Assembly (NCBI GenBank): GCA_030425505.1
Contig: JAUIAB010000001.1
Span: 124,001-188,000 of the forward strand
From: Bacteroidia bacterium
Lineage (GTDB): Bacteria; Bacteroidota; Bacteroidia; Cytophagales; Flammeovirgaceae
DNA length: 64,000 nucleotides
Direction: 5' to 3'
Positions 1 through 64,000 of this stretch are shown one piece after another (positions within the stretch are counted from its first letter, which is position 1; the number at the start of each line of letters is the position of its first letter). A program made the translations under genes and the position numbers. Below the pieces are notes generated by a model. It saw only the letters and a list, made by a program, of their open reading frames with translations, did no database searches and was not told the DNA's origin.

Positions 1-2
1 CC

Positions 3-728
3 ATTTACTTTAACAACACCTCAGCTAATTCTCTAAGTATGGATCTAAGACCATATATGATGTTAGAAGGTACTGCTTACAGGCTTATGCCAGTAATGCC
101 AAAAGAGTTAGATGAGATGGGAATGGGTGGTGTTAATATCGAAGAGATGCTAAAAAATATAGAGAAATTTAAGTTCAGAGGCTTTGATGACCCTGGTACA
201 TACAATGATGATGAGTATCGAAAATTTGGTGCTAATACCAGGCATAGCTTCTATAAACTTGCAGATGTCCTTTACAAAAAAGGGGATAAGGAAAAGGCTA
301 TTGAAATCTTAAACATGGGCTTAGAGAAAATCCCTGACTACACTATACCATATAGCTTTTTCATTCCGAGATATATTGAACTCTACCATAAATTAGGAGA
401 GCATGAAAAAGCAGATCAAATTGCTAACCTTGTTGCTCGAAGAGCTGTAGAAAACATTGATTATATAACTCGAAATCAAAATGATATTGAAGAGTTGCGA
501 CAAAAGAGTATGATGATTTTACAGTCTTTATCTTCTCTATACAGAGAGCTTGGCTCGGAGAGGGATATAGATGCTATTTTAGGTTTAGACAGTTTATCTG
601 AAAGTGATTCCCTTGACACTATCCATAATGATAGCATAGCTTATCCTTATGAAGAAAAGGCACTAGAGTACTATAAAATGTTTGAAGATGCCATTGGTAA
701 ACTTCAAGCCTGGTCAGAAGAAAGCTAG
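3..728 (+). CDS. DUF2723 family membrane protein, C-terminal part (5' end outside window)
   Basis: The frame is open from the window edge, before the first ATG at 39, so this is the 3' end of a longer gene. The visible ~240 residues match the soluble C-terminal tail of Bacteroidota DUF2723 proteins: a YFNNT...Y..LEGTAYRLMP stretch, then a domain with tetratricopeptide-like helices (residues about 85-150 of the visible part: KLADVLYKKGDKEKAIEIL, then YHKLGEHEKADQIA). The missing N-terminal part of this family is a polytopic membrane domain resembling protein O-mannosyltransferases. That glycosyltransferase-like role is family inference and cannot be tested on this fragment. Confidence 0.75.
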   Translation: MYFNNTSANSLSMDLRPYMMLEGTAYRLMPVMPKELDEMGMGGVNIEEMLKNIEKFKFRGFDDPGTYNDDEYRKFGANTRHSFYKLADVLYKKGDKEKAIEILNMGLEKIPDYTIPYSFFIPRYIELYHKLGEHEKADQIANLVARRAVENIDYITRNQNDIEELRQKSMMILQSLSSLYRELGSERDIDAILGLDSLSESDSLDTIHNDSIAYPYEEKALEYYKMFEDAIGKLQAWSEES

Positions 729-756
729 AAAAAGAAATATAGACTCAACTAGCTTT
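721..756. terminator. Possible terminator hairpin after DUF2723 gene
   Basis: AAAGCTAG (721-728, containing the stop codon) is perfectly repeated inverted as CTAGCTTT (749-756), with a 20-base loop and a T-rich end. The gene downstream (767-1042) is convergent, so a shared terminator would make sense. The loop is long and the stem is only 8 bp, so this is weak. Confidence 0.3.
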
Positions 757-766
757 TCAAAAGAAG

Positions 767-1042
767 TTAACATTTAAAAGAAAAAATTAGAGCAAATAGG
801 AAAGAAAGTATTGATGGTAGCCAAATTAGAAGTTTAGCTTTACGTTTTAGCCTTTTTTTCTTTATCCTAAATATTATAACAATAGTTAGCGCTACCAGAG
901 CAAATATTATAGAAAGAAATGCAGGAAGGATTATATACGACAGTCCACAGTCAAGCCTAGAAGACTGAAATGCTAAAGCATTAGAGCTAAAAAAAATAGT
1001 AAATACGAAAAGAAAAAAGAGCTTTATAATATGCGTTTTCAT
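767..1042 (-). CDS. Small membrane protein of unknown function, 91 aa
   Basis: I do not recognise a family. The N-terminus (residues 1-25) looks like a signal peptide ending in SNALA. It is followed by a hydrophobic segment at about 33-58, a strongly basic loop (RIKKKRLKRKAK, about 59-70) and a second hydrophobic segment at about 71-89. It lies 5 bp downstream of the RmlD-like gene on the same strand, so the two are probably co-transcribed. The ordered hydrophobic/basic layout and tight spacing argue that it is a real gene. It could be a small inner-membrane protein with two spans. Confidence 0.5.
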   Translation of the reverse strand: MKTHIIKLFFLFVFTIFFSSNALAFQSSRLDCGLSYIILPAFLSIIFALVALTIVIIFRIKKKRLKRKAKLLIWLPSILSFLFALIFSFKC

Positions 1043-1047
1043 AATTT

Positions 1048-1944
1048 CTATATTAATTGATGACTTAAGACTTCTAAACCCTCTTCGAAAGAGTGAGGGT
1101 TATAACCAAAAGTATTTTTTGCCTTTCCTATATTCAATCCCGTAAAAGGCGGTCTTTTTGCTTTTTGAGAAAGAACATCGGATGATACTGGTGTAATTAG
1201 ATTTTTATCTAAATTCCAAAAATCAGCAATTCTATTTGCTATTTGATAAGGAGTTAGAAGATCTTTACCAGAAATATTATAAATACCCTCTTCAGTTTTT
1301 TTAGTACATAGATAACAGCCATATGCTAAATCCTCGGCTAGAGTTGGGGTTCTATACTGGTCATTTACAACATTGATAGGCTTTTTGTCTTCCAAAGATT
1401 TTTTTATCCACAAAATAATATTAGACCTACTCATATTTTCTACTATTCCATAAACTAAGACTGTTCTAATTATGGACCATTTTCCCTTATACTTTTTTAC
1501 AATACTTTCAGATTCCAGCTTTGTTTCAGCATAGTAGCTAAGTGGGCTCGGCGCTTCCTCTTCTGTATACATTCCACCTTCTTTCTCTCCATCAAAAATG
1601 AAGTCTGTAGATAAATGTATAAAGTGAGCATTCATCTGCTCAGAGTGGTTCAATAAATTTTTTACACCTTCTACATTTATAGAATATGCCTTTTCTCGCT
1701 CATCTTCACAAGCATCTACATTTGTCATTGCAGCAGTATTAATGATGCAAGTAGGCTGGATGCTTTCTAAAACATGCTTTACCTGGTTTTCATTGGTAAT
1801 ATCAAGTTCACAGTAATTATCCGTCAAATGCTCAACTCTTGACTTACCAGAAGAGGTTGCTACAAATGGAACTTCCTTTTCTAAAAAAAGCTTGATTAAC
1901 TTCTGCCCAAGAAGACCATTCGCTCCAGTAATAAATATCTTCAT
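1048..1944 (-). CDS. RmlD-like NAD(P)-dependent sugar-nucleotide reductase/epimerase
   Basis: Extended short-chain dehydrogenase of the dTDP-4-dehydrorhamnose reductase (RmlD) family, 298 aa, normal length. The nucleotide-binding motif GANGLLGQ is at residues 7-14. INTAAMTNVDACE, the STDFIFDG segment and the catalytic YYAETK (YxxxK) follow. RmlD enzymes reduce dTDP-4-keto-L-rhamnose in the cytosol, but this family also includes other 4-keto-sugar reductases and MAT2B-like proteins. It is about 28 kb from rmlA/rmlB and no rmlC is visible, so a true rhamnose role is uncertain. A repeat element separates it from uvrB upstream. Confidence 0.75.
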   Translation of the reverse strand: MKIFITGANGLLGQKLIKLFLEKEVPFVATSSGKSRVEHLTDNYCELDITNENQVKHVLESIQPTCIINTAAMTNVDACEDEREKAYSINVEGVKNLLNHSEQMNAHFIHLSTDFIFDGEKEGGMYTEEEAPSPLSYYAETKLESESIVKKYKGKWSIIRTVLVYGIVENMSRSNIILWIKKSLEDKKPINVVNDQYRTPTLAEDLAYGCYLCTKKTEEGIYNISGKDLLTPYQIANRIADFWNLDKNLITPVSSDVLSQKAKRPPFTGLNIGKAKNTFGYNPHSFEEGLEVLSHQLI

Positions 1945-1947
1945 CTA

Positions 1948-2038
1948 TTTAAAATTTGTGACTTGTCTAGTTTGTTTGGCACACATCATTATCATCGCTT
2001 CAAGTGTGCCTCAATTTTATATCAGGCATGGTCTGTCA
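1948..2038 (-). repeat. Interspersed ~90-bp element, copy 1
   Basis: One of four related copies in the window; strand is that of the shared MIKMC-type reading frame. In that orientation it begins TGACAGACCATGCCTGAT and ends GTCACAAATTTTAAA. Its first TGA is the uvrB stop codon. The inner hairpin is GGCACAC (1978-1984) with GTGTGCC (2004-2010). Copy 4 has GACACAC/GTGTGTC at the same place, a compensatory A-T to G-C change. The short frame reads MIMMCAKQTRQVTNFK and stops just before the ATG of the RmlD-like gene. The block before the hairpin encodes MPDIKLRHT then a stop. Confidence 0.85.
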
Positions 2039-4057
2039 GTTTTTATTTTCTCTAAGACTCTCCAACTCAAACATTTCGTCACGAAGCCTTGCTGCTTCAA
2101 CAAAGTTCATATCTTTTGCCGCCTTTTCCATTTTATTTTTAGTTTCTTGAATAAGTTTTTCTAAATCTTGTGTTGGTACATAGTCTGCTAAAATATCCGC
2201 TGCTTTATTTTTCTTTGGAGTGATGTTATATTCTTTAACATCTTTTTTAGCGTCCGCAACTTTTGTTTGTTGTATTACCGCTTCTTTTGATTTAACAATA
2301 GTTGTTGGAGTGATATTATGTTTCTGATTGTATTCTATTTGAATAAATCTTCTCCTACTGGTTTCATCTATTGCTGCCTGCATAGATTTAGTAACTGTAT
2401 CAGCATACATTATCACCCTTCCTTCAGAGTTTCTTGCTGCTCTACCTATCGTCTGTATAAGAGATCGATGATTACGCAAAAACCCTTCTTTATCTGCATC
2501 CATAATAGCTACCAGCGCTACTTCAGGTAGGTCTAACCCTTCTCTCAAAAGGTTAACTCCAACTAGTACATCAAATATTCCTAACCGTAACTCTCTTAAA
2601 ATTTCAACTCTATCAAGCGTTTTAACTTCAGAATGAATATATCTTGTCTTTATATTAATATTTTTCAAATAGGTGGACAGCTCCTCAGCCATTCGTTTAG
2701 TAAGAGTAGTTACTAAAACTCTAAACCCTCTTTTGATAGTATCATCTATCTCATTTAGCAAGTCATCAATTTGGTTTAGGCTGGGTTTAACCTCAATTCT
2801 TGGGTCAAGCAGACCTGTAGGTCTAATTACCTGTTCAACTATTGAGCCTTCTGTTTTTTGTAGTTCATAATCTCCAGGTGTAGCACTTACATAAATTACC
2901 TGGTTTAGCATACCTTCAAACTCGTTGAATGTAAGTGGTCGGTTGTCCAATGCAGAAGGCAGTCTAAACCCATAATCAACTAAAGAGGTTTTTCTTGAGC
3001 GGTCTCCTCCCCACATTGCTCGTATCTGGGGTGTAGTTACATGGCTTTCGTCTATTACCATCAGATAGTCTTCTGGAAAATAGTCTAACAGGCAGAAAGG
3101 TCTCTCCCCTACCTGTCTTCTATCAAAATACCTAGAGTAATTCTCTACACCGGAGCAATAGCCAAGCTCTCGCATCATCTCCAAATCGAACTCAGTACGC
3201 TCTTTTAACCTTTTTGCTTCTAAAAACCTTTGCTCTTCTTCAAAAGTTTTTATCTGGATTACCAGGTCATCCTGTATTTCTTTTATAGCTTGATGAAGTA
3301 CATCTTTACCTGTGACGAATAGGTTAGCAGGAAATATGGTTATAGCACTTTCATTAGAGATTTTTTTACCTAAAATAGGGTCAATCCTATGAATGTCTTC
3401 TACCTCATCTCCCCAGAAATAAATCCTATAGGCAAAGTCAGCATAAGCTGGGAAAATATCTAGTGTATCTCCTTTTACTCTAAAATTTCCTCTTTTGAGC
3501 TCTACCTCTGTTCTACTGTACAGTATATCTACTAGGTCAAAGAGAAGCTGATTTCTAGGCCTTTCTTCTCCCTTACTAACCCTAACAATATTTTTACCAA
3601 ACTCTGTTGGGTTTCCGATACCGTAAATGCAAGATACTGAGGCAACTACTACCACATCTCTTCTTCCTGTAAGAAGGGAGGAAGTTGCAGCAAGCCTTAA
3701 CTTTTCAATTTCTTCGTTGATCGAAAGATCTTTTTCGATATATGTATCAGATGTGGAGAGATATGCTTCAGGTTGGTAGTAATCGTAATACGAAATAAAA
3801 TATTCAACAGCATTTTCAGGAAAAAACTGTTTAAACTCTCCATAAAGTTGTGCCGCCAGAGTTTTATTATGGCTTAAAATTAATGCGGGTTTATTAACTT
3901 CCTTGATAACATTTGCTATTGTAAATGTTTTACCTGTTCCAGTTGCTCCCAGCAATACTTGAGAAGGCTCATTATTATTGACCCCTTCTACCAATTGCTT
4001 AATTGCCTTTGGTTGATCTCCAAAAGGAGAAAAGGGAGATTCGAGTTTAAATTCCAT
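2036..4057 (-). CDS. uvrB: UvrABC excinuclease subunit B
   Basis: DNA-damage recognition and helicase subunit of nucleotide excision repair; with UvrA it loads onto damaged DNA and recruits UvrC. 673 aa, full length. Walker A GATGTGKT is at residues 37-44. The beta-hairpin region YYDYYQPEAYL follows at about 90-100. The DEAD-type helicase motif appears as VIDESHVTTPQ, helicase C-terminal motifs include QTIGRAARN, and the C-terminal UVR motif for UvrC contact is at about 630-670. The stop codon TGA overlaps the edge of repeat copy 1. It is divergent from the efflux operon, across a 159-bp gap. Confidence 0.97.
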   Translation of the reverse strand: MEFKLESPFSPFGDQPKAIKQLVEGVNNNEPSQVLLGATGTGKTFTIANVIKEVNKPALILSHNKTLAAQLYGEFKQFFPENAVEYFISYYDYYQPEAYLSTSDTYIEKDLSINEEIEKLRLAATSSLLTGRRDVVVVASVSCIYGIGNPTEFGKNIVRVSKGEERPRNQLLFDLVDILYSRTEVELKRGNFRVKGDTLDIFPAYADFAYRIYFWGDEVEDIHRIDPILGKKISNESAITIFPANLFVTGKDVLHQAIKEIQDDLVIQIKTFEEEQRFLEAKRLKERTEFDLEMMRELGYCSGVENYSRYFDRRQVGERPFCLLDYFPEDYLMVIDESHVTTPQIRAMWGGDRSRKTSLVDYGFRLPSALDNRPLTFNEFEGMLNQVIYVSATPGDYELQKTEGSIVEQVIRPTGLLDPRIEVKPSLNQIDDLLNEIDDTIKRGFRVLVTTLTKRMAEELSTYLKNINIKTRYIHSEVKTLDRVEILRELRLGIFDVLVGVNLLREGLDLPEVALVAIMDADKEGFLRNHRSLIQTIGRAARNSEGRVIMYADTVTKSMQAAIDETSRRRFIQIEYNQKHNITPTTIVKSKEAVIQQTKVADAKKDVKEYNITPKKNKAADILADYVPTQDLEKLIQETKNKMEKAAKDMNFVEAARLRDEMFELESLRENKN

Positions 4058-4216
4058 TTGTTTCTAAATTAATAAACGCTGTAGAAGATCTTTTCAAAAC
4101 ACTTACACCATTGGCATAAAAACAAACAAATTTTAGATAACTAATTATAAAAACAATATGGAGTTTTGAGTAAAACCTCTTAAAATTGAATAGAATTTTA
4201 TTGGACACTATTAAGC

Positions 4217-5584
4217 ATGTATAAAACTCTTCCAATAACAGTAAGAAGTGTTCTTGTATTACTTGTATCTTCCTTAGTTTCTTTTTCTCAAGAAAAGCAA
4301 AGCTTTTCACTGCAAGAAGCTGTAGGGTATGCTCTAGACAACAACAGCAATATTAAAAAAGCAGAATTAGATATTAAAATAGCTGAAGGCAAGGTTGGAG
4401 AATATTTATCCATTGGACTTCCACAAGTTAGTGCAAAAGCAGACTTCACCTATAATTATAAAATTCAGCAGGTAATTTTACCTCCGGAGTTTGGAGCTTC
4501 CGTTTCTGGAGAGCCAGTCACAGATGATACCCCTCCTTTCGTTACTCCTTTTGGAGTTGCCTTACAGTCAAATGCAGTAGCATCTCTTCGACAACTCATT
4601 TTTGATGGTACATTTTTTCTTGGTCTTAAAGCAACAAAAATATATAAGCAATTATCCATTCGAACATTAACACAAACTAAAGTGAGTGTTATAGAAAATG
4701 TTACAAAAGCATATTACGCCGTTCTAGTTAACCAAAAAAGATTAGAACAACTAGAAAAAAATGTTGCCAGATTAGATACCCTCCTAAGACACACCAAAGC
4801 TATGTATGCAAATGGGTTTGTAGAAAAGACGGATGCAGACCGAATAGAGGTTTCCTTCAACAATATAACCACGGAGAAAAAAAATGCACTTCGTTTCTTG
4901 GACTTGAGTAAACAATTACTCAAGTTTCAAATGGGAATGGATGTAAATTCTCCTATTCAATTAAGTGATCCTCTGAGCAAGACTAATTTTATAATTGAAG
5001 AGAATGAAGAAACGAATTACACACTAAGACCAGAGTTCAATATTTTACAAACAGCGTTTGAGTTAAACGAAATTAATGTAAAACGCTATAGAGCAGGCTA
5101 TTATCCTACTTTATACTTTAATATTAACTATGGTCTAAATGCCGGGGGCAACGATCTTGAAAACCTAAGAGATTGGTATGGATTTGGTGCTTTAGGTTTC
5201 TCTTTAAACATCCCCATTTTTGATGGTTTCTTGAAGAAAAATCTCATTTCTCAGGCTGAGTTAGAGTTAAAGAAGACCGTTGTTGATCAGAATCAGTTGA
5301 AAAAATCTATTGATTTTGAAAGAAACCAGTCTGTAATACAGCTCAATAGTAGTATTGAAACTTTGAAGTCTCAGGAAAGAAACATGGAATTGGCAAATGA
5401 GATTTATGAAAAAGCTAAAATTAAATATGACGAAGGAGTAGGCTCTACTCTTGAATTAACAGACGCAGAAACTTCCTACAAAGATGCTGAAGCTAATTAC
5501 TTCAATGCTCTTTACGAAGCAATAGTAGCTAAAATAGAATATAAAAAAGCTCTGGGAGTCCTAATTAAAGATTTTGAAAACTAA
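4217..5584 (+). CDS. TolC-family outer membrane efflux protein
   Basis: Outer-membrane channel component of a tripartite efflux system, 455 aa. It has a signal peptide (residues 1-24, ending VSFSQ), then the two OEP repeats starting FSLQEAVGYALDNNSNIKKAELDIKIAEG. The second repeat ends in TLELTDAETSYKDAEANYFNALYEAIVAKIEYKKALG, typical of the family. It is the first gene of an operon with an adaptor and an RND pump; the adaptor ORF overlaps its end by 11 bp. The 159-bp gap to uvrB should hold promoters for both, though I cannot point to a clean -33/-7 pair. Substrate unknown. Confidence 0.93.
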   Translation: MYKTLPITVRSVLVLLVSSLVSFSQEKQSFSLQEAVGYALDNNSNIKKAELDIKIAEGKVGEYLSIGLPQVSAKADFTYNYKIQQVILPPEFGASVSGEPVTDDTPPFVTPFGVALQSNAVASLRQLIFDGTFFLGLKATKIYKQLSIRTLTQTKVSVIENVTKAYYAVLVNQKRLEQLEKNVARLDTLLRHTKAMYANGFVEKTDADRIEVSFNNITTEKKNALRFLDLSKQLLKFQMGMDVNSPIQLSDPLSKTNFIIEENEETNYTLRPEFNILQTAFELNEINVKRYRAGYYPTLYFNINYGLNAGGNDLENLRDWYGFGALGFSLNIPIFDGFLKKNLISQAELELKKTVVDQNQLKKSIDFERNQSVIQLNSSIETLKSQERNMELANEIYEKAKIKYDEGVGSTLELTDAETSYKDAEANYFNALYEAIVAKIEYKKALGVLIKDFEN

Positions 5585-6818
5585 AATTTTAAACAAAAAA
5601 ATGTTTTTTCATTTGTTGAAAATGCCAAAAATGGCATTTAAAGTTTTGAGCATTGTAACTCTTCTGATCTTAGTCAGTTGTGGTGAAAGTAAGCAAGAGA
5701 AAAATGATATAACTACTAAGAAAAATAAACTTAAAGCCTTAAAAAAGGAGCTTAGTGAACTTCAAGGAAAAATAATAACCCTTCAAGCTGACATTGATAA
5801 AGAAGAAAATATTGACCCAAAGTCTAGACTTAAAAAAGTGTGGGTAGGAGAAGTAAAGACAAAAGAGTTTAATCACTATATAGAAGTTCAGGGAAGTGTG
5901 AAGTCAGATAAAAATGTAGTTGTAAAGCCCGAAATATCTGGAGTTTTAATTAAAAAAACAGTGGATAAAGGGCAAAAGGTATCTAAAGGGCAAATAATCT
6001 GCATAATAGATGGAGATCTAATTCAAAAAAATATAGAAGAGGTAAAAAAGAGGCTTGAATTGGTTGAAGAAATATACCAAAGACAAGAAAATCTATGGAA
6101 ACAGGGTATTGGTTCTGAAATTCAATATTTACAATCCAAAAATGATAAAGAGTCTTTAGAAGCTTCATTAGCAACATTAAAGACACAACAAAGTAAAACA
6201 AAGGTTAAAGCACCTTTTTCAGGCATTTTAGATGAGTTTTTTGTTAATACTGGAGAAATGGCTGCGCCTTCCATGCCACTAGCAAGGATTATAAACTTAA
6301 ACGAACTAAAAGTTTCATTTGATCTATCCGAAAGATACGCTAAAGACTTTAGCAAAAAGGATAAAGTATTAGTAGAATTTCCAGCCCTTGGAATTAAAAA
6401 AGTAGTTCCTATTTCAAATATTGGTCGTTTTATAGATGAAAGAAATCGAACGTTCAAAGCAGAAGTTACTATTGATAATAAAGATAATCTACTCCGACCA
6501 AACAACATGGCTGTTGTTAGGCTAAATGATCTGAGAAAGGAGAAAGCGATTACTGTCCCATCTCATTTACTGCAAAAGTCTGCAGAAGGAGATAAATTTT
6601 TATTCACCGTTTCCAAAGGGAAAAATAATACTGTCGCTAAAAAAACAGTTAAAATTGGGGAAACTTATGCCGGATATACTGTTATAAATAGTGGGTTAAG
6701 CGAAAGTGATTGGGTAGTAATAAAAGGATATAATGAAGTGACATCAGAAGAAGAAGTCAATGTTAAAGGAAAAGAGGATCTATATAAATCATATCCTCCC
6801 AAGCTTATTAAAAGTTAA
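5574..6818 (+). CDS. RND efflux periplasmic adaptor (membrane fusion lipoprotein)
   Basis: Links the TolC-like channel to the RND pump in the periplasm. The ORF start gives 414 aa, but in-frame ATGs at 5601, 5622 and 5631 give a more normal lipoprotein signal (MAFKVLSIVTLLILVSC with lipobox LVSC), so the true start may be one of these. Next come a coiled-coil stretch (about 48-75), a biotinyl-lipoyl-like half motif (VVKPEISGVLIKKTVDKGQKVSKGQIIC), a helical hairpin at about 155-210, and the second lipoyl half with beta-barrel (KAPFSGILDEFFVNTGEMAAP). The gene lies between its expected partners. Confidence 0.92.
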   Translation: MKTKILNKKMFFHLLKMPKMAFKVLSIVTLLILVSCGESKQEKNDITTKKNKLKALKKELSELQGKIITLQADIDKEENIDPKSRLKKVWVGEVKTKEFNHYIEVQGSVKSDKNVVVKPEISGVLIKKTVDKGQKVSKGQIICIIDGDLIQKNIEEVKKRLELVEEIYQRQENLWKQGIGSEIQYLQSKNDKESLEASLATLKTQQSKTKVKAPFSGILDEFFVNTGEMAAPSMPLARIINLNELKVSFDLSERYAKDFSKKDKVLVEFPALGIKKVVPISNIGRFIDERNRTFKAEVTIDNKDNLLRPNNMAVVRLNDLRKEKAITVPSHLLQKSAEGDKFLFTVSKGKNNTVAKKTVKIGETYAGYTVINSGLSESDWVVIKGYNEVTSEEEVNVKGKEDLYKSYPPKLIKS

Positions 6819-6849
6819 ATCATCTTGATTAATCGAATCCTTTGAAAAA

Positions 6850-9800
6850 ATGACAGAAAGACCACAAGAAGAAGTTAAAAGAGAATTCGGGTTAAGCTCT
6901 CTTTCCATAAATAATGCTACCAGTGTTTTTATTTTAGTATTTATAATTACTGGTTTTGGGTTGTTCTCCTATATCTCTATGCCCAAAGAACAGTTTCCAG
7001 AAATTGTTTTACCTAATATATATATCAATACCATTTATCCGGGAAACTCTCCTGTTGATATGGAAAACCTGATCACGAGACCTATTGAGAAAGAGATTAA
7101 ATCACTAAAAGGAGTTAAAAAAATCACCTCAACCTCTCTTCAGGATGTATCTATTATCATAGTTGAGTTCAATGAAGACGTAGAAGCTTCTGATGCTTTA
7201 ATTGATGTAAAAGATGCCGTTGATAAAGCCAAAAGTGAGCTACCGACAGATTTGGATGAAGACCCGATGGTGATGGAGCTTGACTTTTCGGAGATTCCCA
7301 TTGTAATGATCAATTTATCTGGTGACTTTGAGATAGATAAACTAAAGGATTATGCAGAGTATTTAGAAGATAAAATTGAAGCACTACCCGAGGTATCAAA
7401 GGTAGATATCATTGGTGCATTAGATAGAGAAATACAAATAAATGCTGATCCATTTTACATGGCTGCAAGCAATGTAACTTTTGGTGATATAGAGGGCGCT
7501 ATTGCATCAGAAAATATTACTGCTTCTGCGGGAGATGTGCTAATTAATGGTTTTAGAAGGTCTATACGAATACCTGGAGAGTTCAATAATGTAGAAGAAT
7601 TAGAAAATGTTATAGTAAAGTCTGAAAAAGGAAGGCCTGTATATTTAAAAGACATCGCAGAAGTAAAAGATAGCTATGTAGAAAGGTATAGCTACTCGAG
7701 ATTAGCTACTTCTAACTTTCTAAAGGAAGGTAATTACCCTGTCGTGTCACTAAGGGTAGTCAAAAAGACAGGGGAAAACCTAATCAATGCATCTGAAGAA
7801 ATTGATAAGTTACTTGAAAAAGCAAAAAAAGAATATCTCCCGTCTAAACTAAATATAGTATTAACAGAGGATCAGGCTGATGATATGAAAACCCAGATTA
7901 GTAACCTGGAAAACAGTATCATCTCAGGAGTAATATTGGTTGTGATCGTTCTGCTATTCTTCATGGGACTTAGAAATGCCCTTTTTGTAGGAATAGCAAT
8001 ACCCCTTTCTATGTTCATGTCCTTCATGATCTTAGGGTCACTTGGAGTAACAATCAATATGGTAGTACTATTTGGTTTAATCCTGGCACTAGGAATGCTG
8101 GTAGATAATGCCATTGTGGTAATAGAAAATATATATAGATTAATGGAACAGGGTTATTCCCCTATGAAAGCAGCTAAAGAAGGTGTTGGAGAGGTAGCTG
8201 TTGCTATTATAAGCTCTACTGCTACAACACTAGCTGCATTTGTTCCTTTAGCTTTTTGGGGAGGAATAATGGGTGAGTTTATGAAATATTTGCCAATTAC
8301 CCTCATTGTAGTATTAGCTTCCTCTCTTTTTGTAGGACTTGTTATCAACCCTGTTATTGCATTTAAATACATGAAGGTAGATAACAGCCCAAAAATTAAA
8401 AATAAAAAATTATTGACGATAGCAGGAATTGCATTAATTGCAGTAGCAATCCCTCTTTATTTAAGAGCAAATTCTTATTCATTGCCTAATATTCTGACAA
8501 CGCTGGCTCTAATTATTTTAGCCAATGCCTACTTTTTTAAACCTGCTGCCTACTGGTTTCAAAACGAACTGCTAACAAGGCTTGAAAAAATATACCTTTC
8601 TACGTTGAGGTTTGCTCTTACAGGCAAAAAGCCTTTGATTTTTTTCGGCGGTGCATTTGTATTTCTGTTTTTATCGATGATTCTATTTATTTCCAATGCA
8701 CCTAAAGTAGTTTTTTTTCCAACTTCTGACCCCAACTATGTCTTTATAAATATTGAAGCTCCTATTGGAACAGATGCAGCACAAACAGATAGTATAACCA
8801 GAGCTATCGAAAAAGATGTCTTTGAACTTCTTAAGCCATATAGATCAATTATTAAATCAATAGTCTCTAATGTAGGTGAAAATACAGGTAGCCCAAATGA
8901 AGGCCCTGCTCAAGAGACTACTCCTAATAAAAGTAAAATAGCCATTGGGTTTAAGCCGTTTGAAAAAAGAGGAAATATTAGTACAGTTGAGATTAAGAAA
9001 AAAGTTACAGAATATGCTACTACATTAGATGGATTAGTAGTTAATGTAGCACAGGATGAAGGTGGCCCACCAACGGGAAAACCGATTAATATTGAAGTTA
9101 CAGGAGAAGACTATCAAACTCTAATACAAGAAGCTGAAAAAATAAAAAATATAGTTGCCTCCTCTCAGATACCAGGTATAACAGGGTTAAAACTAGGCTT
9201 GGATATAAATAAGCCTGAAATGCTGGTAAACATAAATAGAAGTAAGGCTAGAAGATATGGTGTCTCTACAGGAATGGTTTCTGGACTACTAAGAACCGCC
9301 GTTTACGGAAAAGAAGTTTCTAAATTTAAAGACGGTGAAGACGATTACCCCATACAACTTCGCCTAAAAAAGGAGTATAGATACAACCCTTCTACACTAA
9401 AGGAAACTACATTAATCTTTAGAGATAACCAGGGACAGTTACATAATGTACCTATATCATCTATTGCTGACTTTGAAATTGGGTCTACTATTGGCTCTGT
9501 AAAAAGAAAAGATTTGGATAGGATGATTGCCGTAATGGCAGATGTATCTGAAGGATATAATGCAAATGAAATTGTAGCAGGACTAAAGCAAATCCTTGAG
9601 TTGCATAAAGAAAAAATGCCAGATGGATATAACTTTAAATTTACAGGGGAACAAGAGGAGCAACAAAAATCAATGGAGTTTCTTCTTAAAGCCATGTTAA
9701 TCGCTGTTGCAGCTATTTTTTTAATCCTAGTTTCACAATTTAACTCTGCAATACGACCGTTTATCATAATCTGCTCTGTTATTTTTAGTCTTATTGGTGT

Positions 9801-10308
9801 TTTATTAGGTCTTTTCATCTTCGGGGATGAGTTCGTTATTATCATGACTGGGGTTGGAATAATTTCCCTTGCTGGAGTAGTAGTAAATAATGCAATTGTT
9901 TTAATCGACTACGTAGATTTATTAAGAAAGAGAAAGAAAAAAGAAAGAGGTTTATCAAATGATGATCATTTGCCAACTAAAGATTTTATCGACTGCTTAG
10001 TAGAAGGAGGAGCTACAAGATTAAGACCTGTTCTTTTAACTGCTATTACCACAATACTGGGCTTAATCCCATTGGCTGTGGGTCTTAATATCGATTTCTT
10101 TGGTTTATTTTCAAAATTTGAACCTGGTATATATATAGGAGGATCTAATGCAGATATTTGGGGACCAATGGCTTGGACAGTAATCTATGGATTAGTCTTT
10201 TCAACTTTCCTAACCTTGGTTATAGTACCTGTGATGTACCTTCTTTCTGATAATATCATTCAGCTTATGGGCAGGGTTAGTAAAAAACTTTCGCCGTCAT
10301 CCAAATAG
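6850..10308 (+). CDS. RND multidrug efflux permease (AcrB/MexB-like)
   Basis: Proton-driven inner-membrane pump of the tripartite system, 1152 aa, slightly longer than the usual ~1040. The N-terminal cytoplasmic segment is followed by TM1 (TSVFILVFIITGFGLFSYI). The first porter domain, TM2-6 cluster with the TM4 motif GMLVDNAIVVIENIYR, second porter domain and C-terminal TM cluster (GVVVNNAIVLIDYVDLL) are all present. Extra length comes from a hydrophobic insertion around residues 515-575 and a loop near 1035-1055. Only one Asp is visible in the TM4 proton-relay motif (VDNA rather than VDDA). It starts 31 bp after the adaptor. Substrate cannot be predicted. Confidence 0.93.
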   Translation: MTERPQEEVKREFGLSSLSINNATSVFILVFIITGFGLFSYISMPKEQFPEIVLPNIYINTIYPGNSPVDMENLITRPIEKEIKSLKGVKKITSTSLQDVSIIIVEFNEDVEASDALIDVKDAVDKAKSELPTDLDEDPMVMELDFSEIPIVMINLSGDFEIDKLKDYAEYLEDKIEALPEVSKVDIIGALDREIQINADPFYMAASNVTFGDIEGAIASENITASAGDVLINGFRRSIRIPGEFNNVEELENVIVKSEKGRPVYLKDIAEVKDSYVERYSYSRLATSNFLKEGNYPVVSLRVVKKTGENLINASEEIDKLLEKAKKEYLPSKLNIVLTEDQADDMKTQISNLENSIISGVILVVIVLLFFMGLRNALFVGIAIPLSMFMSFMILGSLGVTINMVVLFGLILALGMLVDNAIVVIENIYRLMEQGYSPMKAAKEGVGEVAVAIISSTATTLAAFVPLAFWGGIMGEFMKYLPITLIVVLASSLFVGLVINPVIAFKYMKVDNSPKIKNKKLLTIAGIALIAVAIPLYLRANSYSLPNILTTLALIILANAYFFKPAAYWFQNELLTRLEKIYLSTLRFALTGKKPLIFFGGAFVFLFLSMILFISNAPKVVFFPTSDPNYVFINIEAPIGTDAAQTDSITRAIEKDVFELLKPYRSIIKSIVSNVGENTGSPNEGPAQETTPNKSKIAIGFKPFEKRGNISTVEIKKKVTEYATTLDGLVVNVAQDEGGPPTGKPINIEVTGEDYQTLIQEAEKIKNIVASSQIPGITGLKLGLDINKPEMLVNINRSKARRYGVSTGMVSGLLRTAVYGKEVSKFKDGEDDYPIQLRLKKEYRYNPSTLKETTLIFRDNQGQLHNVPISSIADFEIGSTIGSVKRKDLDRMIAVMADVSEGYNANEIVAGLKQILELHKEKMPDGYNFKFTGEQEEQQKSMEFLLKAMLIAVAAIFLILVSQFNSAIRPFIIICSVIFSLIGVLLGLFIFGDEFVIIMTGVGIISLAGVVVNNAIVLIDYVDLLRKRKKKERGLSNDDHLPTKDFIDCLVEGGATRLRPVLLTAITTILGLIPLAVGLNIDFFGLFSKFEPGIYIGGSNADIWGPMAWTVIYGLVFSTFLTLVIVPVMYLLSDNIIQLMGRVSKKLSPSSK

Positions 10309-10320
10309 AAAAAACATCTG

Positions 10321-11280
10321 CTATCTAAAAACCTTAGCTCTTTTAAGAAAAAAAAGACCAATAATGGATGGGATAATAATATTAATACTCCACATAGCAA
10401 AAGAAGACACTAATATTTCAGGCGAATGAGCGTCAAACTTTTGAAAGAAAAAGAGGGCTGCCCCGCCCCTTATACCGATATCACTAATTACATTTAAATT
10501 AGGCAGTAGTGATTTTGTAGCAAACATTAAAAAAGTCCCTGAAAAGAAGTTAACTAAGCCAATTTTTGTGAGGTTAAATATCGATGCAATACAATAAAAC
10601 TGGATTGAAAAAATACTGTATCTTAAAACAGAGATACTGATTAAAATTAGAATATCTTTTTTGCCAAATGACTCCATTATTTTTATCCACTTCCAAAACC
10701 GTGGCATTCTCTTAAATAAAGAGACCCATTTATTAGAAAGAAAAATGACACCAGTGCTTATTAACAGTAAGGATAAAGCCAGTAGAAGCATCCAGATTGA
10801 TGCATCATTTTTATAAAATATCAATACTAACAGACCTACCACTCCGAAAAGAAATGTAACATAAGCCTGAGTAATAGCACCAATTAAAAAACCTCCACGC
10901 ATGATAACCCTCTCTTCTCCTCTTAGCTGCCAGATTCTTCCAAAATAATGCCCTACTATATTTCCTGCAAAAACAGAAAGAGATACTCCAGTTATAACTC
11001 CCTTGAATGCCTCTAAAAAGCTAGAGTCTTTTGCTTTATTTAAAATAAACTTCCACTTATAAGCTTCAGAAGCCCAGTTAAAAGGTAGAAGAAGTAGACT
11101 TAACGCAAGAAATAAAACATTTTGACTAGTAAAGTCTGTTAAATCAAAAAAATCATTTAAGCTAGTTTTTTCTTCATGTACGGAGTAAAAAATATAAGCA
11201 AAAGAAAAAATGACTATCCCTAACTTGATAAGTGCCGCTAATACTTTTTTATACTTTGAATAAATCTCTCCTAAAGCCAA
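10321..11280 (-). CDS. Flippase-like integral membrane protein (lysylphosphatidylglycerol synthase TM-region family)
   Basis: Polytopic membrane protein, 319 aa, with about eight hydrophobic segments. Features typical of the UPF0104/AglD/MprF N-terminal superfamily are the conserved W..E..KW segment (NWASEAYKWKFIL), GVSLSVFAGNIVGHYFGRIWQLRG at about 95-118, and a late glycine-rich segment DIGIRGGAALFFF. Some members of the superfamily move lipids across membranes, but no specific substrate is known. It is convergent with the RND gene (12-bp gap) and divergent from ruvC (36-bp gap), so it has its own promoter in a very short region. Confidence 0.75.
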   Translation of the reverse strand: MALGEIYSKYKKVLAALIKLGIVIFSFAYIFYSVHEEKTSLNDFFDLTDFTSQNVLFLALSLLLLPFNWASEAYKWKFILNKAKDSSFLEAFKGVITGVSLSVFAGNIVGHYFGRIWQLRGEERVIMRGGFLIGAITQAYVTFLFGVVGLLVLIFYKNDASIWMLLLALSLLLISTGVIFLSNKWVSLFKRMPRFWKWIKIMESFGKKDILILISISVLRYSIFSIQFYCIASIFNLTKIGLVNFFSGTFLMFATKSLLPNLNVISDIGIRGGAALFFFQKFDAHSPEILVSSFAMWSINIIIPSIIGLFFLKRAKVFR

Positions 11281-11316
11281 TTTTACCTGTTATATTTCTT
11301 TATAGAACTCAAAGAT

Positions 11317-11874
11317 ATGCCTAAAGAGAAAATAATTTTAGGAATTGACCCTGGAACATCTGTATCTGGCTTTGGTCTAATTATTATAAAAAATAAAAAA
11401 CCGGAACTGCTTCAGTATGGAGTATTGCACTTAAGTAAGTTTTCTACTCATGCGTTGAAGCTCAAAAAAATCTTTGACAAAACACTACAGCTTATTGATG
11501 AATATCACCCAGATGAAATGGCATTAGAAGCTCCTTTTTATGGAAAAAATGTACAGTCTATGCTAAAACTGGGGAGAGCTCAGGGTGTAGCAATGTCAGC
11601 AGCTTTGTCACGGGAAATACCTATTGTAGAATATGCCCCAAAAAAAGTAAAACAGTCGGTTACTGGTAATGGTAATGCATCAAAAGAGCAAGTAGCGAAA
11701 ATGCTGATGTCTATTTTGAAGTTTGAAAACAATGAAAATAACCTTTTGGACGCTACAGATGCTTTAGGAGTTGCATTATGCCATTTTTATCAAGCTGGTA
11801 GAGGAGTTCAAACAAAAAAGAGTTGGAAAGCTTTTATAAATGATAACCCGAATAGAGTATTAACTAAACCATGA
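11317..11874 (+). CDS. ruvC: Holliday junction resolvase RuvC
   Basis: Endonuclease that cuts four-way junctions during recombination repair, working with RuvAB. 185 aa, usual length. The acidic catalytic set is intact: D11 in LGIDPGT, E71 in ALEAPFYGKN, and D145 and D148 in LLDATDALGVALCH. A GRAQG segment and a basic loop (PKKVKQSVTGNGNASKEQV) are as in the family. Its TGA stop overlaps the first bases of repeat copy 2. Confidence 0.96.
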   Translation: MPKEKIILGIDPGTSVSGFGLIIIKNKKPELLQYGVLHLSKFSTHALKLKKIFDKTLQLIDEYHPDEMALEAPFYGKNVQSMLKLGRAQGVAMSAALSREIPIVEYAPKKVKQSVTGNGNASKEQVAKMLMSILKFENNENNLLDATDALGVALCHFYQAGRGVQTKKSWKAFINDNPNRVLTKP

Positions 11875-11960
11875 AACAGACATGTCTGATTTAAAATTGA
11901 GACACGCAGGGGGGATGATTAAGATGTGTGGCAAACAAACCAGACAGGTCACAAATTTTA
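11872..11960 (+). repeat. Interspersed ~90-bp element, copy 2
   Basis: Begins TGAAACAGACATGTCTGAT, where TGA is the ruvC stop and CAGACATGTCTG is a perfect 12-bp palindrome, and ends GTCACAAATTTTA. Stem GACACGCA (11901-11908) can pair with TGTGTGGC (11925-11932) with one mismatch and one G-U. This is the only copy in which both conserved coding-like blocks are in one frame: an ORF from 11882 to 12013 (43 aa) begins MSDLKLRHAGGMIKMCGKQT, continues RQVTN, and runs past the element for 18 codons. I do not call it a gene without more support. Confidence 0.85.
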
Positions 11961-12022
11961 TAGCCATGAAATGTCAACCTTATAATAATCGTTGTCCTAT
12001 ATATAACCAATAGTATCAAATT

Positions 12023-13660
12023 ATGATTTTCAGAAAAGGATATGTAACTAAGCAGTCGTTTTACACCCTCTTTTTTTTATTATTGTTAACTACTACTGAA
12101 AAGTCTTACAGCCAAACCTACAGCTTTGATGCACTCCGGTATTCCAGATCCTATTTTGGTGGTACAGCAAGGTTTCAGGGTATAGCTGGAGCAGGTGCAG
12201 CTCTAGGTGGTGATATGAGTAGCGCCTACTCCAACCCTGCTGGCTTAGGTTATAACCGCTCTTCAGAATTAAGCATTAGCCCTTCAGTTAGTTTTAATAA
12301 CTCTACTTCTAGTTATTTCAACGAAAACCCAAACCAGCCATTTTCAAGTAGTGGTGCAGATGCTATTCGGTTAAACCCGAACATATCTCACTTCGGGTAC
12401 ATTAAATCCAATCAAAAAAATACAGATCAAAGATTTAAAGGAGGTTCTTTTGCAATTACATTTACAAGGCTCAATAACTTCCATCAAAAAATCAGGTACG
12501 AAGGTGTTAATGATACTACCTCTATTGTAGATAGTTTTATTGAAAATGCTAATGGTACACCTTCCAATGAATTTGAAAATCAAAATAACAATGGTATATA
12601 TAAAAGCTTAGAAACACTAGCCTATTTTACTTATTTAACTAACCCTTTTTTTGCTACTCCTTCTGATACTACTACTCGTTATTACTCTTTCTTACCAATA
12701 GTTCCTACTCAGCAAGAAGAAGAAATAACCAGAAAAGGGGCACATAATCAATGGTCGATTTCCTATGGGGGCAATTATGACGATCGTATTTATTTTGGAG
12801 CTACATTAGGTATTCAAACCTTGAAGTATAAACGAGAAAAAATTTATAGAGAGAATCCACTGTTAAATAACTCCATTTCTTCTCCATTATCGTCGTTGAC
12901 CATAACAGAGAACCTCAGTGTTAATGGGGCTGGAGTAAATTTAAGTGCAGGTATTATCTACAATGTAACAAACAGAATTAGGTTGGGTGCCTCAATAACT
13001 ACACCTACGTTTATGCACCTAGAAGAAGAGGAAGATAAATCTCTCGAAAGCATATATCAGACAAATTATTTTTTTAATGACTCTCTATATAAAAGAGAGT
13101 TTTATGGGGAAGAATTTGCTATTGCATATGGGATTAATGAAGATGTCATCTTAAACCAGGAAACTGGAAAAACAACAACTCGAGTTTTTGATTACACCAT
13201 GATCTCTTCATTTAAACTTACTTTTGGAGGAGCTTATTTCTTTGGAAAAGATGGCTTTGTAAGCGCTGACTTAGAGATGGTAAATTACTCTAATGTAAAT
13301 CTGGAGTCTAATTACATTGATGATGACTTTTTTACTGATAACCTTTTTATCGAAAATAACTTTAAAAGTTCTTTAAACTTTAGACTTGGAGGAGAGTTGA
13401 GAAGAGATCCATTTCGCTTTAGAGGTGGATATGCATACTATCAAAATCCAGCAGATGGTCTTTCAGAGTTTAATGATACTCAATTTATAACTCTAGGGGT
13501 AGGTATTAGAAAGGAAGGTTATTACTTTGATATATCGTTGGTAAATAAAATAACAGAAGAAAGCTATTCACCTTATCAGTTATCTAATCATCCAAGCCCA
13601 CAAATCGAATCAGATATTGACAATGTAAGCTTAACTTTTTCTTGCGGGATATTATTTTAA
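12023..13660 (+). CDS. OmpP1/FadL/TodX-family outer membrane porin
   Basis: Predicted beta-barrel outer-membrane protein, 545 aa, related to FadL-type transporters of hydrophobic compounds. It has a signal peptide ending SYSQ (about residue 31). The Bacteroidota signature follows: ALRYS..YFGGTARFQGIAGAGAALGGDMSSAYSNPAGLGY, residues about 37-78. A long series of alternating amphipathic strands runs to the end, finishing with an aromatic-containing strand (VSLTFSCGILF). Bacteroidota genomes often label this family hemin receptor, but no haem evidence is visible. It follows repeat copy 2 and ends at a strong bidirectional terminator. Confidence 0.85.
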   Translation: MIFRKGYVTKQSFYTLFFLLLLTTTEKSYSQTYSFDALRYSRSYFGGTARFQGIAGAGAALGGDMSSAYSNPAGLGYNRSSELSISPSVSFNNSTSSYFNENPNQPFSSSGADAIRLNPNISHFGYIKSNQKNTDQRFKGGSFAITFTRLNNFHQKIRYEGVNDTTSIVDSFIENANGTPSNEFENQNNNGIYKSLETLAYFTYLTNPFFATPSDTTTRYYSFLPIVPTQQEEEITRKGAHNQWSISYGGNYDDRIYFGATLGIQTLKYKREKIYRENPLLNNSISSPLSSLTITENLSVNGAGVNLSAGIIYNVTNRIRLGASITTPTFMHLEEEEDKSLESIYQTNYFFNDSLYKREFYGEEFAIAYGINEDVILNQETGKTTTRVFDYTMISSFKLTFGGAYFFGKDGFVSADLEMVNYSNVNLESNYIDDDFFTDNLFIENNFKSSLNFRLGGELRRDPFRFRGGYAYYQNPADGLSEFNDTQFITLGVGIRKEGYYFDISLVNKITEESYSPYQLSNHPSPQIESDIDNVSLTFSCGILF

Positions 13661-13665
13661 AGTAA

Positions 13666-13689
13666 AAAGGCTACTTTTTTGTAGCCTTT
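13666..13689. terminator. Bidirectional intrinsic terminator
   Basis: AAAGGCTAC (13666-13674), a six-T loop, then GTAGCCTTT (13681-13689): a perfect 9-bp stem flanked by A-rich and T-rich runs. It lies exactly in the 32-bp gap between the convergent porin gene and the DUF3276 gene, so it can serve both. Confidence 0.85.
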
Positions 13690-13692
13690 AAT

Positions 13693-14025
13693 TTATTCCC
13701 AACTTAACTCTTGGTCAAGATCTGTTTTTGACTCATTTCTTTCGCCATCTTCATCGTCTCTGTCGTGCTGGGTAAAGTCATAGTCAGGCATTAACTCATC
13801 TTTCACGTGGTTTACACATTCATTCAATGCCTCAACAAATTTGTTAAAGTCTTCTTTGTAAAGAAAGACTTTGTGCTTCTCATAAGTAAAACCGTCATCG
13901 TTGTACTTTCTCTTACTTTCAGTAATTGTAAGATAATAGTCGTTAGAACGAGTTGATTTTACATCAAAAAAATACGTTCTTTTACCTGCTCTTACTCTTT
14001 TCGAATAAATTTCGTCTCTTTCCAT
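13693..14025 (-). CDS. DUF3276 PUR-domain nucleic-acid-binding protein
   Basis: 110 aa, the usual size for the Bacteroidota DUF3276 family, which has a PUR-alpha-like fold. The pattern EIYSKRVRAGKRTYFFDVKSTRSNDYYLTITESKR followed by KVFLYKEDFNKFVEALNECVNHVK covers the two strand clusters and helix of a PUR repeat (residues 4-78). The acidic tail (DDEDGERNESKTD) is low complexity. PUR-domain proteins bind single-stranded DNA/RNA; the exact role here is not known. It is monocistronic by position, with the bidirectional terminator after it. Confidence 0.88.
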   Translation of the reverse strand: MERDEIYSKRVRAGKRTYFFDVKSTRSNDYYLTITESKRKYNDDGFTYEKHKVFLYKEDFNKFVEALNECVNHVKDELMPDYDFTQHDRDDEDGERNESKTDLDQELSWE

Positions 14026-14080
14026 CCTTTTACACTTCCTTAATTAAAAAAAATTACTTTATTACTATGTAAAGTTAACT

Positions 14081-14113
14081 AATTTTCATTTTCTTTTTTA
14101 AAAAATGAAAATT
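14081..14113. terminator. AT-only hairpin at the pdxA 3' end
   Basis: AATTTTCATTTT (14081-14092) is exactly complementary to AAAATGAAAATT (14102-14113); the right arm includes the pdxA stop. The 12-bp stem is almost all A-T and lacks a clear GC-rich core, so it may be a weak terminator or only reflect base composition. Confidence 0.3.
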
Positions 14114-15197
14114 AAGGTAGTTTTTCTAGAAGCCTGGGGTCTTCTTTTACCACTCGCATTTTGTTTTCAGGAGCACCTTTTCTAGCCTTAATTACATCTA
14201 AAGCCAGATAAATCGCTTCTCTTAAAGATGTCTCATCCGCTATATTTTTACCTGCAATGTCAAAAGCTGTCCCATGATCTGGAGAGGTTCTCACAATAGA
14301 TAAACCTGCAGTATAGTTTACTCCAGAGTTAAAACAAATTGTTTTAAATGGTATAATCCCCTGATCATGATACATCGCCAAAACGGCATCAAATTTTTTC
14401 CATAGCCCAGCTCCAAAAAAACCATCTGCTGAATACGGGCCAAAAACAAGATTTCCTTTTTTATAAAGCTCTGCTATCGTTGGTTTTATAATCTCATTTT
14501 CTTCTTTTCCCAACAAACCATTATCCCCAGCATGAGGGTTTAACCCTAAAACAGCAATTTTGGGCTTTTCAACTCTAAAGTCTCCTTTTATACTATTTGT
14601 TAATATTTTCAAAGATTGAATAAGACTATCTCTGGTAATTTTGCTTTTAACTTCCTCTAAAGGTATATGACCGCTAAGAACCCCCACTCTCATCTGCTCT
14701 GATACCATTAACATCAAAGCCTTTTTTTCCTTACTGAAAGCATCTTGAAAAAACTCTGTATGCCCTGGAAAAGTGAAGTTTTTATCTTGAACTGTTTCTT
14801 TACTTATTGGGCAGGTAACAATTCCATCAATAAATCCCGTTTTAAGATCTTCTTTCGCTTTTTCTAGTGCTTGAATAGCACACTTACCAGCTTCTGTAGT
14901 TTTCTTTCCTGGATCTACCTGCTGAGGGTCTTTCCAACAACTGATTACATTTACTTTCTTTTCATTCACATAGCTTCCCTCATGGTATTGGTGGTGAGAA
15001 AACACATCAATATTTAAGTGTTTTTTATACCAGGATAAAACCCTTCCGGAACCATATATAATTGGAATAAAAAGATCCATCATTCTTTTGTCGGAAAAAA
15101 CTTTTAAAATTATCTCTGGACCAACTCCATTATAATCTCCTATTGTAATTCCTAGTTTTACTTTTTTACTATTCTCTTTTCTATCTTCGTAATCCAT
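14112..15197 (-). CDS. pdxA: 4-hydroxythreonine-4-phosphate dehydrogenase
   Basis: Oxidises 4-phosphohydroxy-L-threonine in the DXP-dependent pyridoxal-5'-phosphate pathway; cytosolic, NAD- and divalent-metal-dependent. 361 aa. Key motifs are GDYNGVGPEIILK (residues 20-32), the metal histidine in FPGHTEFFQ, LGLNPHAGDNGLLGKEE, and MYHDQGIIPFK. The end carries VRTSPDHGTAFDIAGKN, the phosphate/NAD region. All three metal-binding histidines are present. An 81-bp gap with two short inverted repeats separates it from the thioredoxin-like gene upstream of it. Confidence 0.95.
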   Translation of the reverse strand: MDYEDRKENSKKVKLGITIGDYNGVGPEIILKVFSDKRMMDLFIPIIYGSGRVLSWYKKHLNIDVFSHHQYHEGSYVNEKKVNVISCWKDPQQVDPGKKTTEAGKCAIQALEKAKEDLKTGFIDGIVTCPISKETVQDKNFTFPGHTEFFQDAFSKEKKALMLMVSEQMRVGVLSGHIPLEEVKSKITRDSLIQSLKILTNSIKGDFRVEKPKIAVLGLNPHAGDNGLLGKEENEIIKPTIAELYKKGNLVFGPYSADGFFGAGLWKKFDAVLAMYHDQGIIPFKTICFNSGVNYTAGLSIVRTSPDHGTAFDIAGKNIADETSLREAIYLALDVIKARKGAPENKMRVVKEDPRLLEKLP

Positions 15198-15278
15198 TAT
15201 TTCAGCCTAAACTTTTATAAAAATACTTCTTCCTGAAGAAGAAAATACTACTACTTTACTGCAAAGTATCAGGCGTTC

Positions 15279-15827
15279 TTAGTCTTGATACTTCTCTACT
15301 ATAGCTTCTATTTCTTGAAGTTTTCTTGAAGTATATGCGCCCTCTGTATTGTAAACTATTTTTCCTTCAGGATCTAATACAAAAAAGTAAGGAAGGTCTT
15401 TTTTCCCAAGCTTTAAAGCTTGCTTATAAGGCTTTATCTTCACTTTCGAAATAACCGTATACTTGTGAAGTTTTTTATCCAACTTCTTATTCATAACCGT
15501 CTCTATTTTACCACTTGCTGCCTTAGCAAGTCCTTTGAGTAAACCCACAAAATAGATATTAACATCATGCTCAAAGCTGGGAATAAAATCAGATTTTGGA
15601 GGTTCTATAAACGTGGTGTAAGTCGGCTCAAACCAGGCCTTTAGGAGCTTATCTGACTTCTTAGAATACGCTACTCCTACTAAAGTCACCTTACCTTTTG
15701 TATCCTTTGGTAAGAAAACACTTTTCTCTTCTAAGGTTTCTCCTTCAAGATCTGGGAATTGCTTTCCTTTTTGAGAAAAAACCAGAAATGGAAGAAGAAC
15801 CAATAGTATTACATTTATATTTTTCAT
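15279..15827 (-). CDS. Exported thioredoxin-fold-like protein without CXXC
   Basis: I choose the ATG at 15827, giving a clean signal peptide (MKNINVILLVLLPFLVFSQ). The longer ORF from 15878 would add 17 residues that come from repeat copy 3. The mature protein resembles peroxiredoxin/TlpA-like or ATP10-like folds: GKQFPDLEG, TKGKVTLVGVAYSKKSDK, LPYFFVLDPEGKIVYNTEGAYTSRKLQEIEAIV. No CXXC and no cysteine after the signal peptide is seen, so it cannot be a thiol oxidoreductase. A folding or assembly role is possible but only inferred. Confidence 0.65.
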   Translation of the reverse strand: MKNINVILLVLLPFLVFSQKGKQFPDLEGETLEEKSVFLPKDTKGKVTLVGVAYSKKSDKLLKAWFEPTYTTFIEPPKSDFIPSFEHDVNIYFVGLLKGLAKAASGKIETVMNKKLDKKLHKYTVISKVKIKPYKQALKLGKKDLPYFFVLDPEGKIVYNTEGAYTSRKLQEIEAIVEKYQD

Positions 15828-15830
15828 GTG

Positions 15831-15923
15831 TTTTAAATTTGTGACCTGCCTAGTTTCCTTAGAACACATCTTAATCATTGCTATGTGAGTGTCTCAATTT
15901 TAAATCAGACATGGTCTGTTTCA
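15831..15923 (-). repeat. Interspersed ~90-bp element, copy 3
   Basis: The most diverged of the four copies. In reading orientation it starts TGAAACAGACCATGTCTGAT and ends CAGGTCACAAATTTAAAA. The inner hairpin is reduced to CACAT (15865-15869) with ATGTG (15883-15887). The peptide frame MIKMCSKETRQVTNLK is open and reads straight into the signal peptide of the downstream thioredoxin-like gene. The first block reads MSDLKLRHSHSND then a stop. It lies between the helicase 3' end (64 bp away) and that gene. Confidence 0.8.
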
Positions 15924-15989
15924 TTCTTTTTTGTTTAATAACGACTTTAAACTAAAGCTGTTTAAAATAAAAATAGATATTCCCAAAAC

Positions 15990-18900
15990 TTACACTTCAA
16001 AAATACTTTCATTTTCAATATAAACAACTAATCCTTTTTTAACCTGATAGCCAGCTTCTTGCAGTGCCTTTCTGTATAATATTACTTGTGCTTTGTGAAG
16101 CTCTAAATTAGTTGCGCCTGTTTTATATTCTATTATCGTAACTTCATTATTTTCTATTACTAATCTATCTGGTCTCAAAATTTGTTGATCTTCGCCGTCA
16201 TTGTATGATATTTCATACTCATTAAGTACAACTTTATCATCACTATATTCAAAAAATGGAGCTAGCTGAGGTAGGTTTATTATACTAGAAAGTTTATCTA
16301 TTAAAAAGTTTTCTTCCGAAGGGTCAATAATGTCTTTAGCAAGCATCTTTCGGACAATGGTAGGGATGTCCTCTGCATAAAGGATCATCTCCATGGCATA
16401 ATGCAGTATTTTACCTTTGAGTTGAGGGCTAAGCTTCTCAGAGGAAAGAAGAAAATGATCCATATCGCTAATACTTTTCTCCCTGGAAAAAGAAACCTGA
16501 GATAAGTTATCCGAATAAAACAATTCTTCCTGGTACTGTATTTTTGAAAGCTCTTTCTTTTTCGCCTCTTCTACTTCTTTATGTTCTAACTCGTACGGTT
16601 CAATTTTATAGAAAGAATCAAAGTCTATTTTTTTATCAACATATAGAGATGGCGCAACAAAATTTATCAACTCAGCTATAGTATTAATTTCTGATGGCTG
16701 CTTAAATTTAGCTTCTTCTGTAATTACACTCAGCGAATAAATAGATCTTGTAAACGCTACGTAAAGAAGATTTAAGGCTTCTAAAAAACTACTTTCTTTC
16801 TCTTTTATGTATTCTTCTCTATACTCTGTCTGATCCAAATCTTTAACGACTGGTAGTAAAATAACATCAAGCTCAGGTAGAAAATTTTCCCTATTCTTTC
16901 GGTAAAACCATTTTTTCTCTTGAGTTTTCGGAGTCATTTTCCAGTTAGCAAAAGGGAGTATTACAACAGGGTACGATTTTCCTTTAGCCTTATGTATTGA
17001 GGTGATCGTTATTGCATTTCCCTCACTGACCAAATCTACTGAGATCTTACTTTTATTACTCTCCCAATACTCTAGGAAAGTACTGTAAAGCTCTGATTTT
17101 TTATTTTCTCCAAAACGGAATGCTTCTTCTAAAAGTCTATTTATATAGCTTATATTTTTGGGTTTCTCAGATAATTTGAACACTTCTATCAACCTTTCTA
17201 ATGCTTCATAAAGGTTAAGTGCATTTAGAGTGTCAAAGTTTGGTGACTCAAGATCAAATTCGCCATTTATAAAATTTATAAAAGCGTTATTATCCGTTTT
17301 AATGTATGGTAAAGCTTTAAAGTATTCATCTCCAGAAATAGGTTCTGGTTCACCATATCTTTCCTGAAGTAAAAAGTCTAATAGTTTTACTCTTAAAATC
17401 TGATCATCAGGTAATTCAAAAAGCTTTAGCCAATTAATCAAAAAGATTACCGCAGAATGGTTGGAAATAAGCAGAGACTCATCCGTAATCACAGAAATTT
17501 CTTCTTTAATACACATTTGAGCAATAACAGGGATGCTTCGATTCTCTCTACACAGTATAGCTATATCTCCATAAGAAAAACCTTTATCCAAATATTCTGT
17601 TACCATATCTTTTATCAAAGACAGGTTTTGCTCTTCTTTTTCTGAAGCATCTTTCAAAACAGTGATGCTAATATGCCCTCCTTCAGTTATTGTTTGCTGC
17701 TCGTGGTCTGTGTAATCAAATGATACCTGACTGTAAATATTTGCGAATTGATCACATACCACCCCAAAGAAAGCATTGTTAAACTCTACTATTCTTTTTC
17801 TGCTTCTGTAGTTCTTTTGTAGAGAATAACAAGCAACTTCTTCTTCAATAAACACATGCCTCTCTCTTAACGTCTCATCTTTTTGACCACTTTCAATATT
17901 AGCATCTAAGCTGCTGATAATTTTACTATCGCCACCTCTCCATCTATAAATAGACTGCTTTGCATCTCCTACAAGCATGTTGTCCATTCCTTTGCTTAGA
18001 GAGTTTTCAATAAGTGGTAAAATATTTAGCCATTGTATTCTAGAAGTATCTTGAAATTCATCTATCAAAATATGATGATACTTTTCTCCTAGCTTTTCAT
18101 AAATAAAAGGAATGGGGTTGTTCTCAACTACAGACCGGATTGCTTTATTAAAATCAGAAATTTGAAGAAACGTTTTCTCATTCTTCAGCTGATCAAAAAT
18201 TTCTAAAAGTGTTTTCGTCAAGCCTATCTGAAAGATTCCCTTTTGCAAGTGCTTCGCTTCAAAGTAGCTATGATAGTTTTTACCCTTAATTTCTTGTAAT
18301 CTTTCATAAAGATCAACTAGCTGTAATTTTATGTTTTCTAGGGATTGCTTTGTGGCTTCATCTGCTTTGCTGGAAAGCCACTTATCTTCTTCTATCGTTT
18401 TTATTACATAACTGTTTGGAGAGGTACTAAAGCTATCATTCAAAAACAGATGCTTTTCAAAATATCCATAAATCCCTTTAGAGGAATAATAAAGATCTTT
18501 AGAGTCAATACCTGATATTCTAACCAGGTCTAAAAAATTTTTAGCTATTTCTTTAACTTCAGCACCAATTTTTGTTAGATAAACATGTGTTTCTGTTTTA
18601 ATATTTTCAAAGTCTTTTTCGCTTAAAGACTTGATCTTATCAATGAACTCTAAGGACTGATCTCCAATAAGCTTTTTCCCAAAGTCTATAAGCTCATGAT
18701 CTAAAACCCAACCAGAGTCTAAATCAATTCTGAAGGTCAAATATTTTTTTATCCAGTTTTTGACTCTGACATTTTTTTCTGAAAGAGTAAAGAGAGCCTC
18801 TATACTTTCTTTTAGAAAAACTTGCTCTTCCAGAAGAATATCAAACTGATATGGAAAGCCTAGCTCTTTTTTAAAGGATTGAACTATATTATGATTAAAA

Positions 18901-19268
18901 GAATCAATAGTCCCTATAGAAAGCTCAGCATAATTATGTAAAATGTATTCATGTAGCTTTTTTGCCCTGAAAATTACTTCCTGCTTAGTAACTTTATATT
19001 GACATTGAAAGTCCTCTGTGTTATTGGAAATTTCGCTAAGGAGAGAATTTGGCTTATTTTCTGCAATATCTTTGAGGTAGCAAATAACTCGTTCTCTCAT
19101 CTCCTGAGCAGCGGCATTGGTAAATGTTACTGCCAATATATGCCTGATATACTTTGGAGAATACGTTTTTTCATAACCTGGAGCTAATAAAGCTAGTTTT
19201 AAAAACTCTGTAACGAGCGTATATGTCTTACCTGAACCAGCGGAAGATCTATAGAGTTTTAAAGACAT
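15990..19268 (-). CDS. UvrD/RecB-family helicase-nuclease (AddA-like)
   Basis: Double-strand-break processing enzyme, 1092 aa. Superfamily 1A helicase motifs are in order: SSAGSGKT (Walker A, residues 8-15), VTFTNAAAQEM, LIDEFQDTS (Walker B), GDAKQSIYRWRGGD, TSIHKAKGKSYPVVILPF and LLYVAFTR. The C-terminus carries a RecB-type PD-(D/E)XK nuclease: ILHYAMEMI, then RPDRLVIENN and IIEYKTG. This architecture is that of AddA/RecB; the expected AddB-type partner is not adjacent. It is divergent from the NtrC-type regulator across a 141-bp gap in which I see no sure promoter. Confidence 0.92.
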   Translation of the reverse strand: MSLKLYRSSAGSGKTYTLVTEFLKLALLAPGYEKTYSPKYIRHILAVTFTNAAAQEMRERVICYLKDIAENKPNSLLSEISNNTEDFQCQYKVTKQEVIFRAKKLHEYILHNYAELSIGTIDSFNHNIVQSFKKELGFPYQFDILLEEQVFLKESIEALFTLSEKNVRVKNWIKKYLTFRIDLDSGWVLDHELIDFGKKLIGDQSLEFIDKIKSLSEKDFENIKTETHVYLTKIGAEVKEIAKNFLDLVRISGIDSKDLYYSSKGIYGYFEKHLFLNDSFSTSPNSYVIKTIEEDKWLSSKADEATKQSLENIKLQLVDLYERLQEIKGKNYHSYFEAKHLQKGIFQIGLTKTLLEIFDQLKNEKTFLQISDFNKAIRSVVENNPIPFIYEKLGEKYHHILIDEFQDTSRIQWLNILPLIENSLSKGMDNMLVGDAKQSIYRWRGGDSKIISSLDANIESGQKDETLRERHVFIEEEVACYSLQKNYRSRKRIVEFNNAFFGVVCDQFANIYSQVSFDYTDHEQQTITEGGHISITVLKDASEKEEQNLSLIKDMVTEYLDKGFSYGDIAILCRENRSIPVIAQMCIKEEISVITDESLLISNHSAVIFLINWLKLFELPDDQILRVKLLDFLLQERYGEPEPISGDEYFKALPYIKTDNNAFINFINGEFDLESPNFDTLNALNLYEALERLIEVFKLSEKPKNISYINRLLEEAFRFGENKKSELYSTFLEYWESNKSKISVDLVSEGNAITITSIHKAKGKSYPVVILPFANWKMTPKTQEKKWFYRKNRENFLPELDVILLPVVKDLDQTEYREEYIKEKESSFLEALNLLYVAFTRSIYSLSVITEEAKFKQPSEINTIAELINFVAPSLYVDKKIDFDSFYKIEPYELEHKEVEEAKKKELSKIQYQEELFYSDNLSQVSFSREKSISDMDHFLLSSEKLSPQLKGKILHYAMEMILYAEDIPTIVRKMLAKDIIDPSEENFLIDKLSSIINLPQLAPFFEYSDDKVVLNEYEISYNDGEDQQILRPDRLVIENNEVTIIEYKTGATNLELHKAQVILYRKALQEAGYQVKKGLVVYIENESIFEV

Positions 19269-19409
19269 ACGATATTTTATAAAAGAGTTTCAATTTTTAA
19301 ATTAATATTACTTGAAAGGTAATTCGTAAAGTTTTTCAATAAAAATCTTATAACTCTAGTGAGTAAATACGTTTCATAAGAAAGTACAACAACTTTATAA
19401 TATCACCCT

Positions 19410-20795
19410 ATGGGAAGTTCCACGTTTAAAATATTCGCAGTTGAGGATGATCCGGTTTTTTCTAAGGCCTTACAGTATACTCTATCCTTAGATCCAGAGC
19501 ATGAAGTAAAGGTTTTTTCTACCGGAAGTGAATTGACAGATGCATTATATAAAAACCCTAGCCTTGTAACTATTGACTATACTCTTCCTGATATTACAGG
19601 AGAACAGTTATTAAAACGAATAAAAAATTATAACCCCGACTTACCTGTAATTGTCATTTCTGGACAGGAAGATATTAAAACAGCCGTAACTCTTCTTAAA
19701 GATGGTGCTTATGACTATATCACCAAAGACGAAGATTTAAGACAAAGGCTGCTCAATTCAATTAACAATGCCAAGAAAAATGTTTCTCTGAAAAAGGAAG
19801 TAGAAGTTTTACGAGAAAAGCTCTCTTCGAATCATGATTTTTCTAAAACCATAATTGGGAATAGCGACTCCATGAAAAAGGTATTCAAAATGCTTGAAAA
19901 AGCAGTGAGTACTAATATTATTGTCTCCGTTTATGGAGAAACAGGAACTGGTAAGGAGGTTGTGGCAAAAGCAATACATTTTAACTCTCCGCAAAAAAAC
20001 AAGCCTTTTGTAGCAATAAATGTAGCTGCAATACCCGAGTCTTTAATAGAAAGCGAGCTTTTTGGTCATGAGAAAGGGGCTTTTACTGGGGCAGTTGCCA
20101 GAAGGGTAGGAAAGTTTGAAGAAGCCAAAGGTGGAACATTATTTATTGATGAAATTGGAGAATTGAGCATTAACCTTCAAGCCAAGTTACTAAGAGTACT
20201 TCAAGAACGGGAACTGGTAAGAATTGGTGGAAATGAAGTGGTAAAGCTAGATGTAAGGATAATTACTGCAACGCATAGAAACCTTGCAGAAGAAGTTAAA
20301 AAAGGAAACTTCAGGGAAGATTTATTTTACAGACTTCTAGGTCTTCCTATCCATTTACCTCCTTTAAGAGACCGAGATAACGATGTGATTCTTATCGCTA
20401 ATCATTTGCTTGAAAATTTTGCAAAAGAAAATAACCTTGGTTTTTTGGGAATTTCTAGCAGTGCTAAAATGCTCCTTAAAAAATATCCTTTCCCTGGTAA
20501 TGTAAGAGAGCTTAAAGCTACAGTAGAACTAGCTGCTGTAATGTGTAATGGAGAGGAAATCACAGAAGATGATATTCAGTTTAGCGACCTTACAAACGAA
20601 GAAAGCTTACTCCATCACGAAATGACTTTACGCGAATATACTTTTGCCATAGTCAAAAGAATGATGAAAAAGCACAACAATAATGCTATTCTGGTTGCAA
20701 ATAAGTTGGATATAGGCAAGTCAACAATTTATCGATACCTGAAAGAGATGGAAGAGGAAAATATGATTTCTTATTCAGAGTCGGAGTATAGTTAA
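19410..20795 (+). CDS. NtrC-type sigma-54-dependent response regulator
   Basis: 461 aa with three domains. The receiver has acidic residues in AVEDDP, phospho-acceptor D56 in TIDYTLPD, and K106 in YDYITKDE. The AAA+ sigma-54 activator domain has Walker A GETGTGKE (176-183), the sigma-54 contact loop GAFTGA (223-228) and GGTLFIDEIGEL. The C-terminal Fis-type helix-turn-helix includes NNAILVANKLDIGKSTIYRYLKE. All features for phosphorylation-controlled activation of sigma-54 promoters are intact. No histidine kinase is adjacent, so its signal and targets are unknown. Confidence 0.95.
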   Translation: MGSSTFKIFAVEDDPVFSKALQYTLSLDPEHEVKVFSTGSELTDALYKNPSLVTIDYTLPDITGEQLLKRIKNYNPDLPVIVISGQEDIKTAVTLLKDGAYDYITKDEDLRQRLLNSINNAKKNVSLKKEVEVLREKLSSNHDFSKTIIGNSDSMKKVFKMLEKAVSTNIIVSVYGETGTGKEVVAKAIHFNSPQKNKPFVAINVAAIPESLIESELFGHEKGAFTGAVARRVGKFEEAKGGTLFIDEIGELSINLQAKLLRVLQERELVRIGGNEVVKLDVRIITATHRNLAEEVKKGNFREDLFYRLLGLPIHLPPLRDRDNDVILIANHLLENFAKENNLGFLGISSSAKMLLKKYPFPGNVRELKATVELAAVMCNGEEITEDDIQFSDLTNEESLLHHEMTLREYTFAIVKRMMKKHNNNAILVANKLDIGKSTIYRYLKEMEEENMISYSESEYS

Positions 20796-21496
20796 TGCGT
20801 TAGTGCATAACTTAGAATATTAGCTCCCATTTTGAGAGCTTTTTGCCTAACCTGCTCTGGATCGCTGTACACAGATTGGTCTTCCCAACCATTTCCAAGA
20901 TCAGACTCGTAGGTATAAAAACAGACTAACCTCCCCTCATAAATTAACCCAAAACCTTGAGGGCGTTTGTTGTCATGCTCATGCACTTTGGGTAAGCCAA
21001 CTTTAGAAAAATCAAATTTTTGCTTATAAATGGGATGAGACAAAGGAAGCTCTATCAACTCTAGCTCTGGAAACACCTTTTTTAGCTCTATACGGATAAA
21101 CTTATCCATTCCGTAATTATCATCTATATGTAAAAAACCTCCCCCAATCAGGTAATTTCTTAGGTTCTCTGCATCACTATCAGAAAAAACAACGTTGCCA
21201 TGCCCTGTCATGTAGACAAATGGATATTGAAAAATGCTTGTACTCCCTACTTCTACTATTTCATCTTTAGGATCAATATCAGTTCGAAGCTTATCATTAC
21301 AAAAATTCACCAGGTTTGGTAAAGCAGATTTATTCGCATACCAGTCACCCCCTCCCTCATACTTAAGTTTAGCTACTTTGTGACTGTAGGTTTTTTGAAT
21401 GCGCCTGTTTTTATATTTCTGTGAATATGATATACTAATTCCCAAAAGGAATAATAATACACTTGTATAGCTAGCAAAGGCTATTTTACTTTTCAT
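20792..21496 (-). CDS. DUF4159 domain exported protein
   Basis: 234 aa with a signal peptide (about residues 1-25, ISYSQ). The rest matches DUF4159: the YEGGGDWYANKSALPNL start, FVYMTGHGNVVFSD, the GGGFLHIDDNYGMD motif and a HDNKRPQGFGLIYEGRL segment. The fold is related to class I glutamine amidotransferase-like domains and the biochemical role is unknown. It is the last gene of hemL-rsmE-M48-DUF4159, overlapping the protease end by 11 bp, and meets the response regulator tail-to-tail with a 4-bp overlap. Confidence 0.88.
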   Translation of the reverse strand: MKSKIAFASYTSVLLFLLGISISYSQKYKNRRIQKTYSHKVAKLKYEGGGDWYANKSALPNLVNFCNDKLRTDIDPKDEIVEVGSTSIFQYPFVYMTGHGNVVFSDSDAENLRNYLIGGGFLHIDDNYGMDKFIRIELKKVFPELELIELPLSHPIYKQKFDFSKVGLPKVHEHDNKRPQGFGLIYEGRLVCFYTYESDLGNGWEDQSVYSDPEQVRQKALKMGANILSYALTH

Positions 21497-22289
21497 CCTT
21501 GTAGTATTTCATTGCCTCAGGTATTGCTTTCTCCAGATCTTTTATTCTTTCGCTAGTACTTGGGTGGGTAGACAAAAACTCTGGAATTTCAGTTCCTGTC
21601 TTTTTGTTTTCTGCCATTCTCTTCCAAAAAGCTGGAGCCTCATTAGGGTTGTAGCCAGCTATTGCCATAAAAATAAGTCCAATCTTATCTGCTTCTGACT
21701 CATGCAGCCTGGAGTAGCTTAGCATTCCGAGCTGACTACCAATGCCAGCAGATTGTAAAAGTATTTCTTCTGTTAAAGAGCGATTTTCCCCTAAAGCTGC
21801 TGCAACTCCTCCTACTAAACCGTTGGCTACCAAACCCTGACTCATTCTTTCCCTGCCATGGTTGGCAATGGCATGAGCTACTTCGTGACCCATTACTACC
21901 GCCACTCCTTTTTCATCTTTGCATATAGGCATAATGCCTGTATAGAAAGCAACTTTTCCTCCAGGTAAGCACCAGGCATTAACAACAGAATCTCCTTTCA
22001 GTAATTTAAACTCCCAGTTATATCCTGTTAGCTGATCTGAGATACCATTTTGTTTCATGTAGGTTTCTGCTGCTATTTTTATTCTATTGCCAACATTTTT
22101 CACCATGCCTGCCCATTCAGAATTATGAATAACGTCTCCTTCTTTGGTTATCTCGTTGTATTGCGTAAAACTCATTGGTAGTAGCTCACTATTGGGTATT
22201 ATGCTAAGTTGTTTTCTACCTGTTAGAGGGACTTTAGTGCATTGTACTAATAGTATAATTGATAATAAAAAGATTATTCTTTTTTTCAT
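21486..22289 (-). CDS. M48-family zinc metalloprotease lipoprotein
   Basis: Periplasmic or outer-membrane-facing protease related to LoiP/BepA and Oma1, 267 aa. Lipobox LVQC sits at residues 14-17. The zinc motif HEVAHA (H135, E136, H139) and third ligand E197 in HESEADKIG are intact, and LSTHPSTSERI near the C-terminus is typical. Relatives degrade misfolded outer-membrane proteins; that role here is inference. It lies 11 bp after rsmE. Confidence 0.93.
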   Translation of the reverse strand: MKKRIIFLLSIILLVQCTKVPLTGRKQLSIIPNSELLPMSFTQYNEITKEGDVIHNSEWAGMVKNVGNRIKIAAETYMKQNGISDQLTGYNWEFKLLKGDSVVNAWCLPGGKVAFYTGIMPICKDEKGVAVVMGHEVAHAIANHGRERMSQGLVANGLVGGVAAALGENRSLTEEILLQSAGIGSQLGMLSYSRLHESEADKIGLIFMAIAGYNPNEAPAFWKRMAENKKTGTEIPEFLSTHPSTSERIKDLEKAIPEAMKYYKDEK

Positions 22290-22300
22290 TTCTATATTTT

Positions 22301-23005
22301 TTACATGGAAGTTAATAATATACTCGCTGCAATACCAGCAGTTTCTGTTCTAAGCCGTTGTTTTCCTAAACTTATAGGAGTAAAACCATTATTTTCACTA
22401 AAAGTTATCTCTTCTTTGGTAAAACCTCCTTCAGGGCCAATTAAAATGCAATGCTCTGTTTTTACAAGCTGTGTTTTCGAAAGGTTATTTTGCTGATTTC
22501 CCCTTTCTTTCATGACAGCAATCCATTTTTTTGCAGCTTTGCAACTTTGCACAAAAGAGCTAAACTTTATTAGTGGATTAAGCTTAGGTAAAAAAGGGTT
22601 TTGAGACTGTTTAAGTGCTGCAACCGTAATTTTCTGTATTCTTTCTAAGTTTAGTTTGGATCGTATTGTTCGCTTCGTTTCTATGAAGCTTATTTCATCT
22701 ACTCCAATTTCTGTTGCCTTTTCTACAAAAAACTCAAGCCTCTCTTTTTGCTTTGTGGGAGCTATAGCAATATGGGTGTAGTTAGATCTTTTTTCCTCTT
22801 TAATGATTTTTTTTACGTCAACTACGCATGCCTTCTTATTAAGACTTTGTAACTGACACTGAGCTTTAATTCCTTTGCCATTAAATACCCATACCTCATC
22901 TCTTTCTTTTAATCGTAAAACCGAAACAGCATGCCTTGAGTCATTTTCATCTAAGGCTATTTCTCTACTTTCTTGATTTAATGAAGGAGAAAAAAATACG
23001 AGCAT
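22301..23005 (-). CDS. rsmE: 16S rRNA (uracil1498-N3)-methyltransferase
   Basis: SPOUT-class rRNA methyltransferase that methylates U1498 of 16S rRNA. I start at the ATG at 23005 (MLVFFSP, matching the family's usual first residues). An upstream ATG at 23017 adds four residues and would overlap hemL by 8 bp. The N-terminal PUA-like domain (HAVSVLRLKERDEVWVFNG) is followed by the knot motifs IGPEGGFTKEE and SLGKQRLRTETAG. Confidence 0.93.
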   Translation of the reverse strand: MLVFFSPSLNQESREIALDENDSRHAVSVLRLKERDEVWVFNGKGIKAQCQLQSLNKKACVVDVKKIIKEEKRSNYTHIAIAPTKQKERLEFFVEKATEIGVDEISFIETKRTIRSKLNLERIQKITVAALKQSQNPFLPKLNPLIKFSSFVQSCKAAKKWIAVMKERGNQQNNLSKTQLVKTEHCILIGPEGGFTKEEITFSENNGFTPISLGKQRLRTETAGIAASILLTSM

Positions 23006-23009
23006 TACT

Positions 23010-24305
23010 TTATCCAATAGCTTCTTTTAAAGCTACCCCATTGGCTGCTATTATCTTATGAATTTCCTCCTCTTCAATAGCATCCGAGATAAATAGGCTT
23101 TCGTATTGAGATGGAGCTAAGTAAACTCCCTGGTTTAACATGGAGTGAAAGTATTTTTTAAATTTTTCTATATCGCTTGTTTTTGCATCTTCAAAGTTTT
23201 CCACACTTTTTTCTGTGAAGAAAAGGCTGATCATAGACCCTAAGGAATTAATCGTGTAATTCAGGTTAAGCTTTTTGAGATTATCTTCAAAGCCATCTCT
23301 TATCTTTTGTACTTTTTGGGTTAACCTCTCGTATATGTCATTATTCTGGTTTAAGTAGTTGAGCATTGCATAGCCCGCTGCCATTGCTATCGGATTTCCT
23401 GATAAGGTACCCGCTTGATACACTGGCCCTTGAGGAGATACAAAGTCCATTATATCTTTTTTTCCTCCATAAGCTCCAACTGGCATTCCTCCACCTATAA
23501 TTTTTCCAAAAGCCGTCATGTCAGGTTGCACATCAAAAAATTCTTGTGCCCCTCCTCTAGCAAGACGAAAGCCCGTCATCACTTCGTCAAATATTAGAAC
23601 GATACCATTTTGATCGCATAGCTTTCTCAAACCTTCTAGATAGCCCTCTTTAGGTAAAACGCATCCCATGTTTCCTGCTACTGGCTCTAGCATTATTGCT
23701 GCTATCTGATTGGGAAACTGATCGACCAGATTTTCTATTGCTTTTAGGTCGTTAAAAGGTGCTGTAATTGTATCTTTTGCTGTTCCTTCGGTGACTCCAG
23801 GGCTGTCTGGCACTCCTAATGTAGCTGCTCCACTTCCTGCTGCTATCAGAAAAGAGTCTCCATGCCCATGGTAGCACCCTTCTAGCTTGATAAATTTATC
23901 TTTTCCAGTATATCCCCTTGCTAGTCGTATAGCAGACATTGTAGCTTCTGTTCCTGAGTTTACCATTCTCACTTTTTCTACAGAGGACACCATTTCTGTT
24001 ATCAGCTCAGCCATTTCTACCTCTTTTCTTGTTGGCGCTCCAAACGAAAGAGATGATTTTGCTGCTTCTTTTACTGCTTCTTCTATGATTGGGTGTGCAT
24101 GCCCAAGTATCATAGGCCCCCAAGAGTTAATTAACTCTATGTAAGCATTGTCATCTTCGTCATAGATGTATGCTCCTTTTGCTTTTTTTATAAATAGTGG
24201 ATCTCCTCCCACAGACTTGAATGCTCTCACTGGTGAGTTTACTCCGCCAGGTATGTAGTTTTGTGCTTTCGCAAAAAGGTTTTTACTTGTTTCTATTGTT
24301 TTCAT
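23010..24305 (-). CDS. hemL: Glutamate-1-semialdehyde 2,1-aminomutase
   Basis: PLP enzyme making 5-aminolevulinate in the C5 haem pathway. 431 aa, normal length. Visible are GGVNSPVRAFKSVGG, MVNSGTEATMSAIRLAR (PLP-phosphate site), CYHGHGDS, LIFDEVMTGFR, and the PLP lysine K268 in TAFGKIIGGGMPVGAYGG. It appears to be the first gene of a four-gene run. Its leader holds a perfect palindrome 15 bp upstream of the start codon. Confidence 0.96.
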   Translation of the reverse strand: MKTIETSKNLFAKAQNYIPGGVNSPVRAFKSVGGDPLFIKKAKGAYIYDEDDNAYIELINSWGPMILGHAHPIIEEAVKEAAKSSLSFGAPTRKEVEMAELITEMVSSVEKVRMVNSGTEATMSAIRLARGYTGKDKFIKLEGCYHGHGDSFLIAAGSGAATLGVPDSPGVTEGTAKDTITAPFNDLKAIENLVDQFPNQIAAIMLEPVAGNMGCVLPKEGYLEGLRKLCDQNGIVLIFDEVMTGFRLARGGAQEFFDVQPDMTAFGKIIGGGMPVGAYGGKKDIMDFVSPQGPVYQAGTLSGNPIAMAAGYAMLNYLNQNNDIYERLTQKVQKIRDGFEDNLKKLNLNYTINSLGSMISLFFTEKSVENFEDAKTSDIEKFKKYFHSMLNQGVYLAPSQYESLFISDAIEEEEIHKIIAANGVALKEAIG

Positions 24306-24319
24306 ACTCTTTCTCTTAA

Positions 24320-24334
24320 CCCGAATAATTCGGG
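24320..24334. repeat. Palindrome in the hemL leader
   Basis: CCCGAATAATTCGGG, two perfect 7-bp arms around one base. A related odd palindrome, CCCAAAATTTGGG, lies 72 bp further upstream at 24406-24418. Either could be an operator or a repetitive extragenic palindrome. The rest of the 201-bp proS-hemL gap holds nothing else recognisable apart from the hairpin at 24431. Confidence 0.4.
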
Positions 24335-24430
24335 ACTTAATTTAATGGAAAAGGTAACTCTCTGATTACAAAGCAATTGATTATGCAAGACTTGAGCTAG
24401 CTGATCCCAAAATTTGGGGAATAAAATATT

Positions 24431-24452
24431 GTGCTTTTTAAAATATAAGCAC
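24431..24452 (-). terminator. Possible proS terminator hairpin
   Basis: GTGCTT (24431-24436) pairs with AAGCAC (24447-24452); read on the minus strand the stem is followed by an A/T-rich stretch containing TTTT. It lies 54 bp beyond the proS stop. The stem is only 6 bp and the loop is 10 bases. Confidence 0.35.
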
Positions 24453-24506
24453 ATGATAATCAACAACTTGACTTAAAATAAATGACCTCCTCATGAATAA
24501 TGCAGG

Positions 24507-25979
24507 TTAATATGCTTTTGCAAATACTACCCTTTGTTTAGAAGGTTTACCCGTCAAAATACACTTTCCACTTTCTTCTTTATTGTTTAAAGGGATACAC
24601 CGAATAGTTGCTTTTGTTTCTTCTTTTATTTTTTCTTCGGTTTCTACAGTTCCATCCCAATGTGCGATTACAAAGCCCCCTTTATTTTCTAGTATTTCCT
24701 TAAACTCATCCCAGCTATTTACTTCTGTGGTTTTTTCTTCTCTAAAAGAATTCGCTTTTTCAAATATGTTTTTTTGAATATCATCCAACAATTTTGAAAT
24801 AACCTCTCCTGCATTTTGCATAGAGACGGATTGTTTTTCTTTGGTATCTCTTCTTGCTACTTCTAGCTGCTGATTTTCAAGGTCTCTCTGCCCTATGGCA
24901 ATTCTCACGGGTACTCCTTTTAGTTCCCACTCTGCAAATTTGAACCCAGGTCGCAAGGTATCTCTATCATCCAATTTTACCGTTATTCCTTTTTCTTTTA
25001 GCTCTTTTTTTAAAGGTGATATGTAGGTCTCTATTTTTTGTAACTGTTCTTCTCCTTTATATATAGGAACAATTACTACTTGTATAGGAGCAAGCTTAGG
25101 AGGCAACACCAATCCATCATCATCAGAGTGGGCCATTATTAGTGCTCCCATTAGCCGGGTGCTCACTCCCCATGACGTACCCCAAACAAGCTCTTGCTGA
25201 TTTTCTTTGGTCAAAAACTTGACATCAAATGCTTTTGCAAAGTTTTGACCCAGGAAATGAGATGTTCCTGCTTGTAGTGCTTTTCCATCTTGCATGAGAG
25301 ATTCTATACAATAGGTGTCTACTGCTCCTGCAAACCTTTCGCTTTCTGTTTTTACCCCTTTTATTACTGGCATTGACATGTAGCTCTCCGCAAAATCAGC
25401 GTATACATCCAACATTTTTTCTGTTTCTTCTACTGCCTCTTGCTTTGTAGCATGAGCAGTGTGTCCTTCTTGCCAAAGAAATTCAGCTGTTCGTAAAAAT
25501 AGCCTAGTTCTCATTTCCCAACGCACTACGTTGGCCCATTGGTTTACTAGTAAAGGAAGGTCTCTATAAGATTTTATCCAGTTTTTATAGGTATTCCAGA
25601 TTACAGTCTCTGATGTAGGTCTGACTATAAGTTCTTCTTCTAGTTTTGCTTCAGGGTCAACAATTACTCCTTCTTCTTTATCTGCTTTTAGCCTGTAGTG
25701 TGTAACAACCGCACATTCTTTTGCAAAGCCTTCTACATGATTTGCTTCTTTACTTAAATATGATTTTGGAATAAATAAAGGGAAGTAGGCATTCATATGC
25801 CCTGTTTCTTTGAACATGTCATCCAAGATTCTTTGCATTTTTTCCCATATCGCATAGCCATAAGGTTTTATCACCATGCAGCCTCTAACTGCAGAGTGCT
25901 CAGCCAAATCTGCTTTTTTTACTATGTCATTATACCATTGAGAATAATCTTCGGATCGCGGTGTTATATCTTTTGCCAT
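24507..25979 (-). CDS. proS: Prolyl-tRNA synthetase (archaeal/eukaryal type)
   Basis: Class II aminoacyl-tRNA synthetase charging tRNA-Pro. 490 aa with no editing insertion, matching the short archaeal/eukaryal-type ProRS common in Bacteroidota. It has class II motifs around [15 protein letters not shown], the [10 protein letters not shown] loop, [21 protein letters not shown] and [14 protein letters not shown]. The anticodon-binding domain ([12 protein letters not shown] onward) and the C-terminal zinc-domain-like tail (IRCIPL...[20 protein letters not shown]) follow. Confidence 0.95.
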
Positions 25980-26154
25980 ACGTTATTTACTGCTAATCAA
26001 TTTTGTTAATTAGTATGCAAATTTGAACATTTATTCTTAGATGAATGTATATTAAGTAAAGATTATCGTTATTTTGTTATTGAAGTTGTTCTAAAATTAC
26101 TACAGTGTCAATATGTCTTTTTCGATTGTCTTAATTATTAAAAAGAGAAGTATT

Positions 26155-27219
26155 ATGAAAAGCTTACAGATATATATCCTATTTCTATTTTCTTCAACTG
26201 TTGTTCTTTCACAAGAGTACGATGATATGTATTTTGTGAAAAGCGATAGAGCAGATAGAGCAGTAGAAGAACTTCAGGTTCCTGCTGTAGACCCTATCAT
26301 TGAAAATAATACTTCACAAAGTAATTCTAAATTTATTAATCCAGATTATAACCCATCGTCGTCAAATTCTGTAAATGAGTTTGATGGTAACTATTCTTAC
26401 TACGATGAAGATTATGTAGATAATTCTGCTAATTATGGTTATACGGGGTACAATAATTTTAATAATGGTTATCGATCAGGATTTTACGATGGTTTTAATG
26501 CAAATAATTGGAATCAGTGGGATAATTGGGGCAGAGGAAACCGGTGGAGTCGTTGGGGTAGACCTAGATGGGGATGGGGAAATAACTTTTGGGGTGGAGG
26601 CGCTTCCTTTGGATGGGGAGTTTCTATAGGAAATAGATGGAACAATTTTTATGACCCTTGGTGCTCTTGGGGTAGCGGATTTGGATCGTGGAATAGATGG
26701 GGGGGTCGTTGGAATTCGTGGAACAGGTGGGATAATTATTACTATGGTGGTAGTCCTGTTGTTTTTGTACAGCCAAGAGAAAGTAGAAATGTTTATCGTG
26801 GAAGGCGTTACGATAGAAGTGTTAATTCCTCTTCGAGATCATCTGGTTTCACTTCTAATGGTACTACTTCTAGAAGGTATGATTCTCGAGTTAGAGCTGG
26901 AAGTGTTAATAGCAATGATAGTGGAGAAAACTCAGGCAGTGGTCTTTCTAAGCTTAGAAGGTCACTAAGCAATAAAAACAACTCTAACAGTAAAAGAGAT
27001 CGGGTAAGAAGATCTCCTAAGTCTTCTAATACAAGTAAATCTTCAGGAAGTAGTAGAAGTAGCAATCACTCTGGAAATAGTAGTAGATATAGAAGTAGAA
27101 GCTCTTCTTCAGGCAGTTCAAATAGTAGTAATTATTCCCGAGGAAGTGGCTCTTCTAAGTCGGGTGGAAGTTATAACTCTGGTTCAAGTTCAAGAAGCTA
27201 TAGAGGTAGAGGAAGGTAA
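26155..27219 (+). CDS. Exported low-complexity protein, Gly/Trp/Asn-rich then Ser/Arg-rich
   Basis: No named family recognised. I start at 26155, which gives a signal peptide (MKSLQIYILFLFSSTVVLSQ); an ATG 42 bp upstream would add a non-signal-like leader. After an acidic segment (EYDDMYFVKSDRADRAVEEL) comes a region dense in Gly, Trp, Asn and Arg (about 115-195, repeated NRW/RWG/WNRW units) and then about 150 residues of Ser, Arg, Gly and Asn. Cysteine is nearly absent. The basic tail could bind polyanions such as DNA or acidic glycan; this is inference. It is divergent from proS and followed 12 bp later by a lipoprotein gene. Confidence 0.7.
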   Translation: MKSLQIYILFLFSSTVVLSQEYDDMYFVKSDRADRAVEELQVPAVDPIIENNTSQSNSKFINPDYNPSSSNSVNEFDGNYSYYDEDYVDNSANYGYTGYNNFNNGYRSGFYDGFNANNWNQWDNWGRGNRWSRWGRPRWGWGNNFWGGGASFGWGVSIGNRWNNFYDPWCSWGSGFGSWNRWGGRWNSWNRWDNYYYGGSPVVFVQPRESRNVYRGRRYDRSVNSSSRSSGFTSNGTTSRRYDSRVRAGSVNSNDSGENSGSGLSKLRRSLSNKNNSNSKRDRVRRSPKSSNTSKSSGSSRSSNHSGNSSRYRSRSSSSGSSNSSNYSRGSGSSKSGGSYNSGSSSRSYRGRGR

Positions 27220-27231
27220 GAAGTTAAAAGG

Positions 27232-27591
27232 ATGCCAATATCAACAAGAGTTTTAACCAGTTTAATTTTATTTATGCTTATTCAAATTTTATTTTCTTGT
27301 GAAGATGAGATTTGCCGTAAAGATAATTCAGGAGGTTTTGGACCAGTTAACGTGGACTTCGTAACATCTAATAGTGTAAAAATAAGTTGGGAATCTGAAT
27401 ATGAGCCCTTTGAAAGCTACACCGTAAAAAGAAATGGTGAAGTTATTTCTATCATTACTGAACCTAAAATTAAGTCTTTCATTGATTACAACTTAAAGCC
27501 AAATACATTTTACAATTATGAAATAACTGTTGAAGACTTATGCGATGATGGTTTTATTTCTACAGGTCAGTTCTGCTGGACTTTACCCTAA
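27232..27591 (+). CDS. Small lipoprotein with a fibronectin-III-like domain
   Basis: 119 aa. The signal peptide ends in lipobox LFSC (about residues 20-23). The rest has the spacing of a single fibronectin type III-like beta-sandwich: VNVDFVTSNSVKISWES, YTVKRNGEVISI, LKPNTFYNYEITVEDLC. It is 12 bp after the low-complexity exported protein and probably in the same operon. Role unknown. Confidence 0.65.
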   Translation: MPISTRVLTSLILFMLIQILFSCEDEICRKDNSGGFGPVNVDFVTSNSVKISWESEYEPFESYTVKRNGEVISIITEPKIKSFIDYNLKPNTFYNYEITVEDLCDDGFISTGQFCWTLP

Positions 27592-27606
27592 TAAAATTTT
27601 GTTAAA

Positions 27607-27975
27607 TTGAGACACTTATTAATTCTCCTAGTTTTGATTTCTTTTGTATCCTGTAAGAGGGTTGAGATTGCTGTCAAGCCACAATCATTTAAGGTTAAAA
27701 TTAAAACCACTTCTACTAAAGATTTAAATGTTTTTGCGAAAGCAGATGCTGAATCATTTAAAAAAATTAATTCTTCTGATGGCTTTTACCTAATAGAAAC
27801 TCCAATGATGAGAGGAGGATATACTAAGTTTTTATTTTTGAAGTTTAAAAAAAGTGACCCAAAAACATATCCTGTATTTAGGGCTATTTTAGGTAAACGA
27901 TTAGCCTCAGAGTTATCTATTGAAGGAATTGAGTCCTTACCTAAGGAAGATGGGTTTTATGTTTTGAGTATCTAG
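27607..27975 (+). CDS. Small predicted lipoprotein starting at TTG
   Basis: 122 aa. The only plausible start is TTG at 27607: an in-frame stop lies at 27592-27594 with no ATG or GTG between, and the lipoprotein signal (RHLLILLVLISFVSC) begins immediately after. The mature part (RVEIAVKPQSFKVKIKT, FLFLKFKKSDPKTYPVFRAILGKRL) matches nothing I recognise. It is 15 bp after the Fn3-like lipoprotein. Its end overlaps the convergent epimerase gene by 4 bp. Confidence 0.6.
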   Translation: MRHLLILLVLISFVSCKRVEIAVKPQSFKVKIKTTSTKDLNVFAKADAESFKKINSSDGFYLIETPMMRGGYTKFLFLKFKKSDPKTYPVFRAILGKRLASELSIEGIESLPKEDGFYVLSI

Positions 27976-28928
27976 CTTATTCGCCCTTCAAACCAGTTTT
28001 TAAATTTTTCTAAACCCACTTCTAGCTTGGTATGTGGGTTATACCCTAAAAGTTTCTTTGCTTTGGTTATATCTGCATAGGTTTGGTTAACATCGCCTGC
28101 TTGCATTGGCAAGTTTTTTAGCATAACTGGTTTGAAAACTACTTTTTCTATTTGCTTTATTAGGTCTTTTAAGAGCACTGGCGTGTTGTTACCCAAGTTT
28201 ATTGTTTCGAATACTTTTGAATGTGTGTGGATATAGTTAATTGCTGCCTCTATCCCATTTATTATATCGTCTATATAGGTATAGTCTCTTGCTGTTGACC
28301 CATCTCCAAATATTTCTATTGGTTCATTGTTGTATATTTTTTGGAAAAATTTATGGATTGCCAAATCAGGTCGCTGTCTTGGACCGTATACGGTAAAAAA
28401 ACGAAGGTTTATTATGTCTATATCATAAAGATGGTGGTATGCATAGTTCATCAACTCACAAGACCTTTTTGTAAATGCATAGGGAGATATTGGTTCGTTT
28501 ACAAGGTCTTCTTCTCTAAACGGTATGGAAGTATTGTTGCCATATATTGATGAAGAGGATGCAAATATGATTTTTTGGATGTTTTGATTTTTTGCAAACT
28601 CAAGTATGTTGTTGGTTGCCTGAATATTATGTTGAATGTAATCTGTCGGGTTTTCTATAGAAGGTCTTACGCCCGCCTTAGCAGCTAAGTGAATTATTAG
28701 TTCTATTTTTGGTAGGCTTTCTAATGTTACTTTTTGAGATATGTCTCCTTCTAAAAAACAGAAGTTTTTATTTTTTAGTACTTGTTTTAAGTTGCTTTCT
28801 TTTTGTTCTTTAGAATAGAATGGGTCAAAGTTATCTATTCCAATAATTTCTTTTTCTTGTGAAAGTAAGCTTTCTACTAAATGAGATCCTATGAACCCTG
28901 CTACACCAGTGATGAGTATCCTTTTCAA
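27972..28928 (-). CDS. NAD-dependent nucleotide-sugar epimerase (UDP-glucuronate 4-epimerase-like)
   Basis: Extended SDR, 318 aa. It has the GVAGFIGSHL nucleotide-binding motif (residues 8-17), DNFDPFYSKEQKESNL typical of UDP-glucuronate 4-epimerases, SSSSIYG, the catalytic YAFTKRSCE (YxxxK), and RFFTVYGPRQRPDLAIHKF. This predicts UDP-glucuronate/UDP-galacturonate interconversion, although related 4-epimerases share these motifs. It stands apart from the main glycan operon, separated by the divergent membrane protein gene. Confidence 0.82.
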   Translation of the reverse strand: MKRILITGVAGFIGSHLVESLLSQEKEIIGIDNFDPFYSKEQKESNLKQVLKNKNFCFLEGDISQKVTLESLPKIELIIHLAAKAGVRPSIENPTDYIQHNIQATNNILEFAKNQNIQKIIFASSSSIYGNNTSIPFREEDLVNEPISPYAFTKRSCELMNYAYHHLYDIDIINLRFFTVYGPRQRPDLAIHKFFQKIYNNEPIEIFGDGSTARDYTYIDDIINGIEAAINYIHTHSKVFETINLGNNTPVLLKDLIKQIEKVVFKPVMLKNLPMQAGDVNQTYADITKAKKLLGYNPHTKLEVGLEKFKNWFEGRIS

Positions 28929-29020
28929 GTGTTAAACTATTTTTTACCAATAAAGTTAGTGCTTAGAGTTTTTATGATAGTATTATTTTTTCTCTTTATA
29001 CACATGTTTTGAACTTCACC

Positions 29021-29028
29021 TATCTTTG
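29021..29028 (+). promoter_or_regulatory. Candidate Bacteroidota -7 element
   Basis: TATCTTTG fits the Bacteroidota TAnnTTTG -7 consensus and lies 20 bp before the ATG of the membrane protein gene at 29049. No TTG at the expected -33 position is visible. Confidence 0.35.
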
Positions 29029-29048
29029 AGATGAATATGTAGTCCCGT

Positions 29049-30362
29049 ATGACTTATAAAGACCTTTTTTTAACCCCTGTTTATTTAGTTCTGATCTATG
29101 CTATAGCTTATGCCATTAGAGGTAGAGTTACTACTATTGATACAAGAAGGTTCTTTATTCCAGCATTATCTGTAAAGCTATTAGGTGCTATTGCTTTTGG
29201 GTTAGTTTATAATTTTTACTATAGTGGCGGAGATACTTTTAATTACTTTAAGCAAGGTAGTGTTATTTATGATGCTTTTTGGGAGAATCCTCTTGTAGGG
29301 ATAAAGCTTTTATTTGCCAATGGAGGGTATGATCCTGATACGTGGAAATATGCCTCTAAAATATATTGGTATAATGCACCTAGAGAATTTTTTGTGATTA
29401 AAATAGCAACTTTTATTGGTTTTTTTTGCTTTTACACTTATTTGCCTATTTCTCTTTTTTTCGCTCTGATTAGCTTTTCTGGTGTATGGGCAATGTATAT
29501 TACTTTTCTTAAGTTGTTTCCAGAACTTAGAGTCAAATTTGCCATTGCTTGTTTTTTTATACCTTCTCTTTTTTTTTGGGGGTCAGGCTTGATGAAAGAC
29601 ACTATTTGCATAGGAGCTTTAGGTTGGCTTTTTTGGGCATTCTATAAAGTGTTTGTTGAAAAAAAAGGAGTTTTTTTAGGAGTTTTAATGCTTATCATTT
29701 CTTCTTGGGCTATAATGAAAGCTAAACCTTATATTTTATTAGCTTTTTCTCTGCCAGCTATAATTTGGATATTTATAGAAAACAACAGTAAAATTAAAAA
29801 TAGTACTTTACGATTCTTTGCGAAACCTTTTACTCTGGGAGCTGGAACTATATTAGGAGTTATAGTTTTGACTTACCTTTCTTATGTTAACCCTTACTTC
29901 AGTGTAGAAGGTATTGCTGAAAGAACAGCTATAAATGCCAACTATTTATATAGAGTAAGTGTAAGAGATGACGGTTCTGCTTATAATTTAGGTGAACTTG
30001 ATGGCAGTTTTCAAAGCATTATACTGTTATTTCCTTCTGCTGTAAATGTCACTTTGTTTAGACCCTATTTATTTGAAGTTAAAAATATTTTAATGCTTTT
30101 TTCTTCATTAGAATCTACTTTTTATTTGTTTTTTGCTGTTTTTGTATTATTTAGGATGGGTTTTTTAAATTTTTTCAAAAAGATTATTACCAACCCTTTT
30201 CTCCAAATGTGCTTTTTATTTACCGTAATTTTTGCTTTTAGCATAGGGGTTAGTTCTTACAATTTTGGGTCACTTGTAAGGTATAAAATCCCTCTTATTC
30301 CCTTTTTTACTTGTATGCTATTTGTTTTATATGATTATAAAAAGCTTTTAAGAAAACCCTAA
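29049..30362 (+). CDS. Polytopic membrane protein, possible polysaccharide polymerase
   Basis: 437 aa with about 10 hydrophobic segments. Long non-membrane loops include GGDTFNYFKQGSVIYDAFWENP (about 61-82) and an extended segment around 285-315. FFIPSLFFWGSGLMKDTICIGALGWLFW resembles the central region of EpsG/Wzy-like glycan polymerases, but I cannot assign a family. It is the only plus-strand gene in the glycan region and meets rmlB tail-to-tail with a 4-bp overlap. No other Wzy candidate is present in the window, so polymerase is a reasonable guess only. Confidence 0.6.
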   Translation: MTYKDLFLTPVYLVLIYAIAYAIRGRVTTIDTRRFFIPALSVKLLGAIAFGLVYNFYYSGGDTFNYFKQGSVIYDAFWENPLVGIKLLFANGGYDPDTWKYASKIYWYNAPREFFVIKIATFIGFFCFYTYLPISLFFALISFSGVWAMYITFLKLFPELRVKFAIACFFIPSLFFWGSGLMKDTICIGALGWLFWAFYKVFVEKKGVFLGVLMLIISSWAIMKAKPYILLAFSLPAIIWIFIENNSKIKNSTLRFFAKPFTLGAGTILGVIVLTYLSYVNPYFSVEGIAERTAINANYLYRVSVRDDGSAYNLGELDGSFQSIILLFPSAVNVTLFRPYLFEVKNILMLFSSLESTFYLFFAVFVLFRMGFLNFFKKIITNPFLQMCFLFTVIFAFSIGVSSYNFGSLVRYKIPLIPFFTCMLFVLYDYKKLLRKP

Positions 30363-31372
30363 CTGTACTTTTTCACATACCACTTAACCGTTTTCATAAG
30401 ACTATCTTCAAAACTACTTTCTGTTTCCCAGCTTAACTCTCTTTCTATTTTTTCTGAATTAATAGCATATCTTAAATCGTGTCCAGCTCTATCTTTTACA
30501 AAAGAAATTTGTTCTTTGTAAGGCTTTCCCCCTAACTTTGGTTTCAAAGAGTCTAGCGTTTTACAGATTTCCACACATAAGTCTATATTAGTTTTTTCAC
30601 TTCCACCACCAATATTGTATGTTTTTCCCTTTTTGCTTTTGTGAAAGACTACGTCAATTGCTTTGCAGTGGTCTTCCACAAAAAGCCAATCTCTAATGTT
30701 TTTTCCTGCACCATATATTGGAATTGGTTCACCCAAAAGACATTTTCTAATGACTGTTGGTATCAGTTTCTCATCATGCTGCTTTGGACCGAAGTTGTTG
30801 GAGCAATTTGTAATTACCGCATTTAGGTTGTAGGTATTTATAAAACTTCTGACCAAAAAGTCGCTCGAAGCTTTTGATGCACTGTAAGGATTATTAGGTG
30901 CGTAAGGCGTTTCTTCTGTAAAGAAACCTTCTTTCCCTAATGACCCATATACTTCATCTGTTGATATGTGATGGAATCTAGCATTTTCAAAGCCAGTTTT
31001 TGCATTAAAAGACTCATCTAACCAGTGCAATTTCGCTGCTTCTAACAGGTTGAGGGTTCCAGAAATATTCGTTTCTACAAAGATTTCAGGACCATTGATA
31101 GAGTTATCTACATGTGATTCAGCAGCAAAATGGATTACTCCTTCAATTTTATATTCTTTGAATAAAAAGTTTACTAATTCTTTATTTGCTACATCTCCTT
31201 TGACAAACTTGTAGTTTTTATTTTCTGAAAACTCTTTAGTGTTGTTTAGGTCACCTGCGTAGGTAAGCTTATCAAGATTAAGTATAAAGTAATCTTCATA
31301 TTTTTCTAAAAAATATTCAATAAAGTTAGACCCTATAAATCCAGCTCCACCTGTTATTAGTATTGTTTTCAT
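30359..31372 (-). CDS. rfbB: dTDP-glucose 4,6-dehydratase
   Basis: Converts dTDP-glucose to dTDP-4-keto-6-deoxyglucose. 337 aa. It has the GGAGFIGSNFIEYF Rossmann motif, FAAESHVDNSI, HISTDEVYGSLG with the catalytic Thr-Asp-Glu, and YSASKASSDFLVRSF (YxxxK). It is last in the minus-strand glycan run, 38 bp after rmlA. Together these two make dTDP-4-keto-6-deoxyglucose; no rmlC lies nearby. Confidence 0.95.
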   Translation of the reverse strand: MKTILITGGAGFIGSNFIEYFLEKYEDYFILNLDKLTYAGDLNNTKEFSENKNYKFVKGDVANKELVNFLFKEYKIEGVIHFAAESHVDNSINGPEIFVETNISGTLNLLEAAKLHWLDESFNAKTGFENARFHHISTDEVYGSLGKEGFFTEETPYAPNNPYSASKASSDFLVRSFINTYNLNAVITNCSNNFGPKQHDEKLIPTVIRKCLLGEPIPIYGAGKNIRDWLFVEDHCKAIDVVFHKSKKGKTYNIGGGSEKTNIDLCVEICKTLDSLKPKLGGKPYKEQISFVKDRAGHDLRYAINSEKIERELSWETESSFEDSLMKTVKWYVKKYS

Positions 31373-31410
31373 TTGATTTTTTTCTAAATAAGCGGTTAAT
31401 CTATTACGGT

Positions 31411-32274
31411 TTATTTTTCTAGTAACATTTCCAAGTAATCTCCATAGCCACTCTTGGCAAATCTTCTTGCCAGGTCTTCTAGTTGGCTTGCATTTATGTA
31501 TCCCATTTTATATGCTACTTCTTCTATACATCCTATTTTTAGTCCTTGTCTTTCTTCAATAACCTGAACATATTGTCCTGCTTGCATTAAACTTGCAAAA
31601 GTTCCCGTATCTAGCCAAGCAGTTCCTCTATCTAAAATATTTACGGATAGTTTGCCTTTCTCTAAATATACTTTGTTGACATCTGTTATTTCGTATTCTC
31701 CTCTTGCAGAGGGAGCTATGTTTTTTGCAATTTCTACAACTTCATTATCATAAAAATAAAGACCTGTTACTGCATAGTTTGATCTTGGTTTTTGAGGTTT
31801 TTCTTCTATAGATATTGCTTTTTGATCTTGGTCGAACTCTACTACCCCATATCTCTCAGGATCAGCAACATGGTAGGCAAATACAATTCCACCATCTGGG
31901 TTATTGCTTTCTAAAAGCATGTTTCTCAAATCAAATCCATAAAATATATTATCACCAAGTATTAACGCTACTTTATCTTTTCCAATGAAATTTTCACCTA
32001 TTACAAATGCTTGCGCAAGTCCATTAGGTATTTCTTGTACTTCATAGGTAAACTGACAGCCTATTTGTGTTCCATCACCCAATAGTCTTTTAAAACTATC
32101 TGCATCTTCTGGAGTTGTAATGATTAGTATTTCTCTAATACCAGATTGCATTAAAATAGAAAGGGGATAGTATATCATGGGTTTATCATAGACCGGGATT
32201 AGTTGTTTGCTTGATGCTAAAGTTATTGGATGTAGCCTTGTTCCAGCTCCGCCGGCTAGTATTATTCCTTTCAT
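31411..32274 (-). CDS. rfbA: Glucose-1-phosphate thymidylyltransferase
   Basis: Activates glucose-1-phosphate with dTTP to dTDP-glucose. 287 aa, typical length. The N-terminal [13 protein letters not shown] and [17 protein letters not shown] motifs, [12 protein letters not shown], and [13 protein letters not shown] are diagnostic. Its ATG overlaps the stop of the upstream glycosyltransferase by 4 bp, consistent with translational coupling. Confidence 0.96.
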
Positions 32275-33371
32275 TCTTCAATATTTTTAAAAAGATTTAA
32301 AAATGCTGCTTTCGTTGATTTAACTGAATAGTTGGCAAGAATTTTTTTTCGTGCTTTAATTCCCATCTCTGCTCTCATTTTTCTATCGAGCAACAGTTTT
32401 TTTGTGTAATTATACCATTCACTTTCATTCTCACAAATAAAACCATCGATACCGTGATCTACAATTTTAGTGTTTACTCCTACAGGCGAAACTAACGCTG
32501 GTACTCCTAAAGCCATGTATTGTATGGCTTTGAAACCACATTTTCCTTTTTCCCATTCGGTATTATCTAAAGGCATTATTCCAATATCCATTAGTAATAA
32601 GTCTTCTATTTCTGTTGTTTGATTCCATTTTTTGTATATTAAATGGCTAATAGGTAGATCTGGTTTTTGGTTTGAGATAACTAAAAAGTTTACATCTATT
32701 TCTTGTTGTATTTTTTTAATTGTTGGTACTATTTTTTGTAGGTATTTCATTGTTGAGTGTGTGCCGGTCCACCCTATTACAAGTTTTTCATTGTTTTTTT
32801 TTTTTAATATGTTGTGATGGTGGTCTGTATCTACTGTGGTTGGTATGATTTTAACGTTCGGGTTAATTGATTTAGCATAGTTTGCTAAATATTCATTTCC
32901 ACAGCTTGTTTGAGCTGACCACTTTATGATAGCTTTTGTTTTTTGAGGGCACTTAACTAGTCTTATTAAAGGGTTTTTGCTAGGGTACATCCAAATAGCA
33001 TCATCAAAATCACATATTATTTTTTTTCGAAGAATTTTAGCTATTATCCATTCTACTATAGGAAAACCTAACGGTGTTGCTTCTCTGTGAACAAATACTA
33101 TGTTCGCCTTTCTTATCTTAAATAGTAGCACAAATCTTTTTAAGAATCCTTTGAGGGTATTATATATTTTACTCCAAAGTTTTCCTTTCTGGTAAATTAA
33201 ACTCCACCCTTTGTGAGTAAGAAATGATTCAAATCTAATTTCATAACCATTCTCCTTGAGAAATTCAAGATACTGCTCAAATCGAAATCTTTGAGAAGGA
33301 GCAACTCCAAATGGATAGGGTGTTATAAAAACTATTTTTTTCAATTGTGTATTATTATTACATGCGCTCAA
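32271..33371 (-). CDS. Glycosyltransferase, GT-B fold (family 4-like)
   Basis: 366 aa. The N-terminal Rossmann-like start is [26 protein letters not shown]. The C-terminal half carries a GT4-like donor site: [14 protein letters not shown], then [35 protein letters not shown]. It overlaps the oxygenase gene upstream by 14 bp; a TTG at 33344 is a possible alternative start. The donor and acceptor sugars cannot be inferred. Confidence 0.82.
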
Positions 33372-34125
33372 AAAAAGCTTTTATACCCGATTTTATGTTT
33401 TTTAATTTTCCTTTAATGCCTTCTGTATTTTTATATATAGTATTGTGCTCACTCACAGTTTCACTTTCTGACCTTTCTTTAGTATAGTAGTAAACTGCTA
33501 GCGATTTTCTTGTCGTTCCGTCAGGTGTATTTAATTTTTTTGGATGCCCGTGAAATGATATTTCATTTGTTTCAAACACTACACAACGATTAAATATAGG
33601 AGCAACATATTCGATTTGCTTTTTTTTATCCATATCCCAAAGCTCTAAGTACCCATTATACTCTTCTTTCCAGTCCTTATTCATGTAAATGATTAGGTTC
33701 ATTCTTCGATGCTGTTTAGTTTTAGGATGTATGTTGAAGTCTACATGAACATCAAGAAATGCTCCTTTTCTAGATTGGTGCAACCCTCCCCCAAAGAGTT
33801 CTTCATCTCCCAAGAGGTTTTCTATCCCAGTGATCTCACTCATTAATTGCAAAAAAGCCTCACTATTTAACTCATCAAAAACTTCTTTTAGAAGGTGGGC
33901 TTCTTTACCGAATTTTGTCAGGGTAAATTTGTTTTTTTGATTAATGTAAGTGGTATTATCCCACCCTAGCTGAGTTACAGAAGGATAGTTAGCTAAGATT
34001 TTTTCAGCAGCATCTAGCTTAAAAAAACCATCGTAAATGAAATACCTGAAAGGTTTTTTTGGATCACTCCACTGCTTTTCAATTTGTTCCTTATCTAGCT
34101 TTAGTTTATCTATATCAATCAGCAT
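33358..34125 (-). CDS. 2-oxoglutarate/Fe(II)-dependent oxygenase
   Basis: 255 aa. The double-stranded beta-helix core has iron ligands H127 and D129 (HVD), a distal histidine at 192 (FHGHP) and the 2-oxoglutarate arginine R206 in GTTRKSLAVYYY. GGGLHQSRKGAFLDVHVDF and RMNLIIYMNKDW resemble prolyl-hydroxylase-like 2OG oxygenases. In a glycan operon the substrate could be a sugar, a lipid carrier or a protein. Hydroxylation is the family reaction; the substrate is unknown. Confidence 0.82.
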   Translation of the reverse strand: MLIDIDKLKLDKEQIEKQWSDPKKPFRYFIYDGFFKLDAAEKILANYPSVTQLGWDNTTYINQKNKFTLTKFGKEAHLLKEVFDELNSEAFLQLMSEITGIENLLGDEELFGGGLHQSRKGAFLDVHVDFNIHPKTKQHRRMNLIIYMNKDWKEEYNGYLELWDMDKKKQIEYVAPIFNRCVVFETNEISFHGHPKKLNTPDGTTRKSLAVYYYTKERSESETVSEHNTIYKNTEGIKGKLKNIKSGIKAFFERM

Positions 34126-34134
34126 AATTTATTT

Positions 34135-35031
34135 TTACCAAAGTTTTTTATCAATAAGCTCGTATAGTTTTTCATTTTCAACACTATACAAGTTATGTAG
34201 TTTATCGTATAGTTCTTTCTCAAGGTTTAAAGTATTTTTTCCTTCTAAGAAGTTTTTATACTTTCCAAGTGAAATCACATCTACTCCTAAAAAGTTTAGG
34301 ACTTTTAAATGTACTTCTTTAGGATTTTCAAAAAAGTCTTCACTTTTTATTATCAGTATCTGACTTTTGGGAAACTCTTTTAGCCAGTTTTTGATTTGAT
34401 AGTGATATAAACCTGCTCCTATATATTTTAGTTTACTATTTATTATTTCAAAAGAGTCTTCATTTTCGAATATATCTTCAATATTTAACGTTTTGAATTT
34501 CTCCAACTCAAGATCTAAAGTTTTTTCAAATGTAGTATTTACAGTTTCTTTAGCTTGTCTTCTTATTGCATATTTATAATCAGATATTGCCCTTTTTACT
34601 GGATCTCTAAGCATGAAGATTATTTTAATATGGGGGTTAATATTGCTTAGCCCTTTTATAGCTTTTTTGGTGTATATATAGTTTGGCGTTGCTTCCCCAG
34701 TAATTATTTTTTTCTTCTTAAGTTTTTTTAATGTCTTAATGTAAAGGGAAAAAGGAAAATGGGATTTATACCAACTTATTGGTTTTTTACTATTATAATC
34801 AAAGTATCTTATTTCTTTTTCATAAGCTCTCAGTATTTGAGGGTGTTGTACCAAATAGTTGTAAAGGGATGTTGTTCCCCCTTTTCTTGTTCCTGCAATA
34901 ATAAAGTCTGGAGCTACCCTATAATTACTTCCTATTACTCTAAATTTTTTTATTACATTTTTTAGAGGCTCTTTTATTTGTTGAGGAAAAATTGATTTTA
35001 GAAGATCTATATGTTTACCACTTGTTATCAT
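34135..35031 (-). CDS. Sulfotransferase (PAPS-dependent), copy A
   Basis: 298 aa. The 5'-phosphosulfate-binding loop is GTRKGGTTSLYNYL (about 47-60). The 3'-phosphate-binding segment MLRDPVKRAISDYKYA (140-155) has the expected arginine and serine. YYNSK...KYIGAGLYHYQIKNWLKEF-like sequence is typical of bacterial members of the heparan sulfate sulfotransferase-like group. It probably transfers sulfate from PAPS to a glycan hydroxyl or amine. It abuts the next GT4 gene with no gap. Confidence 0.88.
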   Translation of the reverse strand: MITSGKHIDLLKSIFPQQIKEPLKNVIKKFRVIGSNYRVAPDFIIAGTRKGGTTSLYNYLVQHPQILRAYEKEIRYFDYNSKKPISWYKSHFPFSLYIKTLKKLKKKKIITGEATPNYIYTKKAIKGLSNINPHIKIIFMLRDPVKRAISDYKYAIRRQAKETVNTTFEKTLDLELEKFKTLNIEDIFENEDSFEIINSKLKYIGAGLYHYQIKNWLKEFPKSQILIIKSEDFFENPKEVHLKVLNFLGVDVISLGKYKNFLEGKNTLNLEKELYDKLHNLYSVENEKLYELIDKKLW

Positions 35032-36243
35032 TTATTTTTCATAAATTTCTGCATATTTATTAATTCCTTGCTTTAGGTCATAATACTCTTTAGCTGTTTT
35101 TATAATATCCTCTGTTTTTCTAGGTAGCTGAATAATTTCATCGATTGTTTTTTCAAAGCTTTCTTTATTAAACTTTTCTACTACATAACCAGCATTATAT
35201 TTCTTCATTATTTTTCCTGTATCACCAATGTCATTGCATACAATAGGGATACCCATTGCCATCATTTCTCCCATCTTAACTGCTGAAGAACCTTTTTTTG
35301 AGTAAAGAGGCTTAATAAATGCTATTCCTAGATCAGCAGTGGAAAGGTATAGAGGTAGTTGCTCTCTATCAGAAGATATGATTTTAATATCTTCTTTTTG
35401 TAGCCCTAGATCTTTAGATATATTGCGTATGATGTTTTTGTCTTCTAATGTTACAAATAACATTTTATACTTATCCTCTTTAGCTTTCAGCGTTTTAAAA
35501 AACTTTAGCATTTCTTCTAAAAGATACCACGTGCCTATTGAGCCAATATAAATTAATATCTTGTCTGTATCTTGATAACCTAGTTTTTTCTTAGTTCCTA
35601 TTGATTTTTGAGATGGAATTTTGTTTTTGTTGAAATGCTCAAGATCTGCACAGCAAGGGATTACTGTAATATTTAGGTTTTCTTTTATTTTCTCCCAGCC
35701 TAAGATTTCATCTTTTGCTTTTTCTGTTAGGGTTATTACCTCATTTGCATGGTTGATAAATTCTATTTCCTTTTTTTTAAAGAAGTTATAAAGCTTCTTG
35801 TAAATATATTTTTGTTTGCTCCATAACCCTCCATCTATTCTCTCATCTGCCCAAAATCCTCTCATGTCAAATATATATTTTCCACCAAACCTCTTATTCA
35901 AATTTGATGCAGCCAAAGATGTTAAGTAATGTCCTCTGCAGTGAATAAAGTCAAATTTTTTCTGCTTCAACTGCTTTATCGCATGTTTTCTCAATTGATA
36001 GTAATCATATGCTGCAGATATTATTGGGGGCTTTTTGTGGTATTTTAGAGGTATCCAGTTGATCTTGCTTTCTTGACAAATGGTATATATTTTTTGTTTG
36101 TTTTTTTCAAATTTATGAGGCTTTTCACAACTTAAAAGGGTAAAGGTATGACCACGATTTGAAAGACCTGATAGATAAGGTAGCACTTGCGATTGACCTA
36201 GCGGGTCTGTCATCCCATCATAAGAAAGGTAGAGAATTTCCAT
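35032..36243 (-). CDS. Glycosyltransferase family 4-like
   Basis: 403 aa GT-B enzyme. The N-terminus is MEILYLSYDGMTDPLGQSQVLPYLSGL. The C-terminal donor domain contains ILIYIGSIGTWYLLEEMLKFF, IISSDREQLPLYLSTADLGIAFIKP, and SSAVKMGEMMAMGIPIVCNDIGDTG, with the acidic residue of the EX7E region. It directly abuts both neighbours, indicating one transcript. Confidence 0.88.
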   Translation of the reverse strand: MEILYLSYDGMTDPLGQSQVLPYLSGLSNRGHTFTLLSCEKPHKFEKNKQKIYTICQESKINWIPLKYHKKPPIISAAYDYYQLRKHAIKQLKQKKFDFIHCRGHYLTSLAASNLNKRFGGKYIFDMRGFWADERIDGGLWSKQKYIYKKLYNFFKKKEIEFINHANEVITLTEKAKDEILGWEKIKENLNITVIPCCADLEHFNKNKIPSQKSIGTKKKLGYQDTDKILIYIGSIGTWYLLEEMLKFFKTLKAKEDKYKMLFVTLEDKNIIRNISKDLGLQKEDIKIISSDREQLPLYLSTADLGIAFIKPLYSKKGSSAVKMGEMMAMGIPIVCNDIGDTGKIMKKYNAGYVVEKFNKESFEKTIDEIIQLPRKTEDIIKTAKEYYDLKQGINKYAEIYEK

Positions 36244-37371
36244 TTAACTATCACTTTTATTCTGCTCTAAACCATATAGGCTTAAATAGTATTTTGCCAT
36301 TTTTTCAATAGAAAAATTTTCTTTTACATAAGCTCTTGCTTTTCTTGATTTTTGTTCTAGTTCAGTTTTTTTTGTTAAAAAAACTTTTGCTACAGTACTA
36401 GCAAGTTCATCACTTGTAAAACTTTCTTTTACATAATATGAAAACTCTGGTAAAGCAATTTTCCTTGTGCTCCCTACATCCGTAACTACTGGTATGTTAC
36501 CAGATGATAGGGCTTCAAGTAAGCTTTTTGATGGGTAGTTAGTGTTTTTTTGTAATGAAAAGAAAACTTTTGATTTTTCTAGTATTTTTTGGGGTTTCGG
36601 ATCATACTTAATGGTAATATCAATATTTGAATATAAATTACTTTTAATCAGTTCTTCTATTTCTTTTAGAAGACGACCATGTCCTAAAAAATAGAATTTA
36701 ACATTTGAGACATTAATTGCATCCAACTTTTTTTGTATATATGGTATCGCTTTTAACAAAGGAATTATTTGTTTTATTGGATTAAACCTACCAAGGAAAA
36801 CTAACGTATTATTTCTTTCTTCAAACTTCACAGTTGAAAAGTTTTGAGTATTTACAGTGCTAGATTTAGTTTGAAAAATTTTTCTTTTTTTATAGAAAAG
36901 TATTTTAGATGTTTTTTTGAATATTTGTGGATCTAAAATATCTATGCAATCTGCCATAATAAAACTAAGACATGCATCTATTTTTCCATTTAGGTTTAAA
37001 TTAGACATGCTACTAGTTGTAAATGAAAAAATAGTTTTTACTTTTCTAGTATATAAGGGATAGTAAAAGTAGTTCATGACAAAGTGAAAAACAGCTCCTT
37101 TTTTTGCATTTTCTTTGTGAAATTTTAAAAGCTCTTTTCTCAAAGAACTTCTTGAACCATGCCTATATTTAATGAATATTATTTTATCTAAGAACTTCTT
37201 TAGCTGTTTTAATTCATTAATTTCTAATAACTTATTGTATAACTCTGGTGTTATAACTAAATGTATTTTGTTATCATTAAGTTTATTTTGAATATATAAC
37301 CAAAATTCAGAAAATCTTTTCTCCGACCCTCCTATATTACTAGAAGAAATAATCAAGTAGATATTTTTCAC
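36244..37371 (-). CDS. Glycosyltransferase family 4-like
   Basis: 375 aa. The N-terminus has the glycine-rich start LIISSSNIGGSEKRFSEFW. The C-terminal donor domain shows NTLVFLGRFNPIKQIIPLLKAIPYI, FYFLGHGRLLKEIEELI, and SKSLLEALSSGNIPVVTDVGSTRKI. Sugar specificity is unknown. A 116-bp AT-rich gap with no recognisable site separates it from the next gene upstream. Confidence 0.85.
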   Translation of the reverse strand: MKNIYLIISSSNIGGSEKRFSEFWLYIQNKLNDNKIHLVITPELYNKLLEINELKQLKKFLDKIIFIKYRHGSRSSLRKELLKFHKENAKKGAVFHFVMNYFYYPLYTRKVKTIFSFTTSSMSNLNLNGKIDACLSFIMADCIDILDPQIFKKTSKILFYKKRKIFQTKSSTVNTQNFSTVKFEERNNTLVFLGRFNPIKQIIPLLKAIPYIQKKLDAINVSNVKFYFLGHGRLLKEIEELIKSNLYSNIDITIKYDPKPQKILEKSKVFFSLQKNTNYPSKSLLEALSSGNIPVVTDVGSTRKIALPEFSYYVKESFTSDELASTVAKVFLTKKTELEQKSRKARAYVKENFSIEKMAKYYLSLYGLEQNKSDS

Positions 37372-37487
37372 TTTTATATGCTGATATCAAATACTCTTTA
37401 CTTAGTACAATAAAAATTTAATTTTTAAAAGAATCATCCTATTGGTTTAAGTCCTCTTTATACTTATTACTATATTAGTTATTAAGC

Positions 37488-38786
37488 TTAATTTATTATT
37501 TTTTTTGCATTATATATTTTGCTTCTTGACGCACTTCGGTTATACCAATCGCAATCTTTAATGTAATCTATGTATTGACTGTATAGCTTTTCTGCTTCTT
37601 TTGACTCTGGTGTAAATGAATCCCTAAAAAAAGTAGGTTTATAATCTTCTTCTATTTCTTTTTCTTCGTATAGATCTATGAGTTTTTTAACAAAGTTTTT
37701 GGTATGAAGATGTTTTTCAGCATACTCTCTCGATTTTTCAGCTAACTCAACTCTTTTTCTATAGTCAAGAATTAAAGATTTAAGTGTTTTATATATTGTC
37801 TCCTTACTAATATCAACAATAGGGCATTCTTTAAAGTAGTCAGCTTGATAATAATTATCATAATTCATAAAGCTTAGAACTACTGCTCCACTTGCTAATG
37901 CTTCAGAGGCCAACTTCCCTGCTCCAGGAGCAAATAACTGATCTATAATTATATCGGCCTTTCTATATTCTTCTATGGCTTTTTCATTTTTTACGCCATG
38001 AAGTAACTTGGGTGTAAACTCTATCTCTTCACTTTTGAGCTTTTCAATAGCCTCTAAAATATATTTTGATCCTTTAAAAGATTTGTTTGATGGAGCATGT
38101 AATACTACTGGATTATTTTTTCTTTGAGATCTGTTTTCTTTTATGCCTTCTACATCAACAATCATAGGATAGTGATAAAAAGGCCTGGAGCAAATCTGTG
38201 CTTGTTCTCTTTTATTAAAAATAAAGTTTGCATATTTCTCCGCTTCTTTTATACGGTTTAGTCGTATTTTTAAATTTTTTAGTCTTAAATCATGTTTTGA
38301 TTTATATGGAATAGCAGTCATATTTAAAGCTTCAAACTCTTGCTTTGCCCCCCAGTACCACCTTACATCACTGCCACAAAATATAACTGCAATTTTTTTA
38401 CCTGCTTTTCTTATTTTTTTATAGTCTCTGAATTTGTTATCAAAAGATGTCCATATAAACACAAAAAAATCACACTCTTTGATAGCTTTTTTTAGTAAGT
38501 ACCGCTTTCGAAGACATTTTAGTGGATTAAATATTATTAGTATAAGTCTCTTAACGGCACGATGCACTATGTTCTTGTATTTAGGTGAGTATAGGTAGTT
38601 AGCTAACTTTTTAGGCATGATCGAGTAAGCCACTATTTCATCATAACTGCCTCTAATTATCGGATGATTAGGTTGCTCTACAACTGTATAGGTTTCCCAT
38701 CCAAAAAACTTAAAGTATTTACGCAATTCATCAAATACAGATGCTACGTTATTTAATCCTATAAAAACTTTTTTTGTTTTTTGCAT
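37488..38786 (-). CDS. GT-B-fold glycosyltransferase-like protein
   Basis: 432 aa. The C-terminal half resembles a GT4 donor domain (PVVLHAPSNKSFKGSKYILEAIEKL, EYRKADIIIDQLFAPGAGKLASEALASGAVVLSF). The N-terminal half is less typical: VFIGLNNVASVFDELRKYFKFFGWETYTV, and ILFNPLKCLRKR-like basic segments. The sequence shares the FKGSKYILEAIEKL and EALA/G pattern with the product of the gene at 42865-44136, suggesting two related transferases. A C-terminal extension beyond residue 385 has no assignment. Confidence 0.72.
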   Translation of the reverse strand: MQKTKKVFIGLNNVASVFDELRKYFKFFGWETYTVVEQPNHPIIRGSYDEIVAYSIMPKKLANYLYSPKYKNIVHRAVKRLILIIFNPLKCLRKRYLLKKAIKECDFFVFIWTSFDNKFRDYKKIRKAGKKIAVIFCGSDVRWYWGAKQEFEALNMTAIPYKSKHDLRLKNLKIRLNRIKEAEKYANFIFNKREQAQICSRPFYHYPMIVDVEGIKENRSQRKNNPVVLHAPSNKSFKGSKYILEAIEKLKSEEIEFTPKLLHGVKNEKAIEEYRKADIIIDQLFAPGAGKLASEALASGAVVLSFMNYDNYYQADYFKECPIVDISKETIYKTLKSLILDYRKRVELAEKSREYAEKHLHTKNFVKKLIDLYEEKEIEEDYKPTFFRDSFTPESKEAEKLYSQYIDYIKDCDWYNRSASRSKIYNAKKIIN

Positions 38787-38831
38787 TTATGATTTACAAT
38801 ACTCTTATTACAATTATATAATTTATTTCGT

Positions 38832-39785
38832 TTACTGGTTGTGAAGAGTATTATTAGCTATATCAGACCACTCCCAATTATATTCTTCTGCCAGCAATAA
38901 ACCTCCCCTACAGTTAATAATCAAATGGTTTTCAAATCTTTCAACTATTTCACCATATTCTGATTTCGGGTATTTAAGTCTAGTATCAAAGATACGGCTT
39001 TTCCATATTCGTATTTTTTTGTCTTTTATTTTTCCAAAAGCACCAGGATAGGGTTTTGTAGTGGCTCTTATTAGGTTATGTATTTCGTATACATCTTTTT
39101 CCTCCCAGTTTATTTCACCATCGTTTTCTGTTCGTTTATCAAAGTACGAAGGAATTCCACTTTGAGGAATTACATTATAGTCTCCTGAAATTATATTTGG
39201 AAGGTTTTTTACTACTAGGTCTCTGTTAGTAATAGAGTATTTGTAATAAAGGGTTTGAATGTCATCGTATTCATTAATATCAAATTCAATATAGTCTATT
39301 ATATCACCATCATCAATACCTGGTTTTATAAGAAAAAGAGACATTATAAATCTTTTTTTACCTAAAACTAAGGACCAGTTCATTGGACTTCTTCCCCTTC
39401 CTTTAGGTAAAAAGTCGGGGCTGCCATGAAACCCAAGTGCCCCATGTTTTAGTTGATTGATTAGGCATTCGGGAAAAAGCCGTTGCCACCCTCCCTGAAC
39501 TAGTACATCAAATTTATTAGTGTTAAAAAACTCGTAGTCTTTCTGACCTGTTAAACTATATTTTTCAGGAATATAAATAGGGATATTCTCTCTTTTTGCA
39601 ATTTCTTGATAATCATAATACCCTGATACATTATATTTTTTTGCTTGTTGAGAGTTAAGGCACACAAAGTAAGAGAATTTGTACCCTAATTCTATTAGCT
39701 TGTTTATTACTGAAACCCCTCCAATATGGCATCCACACATTAAAAGTTTTGTATCAGGTAATTTGGAATTTTCTTTTCTTTCCAT
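38832..39785 (-). CDS. Formyltransferase-like sugar enzyme A
   Basis: 317 aa, formyltransferase fold as in Fmt and ArnA. The core is LGFHGSPDFLPKGRGRSPMNW (residues 117-137, broken here only for description) with a downstream IDDGDII acid. The Asn of the N-x-H catalytic motif of classical Fmt is Gly here (G118-F119-H120). The C-terminal part contains GEINWEEKDVYEIHNLIRATTKPYPGAF, the family's second domain. The likely role is N-formylation of an amino sugar with 10-formyl-THF. Its start overlaps the deacetylase-like gene by 32 bp; an ATG at 39740 is an alternative start. Confidence 0.78.
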   Translation of the reverse strand: MERKENSKLPDTKLLMCGCHIGGVSVINKLIELGYKFSYFVCLNSQQAKKYNVSGYYDYQEIAKRENIPIYIPEKYSLTGQKDYEFFNTNKFDVLVQGGWQRLFPECLINQLKHGALGFHGSPDFLPKGRGRSPMNWSLVLGKKRFIMSLFLIKPGIDDGDIIDYIEFDINEYDDIQTLYYKYSITNRDLVVKNLPNIISGDYNVIPQSGIPSYFDKRTENDGEINWEEKDVYEIHNLIRATTKPYPGAFGKIKDKKIRIWKSRIFDTRLKYPKSEYGEIVERFENHLIINCRGGLLLAEEYNWEWSDIANNTLHNQ

Positions 39786-40485
39786 AGGCTCTTTCTGTTT
39801 CTAACAATTGTCTTTGCATCCTGAGAAATGCTTCTTTTATACTTATTTCCCATATTTTTTCAGTAGAGTTTTTTTTCAAAGTATGTCCCCACCATATTGG
39901 ATGTATTAATATCTGAATTTTCTCATATTTATTAGATTCAATTGCTTTTATGGGATCTTCTTTGAAGTGCATATTTGAATCTGATATATAATAAATATCT
40001 CGCATATCTTCTTTATCATACGTGTTTTGATATTTATCTATTTTTATATCATTATTTATAATTCGGGCGCTAGGTTGATGAAAAGATATAGTAGATATAG
40101 AAACATCAAATATATCTTCCAATACTTTAGTTTCTTGAGCTACTAAAGTCTGAATAGATTTTTTATTGCATTGGTAAAACCCTTCATCGTAATGCAACCC
40201 AATTTCGTGGTTTAACGAAATTATTTCTTTCAAAAGCATCGCATTTTCTCTTGAAAAAACGTTGTAAACAGGGCTTCTTAGCATTATGAAATAAGTAGAT
40301 CTAATATCTAGTTCGGTTTCTATTTTTGCCATTTCTAAAGCATAGGCTAAATCTACATCTATATCATGCCTTAAGTAAATATTTTTTCCTTTTCCTTTCT
40401 TTAGGTTTTTAAAGACATCAAATTTGTAACTGTTTTTCTTTGATATTTTTATTAGGTTTTTATAGGCTGGGTAACTAAAGTCCAT
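39754..40485 (-). CDS. Polysaccharide deacetylase-like protein
   Basis: 243 aa. NodB-homology features are present: RHDIDVD (residues 39-45, metal-binding His and Asp), HEIGLHYDEGFYQ, SFHQPSARII and ILIHPIWWGHTL. This suggests a metal-dependent amidohydrolase acting on a sugar N-acyl group. No signal peptide is seen, so it would act in the cytosol on a precursor, unlike most exported deacetylases. The overlap with the formyltransferase-like gene suggests a sequential deacylation and re-acylation pair (inference). Confidence 0.75.
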   Translation of the reverse strand: MDFSYPAYKNLIKISKKNSYKFDVFKNLKKGKGKNIYLRHDIDVDLAYALEMAKIETELDIRSTYFIMLRSPVYNVFSRENAMLLKEIISLNHEIGLHYDEGFYQCNKKSIQTLVAQETKVLEDIFDVSISTISFHQPSARIINNDIKIDKYQNTYDKEDMRDIYYISDSNMHFKEDPIKAIESNKYEKIQILIHPIWWGHTLKKNSTEKIWEISIKEAFLRMQRQLLETERAYGKKRKFQIT

Positions 40486-40507
40486 TGAGTTAAAGTGTTT
40501 TTAGTTA

Positions 40508-41386
40508 TTATTTGGAGGTTAAAGATGTAACTCCTTTATGTAGGGTTATATTCGGTTTATGCAATTTCTCTTCCATTAATTCTATATCAGCAATTAGATC
40601 ATTTTGTGCTTTATTTTCCACCTTTTTAAATCTTGGATTTTTGTCTACAATAGAACCAATCAAAATGCACAGTTTTTTTAATGATATTATTTCTGAGCCT
40701 GCAATATTGAATAAGAACTCCCCTTTCAGCTCAAGTAACTTTTTTAATGCTCTCGCTGCATCTTTTACATGTATAGGGTTAATTTTAATTCCTTCATCAC
40801 CTGATAACAAAATCTCTTTTTCATCTAAAATATTCTGAATTAGACGGGGAATTAACATGGATTGCTTTTGTCCTTTTCCATAAATAAAAAATGGTCGAAG
40901 AACCGCAAATGACTCAAATAAGGATGCATAGTTTTTTAAAAGAATTTCAGCAGATAATTTTGAGCTTATATAAAAATTAGCTTTTTCATTGGCATCTATT
41001 TTAAAAAACTCATCAACTGGAGTTTGAGGATTCTTATAAACCCCTCCTGTAGATGTATAAAAAAATTGTTTTACTCCATTATTGATTGCCCAGTTAATTA
41101 CTTTTAACGGACTGTATATGTTAACTTCTAGCATGTCCATCGCTCCTTCAGGAAACTCTCTGTATCTATTGGACTGAGCAAGATAGTATATAGAATCAAT
41201 TTTAGAAGGAAAGTTAAATGTCTCTAATTTATATAAATCTAAATTTAAGATCTCAACATTTTTGGTTTCTTTTAATGTGTTTGAAGCTTCTTCCCTTATA
41301 CAAGCATAAACTTTATGCTCACTACTCAGTATTTCTACTAACTCTTTACCTAAAAGACCATTTGCTCCTATTATTAAAATATTCAT
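40508..41386 (-). CDS. NAD-dependent sugar epimerase/dehydratase family protein
   Basis: Extended SDR, 292 aa. GANGLLGKEL (residues 7-16) is the nucleotide-binding loop. YLAQSNRYREFPEG, FFYTSTGGVY and YISSKLSAE (YxxxK) form the catalytic core, followed by RPFFIYGKGQ. The product cannot be specified from sequence. It overlaps the Wzx gene by 4 bp. Confidence 0.82.
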   Translation of the reverse strand: MNILIIGANGLLGKELVEILSSEHKVYACIREEASNTLKETKNVEILNLDLYKLETFNFPSKIDSIYYLAQSNRYREFPEGAMDMLEVNIYSPLKVINWAINNGVKQFFYTSTGGVYKNPQTPVDEFFKIDANEKANFYISSKLSAEILLKNYASLFESFAVLRPFFIYGKGQKQSMLIPRLIQNILDEKEILLSGDEGIKINPIHVKDAARALKKLLELKGEFLFNIAGSEIISLKKLCILIGSIVDKNPRFKKVENKAQNDLIADIELMEEKLHKPNITLHKGVTSLTSK

Positions 41387-42858
41387 CTTTTTAATTGTCT
41401 TATCTTTTCAATAACTAAACTTTTTCCTTTGCTAAGCCACTTTTTCTCTATGACATTCTGGTGCACAAAAGCAGAAACTATAAGGAAAATAATTATCAGT
41501 TTTATCAGAATAGCAGCAACTGTGTTTAATGATATAGACTGTAAAACAAAACATAACACTATACTTATACCAATCATTAAAAGTAGTTTAACTATTAGTA
41601 TTTTATCTATAGAAATTTGGAAGTATTTTTTTGAAAAGTGCAAATATATTCCAGTTAAGATTAGGTATGTTATACATGTAGAAATGGATGCACCGACAGA
41701 TCCCAAAACTGGTATCAAAGCTAAATTTAGAAGTATATTTATCATAGCCGCTATCCAACTAGATAAAGCAAAAATTTTCGTTTTTTTTGAAAGTGAAATT
41801 CCTATTGCTGTAATTTGGGTTGATCCCATGAAAACTGCAGAAAAGCACAAAAAAATGACCGAAAAGTATGCTGGCCAATATTCTTCGGGTGTAAGTAATT
41901 CTAATAATTCTTTACCTAAAAGGGCTAGAGCTATACCAACTGTACATAAAAATGCTAACCATAATTTGGATAACGTTTTATATTTTTCTCTATATGTATC
42001 AGGATAATCTTTCATTGTTTTTACAACAATAGGGCTCCATGCTTTTCCAAAGGCTGAGTTTAAAAAAAAAATAATTGTAGCGAACCTCGCAGCAACACTA
42101 TAATAACCCGTCTGTGTATTATCTTTAAAAAGCGAAAGCATCCATTTATCTGCTGATTGAAACACCCAATAAGCTAGACCCATGTAGATGAATGGATAGC
42201 CATAAGCGAATATTTTTTTAATCCATTGTAATGATATTTTAAATGTAAGATCTTTTTTTATTAGAAAAAGCCCAAAGGGTGCAGCTACGCTTAGTGCTAT
42301 CAATGTCCCTAAAAAAAAACCATTAAGGTGAAAACCTAAAAAAACAACTAGCACAAGATTGAGCAAAACCCCTAAAAGATTCTTTACAGAACTTATCCAA
42401 AAAAAACGCCATGGTTTAAAATGAAGTCTTGTTACATCATTTATAAAGGTTATTATTAGTGTTGGAATTATTGTGAAAATACCAAGAGCAAGAAGATCCA
42501 ATGGTATTCCAAACTTTGAAAGAATATCTAATTTATTAGCAATAAATGCAATAAAAAAAACTATGGCATTTATTAAGAAAGACCAACAGATTTGGAAAAA
42601 TAAACCACTAGAGACAATAGATGGCCTCTCAGATTCATCTATATTTGGGTCATAGTATTTTCTACTTACTGCATTATTTACCCCACAAACTGATATCATA
42701 CTGCTTACACCTACTATTGTTGTAACTAAGCTCAGTACTCCATACTCATCTACTGAAAAAATTCTTGTGAATACTGGGAAAGTAAAAAAGGCAACAAACT
42801 TGAAAATAAAATCGGCAAAACCATAAACTATAGTGTCTTTAAGTAAACTCTTTATCAT
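41383..42858 (-). CDS. Wzx-type polysaccharide flippase
   Basis: 491 aa with about 13-14 hydrophobic segments and no large soluble domain. The start DTIVYGFADFIFKFVAFFTFPVFTRIFSVDEYGVLSLV is typical of the PST/MATE-like polysaccharide transporter family (Wzx/RfbX). It should move lipid-linked repeat units across the inner membrane for Wzy-dependent assembly. It lies in the centre of the glycan operon. Confidence 0.92.
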   Translation of the reverse strand: MIKSLLKDTIVYGFADFIFKFVAFFTFPVFTRIFSVDEYGVLSLVTTIVGVSSMISVCGVNNAVSRKYYDPNIDESERPSIVSSGLFFQICWSFLINAIVFFIAFIANKLDILSKFGIPLDLLALGIFTIIPTLIITFINDVTRLHFKPWRFFWISSVKNLLGVLLNLVLVVFLGFHLNGFFLGTLIALSVAAPFGLFLIKKDLTFKISLQWIKKIFAYGYPFIYMGLAYWVFQSADKWMLSLFKDNTQTGYYSVAARFATIIFFLNSAFGKAWSPIVVKTMKDYPDTYREKYKTLSKLWLAFLCTVGIALALLGKELLELLTPEEYWPAYFSVIFLCFSAVFMGSTQITAIGISLSKKTKIFALSSWIAAMINILLNLALIPVLGSVGASISTCITYLILTGIYLHFSKKYFQISIDKILIVKLLLMIGISIVLCFVLQSISLNTVAAILIKLIIIFLIVSAFVHQNVIEKKWLSKGKSLVIEKIRQLKR

Positions 42859-42864
42859 AAAAAC

Positions 42865-44136
42865 CTATAATTGTTGTGCTTGATTTTTATTTATTTTATT
42901 TCTAACTAAAGGATGAATAACTTTAGGTAATAGATTATTGTAAGAAGTCTTAACTAGTGGGTGATACATATTGATTAAATCTACTTCTTTGTTATACCAT
43001 ATTTTGTCTATTATTTTTCCAAACATGTATTGGGCAGCTTCATAAGAGTGATATTTTTTTACATACTCTCTTCCTGCTTTACCAAGTTTTTCGCAAAGAT
43101 TTCTATTATAATAAAGGTACTCTAAAACTTCTACTATATTATCAGGGTTCGCACTAACAATTGGGCATTCGCCAAGAAAAGAATATCTATAAAATACTTT
43201 CATCAAACTAGACCAGTCACTAGTATTAATATTTGAAATCACAGGAATTCCACAAGACATTCCTTCTATTCCACTTAAAGCATATGAAGGACCTACTAAT
43301 TTTTCAACTAATATATTTGCTTCAAACTTTAGTAGCTTTAATACTTCTTCATTTTTCATTTTTTCTATTATCCTTAGCTCAATATCGAGACCTTTAGATT
43401 TTAGATTTTCAACTGCATCTATTAAGTATTCTGTCCCTTTTATGAATCTGTGATTTGGAGAGTGTGCTACGATAAAGCGATCAAGGTTTCTTGTTCTATT
43501 TCCTTTAGAAAATTTTTCTATATCTATACATAATCCATTCGGGGTTAAAACATCCCACCTGTAAAACCCATGTGCTAAAAACATCATTGGTAAAATAACA
43601 TCAGCAAACTTCAACCACTGTCTAATATTTTTTTCATTTTTAAATCTTTTTTTGTGAGATAAAGGATAGTGAATGTTTAATGTATTAGCGTAAGCTGTAT
43701 TATTTATTTTATCATATACTGCTACATCACTACCATAAGCCAATGCCCCAGTTTTAATTCTAGCTAACGAGTATAGCCAACACTCATAACCATCTAAATG
43801 TAATTCAGAGAGATACCCTCCATTGAATGAGAAAAAGATGATATCATAGGAAAAAAAAAGGTTAATGCACAAAATTAACCTTTTGACAAAGTTTTTGGGT
43901 AAATGTATATCAAAGTCAGATTTCTTGTTAATGCTATAAACACCCCATGTAATAGACCTACTAGTAAAGTTTTTAGATAGTGCTTTACTATAATAGGAGT
44001 CATTAATTATTGAACTTGCCCAAAGTAACTTTGGTTTTTTTCTTCTTATAAAGTATCTCCTAATAAGTGCCAAAAAAAAGAAAACAACTAAAAGAGTATG
44101 ACGAACAAAGATCTTTGCTAAAAAGTTTTTAATCAT
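42865..44136 (-). CDS. GT-B-fold glycosyltransferase-like protein
   Basis: 423 aa. The N-terminus (about 10-30) is hydrophobic and basic and may anchor the protein to the membrane. The donor-like half has NRFIVAHSPNHRFIKGTEYLIDAVENL-type sequence, LVEKLVGPSYALSGIEGMSCGIPVISN and a typical terminal helix. It resembles the product of 37488-38786. It lies directly after the sulfotransferase and before wzx. Specificity unknown. Confidence 0.75.
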   Translation of the reverse strand: MIKNFLAKIFVRHTLLVVFFFLALIRRYFIRRKKPKLLWASSIINDSYYSKALSKNFTSRSITWGVYSINKKSDFDIHLPKNFVKRLILCINLFFSYDIIFFSFNGGYLSELHLDGYECWLYSLARIKTGALAYGSDVAVYDKINNTAYANTLNIHYPLSHKKRFKNEKNIRQWLKFADVILPMMFLAHGFYRWDVLTPNGLCIDIEKFSKGNRTRNLDRFIVAHSPNHRFIKGTEYLIDAVENLKSKGLDIELRIIEKMKNEEVLKLLKFEANILVEKLVGPSYALSGIEGMSCGIPVISNINTSDWSSLMKVFYRYSFLGECPIVSANPDNIVEVLEYLYYNRNLCEKLGKAGREYVKKYHSYEAAQYMFGKIIDKIWYNKEVDLINMYHPLVKTSYNNLLPKVIHPLVRNKINKNQAQQL

Positions 44137-44154
44137 CTTTTAATTATTATTTTT

Positions 44155-45207
44155 TTACTCAAAATAAACACTAGGTGCATTTTGAGGCATTTTTTTCTTG
44201 TTCTCTTTCTTAAAGTAATCCTCAAGTTCCTTTCTGTGTTTACCAAGTAAATCCCAATCCCAATAAAACAATTTATCCACTCTCTTTTTTATTATACTCC
44301 TCCAACTAAACTCTAACTTAATTTTTTCTCTAAAGGTTAAATTGGGATAATTATCGGACCTTACTTCTTCATTATCTCTCAAAAATCCATCGTGCCAGTA
44401 TTTTTCTTTAGGTAAAACAGAGAGATTTTGAAATCCCGCTGGTATACCTTTACTACCAAAAAAAACTATTGGTCGATGTACAAACCATCGTTTTAAGCCT
44501 AAAGCTTTAAAAAAGTTATATCTAAAAATTGATACATTAATTGAAAAAGCAGAGTACCCTCTATTAGGACGCTGATCATTATCTTTTTTGATATCAATAT
44601 TTTCTGCACCAATAATTTCAGCTATTTTATCTACTTCTGCCAGTTTATCTTTTCTAAAGTTTTCATAATATAAAAGATGTAACTGACTTGCTTTAAATTT
44701 TGCTTTAAGTTGATCTTCATATTTATGTATATCCAGATTTTTATAATCATTATTTACAAATTCAGGATTCGGCTTATCTATTCCAACAAATTTTTTAATA
44801 GACTGATAATGGTGCTCATGTACTGACTCTCTGTAACAAGAAACAATCCAATCTACTTGATACCTCTTACTATATATTATGTCTGCGTCAAAAAAAGCTG
44901 CATGCAAACGCTCTACACTTTTCTCTGACCAGCTATAGAATGAAAATAAATCTCCTGAAAGAATTTCTCTTGAAATTACTATTTTCTTATTGGAGTATTT
45001 TTTTTTTAATCTTTCCTTTTCTTTGTGAATTGCATTTATTACAAACTCTACGTCTTCGTCAAAAGCTTTCATCAAATCACATGCAAGCTGTGTGATCCTG
45101 GGGGGGTTATATAAGAAACACTCAGGGTCAAGGTTAGGAAAAACCTTATGCTGAAAAAACTTTGTTCCAGTTTTATGTAAGCCTAAATGAATATAAAATT
45201 TTACCAT
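44155..45207 (-). CDS. Sulfotransferase-like protein, copy B
   Basis: 350 aa. The N-terminal P-loop-like segment is IHLGLHKTGTKFFQHKVF (residues 6-23), a 5'-phosphosulfate-binding loop. KRYQVDWIVSCYRESVHEHHYQS near 115-140 corresponds to the 3'-phosphate region, with R and S. It is clearly different in sequence from copy A. It probably sulfates the glycan or its carrier. It lies 3 bp downstream of the HisF-like gene. Confidence 0.75.
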   Translation of the reverse strand: MVKFYIHLGLHKTGTKFFQHKVFPNLDPECFLYNPPRITQLACDLMKAFDEDVEFVINAIHKEKERLKKKYSNKKIVISREILSGDLFSFYSWSEKSVERLHAAFFDADIIYSKRYQVDWIVSCYRESVHEHHYQSIKKFVGIDKPNPEFVNNDYKNLDIHKYEDQLKAKFKASQLHLLYYENFRKDKLAEVDKIAEIIGAENIDIKKDNDQRPNRGYSAFSINVSIFRYNFFKALGLKRWFVHRPIVFFGSKGIPAGFQNLSVLPKEKYWHDGFLRDNEEVRSDNYPNLTFREKIKLEFSWRSIIKKRVDKLFYWDWDLLGKHRKELEDYFKKENKKKMPQNAPSVYFE

Positions 45208-45210
45208 ACA

Positions 45211-45972
45211 TTAAGCGTCCCTAATATTATCAATTTCTTTTTGAGGATAGTTAATTAACACTCCCATTCCTTGTTTTTGAAAAACAACCATGCTACCTAC
45301 ACCAGCTGCTTGTACACCTTTTATAGAAAAGACATTTCTAATATCTTCAATACTGCCACAACCTCCGTTAGCTATTATTGGAACACTAACAACATCATTT
45401 ATCTCCTTTATCAAGTCTAAATCATAACCTTTCCATGTTCCATCTTTATCTATTGAGGTGATAAGTATTTCTCCTACACCTTCTTGCTCAAGTTTTTTAG
45501 CTAAGTCTAACGCTGTTATATCAGTATGGACTTTGCCTGAATTTGTATGAACTACTTTTTTACCAAACCAATTGCTTTTGATGTCTATTGATCCTATGAT
45601 GCTCTGACTACCAAAGTAACTGCTTATTTTAGCAATTAATCCAGGTTGTGCTAATGAAGATGTATTTATAACTACTTTTTCAAATCCCATATTAAGAATA
45701 CTCTTCACCTGTTCGAAGCTTTTAATACCACCCCCATAAGACAAAGGCATAAATGACTCCTCTGCAATTTCCTTTAAAACTTTATAGTTTGGTTCTCTAT
45801 TTTCATTAGTTGCAGTAATATCTAAAAAACATAACTCATCAACTTCTAGCTCATTGAAGATTTTTACCGTGTTTGCTGGATCTCCAACATATTGAAACTT
45901 ATTAAACTTTATTGTTTTTACAAGTGTTGAGTCTTTTAATAATAAGGTTGGTATTACTCGTTTAAGTGCCAT
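45211..45972 (-). CDS. hisF2: HisF-like cyclase subunit of a glycan amidotransferase (HisF2/WbuZ type)
   Basis: 253-aa TIM barrel related to imidazole glycerol phosphate synthase HisF, with GGGIKS, GSIDIK and ITSIDKDGTWKGYD motifs. The catalytic Asp11 of genuine HisF (in CLDVKDG) is Leu11 here (IPTLLLKDS). This is the pattern of HisF2/WbuZ proteins that work with HisH2 to supply ammonia to WbpG-type sugar amidotransferases, not in histidine synthesis. Its ATG shares one base with the HisH stop (TAATG). Confidence 0.85.
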   Translation of the reverse strand: MALKRVIPTLLLKDSTLVKTIKFNKFQYVGDPANTVKIFNELEVDELCFLDITATNENREPNYKVLKEIAEESFMPLSYGGGIKSFEQVKSILNMGFEKVVINTSSLAQPGLIAKISSYFGSQSIIGSIDIKSNWFGKKVVHTNSGKVHTDITALDLAKKLEQEGVGEILITSIDKDGTWKGYDLDLIKEINDVVSVPIIANGGCGSIEDIRNVFSIKGVQAAGVGSMVVFQKQGMGVLINYPQKEIDNIRDA

Positions 45973-46580
45973 TATATTTTTGCAAAATTCTGAAATAGTT
46001 GCATACCAAATTTGTGGCTTTTTTCTGGATGGAACTGAAAACCATATATATTTTCCTTTGCGACAGCACAGTCAAACTCATAACCATACTTTGCAACAAG
46101 TAATTTATTGTTTTCATTTTTAACTTTAGCATGATAAGAATGAACAAAATAAAACTTAAAGTTTTCAAAGTTCTTAATTATAGAATTACTTTGTTTCTCA
46201 AAAACAAAGTTCCAACCCATATGTGGGATTTTCAACTCAGTATTTTCTTTAAATTTAAATTTATAGCAAGACCCCTCAATCCAGCCTAACCCTTTTTCAG
46301 TACCTTCTTCACTAGACTCTAGTAATAATTGCATACCTAAACAGACACCCATTATAGGGATTTTATCTTCTAATGCTTTCTTATTAAGAGTTTTAATTAA
46401 ATCTAGTTCTTTAAGTCTCCGCATGGCAGTATCATAAGCACCGACCCCTGGCAAAATTATTTTTTTAGCTTTTAATATTTTAGTTTCACTACTAGTTACT
46501 TCGCTTTTGACACCTATACGCTTTAGCATATTTTTTATTGACCCTAAATTACCCAAACCATAATCAATTATAGTAATCAT
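45972..46580 (-). CDS. hisH2: HisH-like glutaminase subunit of a glycan amidotransferase
   Basis: 202-aa class I glutamine amidotransferase. The nucleophile is C80 in GVCLGMQLL; the His-Glu pair is in FQFHPEKSHKFG near the C-terminus. PGVGAYDTAM forms the oxyanion region. It hydrolyses glutamine and passes ammonia to the HisF-like partner. Together with the adjacent WbpG-like gene this matches the O-antigen wbpG-hisH2-hisF2 set. Confidence 0.88.
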   Translation of the reverse strand: MITIIDYGLGNLGSIKNMLKRIGVKSEVTSSETKILKAKKIILPGVGAYDTAMRRLKELDLIKTLNKKALEDKIPIMGVCLGMQLLLESSEEGTEKGLGWIEGSCYKFKFKENTELKIPHMGWNFVFEKQSNSIIKNFENFKFYFVHSYHAKVKNENNKLLVAKYGYEFDCAVAKENIYGFQFHPEKSHKFGMQLFQNFAKI

Positions 46581-46585
46581 TAGAG

Positions 46586-47734
46586 TTAGCGTTTAGAAGT
46601 GTACTTTAAATAAAAACTCATAGGAACTAAATTAGCCTTAGCTAAAAAGTAAAACAATGGTTTTAACTTTTCAAACCTCTTTTTATAAGTTGGAAACTCC
46701 CACCAAAACTTTGGAGACTCAGTCATTTTATCTTCAAATTCTTTATCTGTCAACTCCAGCCTTTTTTTAAAGTATTCAATAAACTCAGGCTCTATATTTA
46801 TTGGTTCATTATATCTTTTCCAAGCTTCTTCCCTAGAGATTTTGTTTAGTCTGACCAATGCTGCAAGTGTGTTGTTTCTTAAATCCGCATTAAATTTTCG
46901 TGGATTATAAACTTGGTGATAAAATGCTGTCATTCTATTTTCTAAATGATGTCCACCGTAATATTTCCAACCACATTCTTTTTTTAAAAATTCTTGAGCC
47001 TCTTCTTTAGAGTAATTTATATACCAAAAAGGTCTAATTTTTTTTATACGATAAAATAAAATCCACTTCATAAATTGCCAAAATGTCATCAAGGGGTATG
47101 ATTTCATCTTCCTAGAACCAAAGTACTGGTGTATTTTTTTTATGTATTTACCATCAAAATAGTTTTTCCCAAGGGGTGTAATACCTTCAGTAATAAATGA
47201 ATGTCCTTCTAGTACATATTTCACTTTATACTTAGCCGCTGCTCTATACATTACTTCAGCTAGCGCTAAATCTGTAGCTGCTTCTATTTCTGCTACACCT
47301 GCTTTAAAGAAACTTTTAAATATGTCATCAGATTCTTTATTATCGATTACATGGGTATATAAGTCTAAGTTCCAGTGTTGTAAAACCTTTCTAATATTTT
47401 CAGAAGCAATAGCTGTATTCCAAGTATTATCATAGTGAACAGCAAGTGGTCGTAGCCCTTTCTGTATAGCCCAATAAACCATATAAGATGAATCTGTTCC
47501 ACCACTTACCCCCACTATACAATCGTATTTTTTTCCTTTTCCTTTCTTTTTAATTTTTCCTATAATGTCATTTATTTTTTTTTCTCCTTTTTCTTTACCT
47601 GTCCCATACTCTTCTATTAAACCATCAATTTGGTGGCAATAATTGCATACACCATTTTCATCAAAGGTTATTGAAGGTACTCTCTCATCATAGATGCATC
47701 TAGTGCATATTTTTAAGTTTGTATCCAATGCCAT
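46586..47734 (-). CDS. wbpG: N-acetyl sugar amidotransferase (WbpG-like)
   Basis: ATP-dependent PP-loop enzyme thought to convert the carboxylate or an acyl group of an N-acetylated uronic acid to an amide or amidine. I start at 47734 (MALDTN); an ATG at 47767 would overlap the upstream gene by 32 bp. Two CXXC pairs (C10-C13, C30-C33) suggest a zinc site. The PP-loop SGGTDS is at 77-82, then YVLEGHSFITEG. Glutaminase and channel genes lie directly downstream. Confidence 0.88.
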   Translation of the reverse strand: MALDTNLKICTRCIYDERVPSITFDENGVCNYCHQIDGLIEEYGTGKEKGEKKINDIIGKIKKKGKGKKYDCIVGVSGGTDSSYMVYWAIQKGLRPLAVHYDNTWNTAIASENIRKVLQHWNLDLYTHVIDNKESDDIFKSFFKAGVAEIEAATDLALAEVMYRAAAKYKVKYVLEGHSFITEGITPLGKNYFDGKYIKKIHQYFGSRKMKSYPLMTFWQFMKWILFYRIKKIRPFWYINYSKEEAQEFLKKECGWKYYGGHHLENRMTAFYHQVYNPRKFNADLRNNTLAALVRLNKISREEAWKRYNEPINIEPEFIEYFKKRLELTDKEFEDKMTESPKFWWEFPTYKKRFEKLKPLFYFLAKANLVPMSFYLKYTSKR

Positions 47735-47735
47735 T

Positions 47736-48539
47736 TTACTTTTTCCTTTCAATACGCACTTTTTCAAATATCATTCGACACCCATTATCTAACTCAATAA
47801 AAGCTCCAGGATAAGGATAAGATTGTGCTCGAATAAAATCATAAATTTTTTTCTTATCCCATGTTAAATCAACCTTACCATCTTCTGGAGATCGCTGGTC
47901 ATAAATCTGTATTTCTTCTTTTTTTTGCTTTAAAAAAGTAATTGACGAAATATTTGTTAAAGCATTAATTAACATTTTAGAAGATTCGCTAGTTATCTTT
48001 TTGTACAACTCATCTATTGTATCTGTATCCTCAATCAAAACTGTTTTTTGCGAAATAATATCTCCATCATCTACTCCATCATCCAACCTAAATAAAGTAG
48101 TACCTGTTTTGTCCTCACCATTGATCATTGCCCAAACTAAAGGGGCTCCTCCAGCATATTTAGGTAAAAGGGAAGCGTGAATCCCCCAAGCTCCCATTTT
48201 CGCAAGTTTTCTAATGGATTCTGGAATCATATAATACCATCCCATTACCAAAATCACATCAGGGTCATATTTCTCTATTTCTTCTTTAAACGAAGTTATT
48301 TTTTTATTTAAGCTATGATCTATTTCAAAATAATCTATACCCTCAACGTCTGCTATTTGTTTCATATTGGCATAGGTATAATTTTTAACAGCTTCTTTTG
48401 AGTAGTTGATGTCAAACTCTTGTGGAATTGAAAAAATTGCTTTAACATCTACAGTTTCTTGCGAAGTATTAAGGATGTCTAGTAATATTTTTTTACTAAA
48501 ATTAGTACACCCAAGATATATAACTTTTAATTTATCCAC
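47736..48539 (-). CDS. Formyltransferase-like sugar enzyme B, GTG start
   Basis: 267 aa, starting at GTG (48537-48539). Formyltransferase core: GIHASLLPKYAGGAPLVWAM (119-138) and VDDGDII (156-162). As in enzyme A, the Asn of the N-x-H motif is Gly119 while His121 is kept. A small C-terminal domain (GKVDLTWDKKKIYDFIRAQSYPYPGAF) is present. The GTG lies inside the TGTGGATAA that ends the asparagine-synthase relic, suggesting the two were once translationally coupled. Confidence 0.8.
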   Translation of the reverse strand: MDKLKVIYLGCTNFSKKILLDILNTSQETVDVKAIFSIPQEFDINYSKEAVKNYTYANMKQIADVEGIDYFEIDHSLNKKITSFKEEIEKYDPDVILVMGWYYMIPESIRKLAKMGAWGIHASLLPKYAGGAPLVWAMINGEDKTGTTLFRLDDGVDDGDIISQKTVLIEDTDTIDELYKKITSESSKMLINALTNISSITFLKQKKEEIQIYDQRSPEDGKVDLTWDKKKIYDFIRAQSYPYPGAFIELDNGCRMIFEKVRIERKK

Positions 48540-48621
48540 AGTTCTCAGCTTTTAAAAAGATGTGATACCTCTGTTCAAAATTCATAAATGACCAAATCAG
48601 CAATCAATGATTTATTGATAT
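48532..48621 (-). pseudogene. Relic of a second asparagine-synthase 3' end
   Basis: On the minus strand this stretch still encodes NH-stop-LLIWSFMNFEQRYHIFLKAENCG-stop. The intact gene just upstream encodes NHRLLIWSFMNFEWWCKLFLNGQ near its end. The two share 24 identical bases (48574-48597 and 48667-48690). A CGA-to-TGA change explains the in-frame stop. The final TAA overlaps the GTG start of the formyltransferase-like gene. This looks like the tail of an older asnB-like gene left when the present gene replaced it. Confidence 0.7.
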
Positions 48622-50514
48622 TCATTCTACAATCCTTTGACCATTCAAAAATAACTTACACCACCATTCAAAATTCATAAATGACCAAATTAACAATCGA
48701 TGGTTAATATGTTTATTAATATGCTCATCTATAATATTTTCAACAAATGATTTATTTATAAACTCATAAGAAAGTGCATTTTTGTCGAGAAGAAGCTCTT
48801 TAATATAATTAGCATTTTCCCCTCTATACCAAGATTCATCAGGTGCTGAAAAACCTTGCTTTTTGCGATTGATAATCGACTCAGGTATAAAATCTTGCAT
48901 TGCTTTTCTCAAGACATTTTTTCCGTCTCTATATTCAGCATATAATTTCTTTTTACCTCCGAATTGATTTTCATCAATTCGTTTCATTTTTTCAAGATTA
49001 GCTAATTTATGTTTTACAGGAATTTTTTGTGCAAAATTGACAAGGTCATTATCCAAAAAAGGGAATCTTTCTTCCAATCCATTAGCCATAGATAGCTTAT
49101 CTCCTACTAATAGAAGTCCTGGCAAAAATGTCTTAATCTCAAAGTATAATGAATTATTTATATGCTGTTCCGGCGTATCATAGCCTAATTTTTTATTGAA
49201 TAAAAATACATTTTCAAAAATCTTTCTAGGTTTATTATAGTCATCAACTTGCACTGCTGAAGTAAATAGTTTTCGCTTTTCTTCATCCGTTACTAATCGC
49301 TGCCAAAATCCGTAATACTGATCAAAAAACTGATTTCTATTCAAAGAGTCATGTACTCTATAATATCGCCAGGGATAGCCTCCATAAAGCTCATCTCCTC
49401 CCGTTCCCTGCAAACAAACTTTTACAAACTTGGAAGCTAACCTAGATATGTAATAATTGGGATAGCTCATTCCCACACGTAAATCTTCCAAATGATATAC
49501 AACTCTTGGCAGTGACCACTTTAAGTCACCAGCATTCATGATTTGCTCATAATGCTCCGTTTTAAAATAGTTAGCCATTAATTCTGCATCCTTTCGTTCA
49601 TCATAGTTAGCTTCAACACCTGTAACTTCTGACATATCAAAGCCACATGTAAATGTGGTTAACCGATCAACTTGTGTAGATGCCACAGCTGTTATAGAAC
49701 CTGAATCCATTCCTCCTGATAAATACGACCCAACAGGCACATCTGCCACCATTTGCCTAACTACAGCTTGTTTAAAAAGGCGCTCTGTTTCTTCTTTTGC
49801 GTCCTCAAAACTCATTGACTCATCTGTTTTTGTAAAATCATAATCCCACCAGGAGTTATGTTTAACATAAGTGCTAGAAGCATCCACCCTAACAGTGTTA
49901 GCAGGTGGTAACATAGTTACTCCTTTAAATAAAGTATGGTATGCAAATAAGTTCTGAAAAGTAAAATATTCATTTAAAGCCTCATGATCCAACTCTACTT
50001 TAAAATCTGGATGCTTTTGCATGGCTTTAATTTCTGAAGAAAAAATTAAGGTTTTTCCATTGAACCAATAGTAAATAGGCTTTACTCCAAACCGATCTCT
50101 GGATAAGTACAGTGCTTTTTCCTTTTTATTCCATGCTCCTATGGCAAACATACCATTCAATCTTTCTAAAAAAGAAGTTCCATACTCTGCTAGCCCTTCG
50201 ACTATTACTTCTGTATCTGTCGTAGAGTAAAATTCATGCCCTCTTGATTTTAACTCTTGTTTAAGCTCTAAATAATTATAAATACAACCATTAAAAACCA
50301 ACACCCAGTTTCCATCTTTAGAGGTCATAGGCTGTGTTCCTCTAGCAGACGTATCTAATATGGATAATCTTTTATGTGCTAAAGCAATATTGTCTTTCAC
50401 ATAATATCCTTCACCATCAGGACCTCTATGTGCTATGCGTGCAGCCATTTTTTTCAATCTGTCTTCAGAAAAAGGCTGCCCATCAATATTAAAAACACCT
50501 AAAATCCCACACAT
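48622..50514 (-). CDS. asnB: Asparagine synthase-like glutamine amidotransferase (AsnB/WbpS type)
   Basis: 630 aa. The N-terminal class II glutaminase has nucleophile Cys2 (MCGILGVF), RIAHRGPDGEG and LVFNGCIYNY. The synthetase domain has PP-loop SGGMDS (266-271), GTGGDELYGGYPW and FPFLDNDLV. Asparagine synthesis is the textbook activity. In O-antigen loci, members of this family (WbpS-like) instead amidate uronic acids, and the operon context favours that here. A fragment of a homologous 3' end lies immediately downstream. Confidence 0.9.
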   Translation of the reverse strand: MCGILGVFNIDGQPFSEDRLKKMAARIAHRGPDGEGYYVKDNIALAHKRLSILDTSARGTQPMTSKDGNWVLVFNGCIYNYLELKQELKSRGHEFYSTTDTEVIVEGLAEYGTSFLERLNGMFAIGAWNKKEKALYLSRDRFGVKPIYYWFNGKTLIFSSEIKAMQKHPDFKVELDHEALNEYFTFQNLFAYHTLFKGVTMLPPANTVRVDASSTYVKHNSWWDYDFTKTDESMSFEDAKEETERLFKQAVVRQMVADVPVGSYLSGGMDSGSITAVASTQVDRLTTFTCGFDMSEVTGVEANYDERKDAELMANYFKTEHYEQIMNAGDLKWSLPRVVYHLEDLRVGMSYPNYYISRLASKFVKVCLQGTGGDELYGGYPWRYYRVHDSLNRNQFFDQYYGFWQRLVTDEEKRKLFTSAVQVDDYNKPRKIFENVFLFNKKLGYDTPEQHINNSLYFEIKTFLPGLLLVGDKLSMANGLEERFPFLDNDLVNFAQKIPVKHKLANLEKMKRIDENQFGGKKKLYAEYRDGKNVLRKAMQDFIPESIINRKKQGFSAPDESWYRGENANYIKELLLDKNALSYEFINKSFVENIIDEHINKHINHRLLIWSFMNFEWWCKLFLNGQRIVE

Positions 50515-50517
50515 AGA

Positions 50518-51660
50518 CTATAAACTTTTTAATATATTCACTACGTATTCATAATCTTCAGGAGACATTCTATTATGCAAAGGAATTGCCATTGAATAAT
50601 TATTAGCCGCTTTAGCTCCTGGAAAATCATTTTCATCAACTTTCATAAGGTCTTTATAGTAATTAAGCATATGAACAGCATGAGTTCCTGGTCTTGTTGA
50701 AATTCCAGCTTCCTGAAGCTTTTCCATTATTTCATTCCTCGTACCTGGTGATTTGGATTCATCTACAAAAGTTACGAACGATTGCCAGCCATGCTTATAC
50801 CCTTCTTCTACTTTAGGTGTTAACAACCAATCTATTCCTGCCAACTCTTTGATATAAAAATCTGCCCAGTTTTGTCTTTCAGATATAAAATGATCTAGTT
50901 TTTTTATCTGTACTACTCCTACAGCCCCTTGTAAATCTGTCATTCTATAGTTGTACCCTACCATATTGAAATCTGGTAAAATATACGGCTTAGGCCCATG
51001 ATGCCGTTGTTCCTCCGACACCGAAGCTCCATGATTCCTTAACATTGATAATTTTTCTGCTATCCCATCATCATTGGTTGTTAGCATCCCTCCTTCTCCC
51101 GTTGTAATAGATTTCCTGGGATGGAAGGAAAAACAACCTATATCACCAAGATTGCCTGCATATTTTCCTTTATACATTGCTCCAGCTGCACAAGCACCAT
51201 CCTCAACTATAGGAATATTAGGTGCTATAGCCTTTATCGCATCTATATCAGCGCACAAACCAAACAAATGCACTGGAATTATAGCTTTCGTCTTTGAAGT
51301 GATTTTAGTTTCAAGGTCTAAAACATCTAAATTAAACGTGGCTGTATCTATGTCTACAAATACAACCCTAGCTCCACAGTATAATACAATATTAGCAGTA
51401 GACACCCATGTAAATGCAGGAACGATTACTTCATCTCCTTTACCCACACCTAAAGCAACTAATGCTAAATGGAGTGCTGTGGTAGCACTGGTAACTGCTA
51501 TTGCATGTTTAACACCATGTTTTTCTGCAAACAACTGCTCAAACTCTCTGACTTTTGGTCCTGCAGTAATCCAACCTGTCATTAAAGGCTCTTTTACCGC
51601 CTGCCATTCTTCTTCTCCTGTAACAGGTAAAGAAATCGGGATGTTTCTTTTTTCAGACAT
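50518..51660 (-). CDS. DegT/DnrJ/EryC1/StrS sugar aminotransferase
   Basis: PLP-dependent nucleotide-sugar aminotransferase, 380 aa. VTSATTALHLAL binds the cofactor phosphate, VEDGACAAGAMYKG is typical, and the PLP lysine is K183 in FSFHPRKSITTGEGG. It would convert a keto-sugar (3- or 4-keto) to an amino sugar. The 4-keto-6-deoxyglucose from rmlA/rmlB is one possible substrate. It is 5 bp after the epimerase gene and 3 bp before asnB. Confidence 0.9.
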   Translation of the reverse strand: MSEKRNIPISLPVTGEEEWQAVKEPLMTGWITAGPKVREFEQLFAEKHGVKHAIAVTSATTALHLALVALGVGKGDEVIVPAFTWVSTANIVLYCGARVVFVDIDTATFNLDVLDLETKITSKTKAIIPVHLFGLCADIDAIKAIAPNIPIVEDGACAAGAMYKGKYAGNLGDIGCFSFHPRKSITTGEGGMLTTNDDGIAEKLSMLRNHGASVSEEQRHHGPKPYILPDFNMVGYNYRMTDLQGAVGVVQIKKLDHFISERQNWADFYIKELAGIDWLLTPKVEEGYKHGWQSFVTFVDESKSPGTRNEIMEKLQEAGISTRPGTHAVHMLNYYKDLMKVDENDFPGAKAANNYSMAIPLHNRMSPEDYEYVVNILKSL

Positions 51661-51665
51661 ATAGT

Positions 51666-52658
51666 TTACACAGTTAAAGGAGCTTTATCTAATCCAGTAG
51701 CTATTCTCCAATCTATTAACTTTTGAAGTCCCTCTTCTAAGGAATATTTATATAAAAAACCTAACTCCTCTTCTGCTTTTTTTCTAGATCCTATTCTATT
51801 TTGCACCAATGCTCTAGCGTCGTCTTCACTATAAGGGTTGTATTTTACTTTTAAATCAGACTGCTTAAGTTCTAGAATTTTATCGCACAGTTCTTTAATA
51901 GATGTTTGTACTTCTGTTCCTACATTATAAAACCCATGTTCTACATCTGATTTTAGTGCTTGTACATTACATCTAGCAACATCTTCTACATATATGAAAT
52001 CATATGCTTGAGATCCATCTCCATTAATTACTGGAGACTCATTAGCTTCAATTTTATTTAGCATTATTGGAACTACACCTGTGTATGCTGCCGTTTGATC
52101 CTGATGAGGACCATAAACATTCATGTATCTTAAACCTATAACTGGCAGTCCGTATCTATCATTGAAAGCTGTACACATAGCTTCTCCAGCTATTTTGCTT
52201 GCTCCGTAGAAGTTTTTATTATTAAAAGGGTGTCCTTCCGTCATTGGCAGCTCTATTGCATCTCCATATACTGATGCAGAAGATGACCAAACTAATTTTT
52301 TAATATTGTTTTTTACACAGGCTTCAAGAATATTAAACGTCCCTGCAATATTTACGTCAAACGCTGTTCTTGGAAAGTCTTTACAATGCAATAACCACAT
52401 AGCTGCTAAGCAAACCACATAATCCATCCCCTCCATTGCCTTATTAAGGATGTCAATTTCTCTAATATCTCCTCCTATAGGAAATAAAGAACATCTAGGG
52501 TCTCTCAAAGAATCTTCCAGGTACTCTTTTTGACCCCTTGCAAAATTGTCATATACTATAACTTTTTCAACTTCTTCTTTTAAAAGTTCTTTGACAACAA
52601 ATGAACCTATAAAGCCAGCACCCCCTATCACAAGAACCTTAGCTCCCTTTAATTCCAT
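51666..52658 (-). CDS. NAD-dependent nucleotide-sugar epimerase
   Basis: Extended SDR, 330 aa. GGAGFIGSFVVKEL, WSSSASVYGDA, and YGASKIAGEAM (YxxxK) are intact, followed by RYMNVYGPHQD. It resembles UDP-GlcNAc/UDP-glucuronate 4-epimerases; exact substrate uncertain. Its position just after WlbA suggests it acts on the same UDP-sugar series. Confidence 0.87.
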   Translation of the reverse strand: MELKGAKVLVIGGAGFIGSFVVKELLKEEVEKVIVYDNFARGQKEYLEDSLRDPRCSLFPIGGDIREIDILNKAMEGMDYVVCLAAMWLLHCKDFPRTAFDVNIAGTFNILEACVKNNIKKLVWSSSASVYGDAIELPMTEGHPFNNKNFYGASKIAGEAMCTAFNDRYGLPVIGLRYMNVYGPHQDQTAAYTGVVPIMLNKIEANESPVINGDGSQAYDFIYVEDVARCNVQALKSDVEHGFYNVGTEVQTSIKELCDKILELKQSDLKVKYNPYSEDDARALVQNRIGSRKKAEEELGFLYKYSLEEGLQKLIDWRIATGLDKAPLTV

Positions 52659-52685
52659 AATTAAAATTACTTTATTGAAAAAAAA

Positions 52686-53582
52686 TTACCTCAATTTACT
52701 TACTATTTCAATCGATTGTTTTGCTTCATTACAACCAAAGCCATTACCCAAAAGTATTTGTTTATAACTTTCGGTATGAAGATCTGTAAACCCAGCACTA
52801 AACTCTATTTGTTTGCCGTCAACCGTTATTGAACGAAAAGTTCTTTGACCTTCCTTTTTAATATTGCCAGGTAAATCTTCACTATTAATACTTAAGAACC
52901 ACTTTACATTAGCTTTTTCTAGTTTCAAAATCCCAGAAGCTTTATCATGAGTATAGGTATCTTTTTTACTTTCTAATACTTTTCCAAAAACCCAAGTAAG
53001 CATATCAAAAAAGTGAATACCTATGTTTGTAGCTATTCCTCCAGATTTTTCTTCTTCTCCTTTCCAGCTTCTATGATACCAGTGACCTCGAGAGGTAATG
53101 TAGGTCAGATCAATATCATGTGTTACATTGGATTGCTCTTTTTCAACTTGCTCTTTTAGTTTAATTATACTCGGATGCAGTCTCAGCTGAAGAATATTAA
53201 AGATTTTTTTTCCTGTTTCTTTTTCTATTTCGCTTAAAGCATCAACATTCCATGGGTTTAGCACTAGAGGCTTTTCACAAATAGCATGAGCTCCATGTCT
53301 CAGAGCAAACCGAATGTGTGCATCATGCAAATAGTTAGGAGAACATATGCTTACATAGTCTATTTTTTCACCCTTTCTTTTAAGCTTATCTAGGTGGCGA
53401 TCAAACCTTTCAAACTCTGTAAAAAAGTCTGCTTCTGGAAAGTAGCTATCCATTATTCCCACAGAATCAAAAGGGTCAAGAGCTGCAACTAAATTATTGT
53501 TTGTTTCTTTTATAGCTTTTAAGTGCCTTGGAGCTATGTATCCAGCTGCTCCTATCAGTGCAAAGTTTTTTGGTTTTGCCAT
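52686..53582 (-). CDS. wlbA: UDP-N-acetylglucosaminuronate 3-dehydrogenase (WlbA/WbpB-like, Gfo/Idh/MocA family)
   Basis: 298 aa from the ATG at 53582 (MAKPKNFALIGAAGYIAPRH); an ATG at 53603 would run into the Uma2 gene. The GAAGYIAPRHLKAIK start is characteristic of WlbA. DYVSICSPNYLHDAH and the catalytic lysine in CEKPLVLNP follow. WlbA oxidises C3 of UDP-GlcNAcA to a 3-keto sugar, the substrate for the WlbC-type aminotransferase further upstream. It is separated from WlbB/WlbC by the Uma2-family gene. Confidence 0.9.
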   Translation of the reverse strand: MAKPKNFALIGAAGYIAPRHLKAIKETNNNLVAALDPFDSVGIMDSYFPEADFFTEFERFDRHLDKLKRKGEKIDYVSICSPNYLHDAHIRFALRHGAHAICEKPLVLNPWNVDALSEIEKETGKKIFNILQLRLHPSIIKLKEQVEKEQSNVTHDIDLTYITSRGHWYHRSWKGEEEKSGGIATNIGIHFFDMLTWVFGKVLESKKDTYTHDKASGILKLEKANVKWFLSINSEDLPGNIKKEGQRTFRSITVDGKQIEFSAGFTDLHTESYKQILLGNGFGCNEAKQSIEIVSKLR

Positions 53583-53586
53583 TATA

Positions 53587-54186
53587 TTATTTCCAATCAT
53601 CAAAAACTTCTCCTAAATTAATCTCTAAATCAGGAAATATAGAAGATTGGATTACTTCTTCTTTCCCTTTCAGTTTATCAGACGCGTATTTTCCTTTGTT
53701 ATTCAACATATATTTCAAAACGGTTCCATTTGTTGGGTCTACAATCCAGTATTCTTTTACTTCATTTTCTTCATAAAGTTGGTATTTATCGTTAACGTCT
53801 TTTGCACTGGTAGAAGGAGAAAGTATTTCTACAACTAAATCTGGAGCTCCGTGGCAACCTTTCTCATCTAATTTTGACAAATCACAAATTACACAAAGGT
53901 CTGGTTGTACTACTGTCTCAGTTTTTTTATCATCTAGTGATTTGCTTAATCGCACATCAAAAGGCGCGGAAAATGCTTTACACGAATGCTTTTTAAAGTA
54001 GTTGTAAAACTCTCCCGTCAAAATAACAGAAATTTCTTGATGCTTAGTAGAAGGCGCTGGCGTCATTTTGAATATCTTGCCCTTAATCAGCTCCACACTT
54101 TCTTGAAATCTCCATAGCAAGTAGTCTGCATAGGTATATCGTTTATCGAGATCTAACTGTGATATGTCTGTGATATTAGTACTCAT
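53587..54186 (-). CDS. Uma2-family (DUF820) PD-(D/E)XK protein
   Basis: 199 aa. Family features: YADYLLWRFQESVELIKGKIFKMTPAPSTKHQ at the start, VVQPDLCVI and GAPDLVVEILSPSTSAKDVNDKYQLYEENEVKEYWIVDP, which carries the PD...E..S.K nuclease-like core. Family members are putative endonucleases of unknown role and are often mobile or scattered. It lies on the operon strand, only 4 bp before wlbA and 17 bp after wlbB, so it is an insertion into an otherwise canonical set. Confidence 0.85.
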   Translation of the reverse strand: MSTNITDISQLDLDKRYTYADYLLWRFQESVELIKGKIFKMTPAPSTKHQEISVILTGEFYNYFKKHSCKAFSAPFDVRLSKSLDDKKTETVVQPDLCVICDLSKLDEKGCHGAPDLVVEILSPSTSAKDVNDKYQLYEENEVKEYWIVDPTNGTVLKYMLNNKGKYASDKLKGKEEVIQSSIFPDLEINLGEVFDDWK

Positions 54187-54203
54187 TTTTTATAGTAGAG
54201 AGC

Positions 54204-54797
54204 TTAACCTACCTTCTCAACAAATATATGTTTTGAATCATTAACTAATTTATACTTTTCTCCACTTTCTTCACATACAGCCTCATTGCTTTCATCAAAG
54301 TTAAGTCGATGACCGAACTCACTCATCCACCCTATTCTTTTTGCCGGGTTGCCCACGTAAAGAGCATAAGGAAGCACTTCTTTGGTTATAACAGCTCCAG
54401 CCCCAATAAACGCAAACTTTCCAATATTGTTGCCGCAAACTATTGTAGCATTAGCTCCTATGCTCGCTCCTTTTCCTACATGTGTTTTTGCATATTGACC
54501 TCTTCTGTTTACAGCACTTCGAGGGTTAATAATATTAGTAAAAACCATAGAAGGTCCCAGAAAAACATCATCGTCACAAGTTACTCCTGTGTAGATAGAA
54601 ACGTTATTTTGGACTTTTACATTTTTTCCCAAAATAACTTCTGGAGAAACAACTACATTTTGACCTATATTACAGTTTTCTCCAATAGAGCAGTTGGACA
54701 TAATGTGAGAGAAGTGCCATATTTTAGTTCCTTTTCCAATTTTTGCTCCTTCATCAATAACAGCGGTTTCATGAGCAAAATATTCCTGATCTGACAT
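54204..54797 (-). CDS. wlbB: UDP-3-amino-sugar N-acetyltransferase (WlbB/WbpD-like)
   Basis: 197-aa left-handed beta-helix acyltransferase with many hexapeptide repeats ([65 protein letters not shown]). It acetylates the 3-amino group of UDP-GlcNAc(3N)A using acetyl-CoA. The neighbours WlbC and WlbA complete the three-step conversion. It is 4 bp after the aminotransferase gene. Confidence 0.92.
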
Positions 54798-54801
54798 GTT
54801 T

Positions 54802-55947
54802 TTAACCTATCGTTTTTTTTACTTTTTCAATTATATACTCTTGTGTTTCTTCTTCCATCTCAGTATGCATGGGAAGAGATATTACCGTCTCTGAAAGCTT
54901 CTCGGAGATAGGAAAGTCACCTTTTTTATATCCATAATTCGAATATCCCTTTTGCAAGTGTAATGGTACTGGATAGTAAATCATACTCGGTATTCCCTCC
55001 TTCGATAACTCGTTTTTAAATGTATCTCTATCTATATTTTTTACCTTCAACGTATATTGATGGAAAACATGTGTAGAGTAGTCTGCTCGATAAGGTATCT
55101 GAAGCTGCTCTACGTCTTTAAAAGCATCATCGTATTTCTCCGCTACTTTGTTTCTTTGTTGGTTATAGTCGTTAAGGTACCTTAGCTTAACTCTTAGTAT
55201 TGCTGCTTGTATAGTATCTAACCTCGAGTTACAACCAATTATATCATGGTAATACTTAGTCTTTTGACCATGGTTTGCCACCATTCTTAGCTTTTCTGCT
55301 AACTGATCATCGTTTATAAATAATGCTCCTCCATCACCATAAGCACCCAGGTTTTTAGAAGGGAAAAAAGAGGTGCAGCCAATTTGTCCGATAGTACCAG
55401 CCTTGCTTTTTTTCCCATCAGAGAAAACATAGTCTGCTCCTATTGCCTGAGCCGTATCTTCTATTACATAGAGGTTATGCTTTTGAGCCAACTTCATTAT
55501 TGATTCCATATCAGCGGACTGTCCATATAAGTGAACAGGAACAATAGCTTTTGTTTTACTGGTAACTTTTTCTTCTAACTGAGTTATGTCAATATTGAAA
55601 GTATTAGGATCAACATCAACAAAAACAGGTGTCAGTTTCAACAAAGCAATTACTTCTGCTGTCGCAACATAAGTATGAACAGGAACTATTACTTCATCTC
55701 CTGGCTCTAGCTCTAATGCCATCATGGCAAGCTGTAAGGCGTCGGTTCCATTAGCACAAGGAATGACATGCTTGCAATTCATATATTGAGCTAGTTCAGC
55801 AGAAAACTTTTTTACCTCACTACCATTAATAAACTGTGTGTTGTTAATTGCTTGGGCAATTGCATTATCTATTTCCTCTTTAATTCTCAAATACTGACTT
55901 TTTAAGTCTACCATTTGTACTTGAGGATTATTACTTTTCTTATTCAC
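54802..55947 (-). CDS. wlbC: UDP-3-keto-sugar aminotransferase (WlbC/WbpE-like)
   Basis: 381-aa DegT/DnrJ/EryC1/StrS aminotransferase. [16 protein letters not shown] is the usual WbpE start. [26 protein letters not shown], and the PLP lysine K198 in [14 protein letters not shown] are present. It aminates the 3-keto product of WlbA using glutamate. It is the first gene of the minus-strand glycan run; the 111-bp gap to the divergent gene at 56059 should hold the promoter, though no TAnnTTTG box is visible there. Confidence 0.92.
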
Positions 55948-56058
55948 TTAAAGTTTCTTTTTAAAGCTTATGCTGTAAAGAAAATAAAAAAAGGGTTTTA
56001 AATGTATTTTAGAACCTTATCCTTTAGTTAATTTTAATGCTTAATTAAAAAAAAGCTT

Positions 56059-56589
56059 ATGACAGGCTCAACAGATAACTCTATATTTTACCATGAAGAT
56101 AGCTTTTGCCAAGTAGAGGTTTTACCAAAAGAAAACTATAATGAATTGATAAAAGAAGCAGAAAGCATAAAAGGGTTTTCTGATAATAGTTTTGATGGAG
56201 TGGGTTACAAAGATATAGTAGTACGTAATAACCCTTATTTAGAGCTTAAACAAAGAAAAATCAACCCTGTAGAATTAGATGCTATAATTAGCAAATATCC
56301 TCTCAAAAAGTATACTAATATTACCACTGGAATAAAACCTGGGGAAATAGTAAGCAAAAATACCATTGGGTATTCAGAAGAAAACACTAAAATTTTTTAT
56401 GACTATGATCATAATGTCGTGAACAATTTGTGGTTGATATACCCTACACTTGGAAAAGTAGAAGTTATAGTACCTATACTTTATGAAATTGGTAAAAAAT
56501 GGGATTTATTACTCATGGACTGGGAGTCCTCTGAGTTAATTAACCTCTCAAATAAAGAAGAGATAGAAAACTATATAAATAGTGAGTAG
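56059..56589 (+). CDS. Hypothetical protein, 176 aa
   Basis: No family recognised. It is soluble, slightly acidic, without signal peptide or membrane segment. Notable stretches are NYNELIKEAESIKGFSDNSFDGVGYKDIVVRNNPYLELKQRK and WLIYPTLGKVEVIVPILYEIGKKWDLLLMDWESSELINL. It stands alone between the divergent glycan operon and a convergent 104-aa gene. The ORF has normal composition and is probably real, though its conservation is unknown to me. Confidence 0.5.
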   Translation: MTGSTDNSIFYHEDSFCQVEVLPKENYNELIKEAESIKGFSDNSFDGVGYKDIVVRNNPYLELKQRKINPVELDAIISKYPLKKYTNITTGIKPGEIVSKNTIGYSEENTKIFYDYDHNVVNNLWLIYPTLGKVEVIVPILYEIGKKWDLLLMDWESSELINLSNKEEIENYINSE

Positions 56590-56607
56590 TTCTTTTTTAG
56601 TAATGGT

Positions 56608-56922
56608 TTAATCATTTTTTGGAGTAGCATATTTCAACCTTGTCTTAAGTCTTTTTATTTCTCTTTCCAATACTATTCTTGAAAGCTGATCTGCTAATTC
56701 CACTCCGTTAAATCTTGAAAAGGCTTCTTGTACCTTTTTTTCCTCAATATCAAGTCTGTAAAATATTTGAAATAACTTTTCAGTACTGTTTTTAAGGTAA
56801 AAATCTATTTTTTTTCTTATCAGACCTGCTAATTGTTCTATCCACACCTCATCATTTAAATCTATTTTACCTTTTTGAATAGAGCCTATATCGGGTAGTA
56901 TTTCTTCAAACTCATTATCCAT
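56608..56922 (-). CDS. Hypothetical protein, 104 aa, possible coiled coil
   Basis: 104 aa, strongly helical in appearance and charged (KKIDFYLKNSTEKLFQIFYRLDIEEKKVQEAFSRF; IVLEREIKRLKTRLKYATP). No domain is recognised. It is divergent from ribH across a 78-bp gap. The small size and charged helices suggest a regulatory or accessory protein, but this is a guess. Confidence 0.5.
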   Translation of the reverse strand: MDNEFEEILPDIGSIQKGKIDLNDEVWIEQLAGLIRKKIDFYLKNSTEKLFQIFYRLDIEEKKVQEAFSRFNGVELADQLSRIVLEREIKRLKTRLKYATPKND

Positions 56923-56956
56923 TACTCTAATATAATGCTCTGCAAATAAGTTTTAC

Positions 56957-56964
56957 TAACTTTG
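56957..56964 (+). promoter_or_regulatory. Candidate -7 element for ribH
   Basis: TAACTTTG matches the Bacteroidota TAnnTTTG box and lies 36 bp before the ribH start codon, leaving room for a ~30-base leader. A -33 TTG is not evident. Confidence 0.4.
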
Positions 56965-57000
56965 CACACATAAATTTATTAATAGAACTGTAATTTTTGG

Positions 57001-57504
57001 ATGTCTACTGCTATAAAATCTAAAGAAAAGGAAGGCTTAAAGCTAGATGCTTCTTTTGAGCATCTCAACATAGGTTTTGTAGTTTCAAAATACTACTCTG
57101 ATATAACTTTTGGCTTGCTTGAAGGAGCAAAAAAAGTATTAAGCTCCTACAGCATTGGAGATAAAAACCAACATACCCTATTTGCTCCTGGTACTTTTGA
57201 GATTCCACTAGTGGCTCAGAGGTTAGCTAGCCAGCCTGGGATTAACGCTGTGATTTGCCTGGGTTGTGTAATTCAAGGAGAAACGAAACACTTTGATTTC
57301 ATTTGTGATGCAGTAGCTAAGGGCACAATGGATATATCTTTGAAATACAATAAACCTGTTGCTTTTGGTGTTATTACAGCAAATACTTTGGAGCAGGCTA
57401 AAGATAGAGCTGGAGGAAAATTAGGAAACAAAGGTGAAGAAGCTGCTCTGGCTGTTTTACATTTGCTTTCTAAAGAAAGTAACTTACAAACCTTTGATCA
57501 GTAG
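57001..57504 (+). CDS. ribH: 6,7-dimethyl-8-ribityllumazine synthase
   Basis: Penultimate enzyme of riboflavin synthesis. 167 aa, usual length. Visible are the FEIPLVAQRLA segment, the GCVIQGETKHFDFICDAVAKG motif with catalytic His, the PVAFGVITANTLEQA substrate site, and GNKGEEAALAVLHL at the end. Repeat copy 4 follows 30 bp downstream. Confidence 0.95.
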   Translation: MSTAIKSKEKEGLKLDASFEHLNIGFVVSKYYSDITFGLLEGAKKVLSSYSIGDKNQHTLFAPGTFEIPLVAQRLASQPGINAVICLGCVIQGETKHFDFICDAVAKGTMDISLKYNKPVAFGVITANTLEQAKDRAGGKLGNKGEEAALAVLHLLSKESNLQTFDQ

Positions 57505-57534
57505 AAACAAGGTTTATATATAATATTTAATGAG

Positions 57535-57624
57535 TTTAAAATTTGTGACCTGTCTAGTTTGTTTGACACACAGCTTAATCATCCCTCTGTGTGTCTCAAT
57601 TTTAAATCAGACATGTCTGTTTCA
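57535..57624 (-). repeat. Interspersed ~90-bp element, copy 4
   Basis: Best-preserved structure of the four copies. A perfect 9-bp stem GACACACAG (57565-57573) pairs with CTGTGTGTC (57587-57595) around a 13-base loop. The outer TTTAAAATT is mirrored by AATTTTAAA, and a palindrome CAGACATGTCTG sits at one end. The MIKLCVKQTRQVTNFK frame is open on the minus strand, opposite to both flanking genes; it is the only copy inverted relative to its neighbours. It lies between ribH and the MMPL exporter. Confidence 0.88.
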
Positions 57625-57635
57625 TTTGAAGGAAA

Positions 57636-59975
57636 ATGTGGTTTAGGCTATCAAACTTTATTTTAAAAAATCGGCTTGCTATAATAATCTGTGTACTGGC
57701 TTGCTCTGGAGTGATGGCATACGTAGGTCAAAGTTTGCAATGGTCTTTTAAACTTCTACAAATAGTACCTGATAATGACCCTGACCTGATTGCTTTTCAA
57801 GAGTTTGAAAGTCGGTTTGGAGAAGATGCCAATGCGATGGTAGTTGGCATCAAAGATAGTTCTATCTATTCTTTAGATAACTTCCAACAACTTTCTAGCC
57901 TAAGTGACGATTTGCATAAGGTCGATGGTATTGCAGAAGTTGTATCTCTACCTCGACTTTTATCTTTATCCGTTGATAGAGTTAATAAAAAATTCAATAC
58001 TAGCGAAATTTTTAAAGCCCCTATAGCATCCCAAAAAGAACTAGATAGCCTATTAGTGGCATTTAAGGATATTCAACTTTATAAAGACGTAGTCTATAAC
58101 TCTGAGAATGGTGCTCTCATTAGCGTTCTTGTCTTTGAAAAAGGTTTTGTTGATTCCCCCAAAAGATTAAACATAGTTGATACTATTGTTTCTCTGGGAA
58201 ATAAATTTGAGAAAGAAACAGGTATTGAACTTAGATACTCTGGCCTACCTTTCATTAGGTCTACTGTAGCTAAAAAAACTAAAGCAGAAACCATATATTT
58301 TTTGTGGGCTTCCATTATCGTTTCTGCTTTTGTACTCTTTCTGTTTTTTCGGTCTTTTTCCCCTGTCTTTTATCCTCTCATTATAATTGGGATGGTTATC
58401 CTGTGGACTATGGGCATCTTATCTCTTTTAGAGTATAAGGTCAGTCTACTTACAGGACTGCTCCCTCCAGTAATGGTTGTAATTGGTATTCCAAATTGTA
58501 TTTATTTTTTAAATAAATACCATCAAGAGTTTTACAAAATTAAAGACAGACACCGAGCACTCAGAAGAGTAATCCGAAAGATTGGTCCAGTTGCATTCAT
58601 TACTAACAGTACTACGGCTATCGGTTTTTTGGTTTTACTTTTTACTGGCATCAAACCTTTACAGGAGTTTGGGCTAGTTGCAGGGATAAATATTATGGTA
58701 ACTTTTGTTATTAGCCTTTTATTTATACCTACCGTTTTTTCTTATTTACCAGACCCAAAAACAAGAAATATACGTCATATTTACTTTAAGCCTACACAAC
58801 GCCTCATCGGTTTGTTTGCTCACTGGGCAATGCACAAAAGAAAAGTAGTGTATACAACAGTATCCATTATAGTGCTTGCATCTCTTTACGGAATCACACA
58901 AGTCGACACTGTATCTTATATGGTAGATGATCTACCAGAAGATGGGCAGGTAGTAAAAGACCTAAGGTTTTTTGAAGAAAACTTCCAGGGTGTGATGCCA
59001 TTGGAAATAATAGTAGATACAGGAAGAAAAAAAGGAATACGAAAAGGCTCTTTTCTAAGAAAAGTAGATGAGTTGTCAATCGTTTTAGACTCCATCCCTG
59101 AAATATCACAACCAATTTCTATCGTTTCGTTATTAAAAGCTGCTAATCAGGCATACTTTTCAGATCCGAGAAGCTTTTCTCTACCTTCTAATAGAGATGG
59201 TGCTCTCTTACAGAGGTATTTACTTAACTCAGGAGAAGGAAAGCAAAACCCTGGCATTTTAGTAGACTCATTGGGTCGTTATATCAGAGTTTCAACTAGA
59301 ATTGCTGATATTGGATCCAATAAAATGAACTCCATTATTCAGAATAAGATTGAGCCCGCTATAGCTAGCATTTTTGATGGAACAGACCTAAAAGCATCTA
59401 TCACTGGTACAACCCTAATATTTATCAAAGGCAACTCATATCTGGTAAAAAACCTGAGAAACAGTCTCTTTATCGCATTTTTCCTAATCGCCATTATTAT
59501 GGCATTGCTTTTCAGAAATGGTAAAATAGTAATCGTTTCTCTTTTACCTAATATCGTTCCTCTTCTTATAACTGCAGGAATTATGGGTTATTTTGGTATT
59601 CCTCTCAAGCCTAGTACCGCCCTTGTTTTTAGCATAGCCTTTGGTATAGCTGTAGACGATAGTATTCATTTTTTGGCAAAATTCAGACAGGAGCTTTATG
59701 TTAATGATTTTAATATTTTAAAGGCAATACAAACTAGCTTTAAAGAAACTGGAATGAGCATGATTTATACCTCTATCGTTCTGTTTTTTGGCTTTATAAC
59801 CTTTACATTCTCTGGGTTTGGGGGAACTATAGCCTTAGGCTTACTTACTTCCATCACATTATTTTTTGCCATGGTTACAAACCTGGTATTTCTTCCTTCT
59901 CTTATTCTGAGTTTTGAAAAAAGAAAATCCACTATCTATCGCAAAAAGGATACAGTAAAAATACCTGTAAGGTAA
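57636..59975 (+). CDS. MMPL/RND-superfamily membrane exporter
   Basis: 779 aa, two related halves of one transmembrane helix, a large periplasmic loop and five more helices. The start is MWFRLSNFILKNRLAIIICVLA. TM cluster 1 contains YFLWASIIVSAFVLFLFFR...GIPNCIYFLNKY; cluster 2 contains PSTALVFSIAFGIAVDDSIHFLAKFRQEL. It is about 250 residues shorter than tripartite RND pumps, and no adaptor or outer-membrane channel is adjacent, which fits MMPL-like lipid or hopanoid exporters. Its cargo is unknown. Copy 4 of the repeat ends 11 bp before the ATG. Confidence 0.88.
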   Translation: MWFRLSNFILKNRLAIIICVLACSGVMAYVGQSLQWSFKLLQIVPDNDPDLIAFQEFESRFGEDANAMVVGIKDSSIYSLDNFQQLSSLSDDLHKVDGIAEVVSLPRLLSLSVDRVNKKFNTSEIFKAPIASQKELDSLLVAFKDIQLYKDVVYNSENGALISVLVFEKGFVDSPKRLNIVDTIVSLGNKFEKETGIELRYSGLPFIRSTVAKKTKAETIYFLWASIIVSAFVLFLFFRSFSPVFYPLIIIGMVILWTMGILSLLEYKVSLLTGLLPPVMVVIGIPNCIYFLNKYHQEFYKIKDRHRALRRVIRKIGPVAFITNSTTAIGFLVLLFTGIKPLQEFGLVAGINIMVTFVISLLFIPTVFSYLPDPKTRNIRHIYFKPTQRLIGLFAHWAMHKRKVVYTTVSIIVLASLYGITQVDTVSYMVDDLPEDGQVVKDLRFFEENFQGVMPLEIIVDTGRKKGIRKGSFLRKVDELSIVLDSIPEISQPISIVSLLKAANQAYFSDPRSFSLPSNRDGALLQRYLLNSGEGKQNPGILVDSLGRYIRVSTRIADIGSNKMNSIIQNKIEPAIASIFDGTDLKASITGTTLIFIKGNSYLVKNLRNSLFIAFFLIAIIMALLFRNGKIVIVSLLPNIVPLLITAGIMGYFGIPLKPSTALVFSIAFGIAVDDSIHFLAKFRQELYVNDFNILKAIQTSFKETGMSMIYTSIVLFFGFITFTFSGFGGTIALGLLTSITLFFAMVTNLVFLPSLILSFEKRKSTIYRKKDTVKIPVR

Positions 59976-60008
59976 GCTAGGAAATAGCAAAATAATGACT
60001 ACTAACAA

Positions 60009-60035
60009 AAAAAGATCTGCAATGCAGATCTTTTT
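60009..60035. terminator. Strong bidirectional intrinsic terminator
   Basis: AAAAAGATCTGC (60009-60020), loop AAT, GCAGATCTTTTT (60024-60035): a perfect 12-bp stem with A and T runs on either side. It lies in the 86-bp gap between the convergent MMPL and type IX secreted-protein genes. Confidence 0.88.
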
Positions 60036-60061
60036 AAACAACTTAGTGTTATGAGATTAGA

Positions 60062-63000
60062 TTACTTTAACAATCTCACTACTTGCTGGTCATCTCCATT
60101 GGAAATAAGCAACAAATAAACACCAGAACCAAGTTTGTTTACCATAGTTGCAAGTTCACTGCTTGCACTATCTAATGTATTTTCTTTGTTGTAGTATACT
60201 TTTCCAGATACATCTTGTAATGTTACATTATAGGTAGCATAGGCATCGTTTGATCCCACCTTTGCTATACTGAATGCACCTGAGTGTACTGGGTTAGGAG
60301 ATACTACAAACTCCTCTGTTGAGCTATCATTTTTCTGATTGCCTATTACAGTTATTATTTTACTGTACTCAAATGCCCCATCAAAATCTACCTGCCTTAG
60401 TCTATAGTATACTACTCCAGATACAGTGTTTGCATCCATAAAGCTATAACCTTGTGTTACCGTAGTAGTACCAAAGCCTTCTACTCTTCCTATTTGCTCA
60501 AAGTTTTCACCGTCTGTAGAACGTTCTACTTCAAAGTGACTGTTATTGACCTCACTAGCTGTTACCCAATTAAGCTCTACTCCATCTTCTTGCACCTGCC
60601 CCTCAAAGGATACTAGCGTTACGGGTAATGGATTATTTTCAAAATTAGTAGTACCAAATACTAAGATACTAAAACCTTGAAACGGCACTGCTTTGTTCCG
60701 AAGCACATTACCTTGAACTCTTAAATCCCATACATCTGTAAAAGGTATACCAAGTTTAGGTGCTTTTGTTAACTTTATATCATCCTCTATTGTAGCTACA
60801 ATATTAATCCCATCTGCTCCAGCGTCATAACTCATGTATGCGGTAATATTTTTAAAATCATTACTTTGACTTACTGGTCCTAATGCTGTAACTTTCCAGT
60901 ATCTTAAGCTGCTTACTGCTTCAAGATCTCCTGGATATACAATTCCTTCGTAGTTAGCATCTCCTTCTATCAGCTCTGCTTCTAGCATATACTCTCCTCC
61001 ATTAGCTACTATAAAGTCTAAACCTATCGGTCTGTAGTTTCCTTCCGATGAACCAATGGGAAACTCAATAGATTCATATTCAAGCTCATCTGCCACCCCT
61101 TTGATTATCATAGGTCCTACTACATAGCTCGATGAAGAGATTTCAGACCCAGGAGCTTCTCTTTCCAGAGAAGATATGTTTACTGCATTCTCAATAGCTA
61201 CATCCTCCGTTATGGTAAGCGTAGCTTCATTTGAACTAATAAGGTTTCCTTTTCCTAGTGCTATCTTCTCTCTAACCTCCAAATCTCTTGACAACACTTT
61301 ATCCCCATTGCCCAGTAAACGCATAGAGTTTAATCTTTCTAGATTAACTGGTAAAGTAGCATCATCATTCCCTTCAAATACTATTTCACCATAGTATTCA
61401 TCAATATTGTTGAAATTAACATCAAAATCATATCTAGATACTCCATTGTTATTGAAAGGCTCTAAATAAATGGCAGAGTTATCATTATCACCTATGATGT
61501 TATTAAATCTGTGACCTGTTGTTTTATATAATAATAATAAGCCTTCATTTCTAAGGTAGTACGCCCTTTGATTATCATTGCTAATCCCTATCTTAAACCC
61601 AGGGTTAATTATTACTATATCATCCGCTTGTGGTACCTGCCCCTCAATATTTACAAAATCTATCACATCATCTCCATCTATATCAACGTTCCATGTTCCT
61701 GCAGATGACCATCCTCCATTTAGCCTGGAAATGAACCTTCGTATCGTAAGAAACTCTCCCCTCAAGCCAGCAGTAAATACTCCAGCTATTTTTGATTCTG
61801 GCAATAACGCATCTTGTTGATTCTGAAAGCCATCTCCAAGAGCATTGAAGGTTATCGTTTTAGAAACTTCATCTACATAAACAAATTTATCTGGATCTTC
61901 CTCCGTAGGAATAAACCATGCATCTTCTGTGAAGATACCAGGAATATATTCTGCTAGATCTCCATGTTGCTCATGTGCTGCATCGTAGTTAAACACATGG
62001 CTTACTGTAGCATTCTCCAAGTCAAATCCATTTTGCTCTATATCCCAATAGATGGCAAGCTCTGTGTCATTATCATTGTCTTTCGTTAGTGGCGATATAC
62101 CTCCAATTGGTTTAACCGTTATGTAAGAACCTGCTTCTAAATCCGCATTCACTATATCTATAGTCACGGATGCTTCATTTCCATTCTCCAATACAGGAAA
62201 AGTATATTCTCCTGTATATAATCCAAATGGAAATAGTTTTTTCACTCCTTGCATCCCTTCTATTCCTGAAGTGTTGATCTGAGGAGAAGCGCCAGCTATA
62301 TTTGTCCGTTCGCCTAGTGTTAATAAATGGCTATCAATATCTAAGCTTCCATTTGTAAATATTAGATCTCTATTGATAGTTACATTACCTCTTGTTACTA
62401 CTCCATCCGCATTGTTTATCTCTACATTTTCAAATGTTCCCTGCTCCATAGACTGTTGACCTGTTTCTCCTAGAAAATGTACAGTTGTGCCAAAACCACA
62501 TGAAGCCTCCCCAATTATATCTCCTTTTAAATTTATTGAATTATTCCCTACTGATCCTATTTCCCCAGAGGTAAAGGTCAGATCCCCATTTATTGAAATA
62601 TCTGAGAGAAGAGTAAGAGCTTCCGCTCCTACTTCTCTTTCTATAGTTACATTGTAAAACTCAGTGGTAGTATTGAAATCACGAATATTTGCATTCTCAT
62701 TTTCTCCATAAAAGTGTACAGTATGGCCTTCTGGGGCTATAAATGTACCACCACCATTTAAGTATTGACCTCCTAAGAAAAGGTCAAAACTATGGGTATC
62801 CAATGTAGCTCCATCTGCATAGTTATTTATCCTAAGTAAGTCAGATACTCTTAGCTCACTTCGTAAGTGTAGCGTTACTGACGCGTTGGCATCAGCAGTA
62901 AGTATTACATTTGGTAACATAATCGTTGAGTTAATAGAAAATACTGTATTAGGTTCAAGGGAACTAAACTGAATGGTTGGAGAACCATCTAGAGTATATG

Positions 63001-64000
63001 TTTCTGGAACTAAATGTATATCTGCTACCCCATTATCCCCAGATGTCCCATTTATAAGCGAAATAACAGTTAGACCCTGCCCCCCAAAGGTAAATGAGCT
63101 GCCTTCTCCAAAAACTTCAAGCATCCCAAAGCTGGCATCTGGGTTTTCACCACTAATAAAAATACCTCCACCATTAATTACAGTTAAGTTTAATGCTCCA
63201 TTTTCAGATTCTTCTGACATCCTTCTTATTTGGTTTCCTACTCTTAAACGACCACCATCTAGTATAAGGCTTGGTTGAAAATTAGAGTCGTATCTTATGT
63301 CATTATCAATATAAACACCCTCGAACCCCCTTGATTCAATATTCAAACTTCCTCTTAGCTCTACATTTAAAAGGTTACTAAAAGTTCCATCAAGTACTAC
63401 TACGTTACCATCAACAATGAAATCACCCATTAGATCAGATACAAAATTTTTAAACCTTAGAAGGGTATTATTTCCATTAACTATTATACCTGAGTTTTCT
63501 CTTAGGATATAATCTCCTTCTTCGGATAATGAGGGTATAATTATGTTATCCCCCAACTCTAATATGCCTTGTTGTATGTACAGAGCTTTATCAAATGTAC
63601 TAGGGTGATTGTTTTGACCGTATAGCCGAAAGTTATTATTGCTTGATGTGAGAGTTGCTTTAGCGTTTACCGCTTTATTTATAATAAGTCTATTTAATCT
63701 TACTCCAGAGGATGCACCATTTAATGTAAGGTTGGTATTATTGTTACCGGATAGGTATAAGTCCACAACACTGTGTTGTGCAGCACGTAAATAATGATAC
63801 TGGAACTCTCTTGTTAATCCCATAAATCCTTCATCGTCAATAGTGATATTTCCTGCAACATCTAATACGTGTTGATCTAAGTTTACTTGATCGATTTCAA
63901 CTCTAATGGCAGCGTCTGTTACGTTAATATCTCCAGCTACTCGAACGATACAATCCGTATCATTTGCTGGATTTCCTATTAAGGCTTGTACAGCAACGAA
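60062..64000 (-). CDS. Giant secreted protein with type IX secretion C-terminal domain (5' end outside window)
   Basis: The frame is open to the window edge, so at least 1312 residues are visible and the start is missing. Most of the length is beta-rich repeats of the parallel beta-helix or adhesin kind (NLTLNGASSGVRLNRLIINKAV, GDLTFTSGEIGSVGNNSINLKGDI). Near the C-terminus is an LPVTLVSFEGQ...VELNWVTASEVNNSHFEVERSTDGENF-type Fn3-like domain. The end (FVVSPNPVHSGAF...GVYLLLISNGDDQQVVRLLK) is a type A sorting domain for T9SS export. A surface adhesin or matrix role is likely. Confidence 0.9.
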   Translation of the reverse strand, partial: FVAVQALIGNPANDTDCIVRVAGDINVTDAAIRVEIDQVNLDQHVLDVAGNITIDDEGFMGLTREFQYHYLRAAQHSVVDLYLSGNNNTNLTLNGASSGVRLNRLIINKAVNAKATLTSSNNNFRLYGQNNHPSTFDKALYIQQGILELGDNIIIPSLSEEGDYILRENSGIIVNGNNTLLRFKNFVSDLMGDFIVDGNVVVLDGTFSNLLNVELRGSLNIESRGFEGVYIDNDIRYDSNFQPSLILDGGRLRVGNQIRRMSEESENGALNLTVINGGGIFISGENPDASFGMLEVFGEGSSFTFGGQGLTVISLINGTSGDNGVADIHLVPETYTLDGSPTIQFSSLEPNTVFSINSTIMLPNVILTADANASVTLHLRSELRVSDLLRINNYADGATLDTHSFDLFLGGQYLNGGGTFIAPEGHTVHFYGENENANIRDFNTTTEFYNVTIEREVGAEALTLLSDISINGDLTFTSGEIGSVGNNSINLKGDIIGEASCGFGTTVHFLGETGQQSMEQGTFENVEINNADGVVTRGNVTINRDLIFTNGSLDIDSHLLTLGERTNIAGASPQINTSGIEGMQGVKKLFPFGLYTGEYTFPVLENGNEASVTIDIVNADLEAGSYITVKPIGGISPLTKDNDNDTELAIYWDIEQNGFDLENATVSHVFNYDAAHEQHGDLAEYIPGIFTEDAWFIPTEEDPDKFVYVDEVSKTITFNALGDGFQNQQDALLPESKIAGVFTAGLRGEFLTIRRFISRLNGGWSSAGTWNVDIDGDDVIDFVNIEGQVPQADDIVIINPGFKIGISNDNQRAYYLRNEGLLLLYKTTGHRFNNIIGDNDNSAIYLEPFNNNGVSRYDFDVNFNNIDEYYGEIVFEGNDDATLPVNLERLNSMRLLGNGDKVLSRDLEVREKIALGKGNLISSNEATLTITEDVAIENAVNISSLEREAPGSEISSSSYVVGPMIIKGVADELEYESIEFPIGSSEGNYRPIGLDFIVANGGEYMLEAELIEGDANYEGIVYPGDLEAVSSLRYWKVTALGPVSQSNDFKNITAYMSYDAGADGINIVATIEDDIKLTKAPKLGIPFTDVWDLRVQGNVLRNKAVPFQGFSILVFGTTNFENNPLPVTLVSFEGQVQEDGVELNWVTASEVNNSHFEVERSTDGENFEQIGRVEGFGTTTVTQGYSFMDANTVSGVVYYRLRQVDFDGAFEYSKIITVIGNQKNDSSTEEFVVSPNPVHSGAFSIAKVGSNDAYATYNVTLQDVSGKVYYNKENTLDSASSELATMVNKLGSGVYLLLISNGDDQQVVRLLK

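Follow-up and report, generated by a model that had tools for sequence, protein, structure and literature searches.

A decayed asparagine-synthase gene end at an operon junction in a surface-glycan cluster of a Flammeovirgaceae bacterium

Gene content and sequence of the asnB-fmt junction

The window, a 64,000-nucleotide stretch of DNA from a Bacteroidia bacterium of the family Flammeovirgaceae (GenBank assembly GCA_030425505.1, contig JAUIAB010000001.1, positions 124,001 to 188,000), carries on its minus strand a series of genes in the order Gfo/Idh, epimerase, DegT aminotransferase, asnB, fmt, WbuX-like, HisH-like and HisF2-family. A short, damaged sequence, here called the stub, lies at the junction of asnB and fmt. 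The features are, in the direction of reading:

52686..53603, minus strand: Gfo/Idh-family gene, WbpB-like by context, with a short C-terminus
51666-52658, minus strand: NAD-dependent epimerase, in the upstream block with asnB
50518-51660, minus strand: DegT aminotransferase, in the upstream block with asnB
48622..50514, minus strand: intact asnB-like gene (630 aa) of the asparagine-synthase family, C-terminus NGQRIVE-stop
48532..48621, minus strand: stub, final ~28 codons of another asnB, with TGA at 48604-48606 and final TAA at 48532-48534
48574..48597, minus strand: 24-nt core of the stub, same bases as 48667-48690 in the intact asnB
47736..48539, minus strand: fmt, formyltransferase-like (PF00551), with its GTG start inside the end of the stub
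46586-47767, minus strand: WbuX-like amidotransferase, in the downstream block with fmt
45972-46580, minus strand: HisH-like gene, in the downstream block with fmt
45211-45972, minus strand: AglZ/HisF2-family gene, in the downstream block with fmt; same order in genome G113

Two formyltransferase-like proteins of the window (47736-48539 and 38832-39785, minus strand) have a glycine two residues before the conserved histidine (GIHASLLP and GFHGSPDFLP, respectively), as have the fmt relatives of G113, G365, G740, and G553. In ArnA-type enzymes, this position is held by the asparagine of an Asn-His-Asp triad.

The intact AsnB scored above the cut-offs of PF00733 and PF13537 and passed the asparagine-synthase model TIGR01536 (437 vs a cut-off of 267); its score for TIGR03108 was below the cut-off (426 vs 817). 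The WbuX and AglZ/HisF2 models, whose annotations predict sugar amidation and acetamidino modification, were also above cut-off. In Porphyromonas gingivalis, the uronamide form of a Wbp-pathway sugar is described as lost upon deletion of the AsnB-like gene wbpS (PMC7468200). Like the window protein, WbpS (PGN_1234) resembles AsnB in that description, and its gene stands in a glycan cluster with sugar-nucleotide genes around it; however, it was assigned to TIGR03108, whereas the window AsnB falls below the cut-off of that model and is likened to WbpS by context (PMC7468200). The product of the window asnB is probably a WbpS-like sugar amidotransferase, a prediction from neighbours that are themselves called Wbp-type by context, and it may act like wbpS in sugar-uronamide formation.

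The TGA stop codon of the intact asnB (48622-48624) is separated by 82 bases from the GTG start of fmt (48537-48539), and a repeat of the asnB end spans these 82 bases plus the opening codons of fmt. The two repeat copies (48551-48615 and 48644-48708) are 65 nt long and 78% identical, and their offset of 93 nt, exactly 31 codons, keeps them in frame. Local alignment of asnB and stub gave a score of 76. Since this score was never reached in two runs of 2000 first-order Markov shuffles each (maxima 54 and 49), chance is excluded as the source of the likeness. Alignment thus confirmed what the earlier note had read from the bases, a broken asnB 3' end beyond the intact asnB with 24 identical bases and its frame kept. 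The same note was correct in stating that the stop of the stub overlaps the GTG of the next gene: the final TAA (48532-48534) falls within the opening codons of fmt, which gives an overlap of 8 nt with the fmt start.

The stub translates as INH*LLIWSFMNFEQRYHIFLKAENCG*. Its internal TGA (48604-48606) stands opposite a CGA at the matching site of the intact asnB. The note had counted this CGA-to-TGA change as the only one in the reading frame; the TGA is real, but there is further damage, as an arginine replaces the second tryptophan of the FE-x-W motif. Consistent with a gene remnant, significant homology extends to part of a gene only, and both an in-frame TGA and the loss of a conserved tryptophan inactivate the sequence.

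Comparison of the stub with asnB homologues

Of 389 other genomes of the order, 14 had a strong AsnB homologue (E <= 1e-100), as had 27 of 394 others of the class (E <= 1e-200), which makes 40 different genomes in all. At E <= 1e-100, the 17 other genomes of the family had none. This distribution indicated that asnB is patchily spread. Partial matches (G160, G571, and G489) were omitted from tail analyses, leaving 37 homologues; G501, with a stop within its match, was also omitted from the tree, which contained 36 others and the window AsnB.

The asnB tails are well conserved, with RLLIW in 34 of 37 homologues, FE-x-WC in 36 and FE-x-W in all 37. At the second tryptophan of FE-x-W, which is an arginine in the stub, every homologue has tryptophan. 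Accordingly, two bases of the stub are matched in 0 of 37 homologues each, namely the T that creates the internal stop and the A behind the change from Trp to Arg. Over the 60 nt compared, stub and intact gene differ at 13 sites; the base commoner among the 37 homologues is in the intact gene at nine of these and in the stub at three, with one tie. Decay of the stub explains this excess, but a decayed duplicate explains it equally well. Among the three sites at which the stub has the commoner base is the isoleucine of RIFL (22 of 37 homologues, vs 10 with the state of the intact gene). Behind the FL of this motif, the stub has glutamate (24 of 37 homologues) and the intact gene glutamine (5 of 37).

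Stub and intact gene agree at 47 of 60 nt, where homologues of different genomes agree at a median of 44 (range 28-55, 666 pairs). Because exact runs of at least 24 nt also occur in 23 of these 666 pairs, the 24-nt run is not in itself evidence of recent shared ancestry. In a search of 380 genomes of the order with the stub, the matches below E = 0.003 were tails of this asnB family, found in 13 other genomes (best E 7e-6, 68% identity) and in the window's own intact asnB, and the next match of any kind had an E of 0.04. The WWC codons of the stub are unlike those of nearly every homologue, and its core equals that of the intact asnB, a mix that is poorly predicted by either clean allele divergence or neutral decay.

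Behind FL, the ends of the stub and the intact asnB are unlike in length and in every codon despite the identical core. The C-terminus of the intact gene (NGQRIVE-stop) has the same length as that of its G572 sister (NGEKIRD-stop) and looks complete. As the number of residues behind FL ranges from 0 to 10 among homologues, tail length is a weak argument for separate origins. Judged from these sequences, the intact asnB is probably a different gene from the parent of the stub.

In the AsnB tree, the window protein groups with those of G572, G630, G303, G102, and G327 (support 96/93), none of which is among the four AsnBs recognised as encoded next to fmt. These four need four changes on the tree, against a mean of 3.9 for shuffled labels. 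The nearest AsnB found (G572, 78% identity) is from outside the order; the best within the order is 75% identical. Among 21 chosen genomes, the epimerase and the DegT aminotransferase of the upstream block had their nearest kin within the order; asnB is in no clear conflict with this block. In a check of the intact AsnB for chimerism, the nearest rows were L055 and L056 for columns 1-450 vs L058 and L059 for columns 450-600; since neither tree had a starred set holding the window, no chimera is claimed.

A phylogeny of the asnB tail versus the relic, as suggested in the earlier note, was run as a placement of 72 nt of the stub on the AsnB tree. The position as sister to the intact gene was 1.39 log units below the best place and was not rejected (AU 0.54). 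Positions beside three of the four fmt-adjacent AsnBs were 5.4-6.8 units worse (AU 0.039, 0.014, and 0.068), and that beside the fourth was 2.9 units worse (AU 0.235).

Downstream junctions and further stubs in relatives

At least four of the 37 asnB homologues directly precede a relative of the window fmt. Three of these have overlapping ends (4 nt in G740, 4 nt in G553, and 1 nt in G365), while G113 has a 54-nt gap instead. For the 33 tails not called fmt-adjacent, inspection by eye of about 100 to 200 nt showed no fmt directly downstream, as did lists of open reading frames for G062, G682, G102, G572, and G630. Among 389 other genomes of the order, fmt was listed in G113, G365, and G075 only (E <= 1e-35); a search of genome contigs with fmt yielded one distant Chloroflexi locus. 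Together with the overlap of the stub's stop with fmt, the fmt-adjacent asnBs indicated that the stub is most likely the tail of an asnB that once preceded fmt.

Genes behind closely related asnBs differed in two genera. Of two sister AsnBs in one genus (support 100/100), that of G113 is followed by fmt-wbuX-hisH-hisF and that of G062 by a 700-nt gap and a methyltransferase-like gene. In another sister pair from one genus (100/100), G740 has fmt and G682 a methyltransferase-like gene at this place, these two names having been given by eye. Exchange of the flanking block thus occurs among relatives, and the genes behind the end of asnB can change while asnB itself is retained.

The intact tail was also searched against 38 genomes (that of the window and 37 others). 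This search returned two further fragments within 20 kb of an asnB and on its strand, in G417 and G572. The G417 fragment was rejected as a stub, as it consists of PP-loop codons of an amidotransferase-like gene in another reading frame. The G572 fragment (L101, about 3955-4055, minus strand) is a decayed asnB tail located 1.2 kb 3' of the intact gene, with a DNA score of 83 against a shuffle maximum of 42, and it overlaps the start of the next long open reading frame, spermidine-synthase-like by eye. A comparable stub was therefore present in 1 of 37 other genomes. Window and G572 stubs scored 33 against each other, a score reached by 17 of 2000 shuffles; they are not clearly alike, so that a shared history is not required.

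Ungapped repeats around 36 asnB loci included no second asnB tail, in a search that was insensitive, since the G572 stub, which has deletions, was missed as well. No second tail match at E <= 1e-4 occurred in any of the 37 other genomes, so no pair of asnBs of this subfamily was seen. In G470, two asnB-family 5' ends were found on the plus strand (L131, 3813-5702 and from 9549), the second of which (MCGIAGIYNLNN) lies 5.7 kb further on, measured from start to start, and runs off the fetched stretch. Two asnB-family genes can thus share one cluster.

Origin of the stub and order of events

The stub is probably a recombination scar that joins two blocks of the surface-glycan cluster. The upstream block (epimerase, DegT aminotransferase, and asnB) would end in the intact asnB, and the downstream block (fmt-wbuX-hisH-hisF) would once have had its own asnB directly ahead, with a stop that overlapped the fmt start. 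The joint would have fallen just 3' of the intact asnB stop and, in the other asnB, within the final ~30 codons, leaving only the tail of that gene, which would now be decaying. We infer the recombination and its type, possibly homology-facilitated illegitimate recombination, from the homology, frame and decay observed in the stub, the asnB-fmt junction of relatives and the differing genes behind sister asnBs. The arrangement that would have preceded the joining was seen in no relative.

The main rival to a joining of two blocks is an in-frame tandem duplication, by slippage, of the last 93 nt of asnB, after which the freed copy decayed. It would account for a distance between copies of exactly 31 codons, for the identical 24-nt core, for the location of most differences on the side of the stub (9 of 13 sites) and for the 72-nt placement beside the intact gene, which was not rejected. 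However, the intact tail ends like that of its G572 sister, the ends behind FL share neither length nor any codon despite the identical core, and at a few positions the stub, unlike the intact copy, still has a state common in the family, which together make such a duplication unlikely. Deletion within a cluster that had two complete asnB genes before fmt, with removal of all but the tail of the second, would lead to the same end product; the G572 stub 1.2 kb behind its asnB and the second asnB-like 5' end in G470, 5.7 kb after the first one's start, are in keeping with it. This course of events is nevertheless improbable, as none of the 37 other genomes had a second tail match at E <= 1e-4 and recombination between tandem copies usually leaves one chimera, without a stub.

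It is very improbable that the stub is an artefact, created where sequences of two strains were wrongly joined during assembly, or a functional spacer for coupling or regulation. The genome is a draft of 41 contigs, but a mis-join at the shared 24-mer would yield one recombinant gene rather than the succession of stop, decayed tail and operon overlap that is seen. For a functional spacer speaks the position of the repeat at an operon junction, and against it the loss of the stub's reading frame and of a tryptophan kept in 37 of 37 homologues.

Recombination scars comparable to that proposed for the window have been described. In Vibrio cholerae, an incoming module replaces a type VI secretion system (T6SS) effector gene and pushes the old 3' part downstream, for which homology-facilitated illegitimate recombination was proposed and rhs genes were cited as a parallel (PMC5361080). 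As far as that account goes, both systems would share a replaced gene with a displaced 3' part, but the V. cholerae remains are immunity genes and shifted effector 3' ends, whereas the window has one decayed enzyme tail of 30 codons, beside which either block may be the later arrival (PMC5361080). In Salmonella O-antigen clusters, wzy and H-repeat remnants are reported to mark past changes and joints (PMC3715488). These resemble the stub in lying at joints of surface-glycan clusters; they differ in gene and phylum, and in that their history is documented by serogroups, whereas the window represents one genome of its genus (PMC3715488). Remnants in glycan clusters are therefore already known (PMC3715488), and the asnB stub appears to be a new example of such a scar: among the matches listed, titles and abstract beginnings of the literature on glycan clusters and amidotransferases contained no report of one.

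If block exchange is the correct reading, the stub pins down its exact breakpoint within this surface-glycan cluster and points to a conserved gene end as a site for the joining of glycan blocks. A wider hypothesis, speculative at this stage, is that crossovers recur at the asnB 3' end in surface-glycan clusters of Bacteroidota, where the conserved NHRLLIWS-FE-x-WC codons would serve as a homology anchor for exchange of downstream blocks and the window and G572 stubs would be by-products. If true across many genomes, asnB stubs could reveal the order of past cassette exchanges. The window stub alone is one small scar, an ordinary trace of glycan-cluster reshuffling.

Both orders of events, arrival of a new asnB in place of an old one or of a new downstream block that carried an asnB stub with it, fit the junction, with only a slight lean towards the downstream block as the later arrival. 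The allele-replacement history put forward in the earlier note held insofar as the 3' end of an asnB homologue lies on the fmt start, an arrangement that whole asnBs have in at least 4 of 37 relatives; its view of the intact asnB as the newcomer did not follow. Exchange within genera downstream of a constant asnB weakly favours a late downstream block. Within the order (21 chosen genomes), best identities were 87% for the epimerase and 77% for the DegT aminotransferase, and against their counterparts in the syntenic G113 identities were 52-58% for fmt, HisH and HisF and 66% for WbuX, a contrast between blocks that says little about polarity, as family rates differ. Serotype-type switching, as named in the earlier note, would show as strains of one species with differing glycan types and corresponding loci; the 17 other genomes of the family were from genera other than that of the window. 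No mobile element was seen by eye in the bases read at both ends of the block.

Base composition was rejected as a signal of import. A change in composition across the joint, which the earlier note had listed among its checks, was absent from GC3 (fmt 0.231, asnB 0.257). Gene by gene, GC3 varied from 0.217 to 0.301 across 41-56 kb; within asnB it wandered from 0.181 to 0.324, with lower values in the 3' third. Total GC rises upstream of 49000, mostly at codon positions 1 and 2.

The only hint that the asnB is the newer part comes from the Gfo/Idh gene, which ends 27 nt before the epimerase. Of 19 other genomes searched, 10 had homologues of its product; the window protein is 18-28 residues shorter at the C-terminus than these 10, all of which run on into a G(D/E/N)YHP stretch beyond its end. 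This short end is possibly a second scar, at the edge of the epimerase-DegT-asnB block. An exchange that left damage at each end of the block would account for it, but a small deletion does so equally well.

The gene order of the window over 45211-55947 is kept in G113 (L103), from another family of the order, with 52-86% protein identity. Common to both are DegT-2, acyltransferase, Gfo/Idh, epimerase, DegT, asnB, fmt, wbuX, hisH, and hisF. The exception to the order kept from DegT-2 and the acyltransferase through hisF is a Uma2-family (PF05685) gene (53587-54186, minus strand), which is absent from the syntenic G113 cluster; in the window it is flanked by the acyltransferase and Gfo/Idh genes, and its overlap with the listed Gfo/Idh start is 17 nt.
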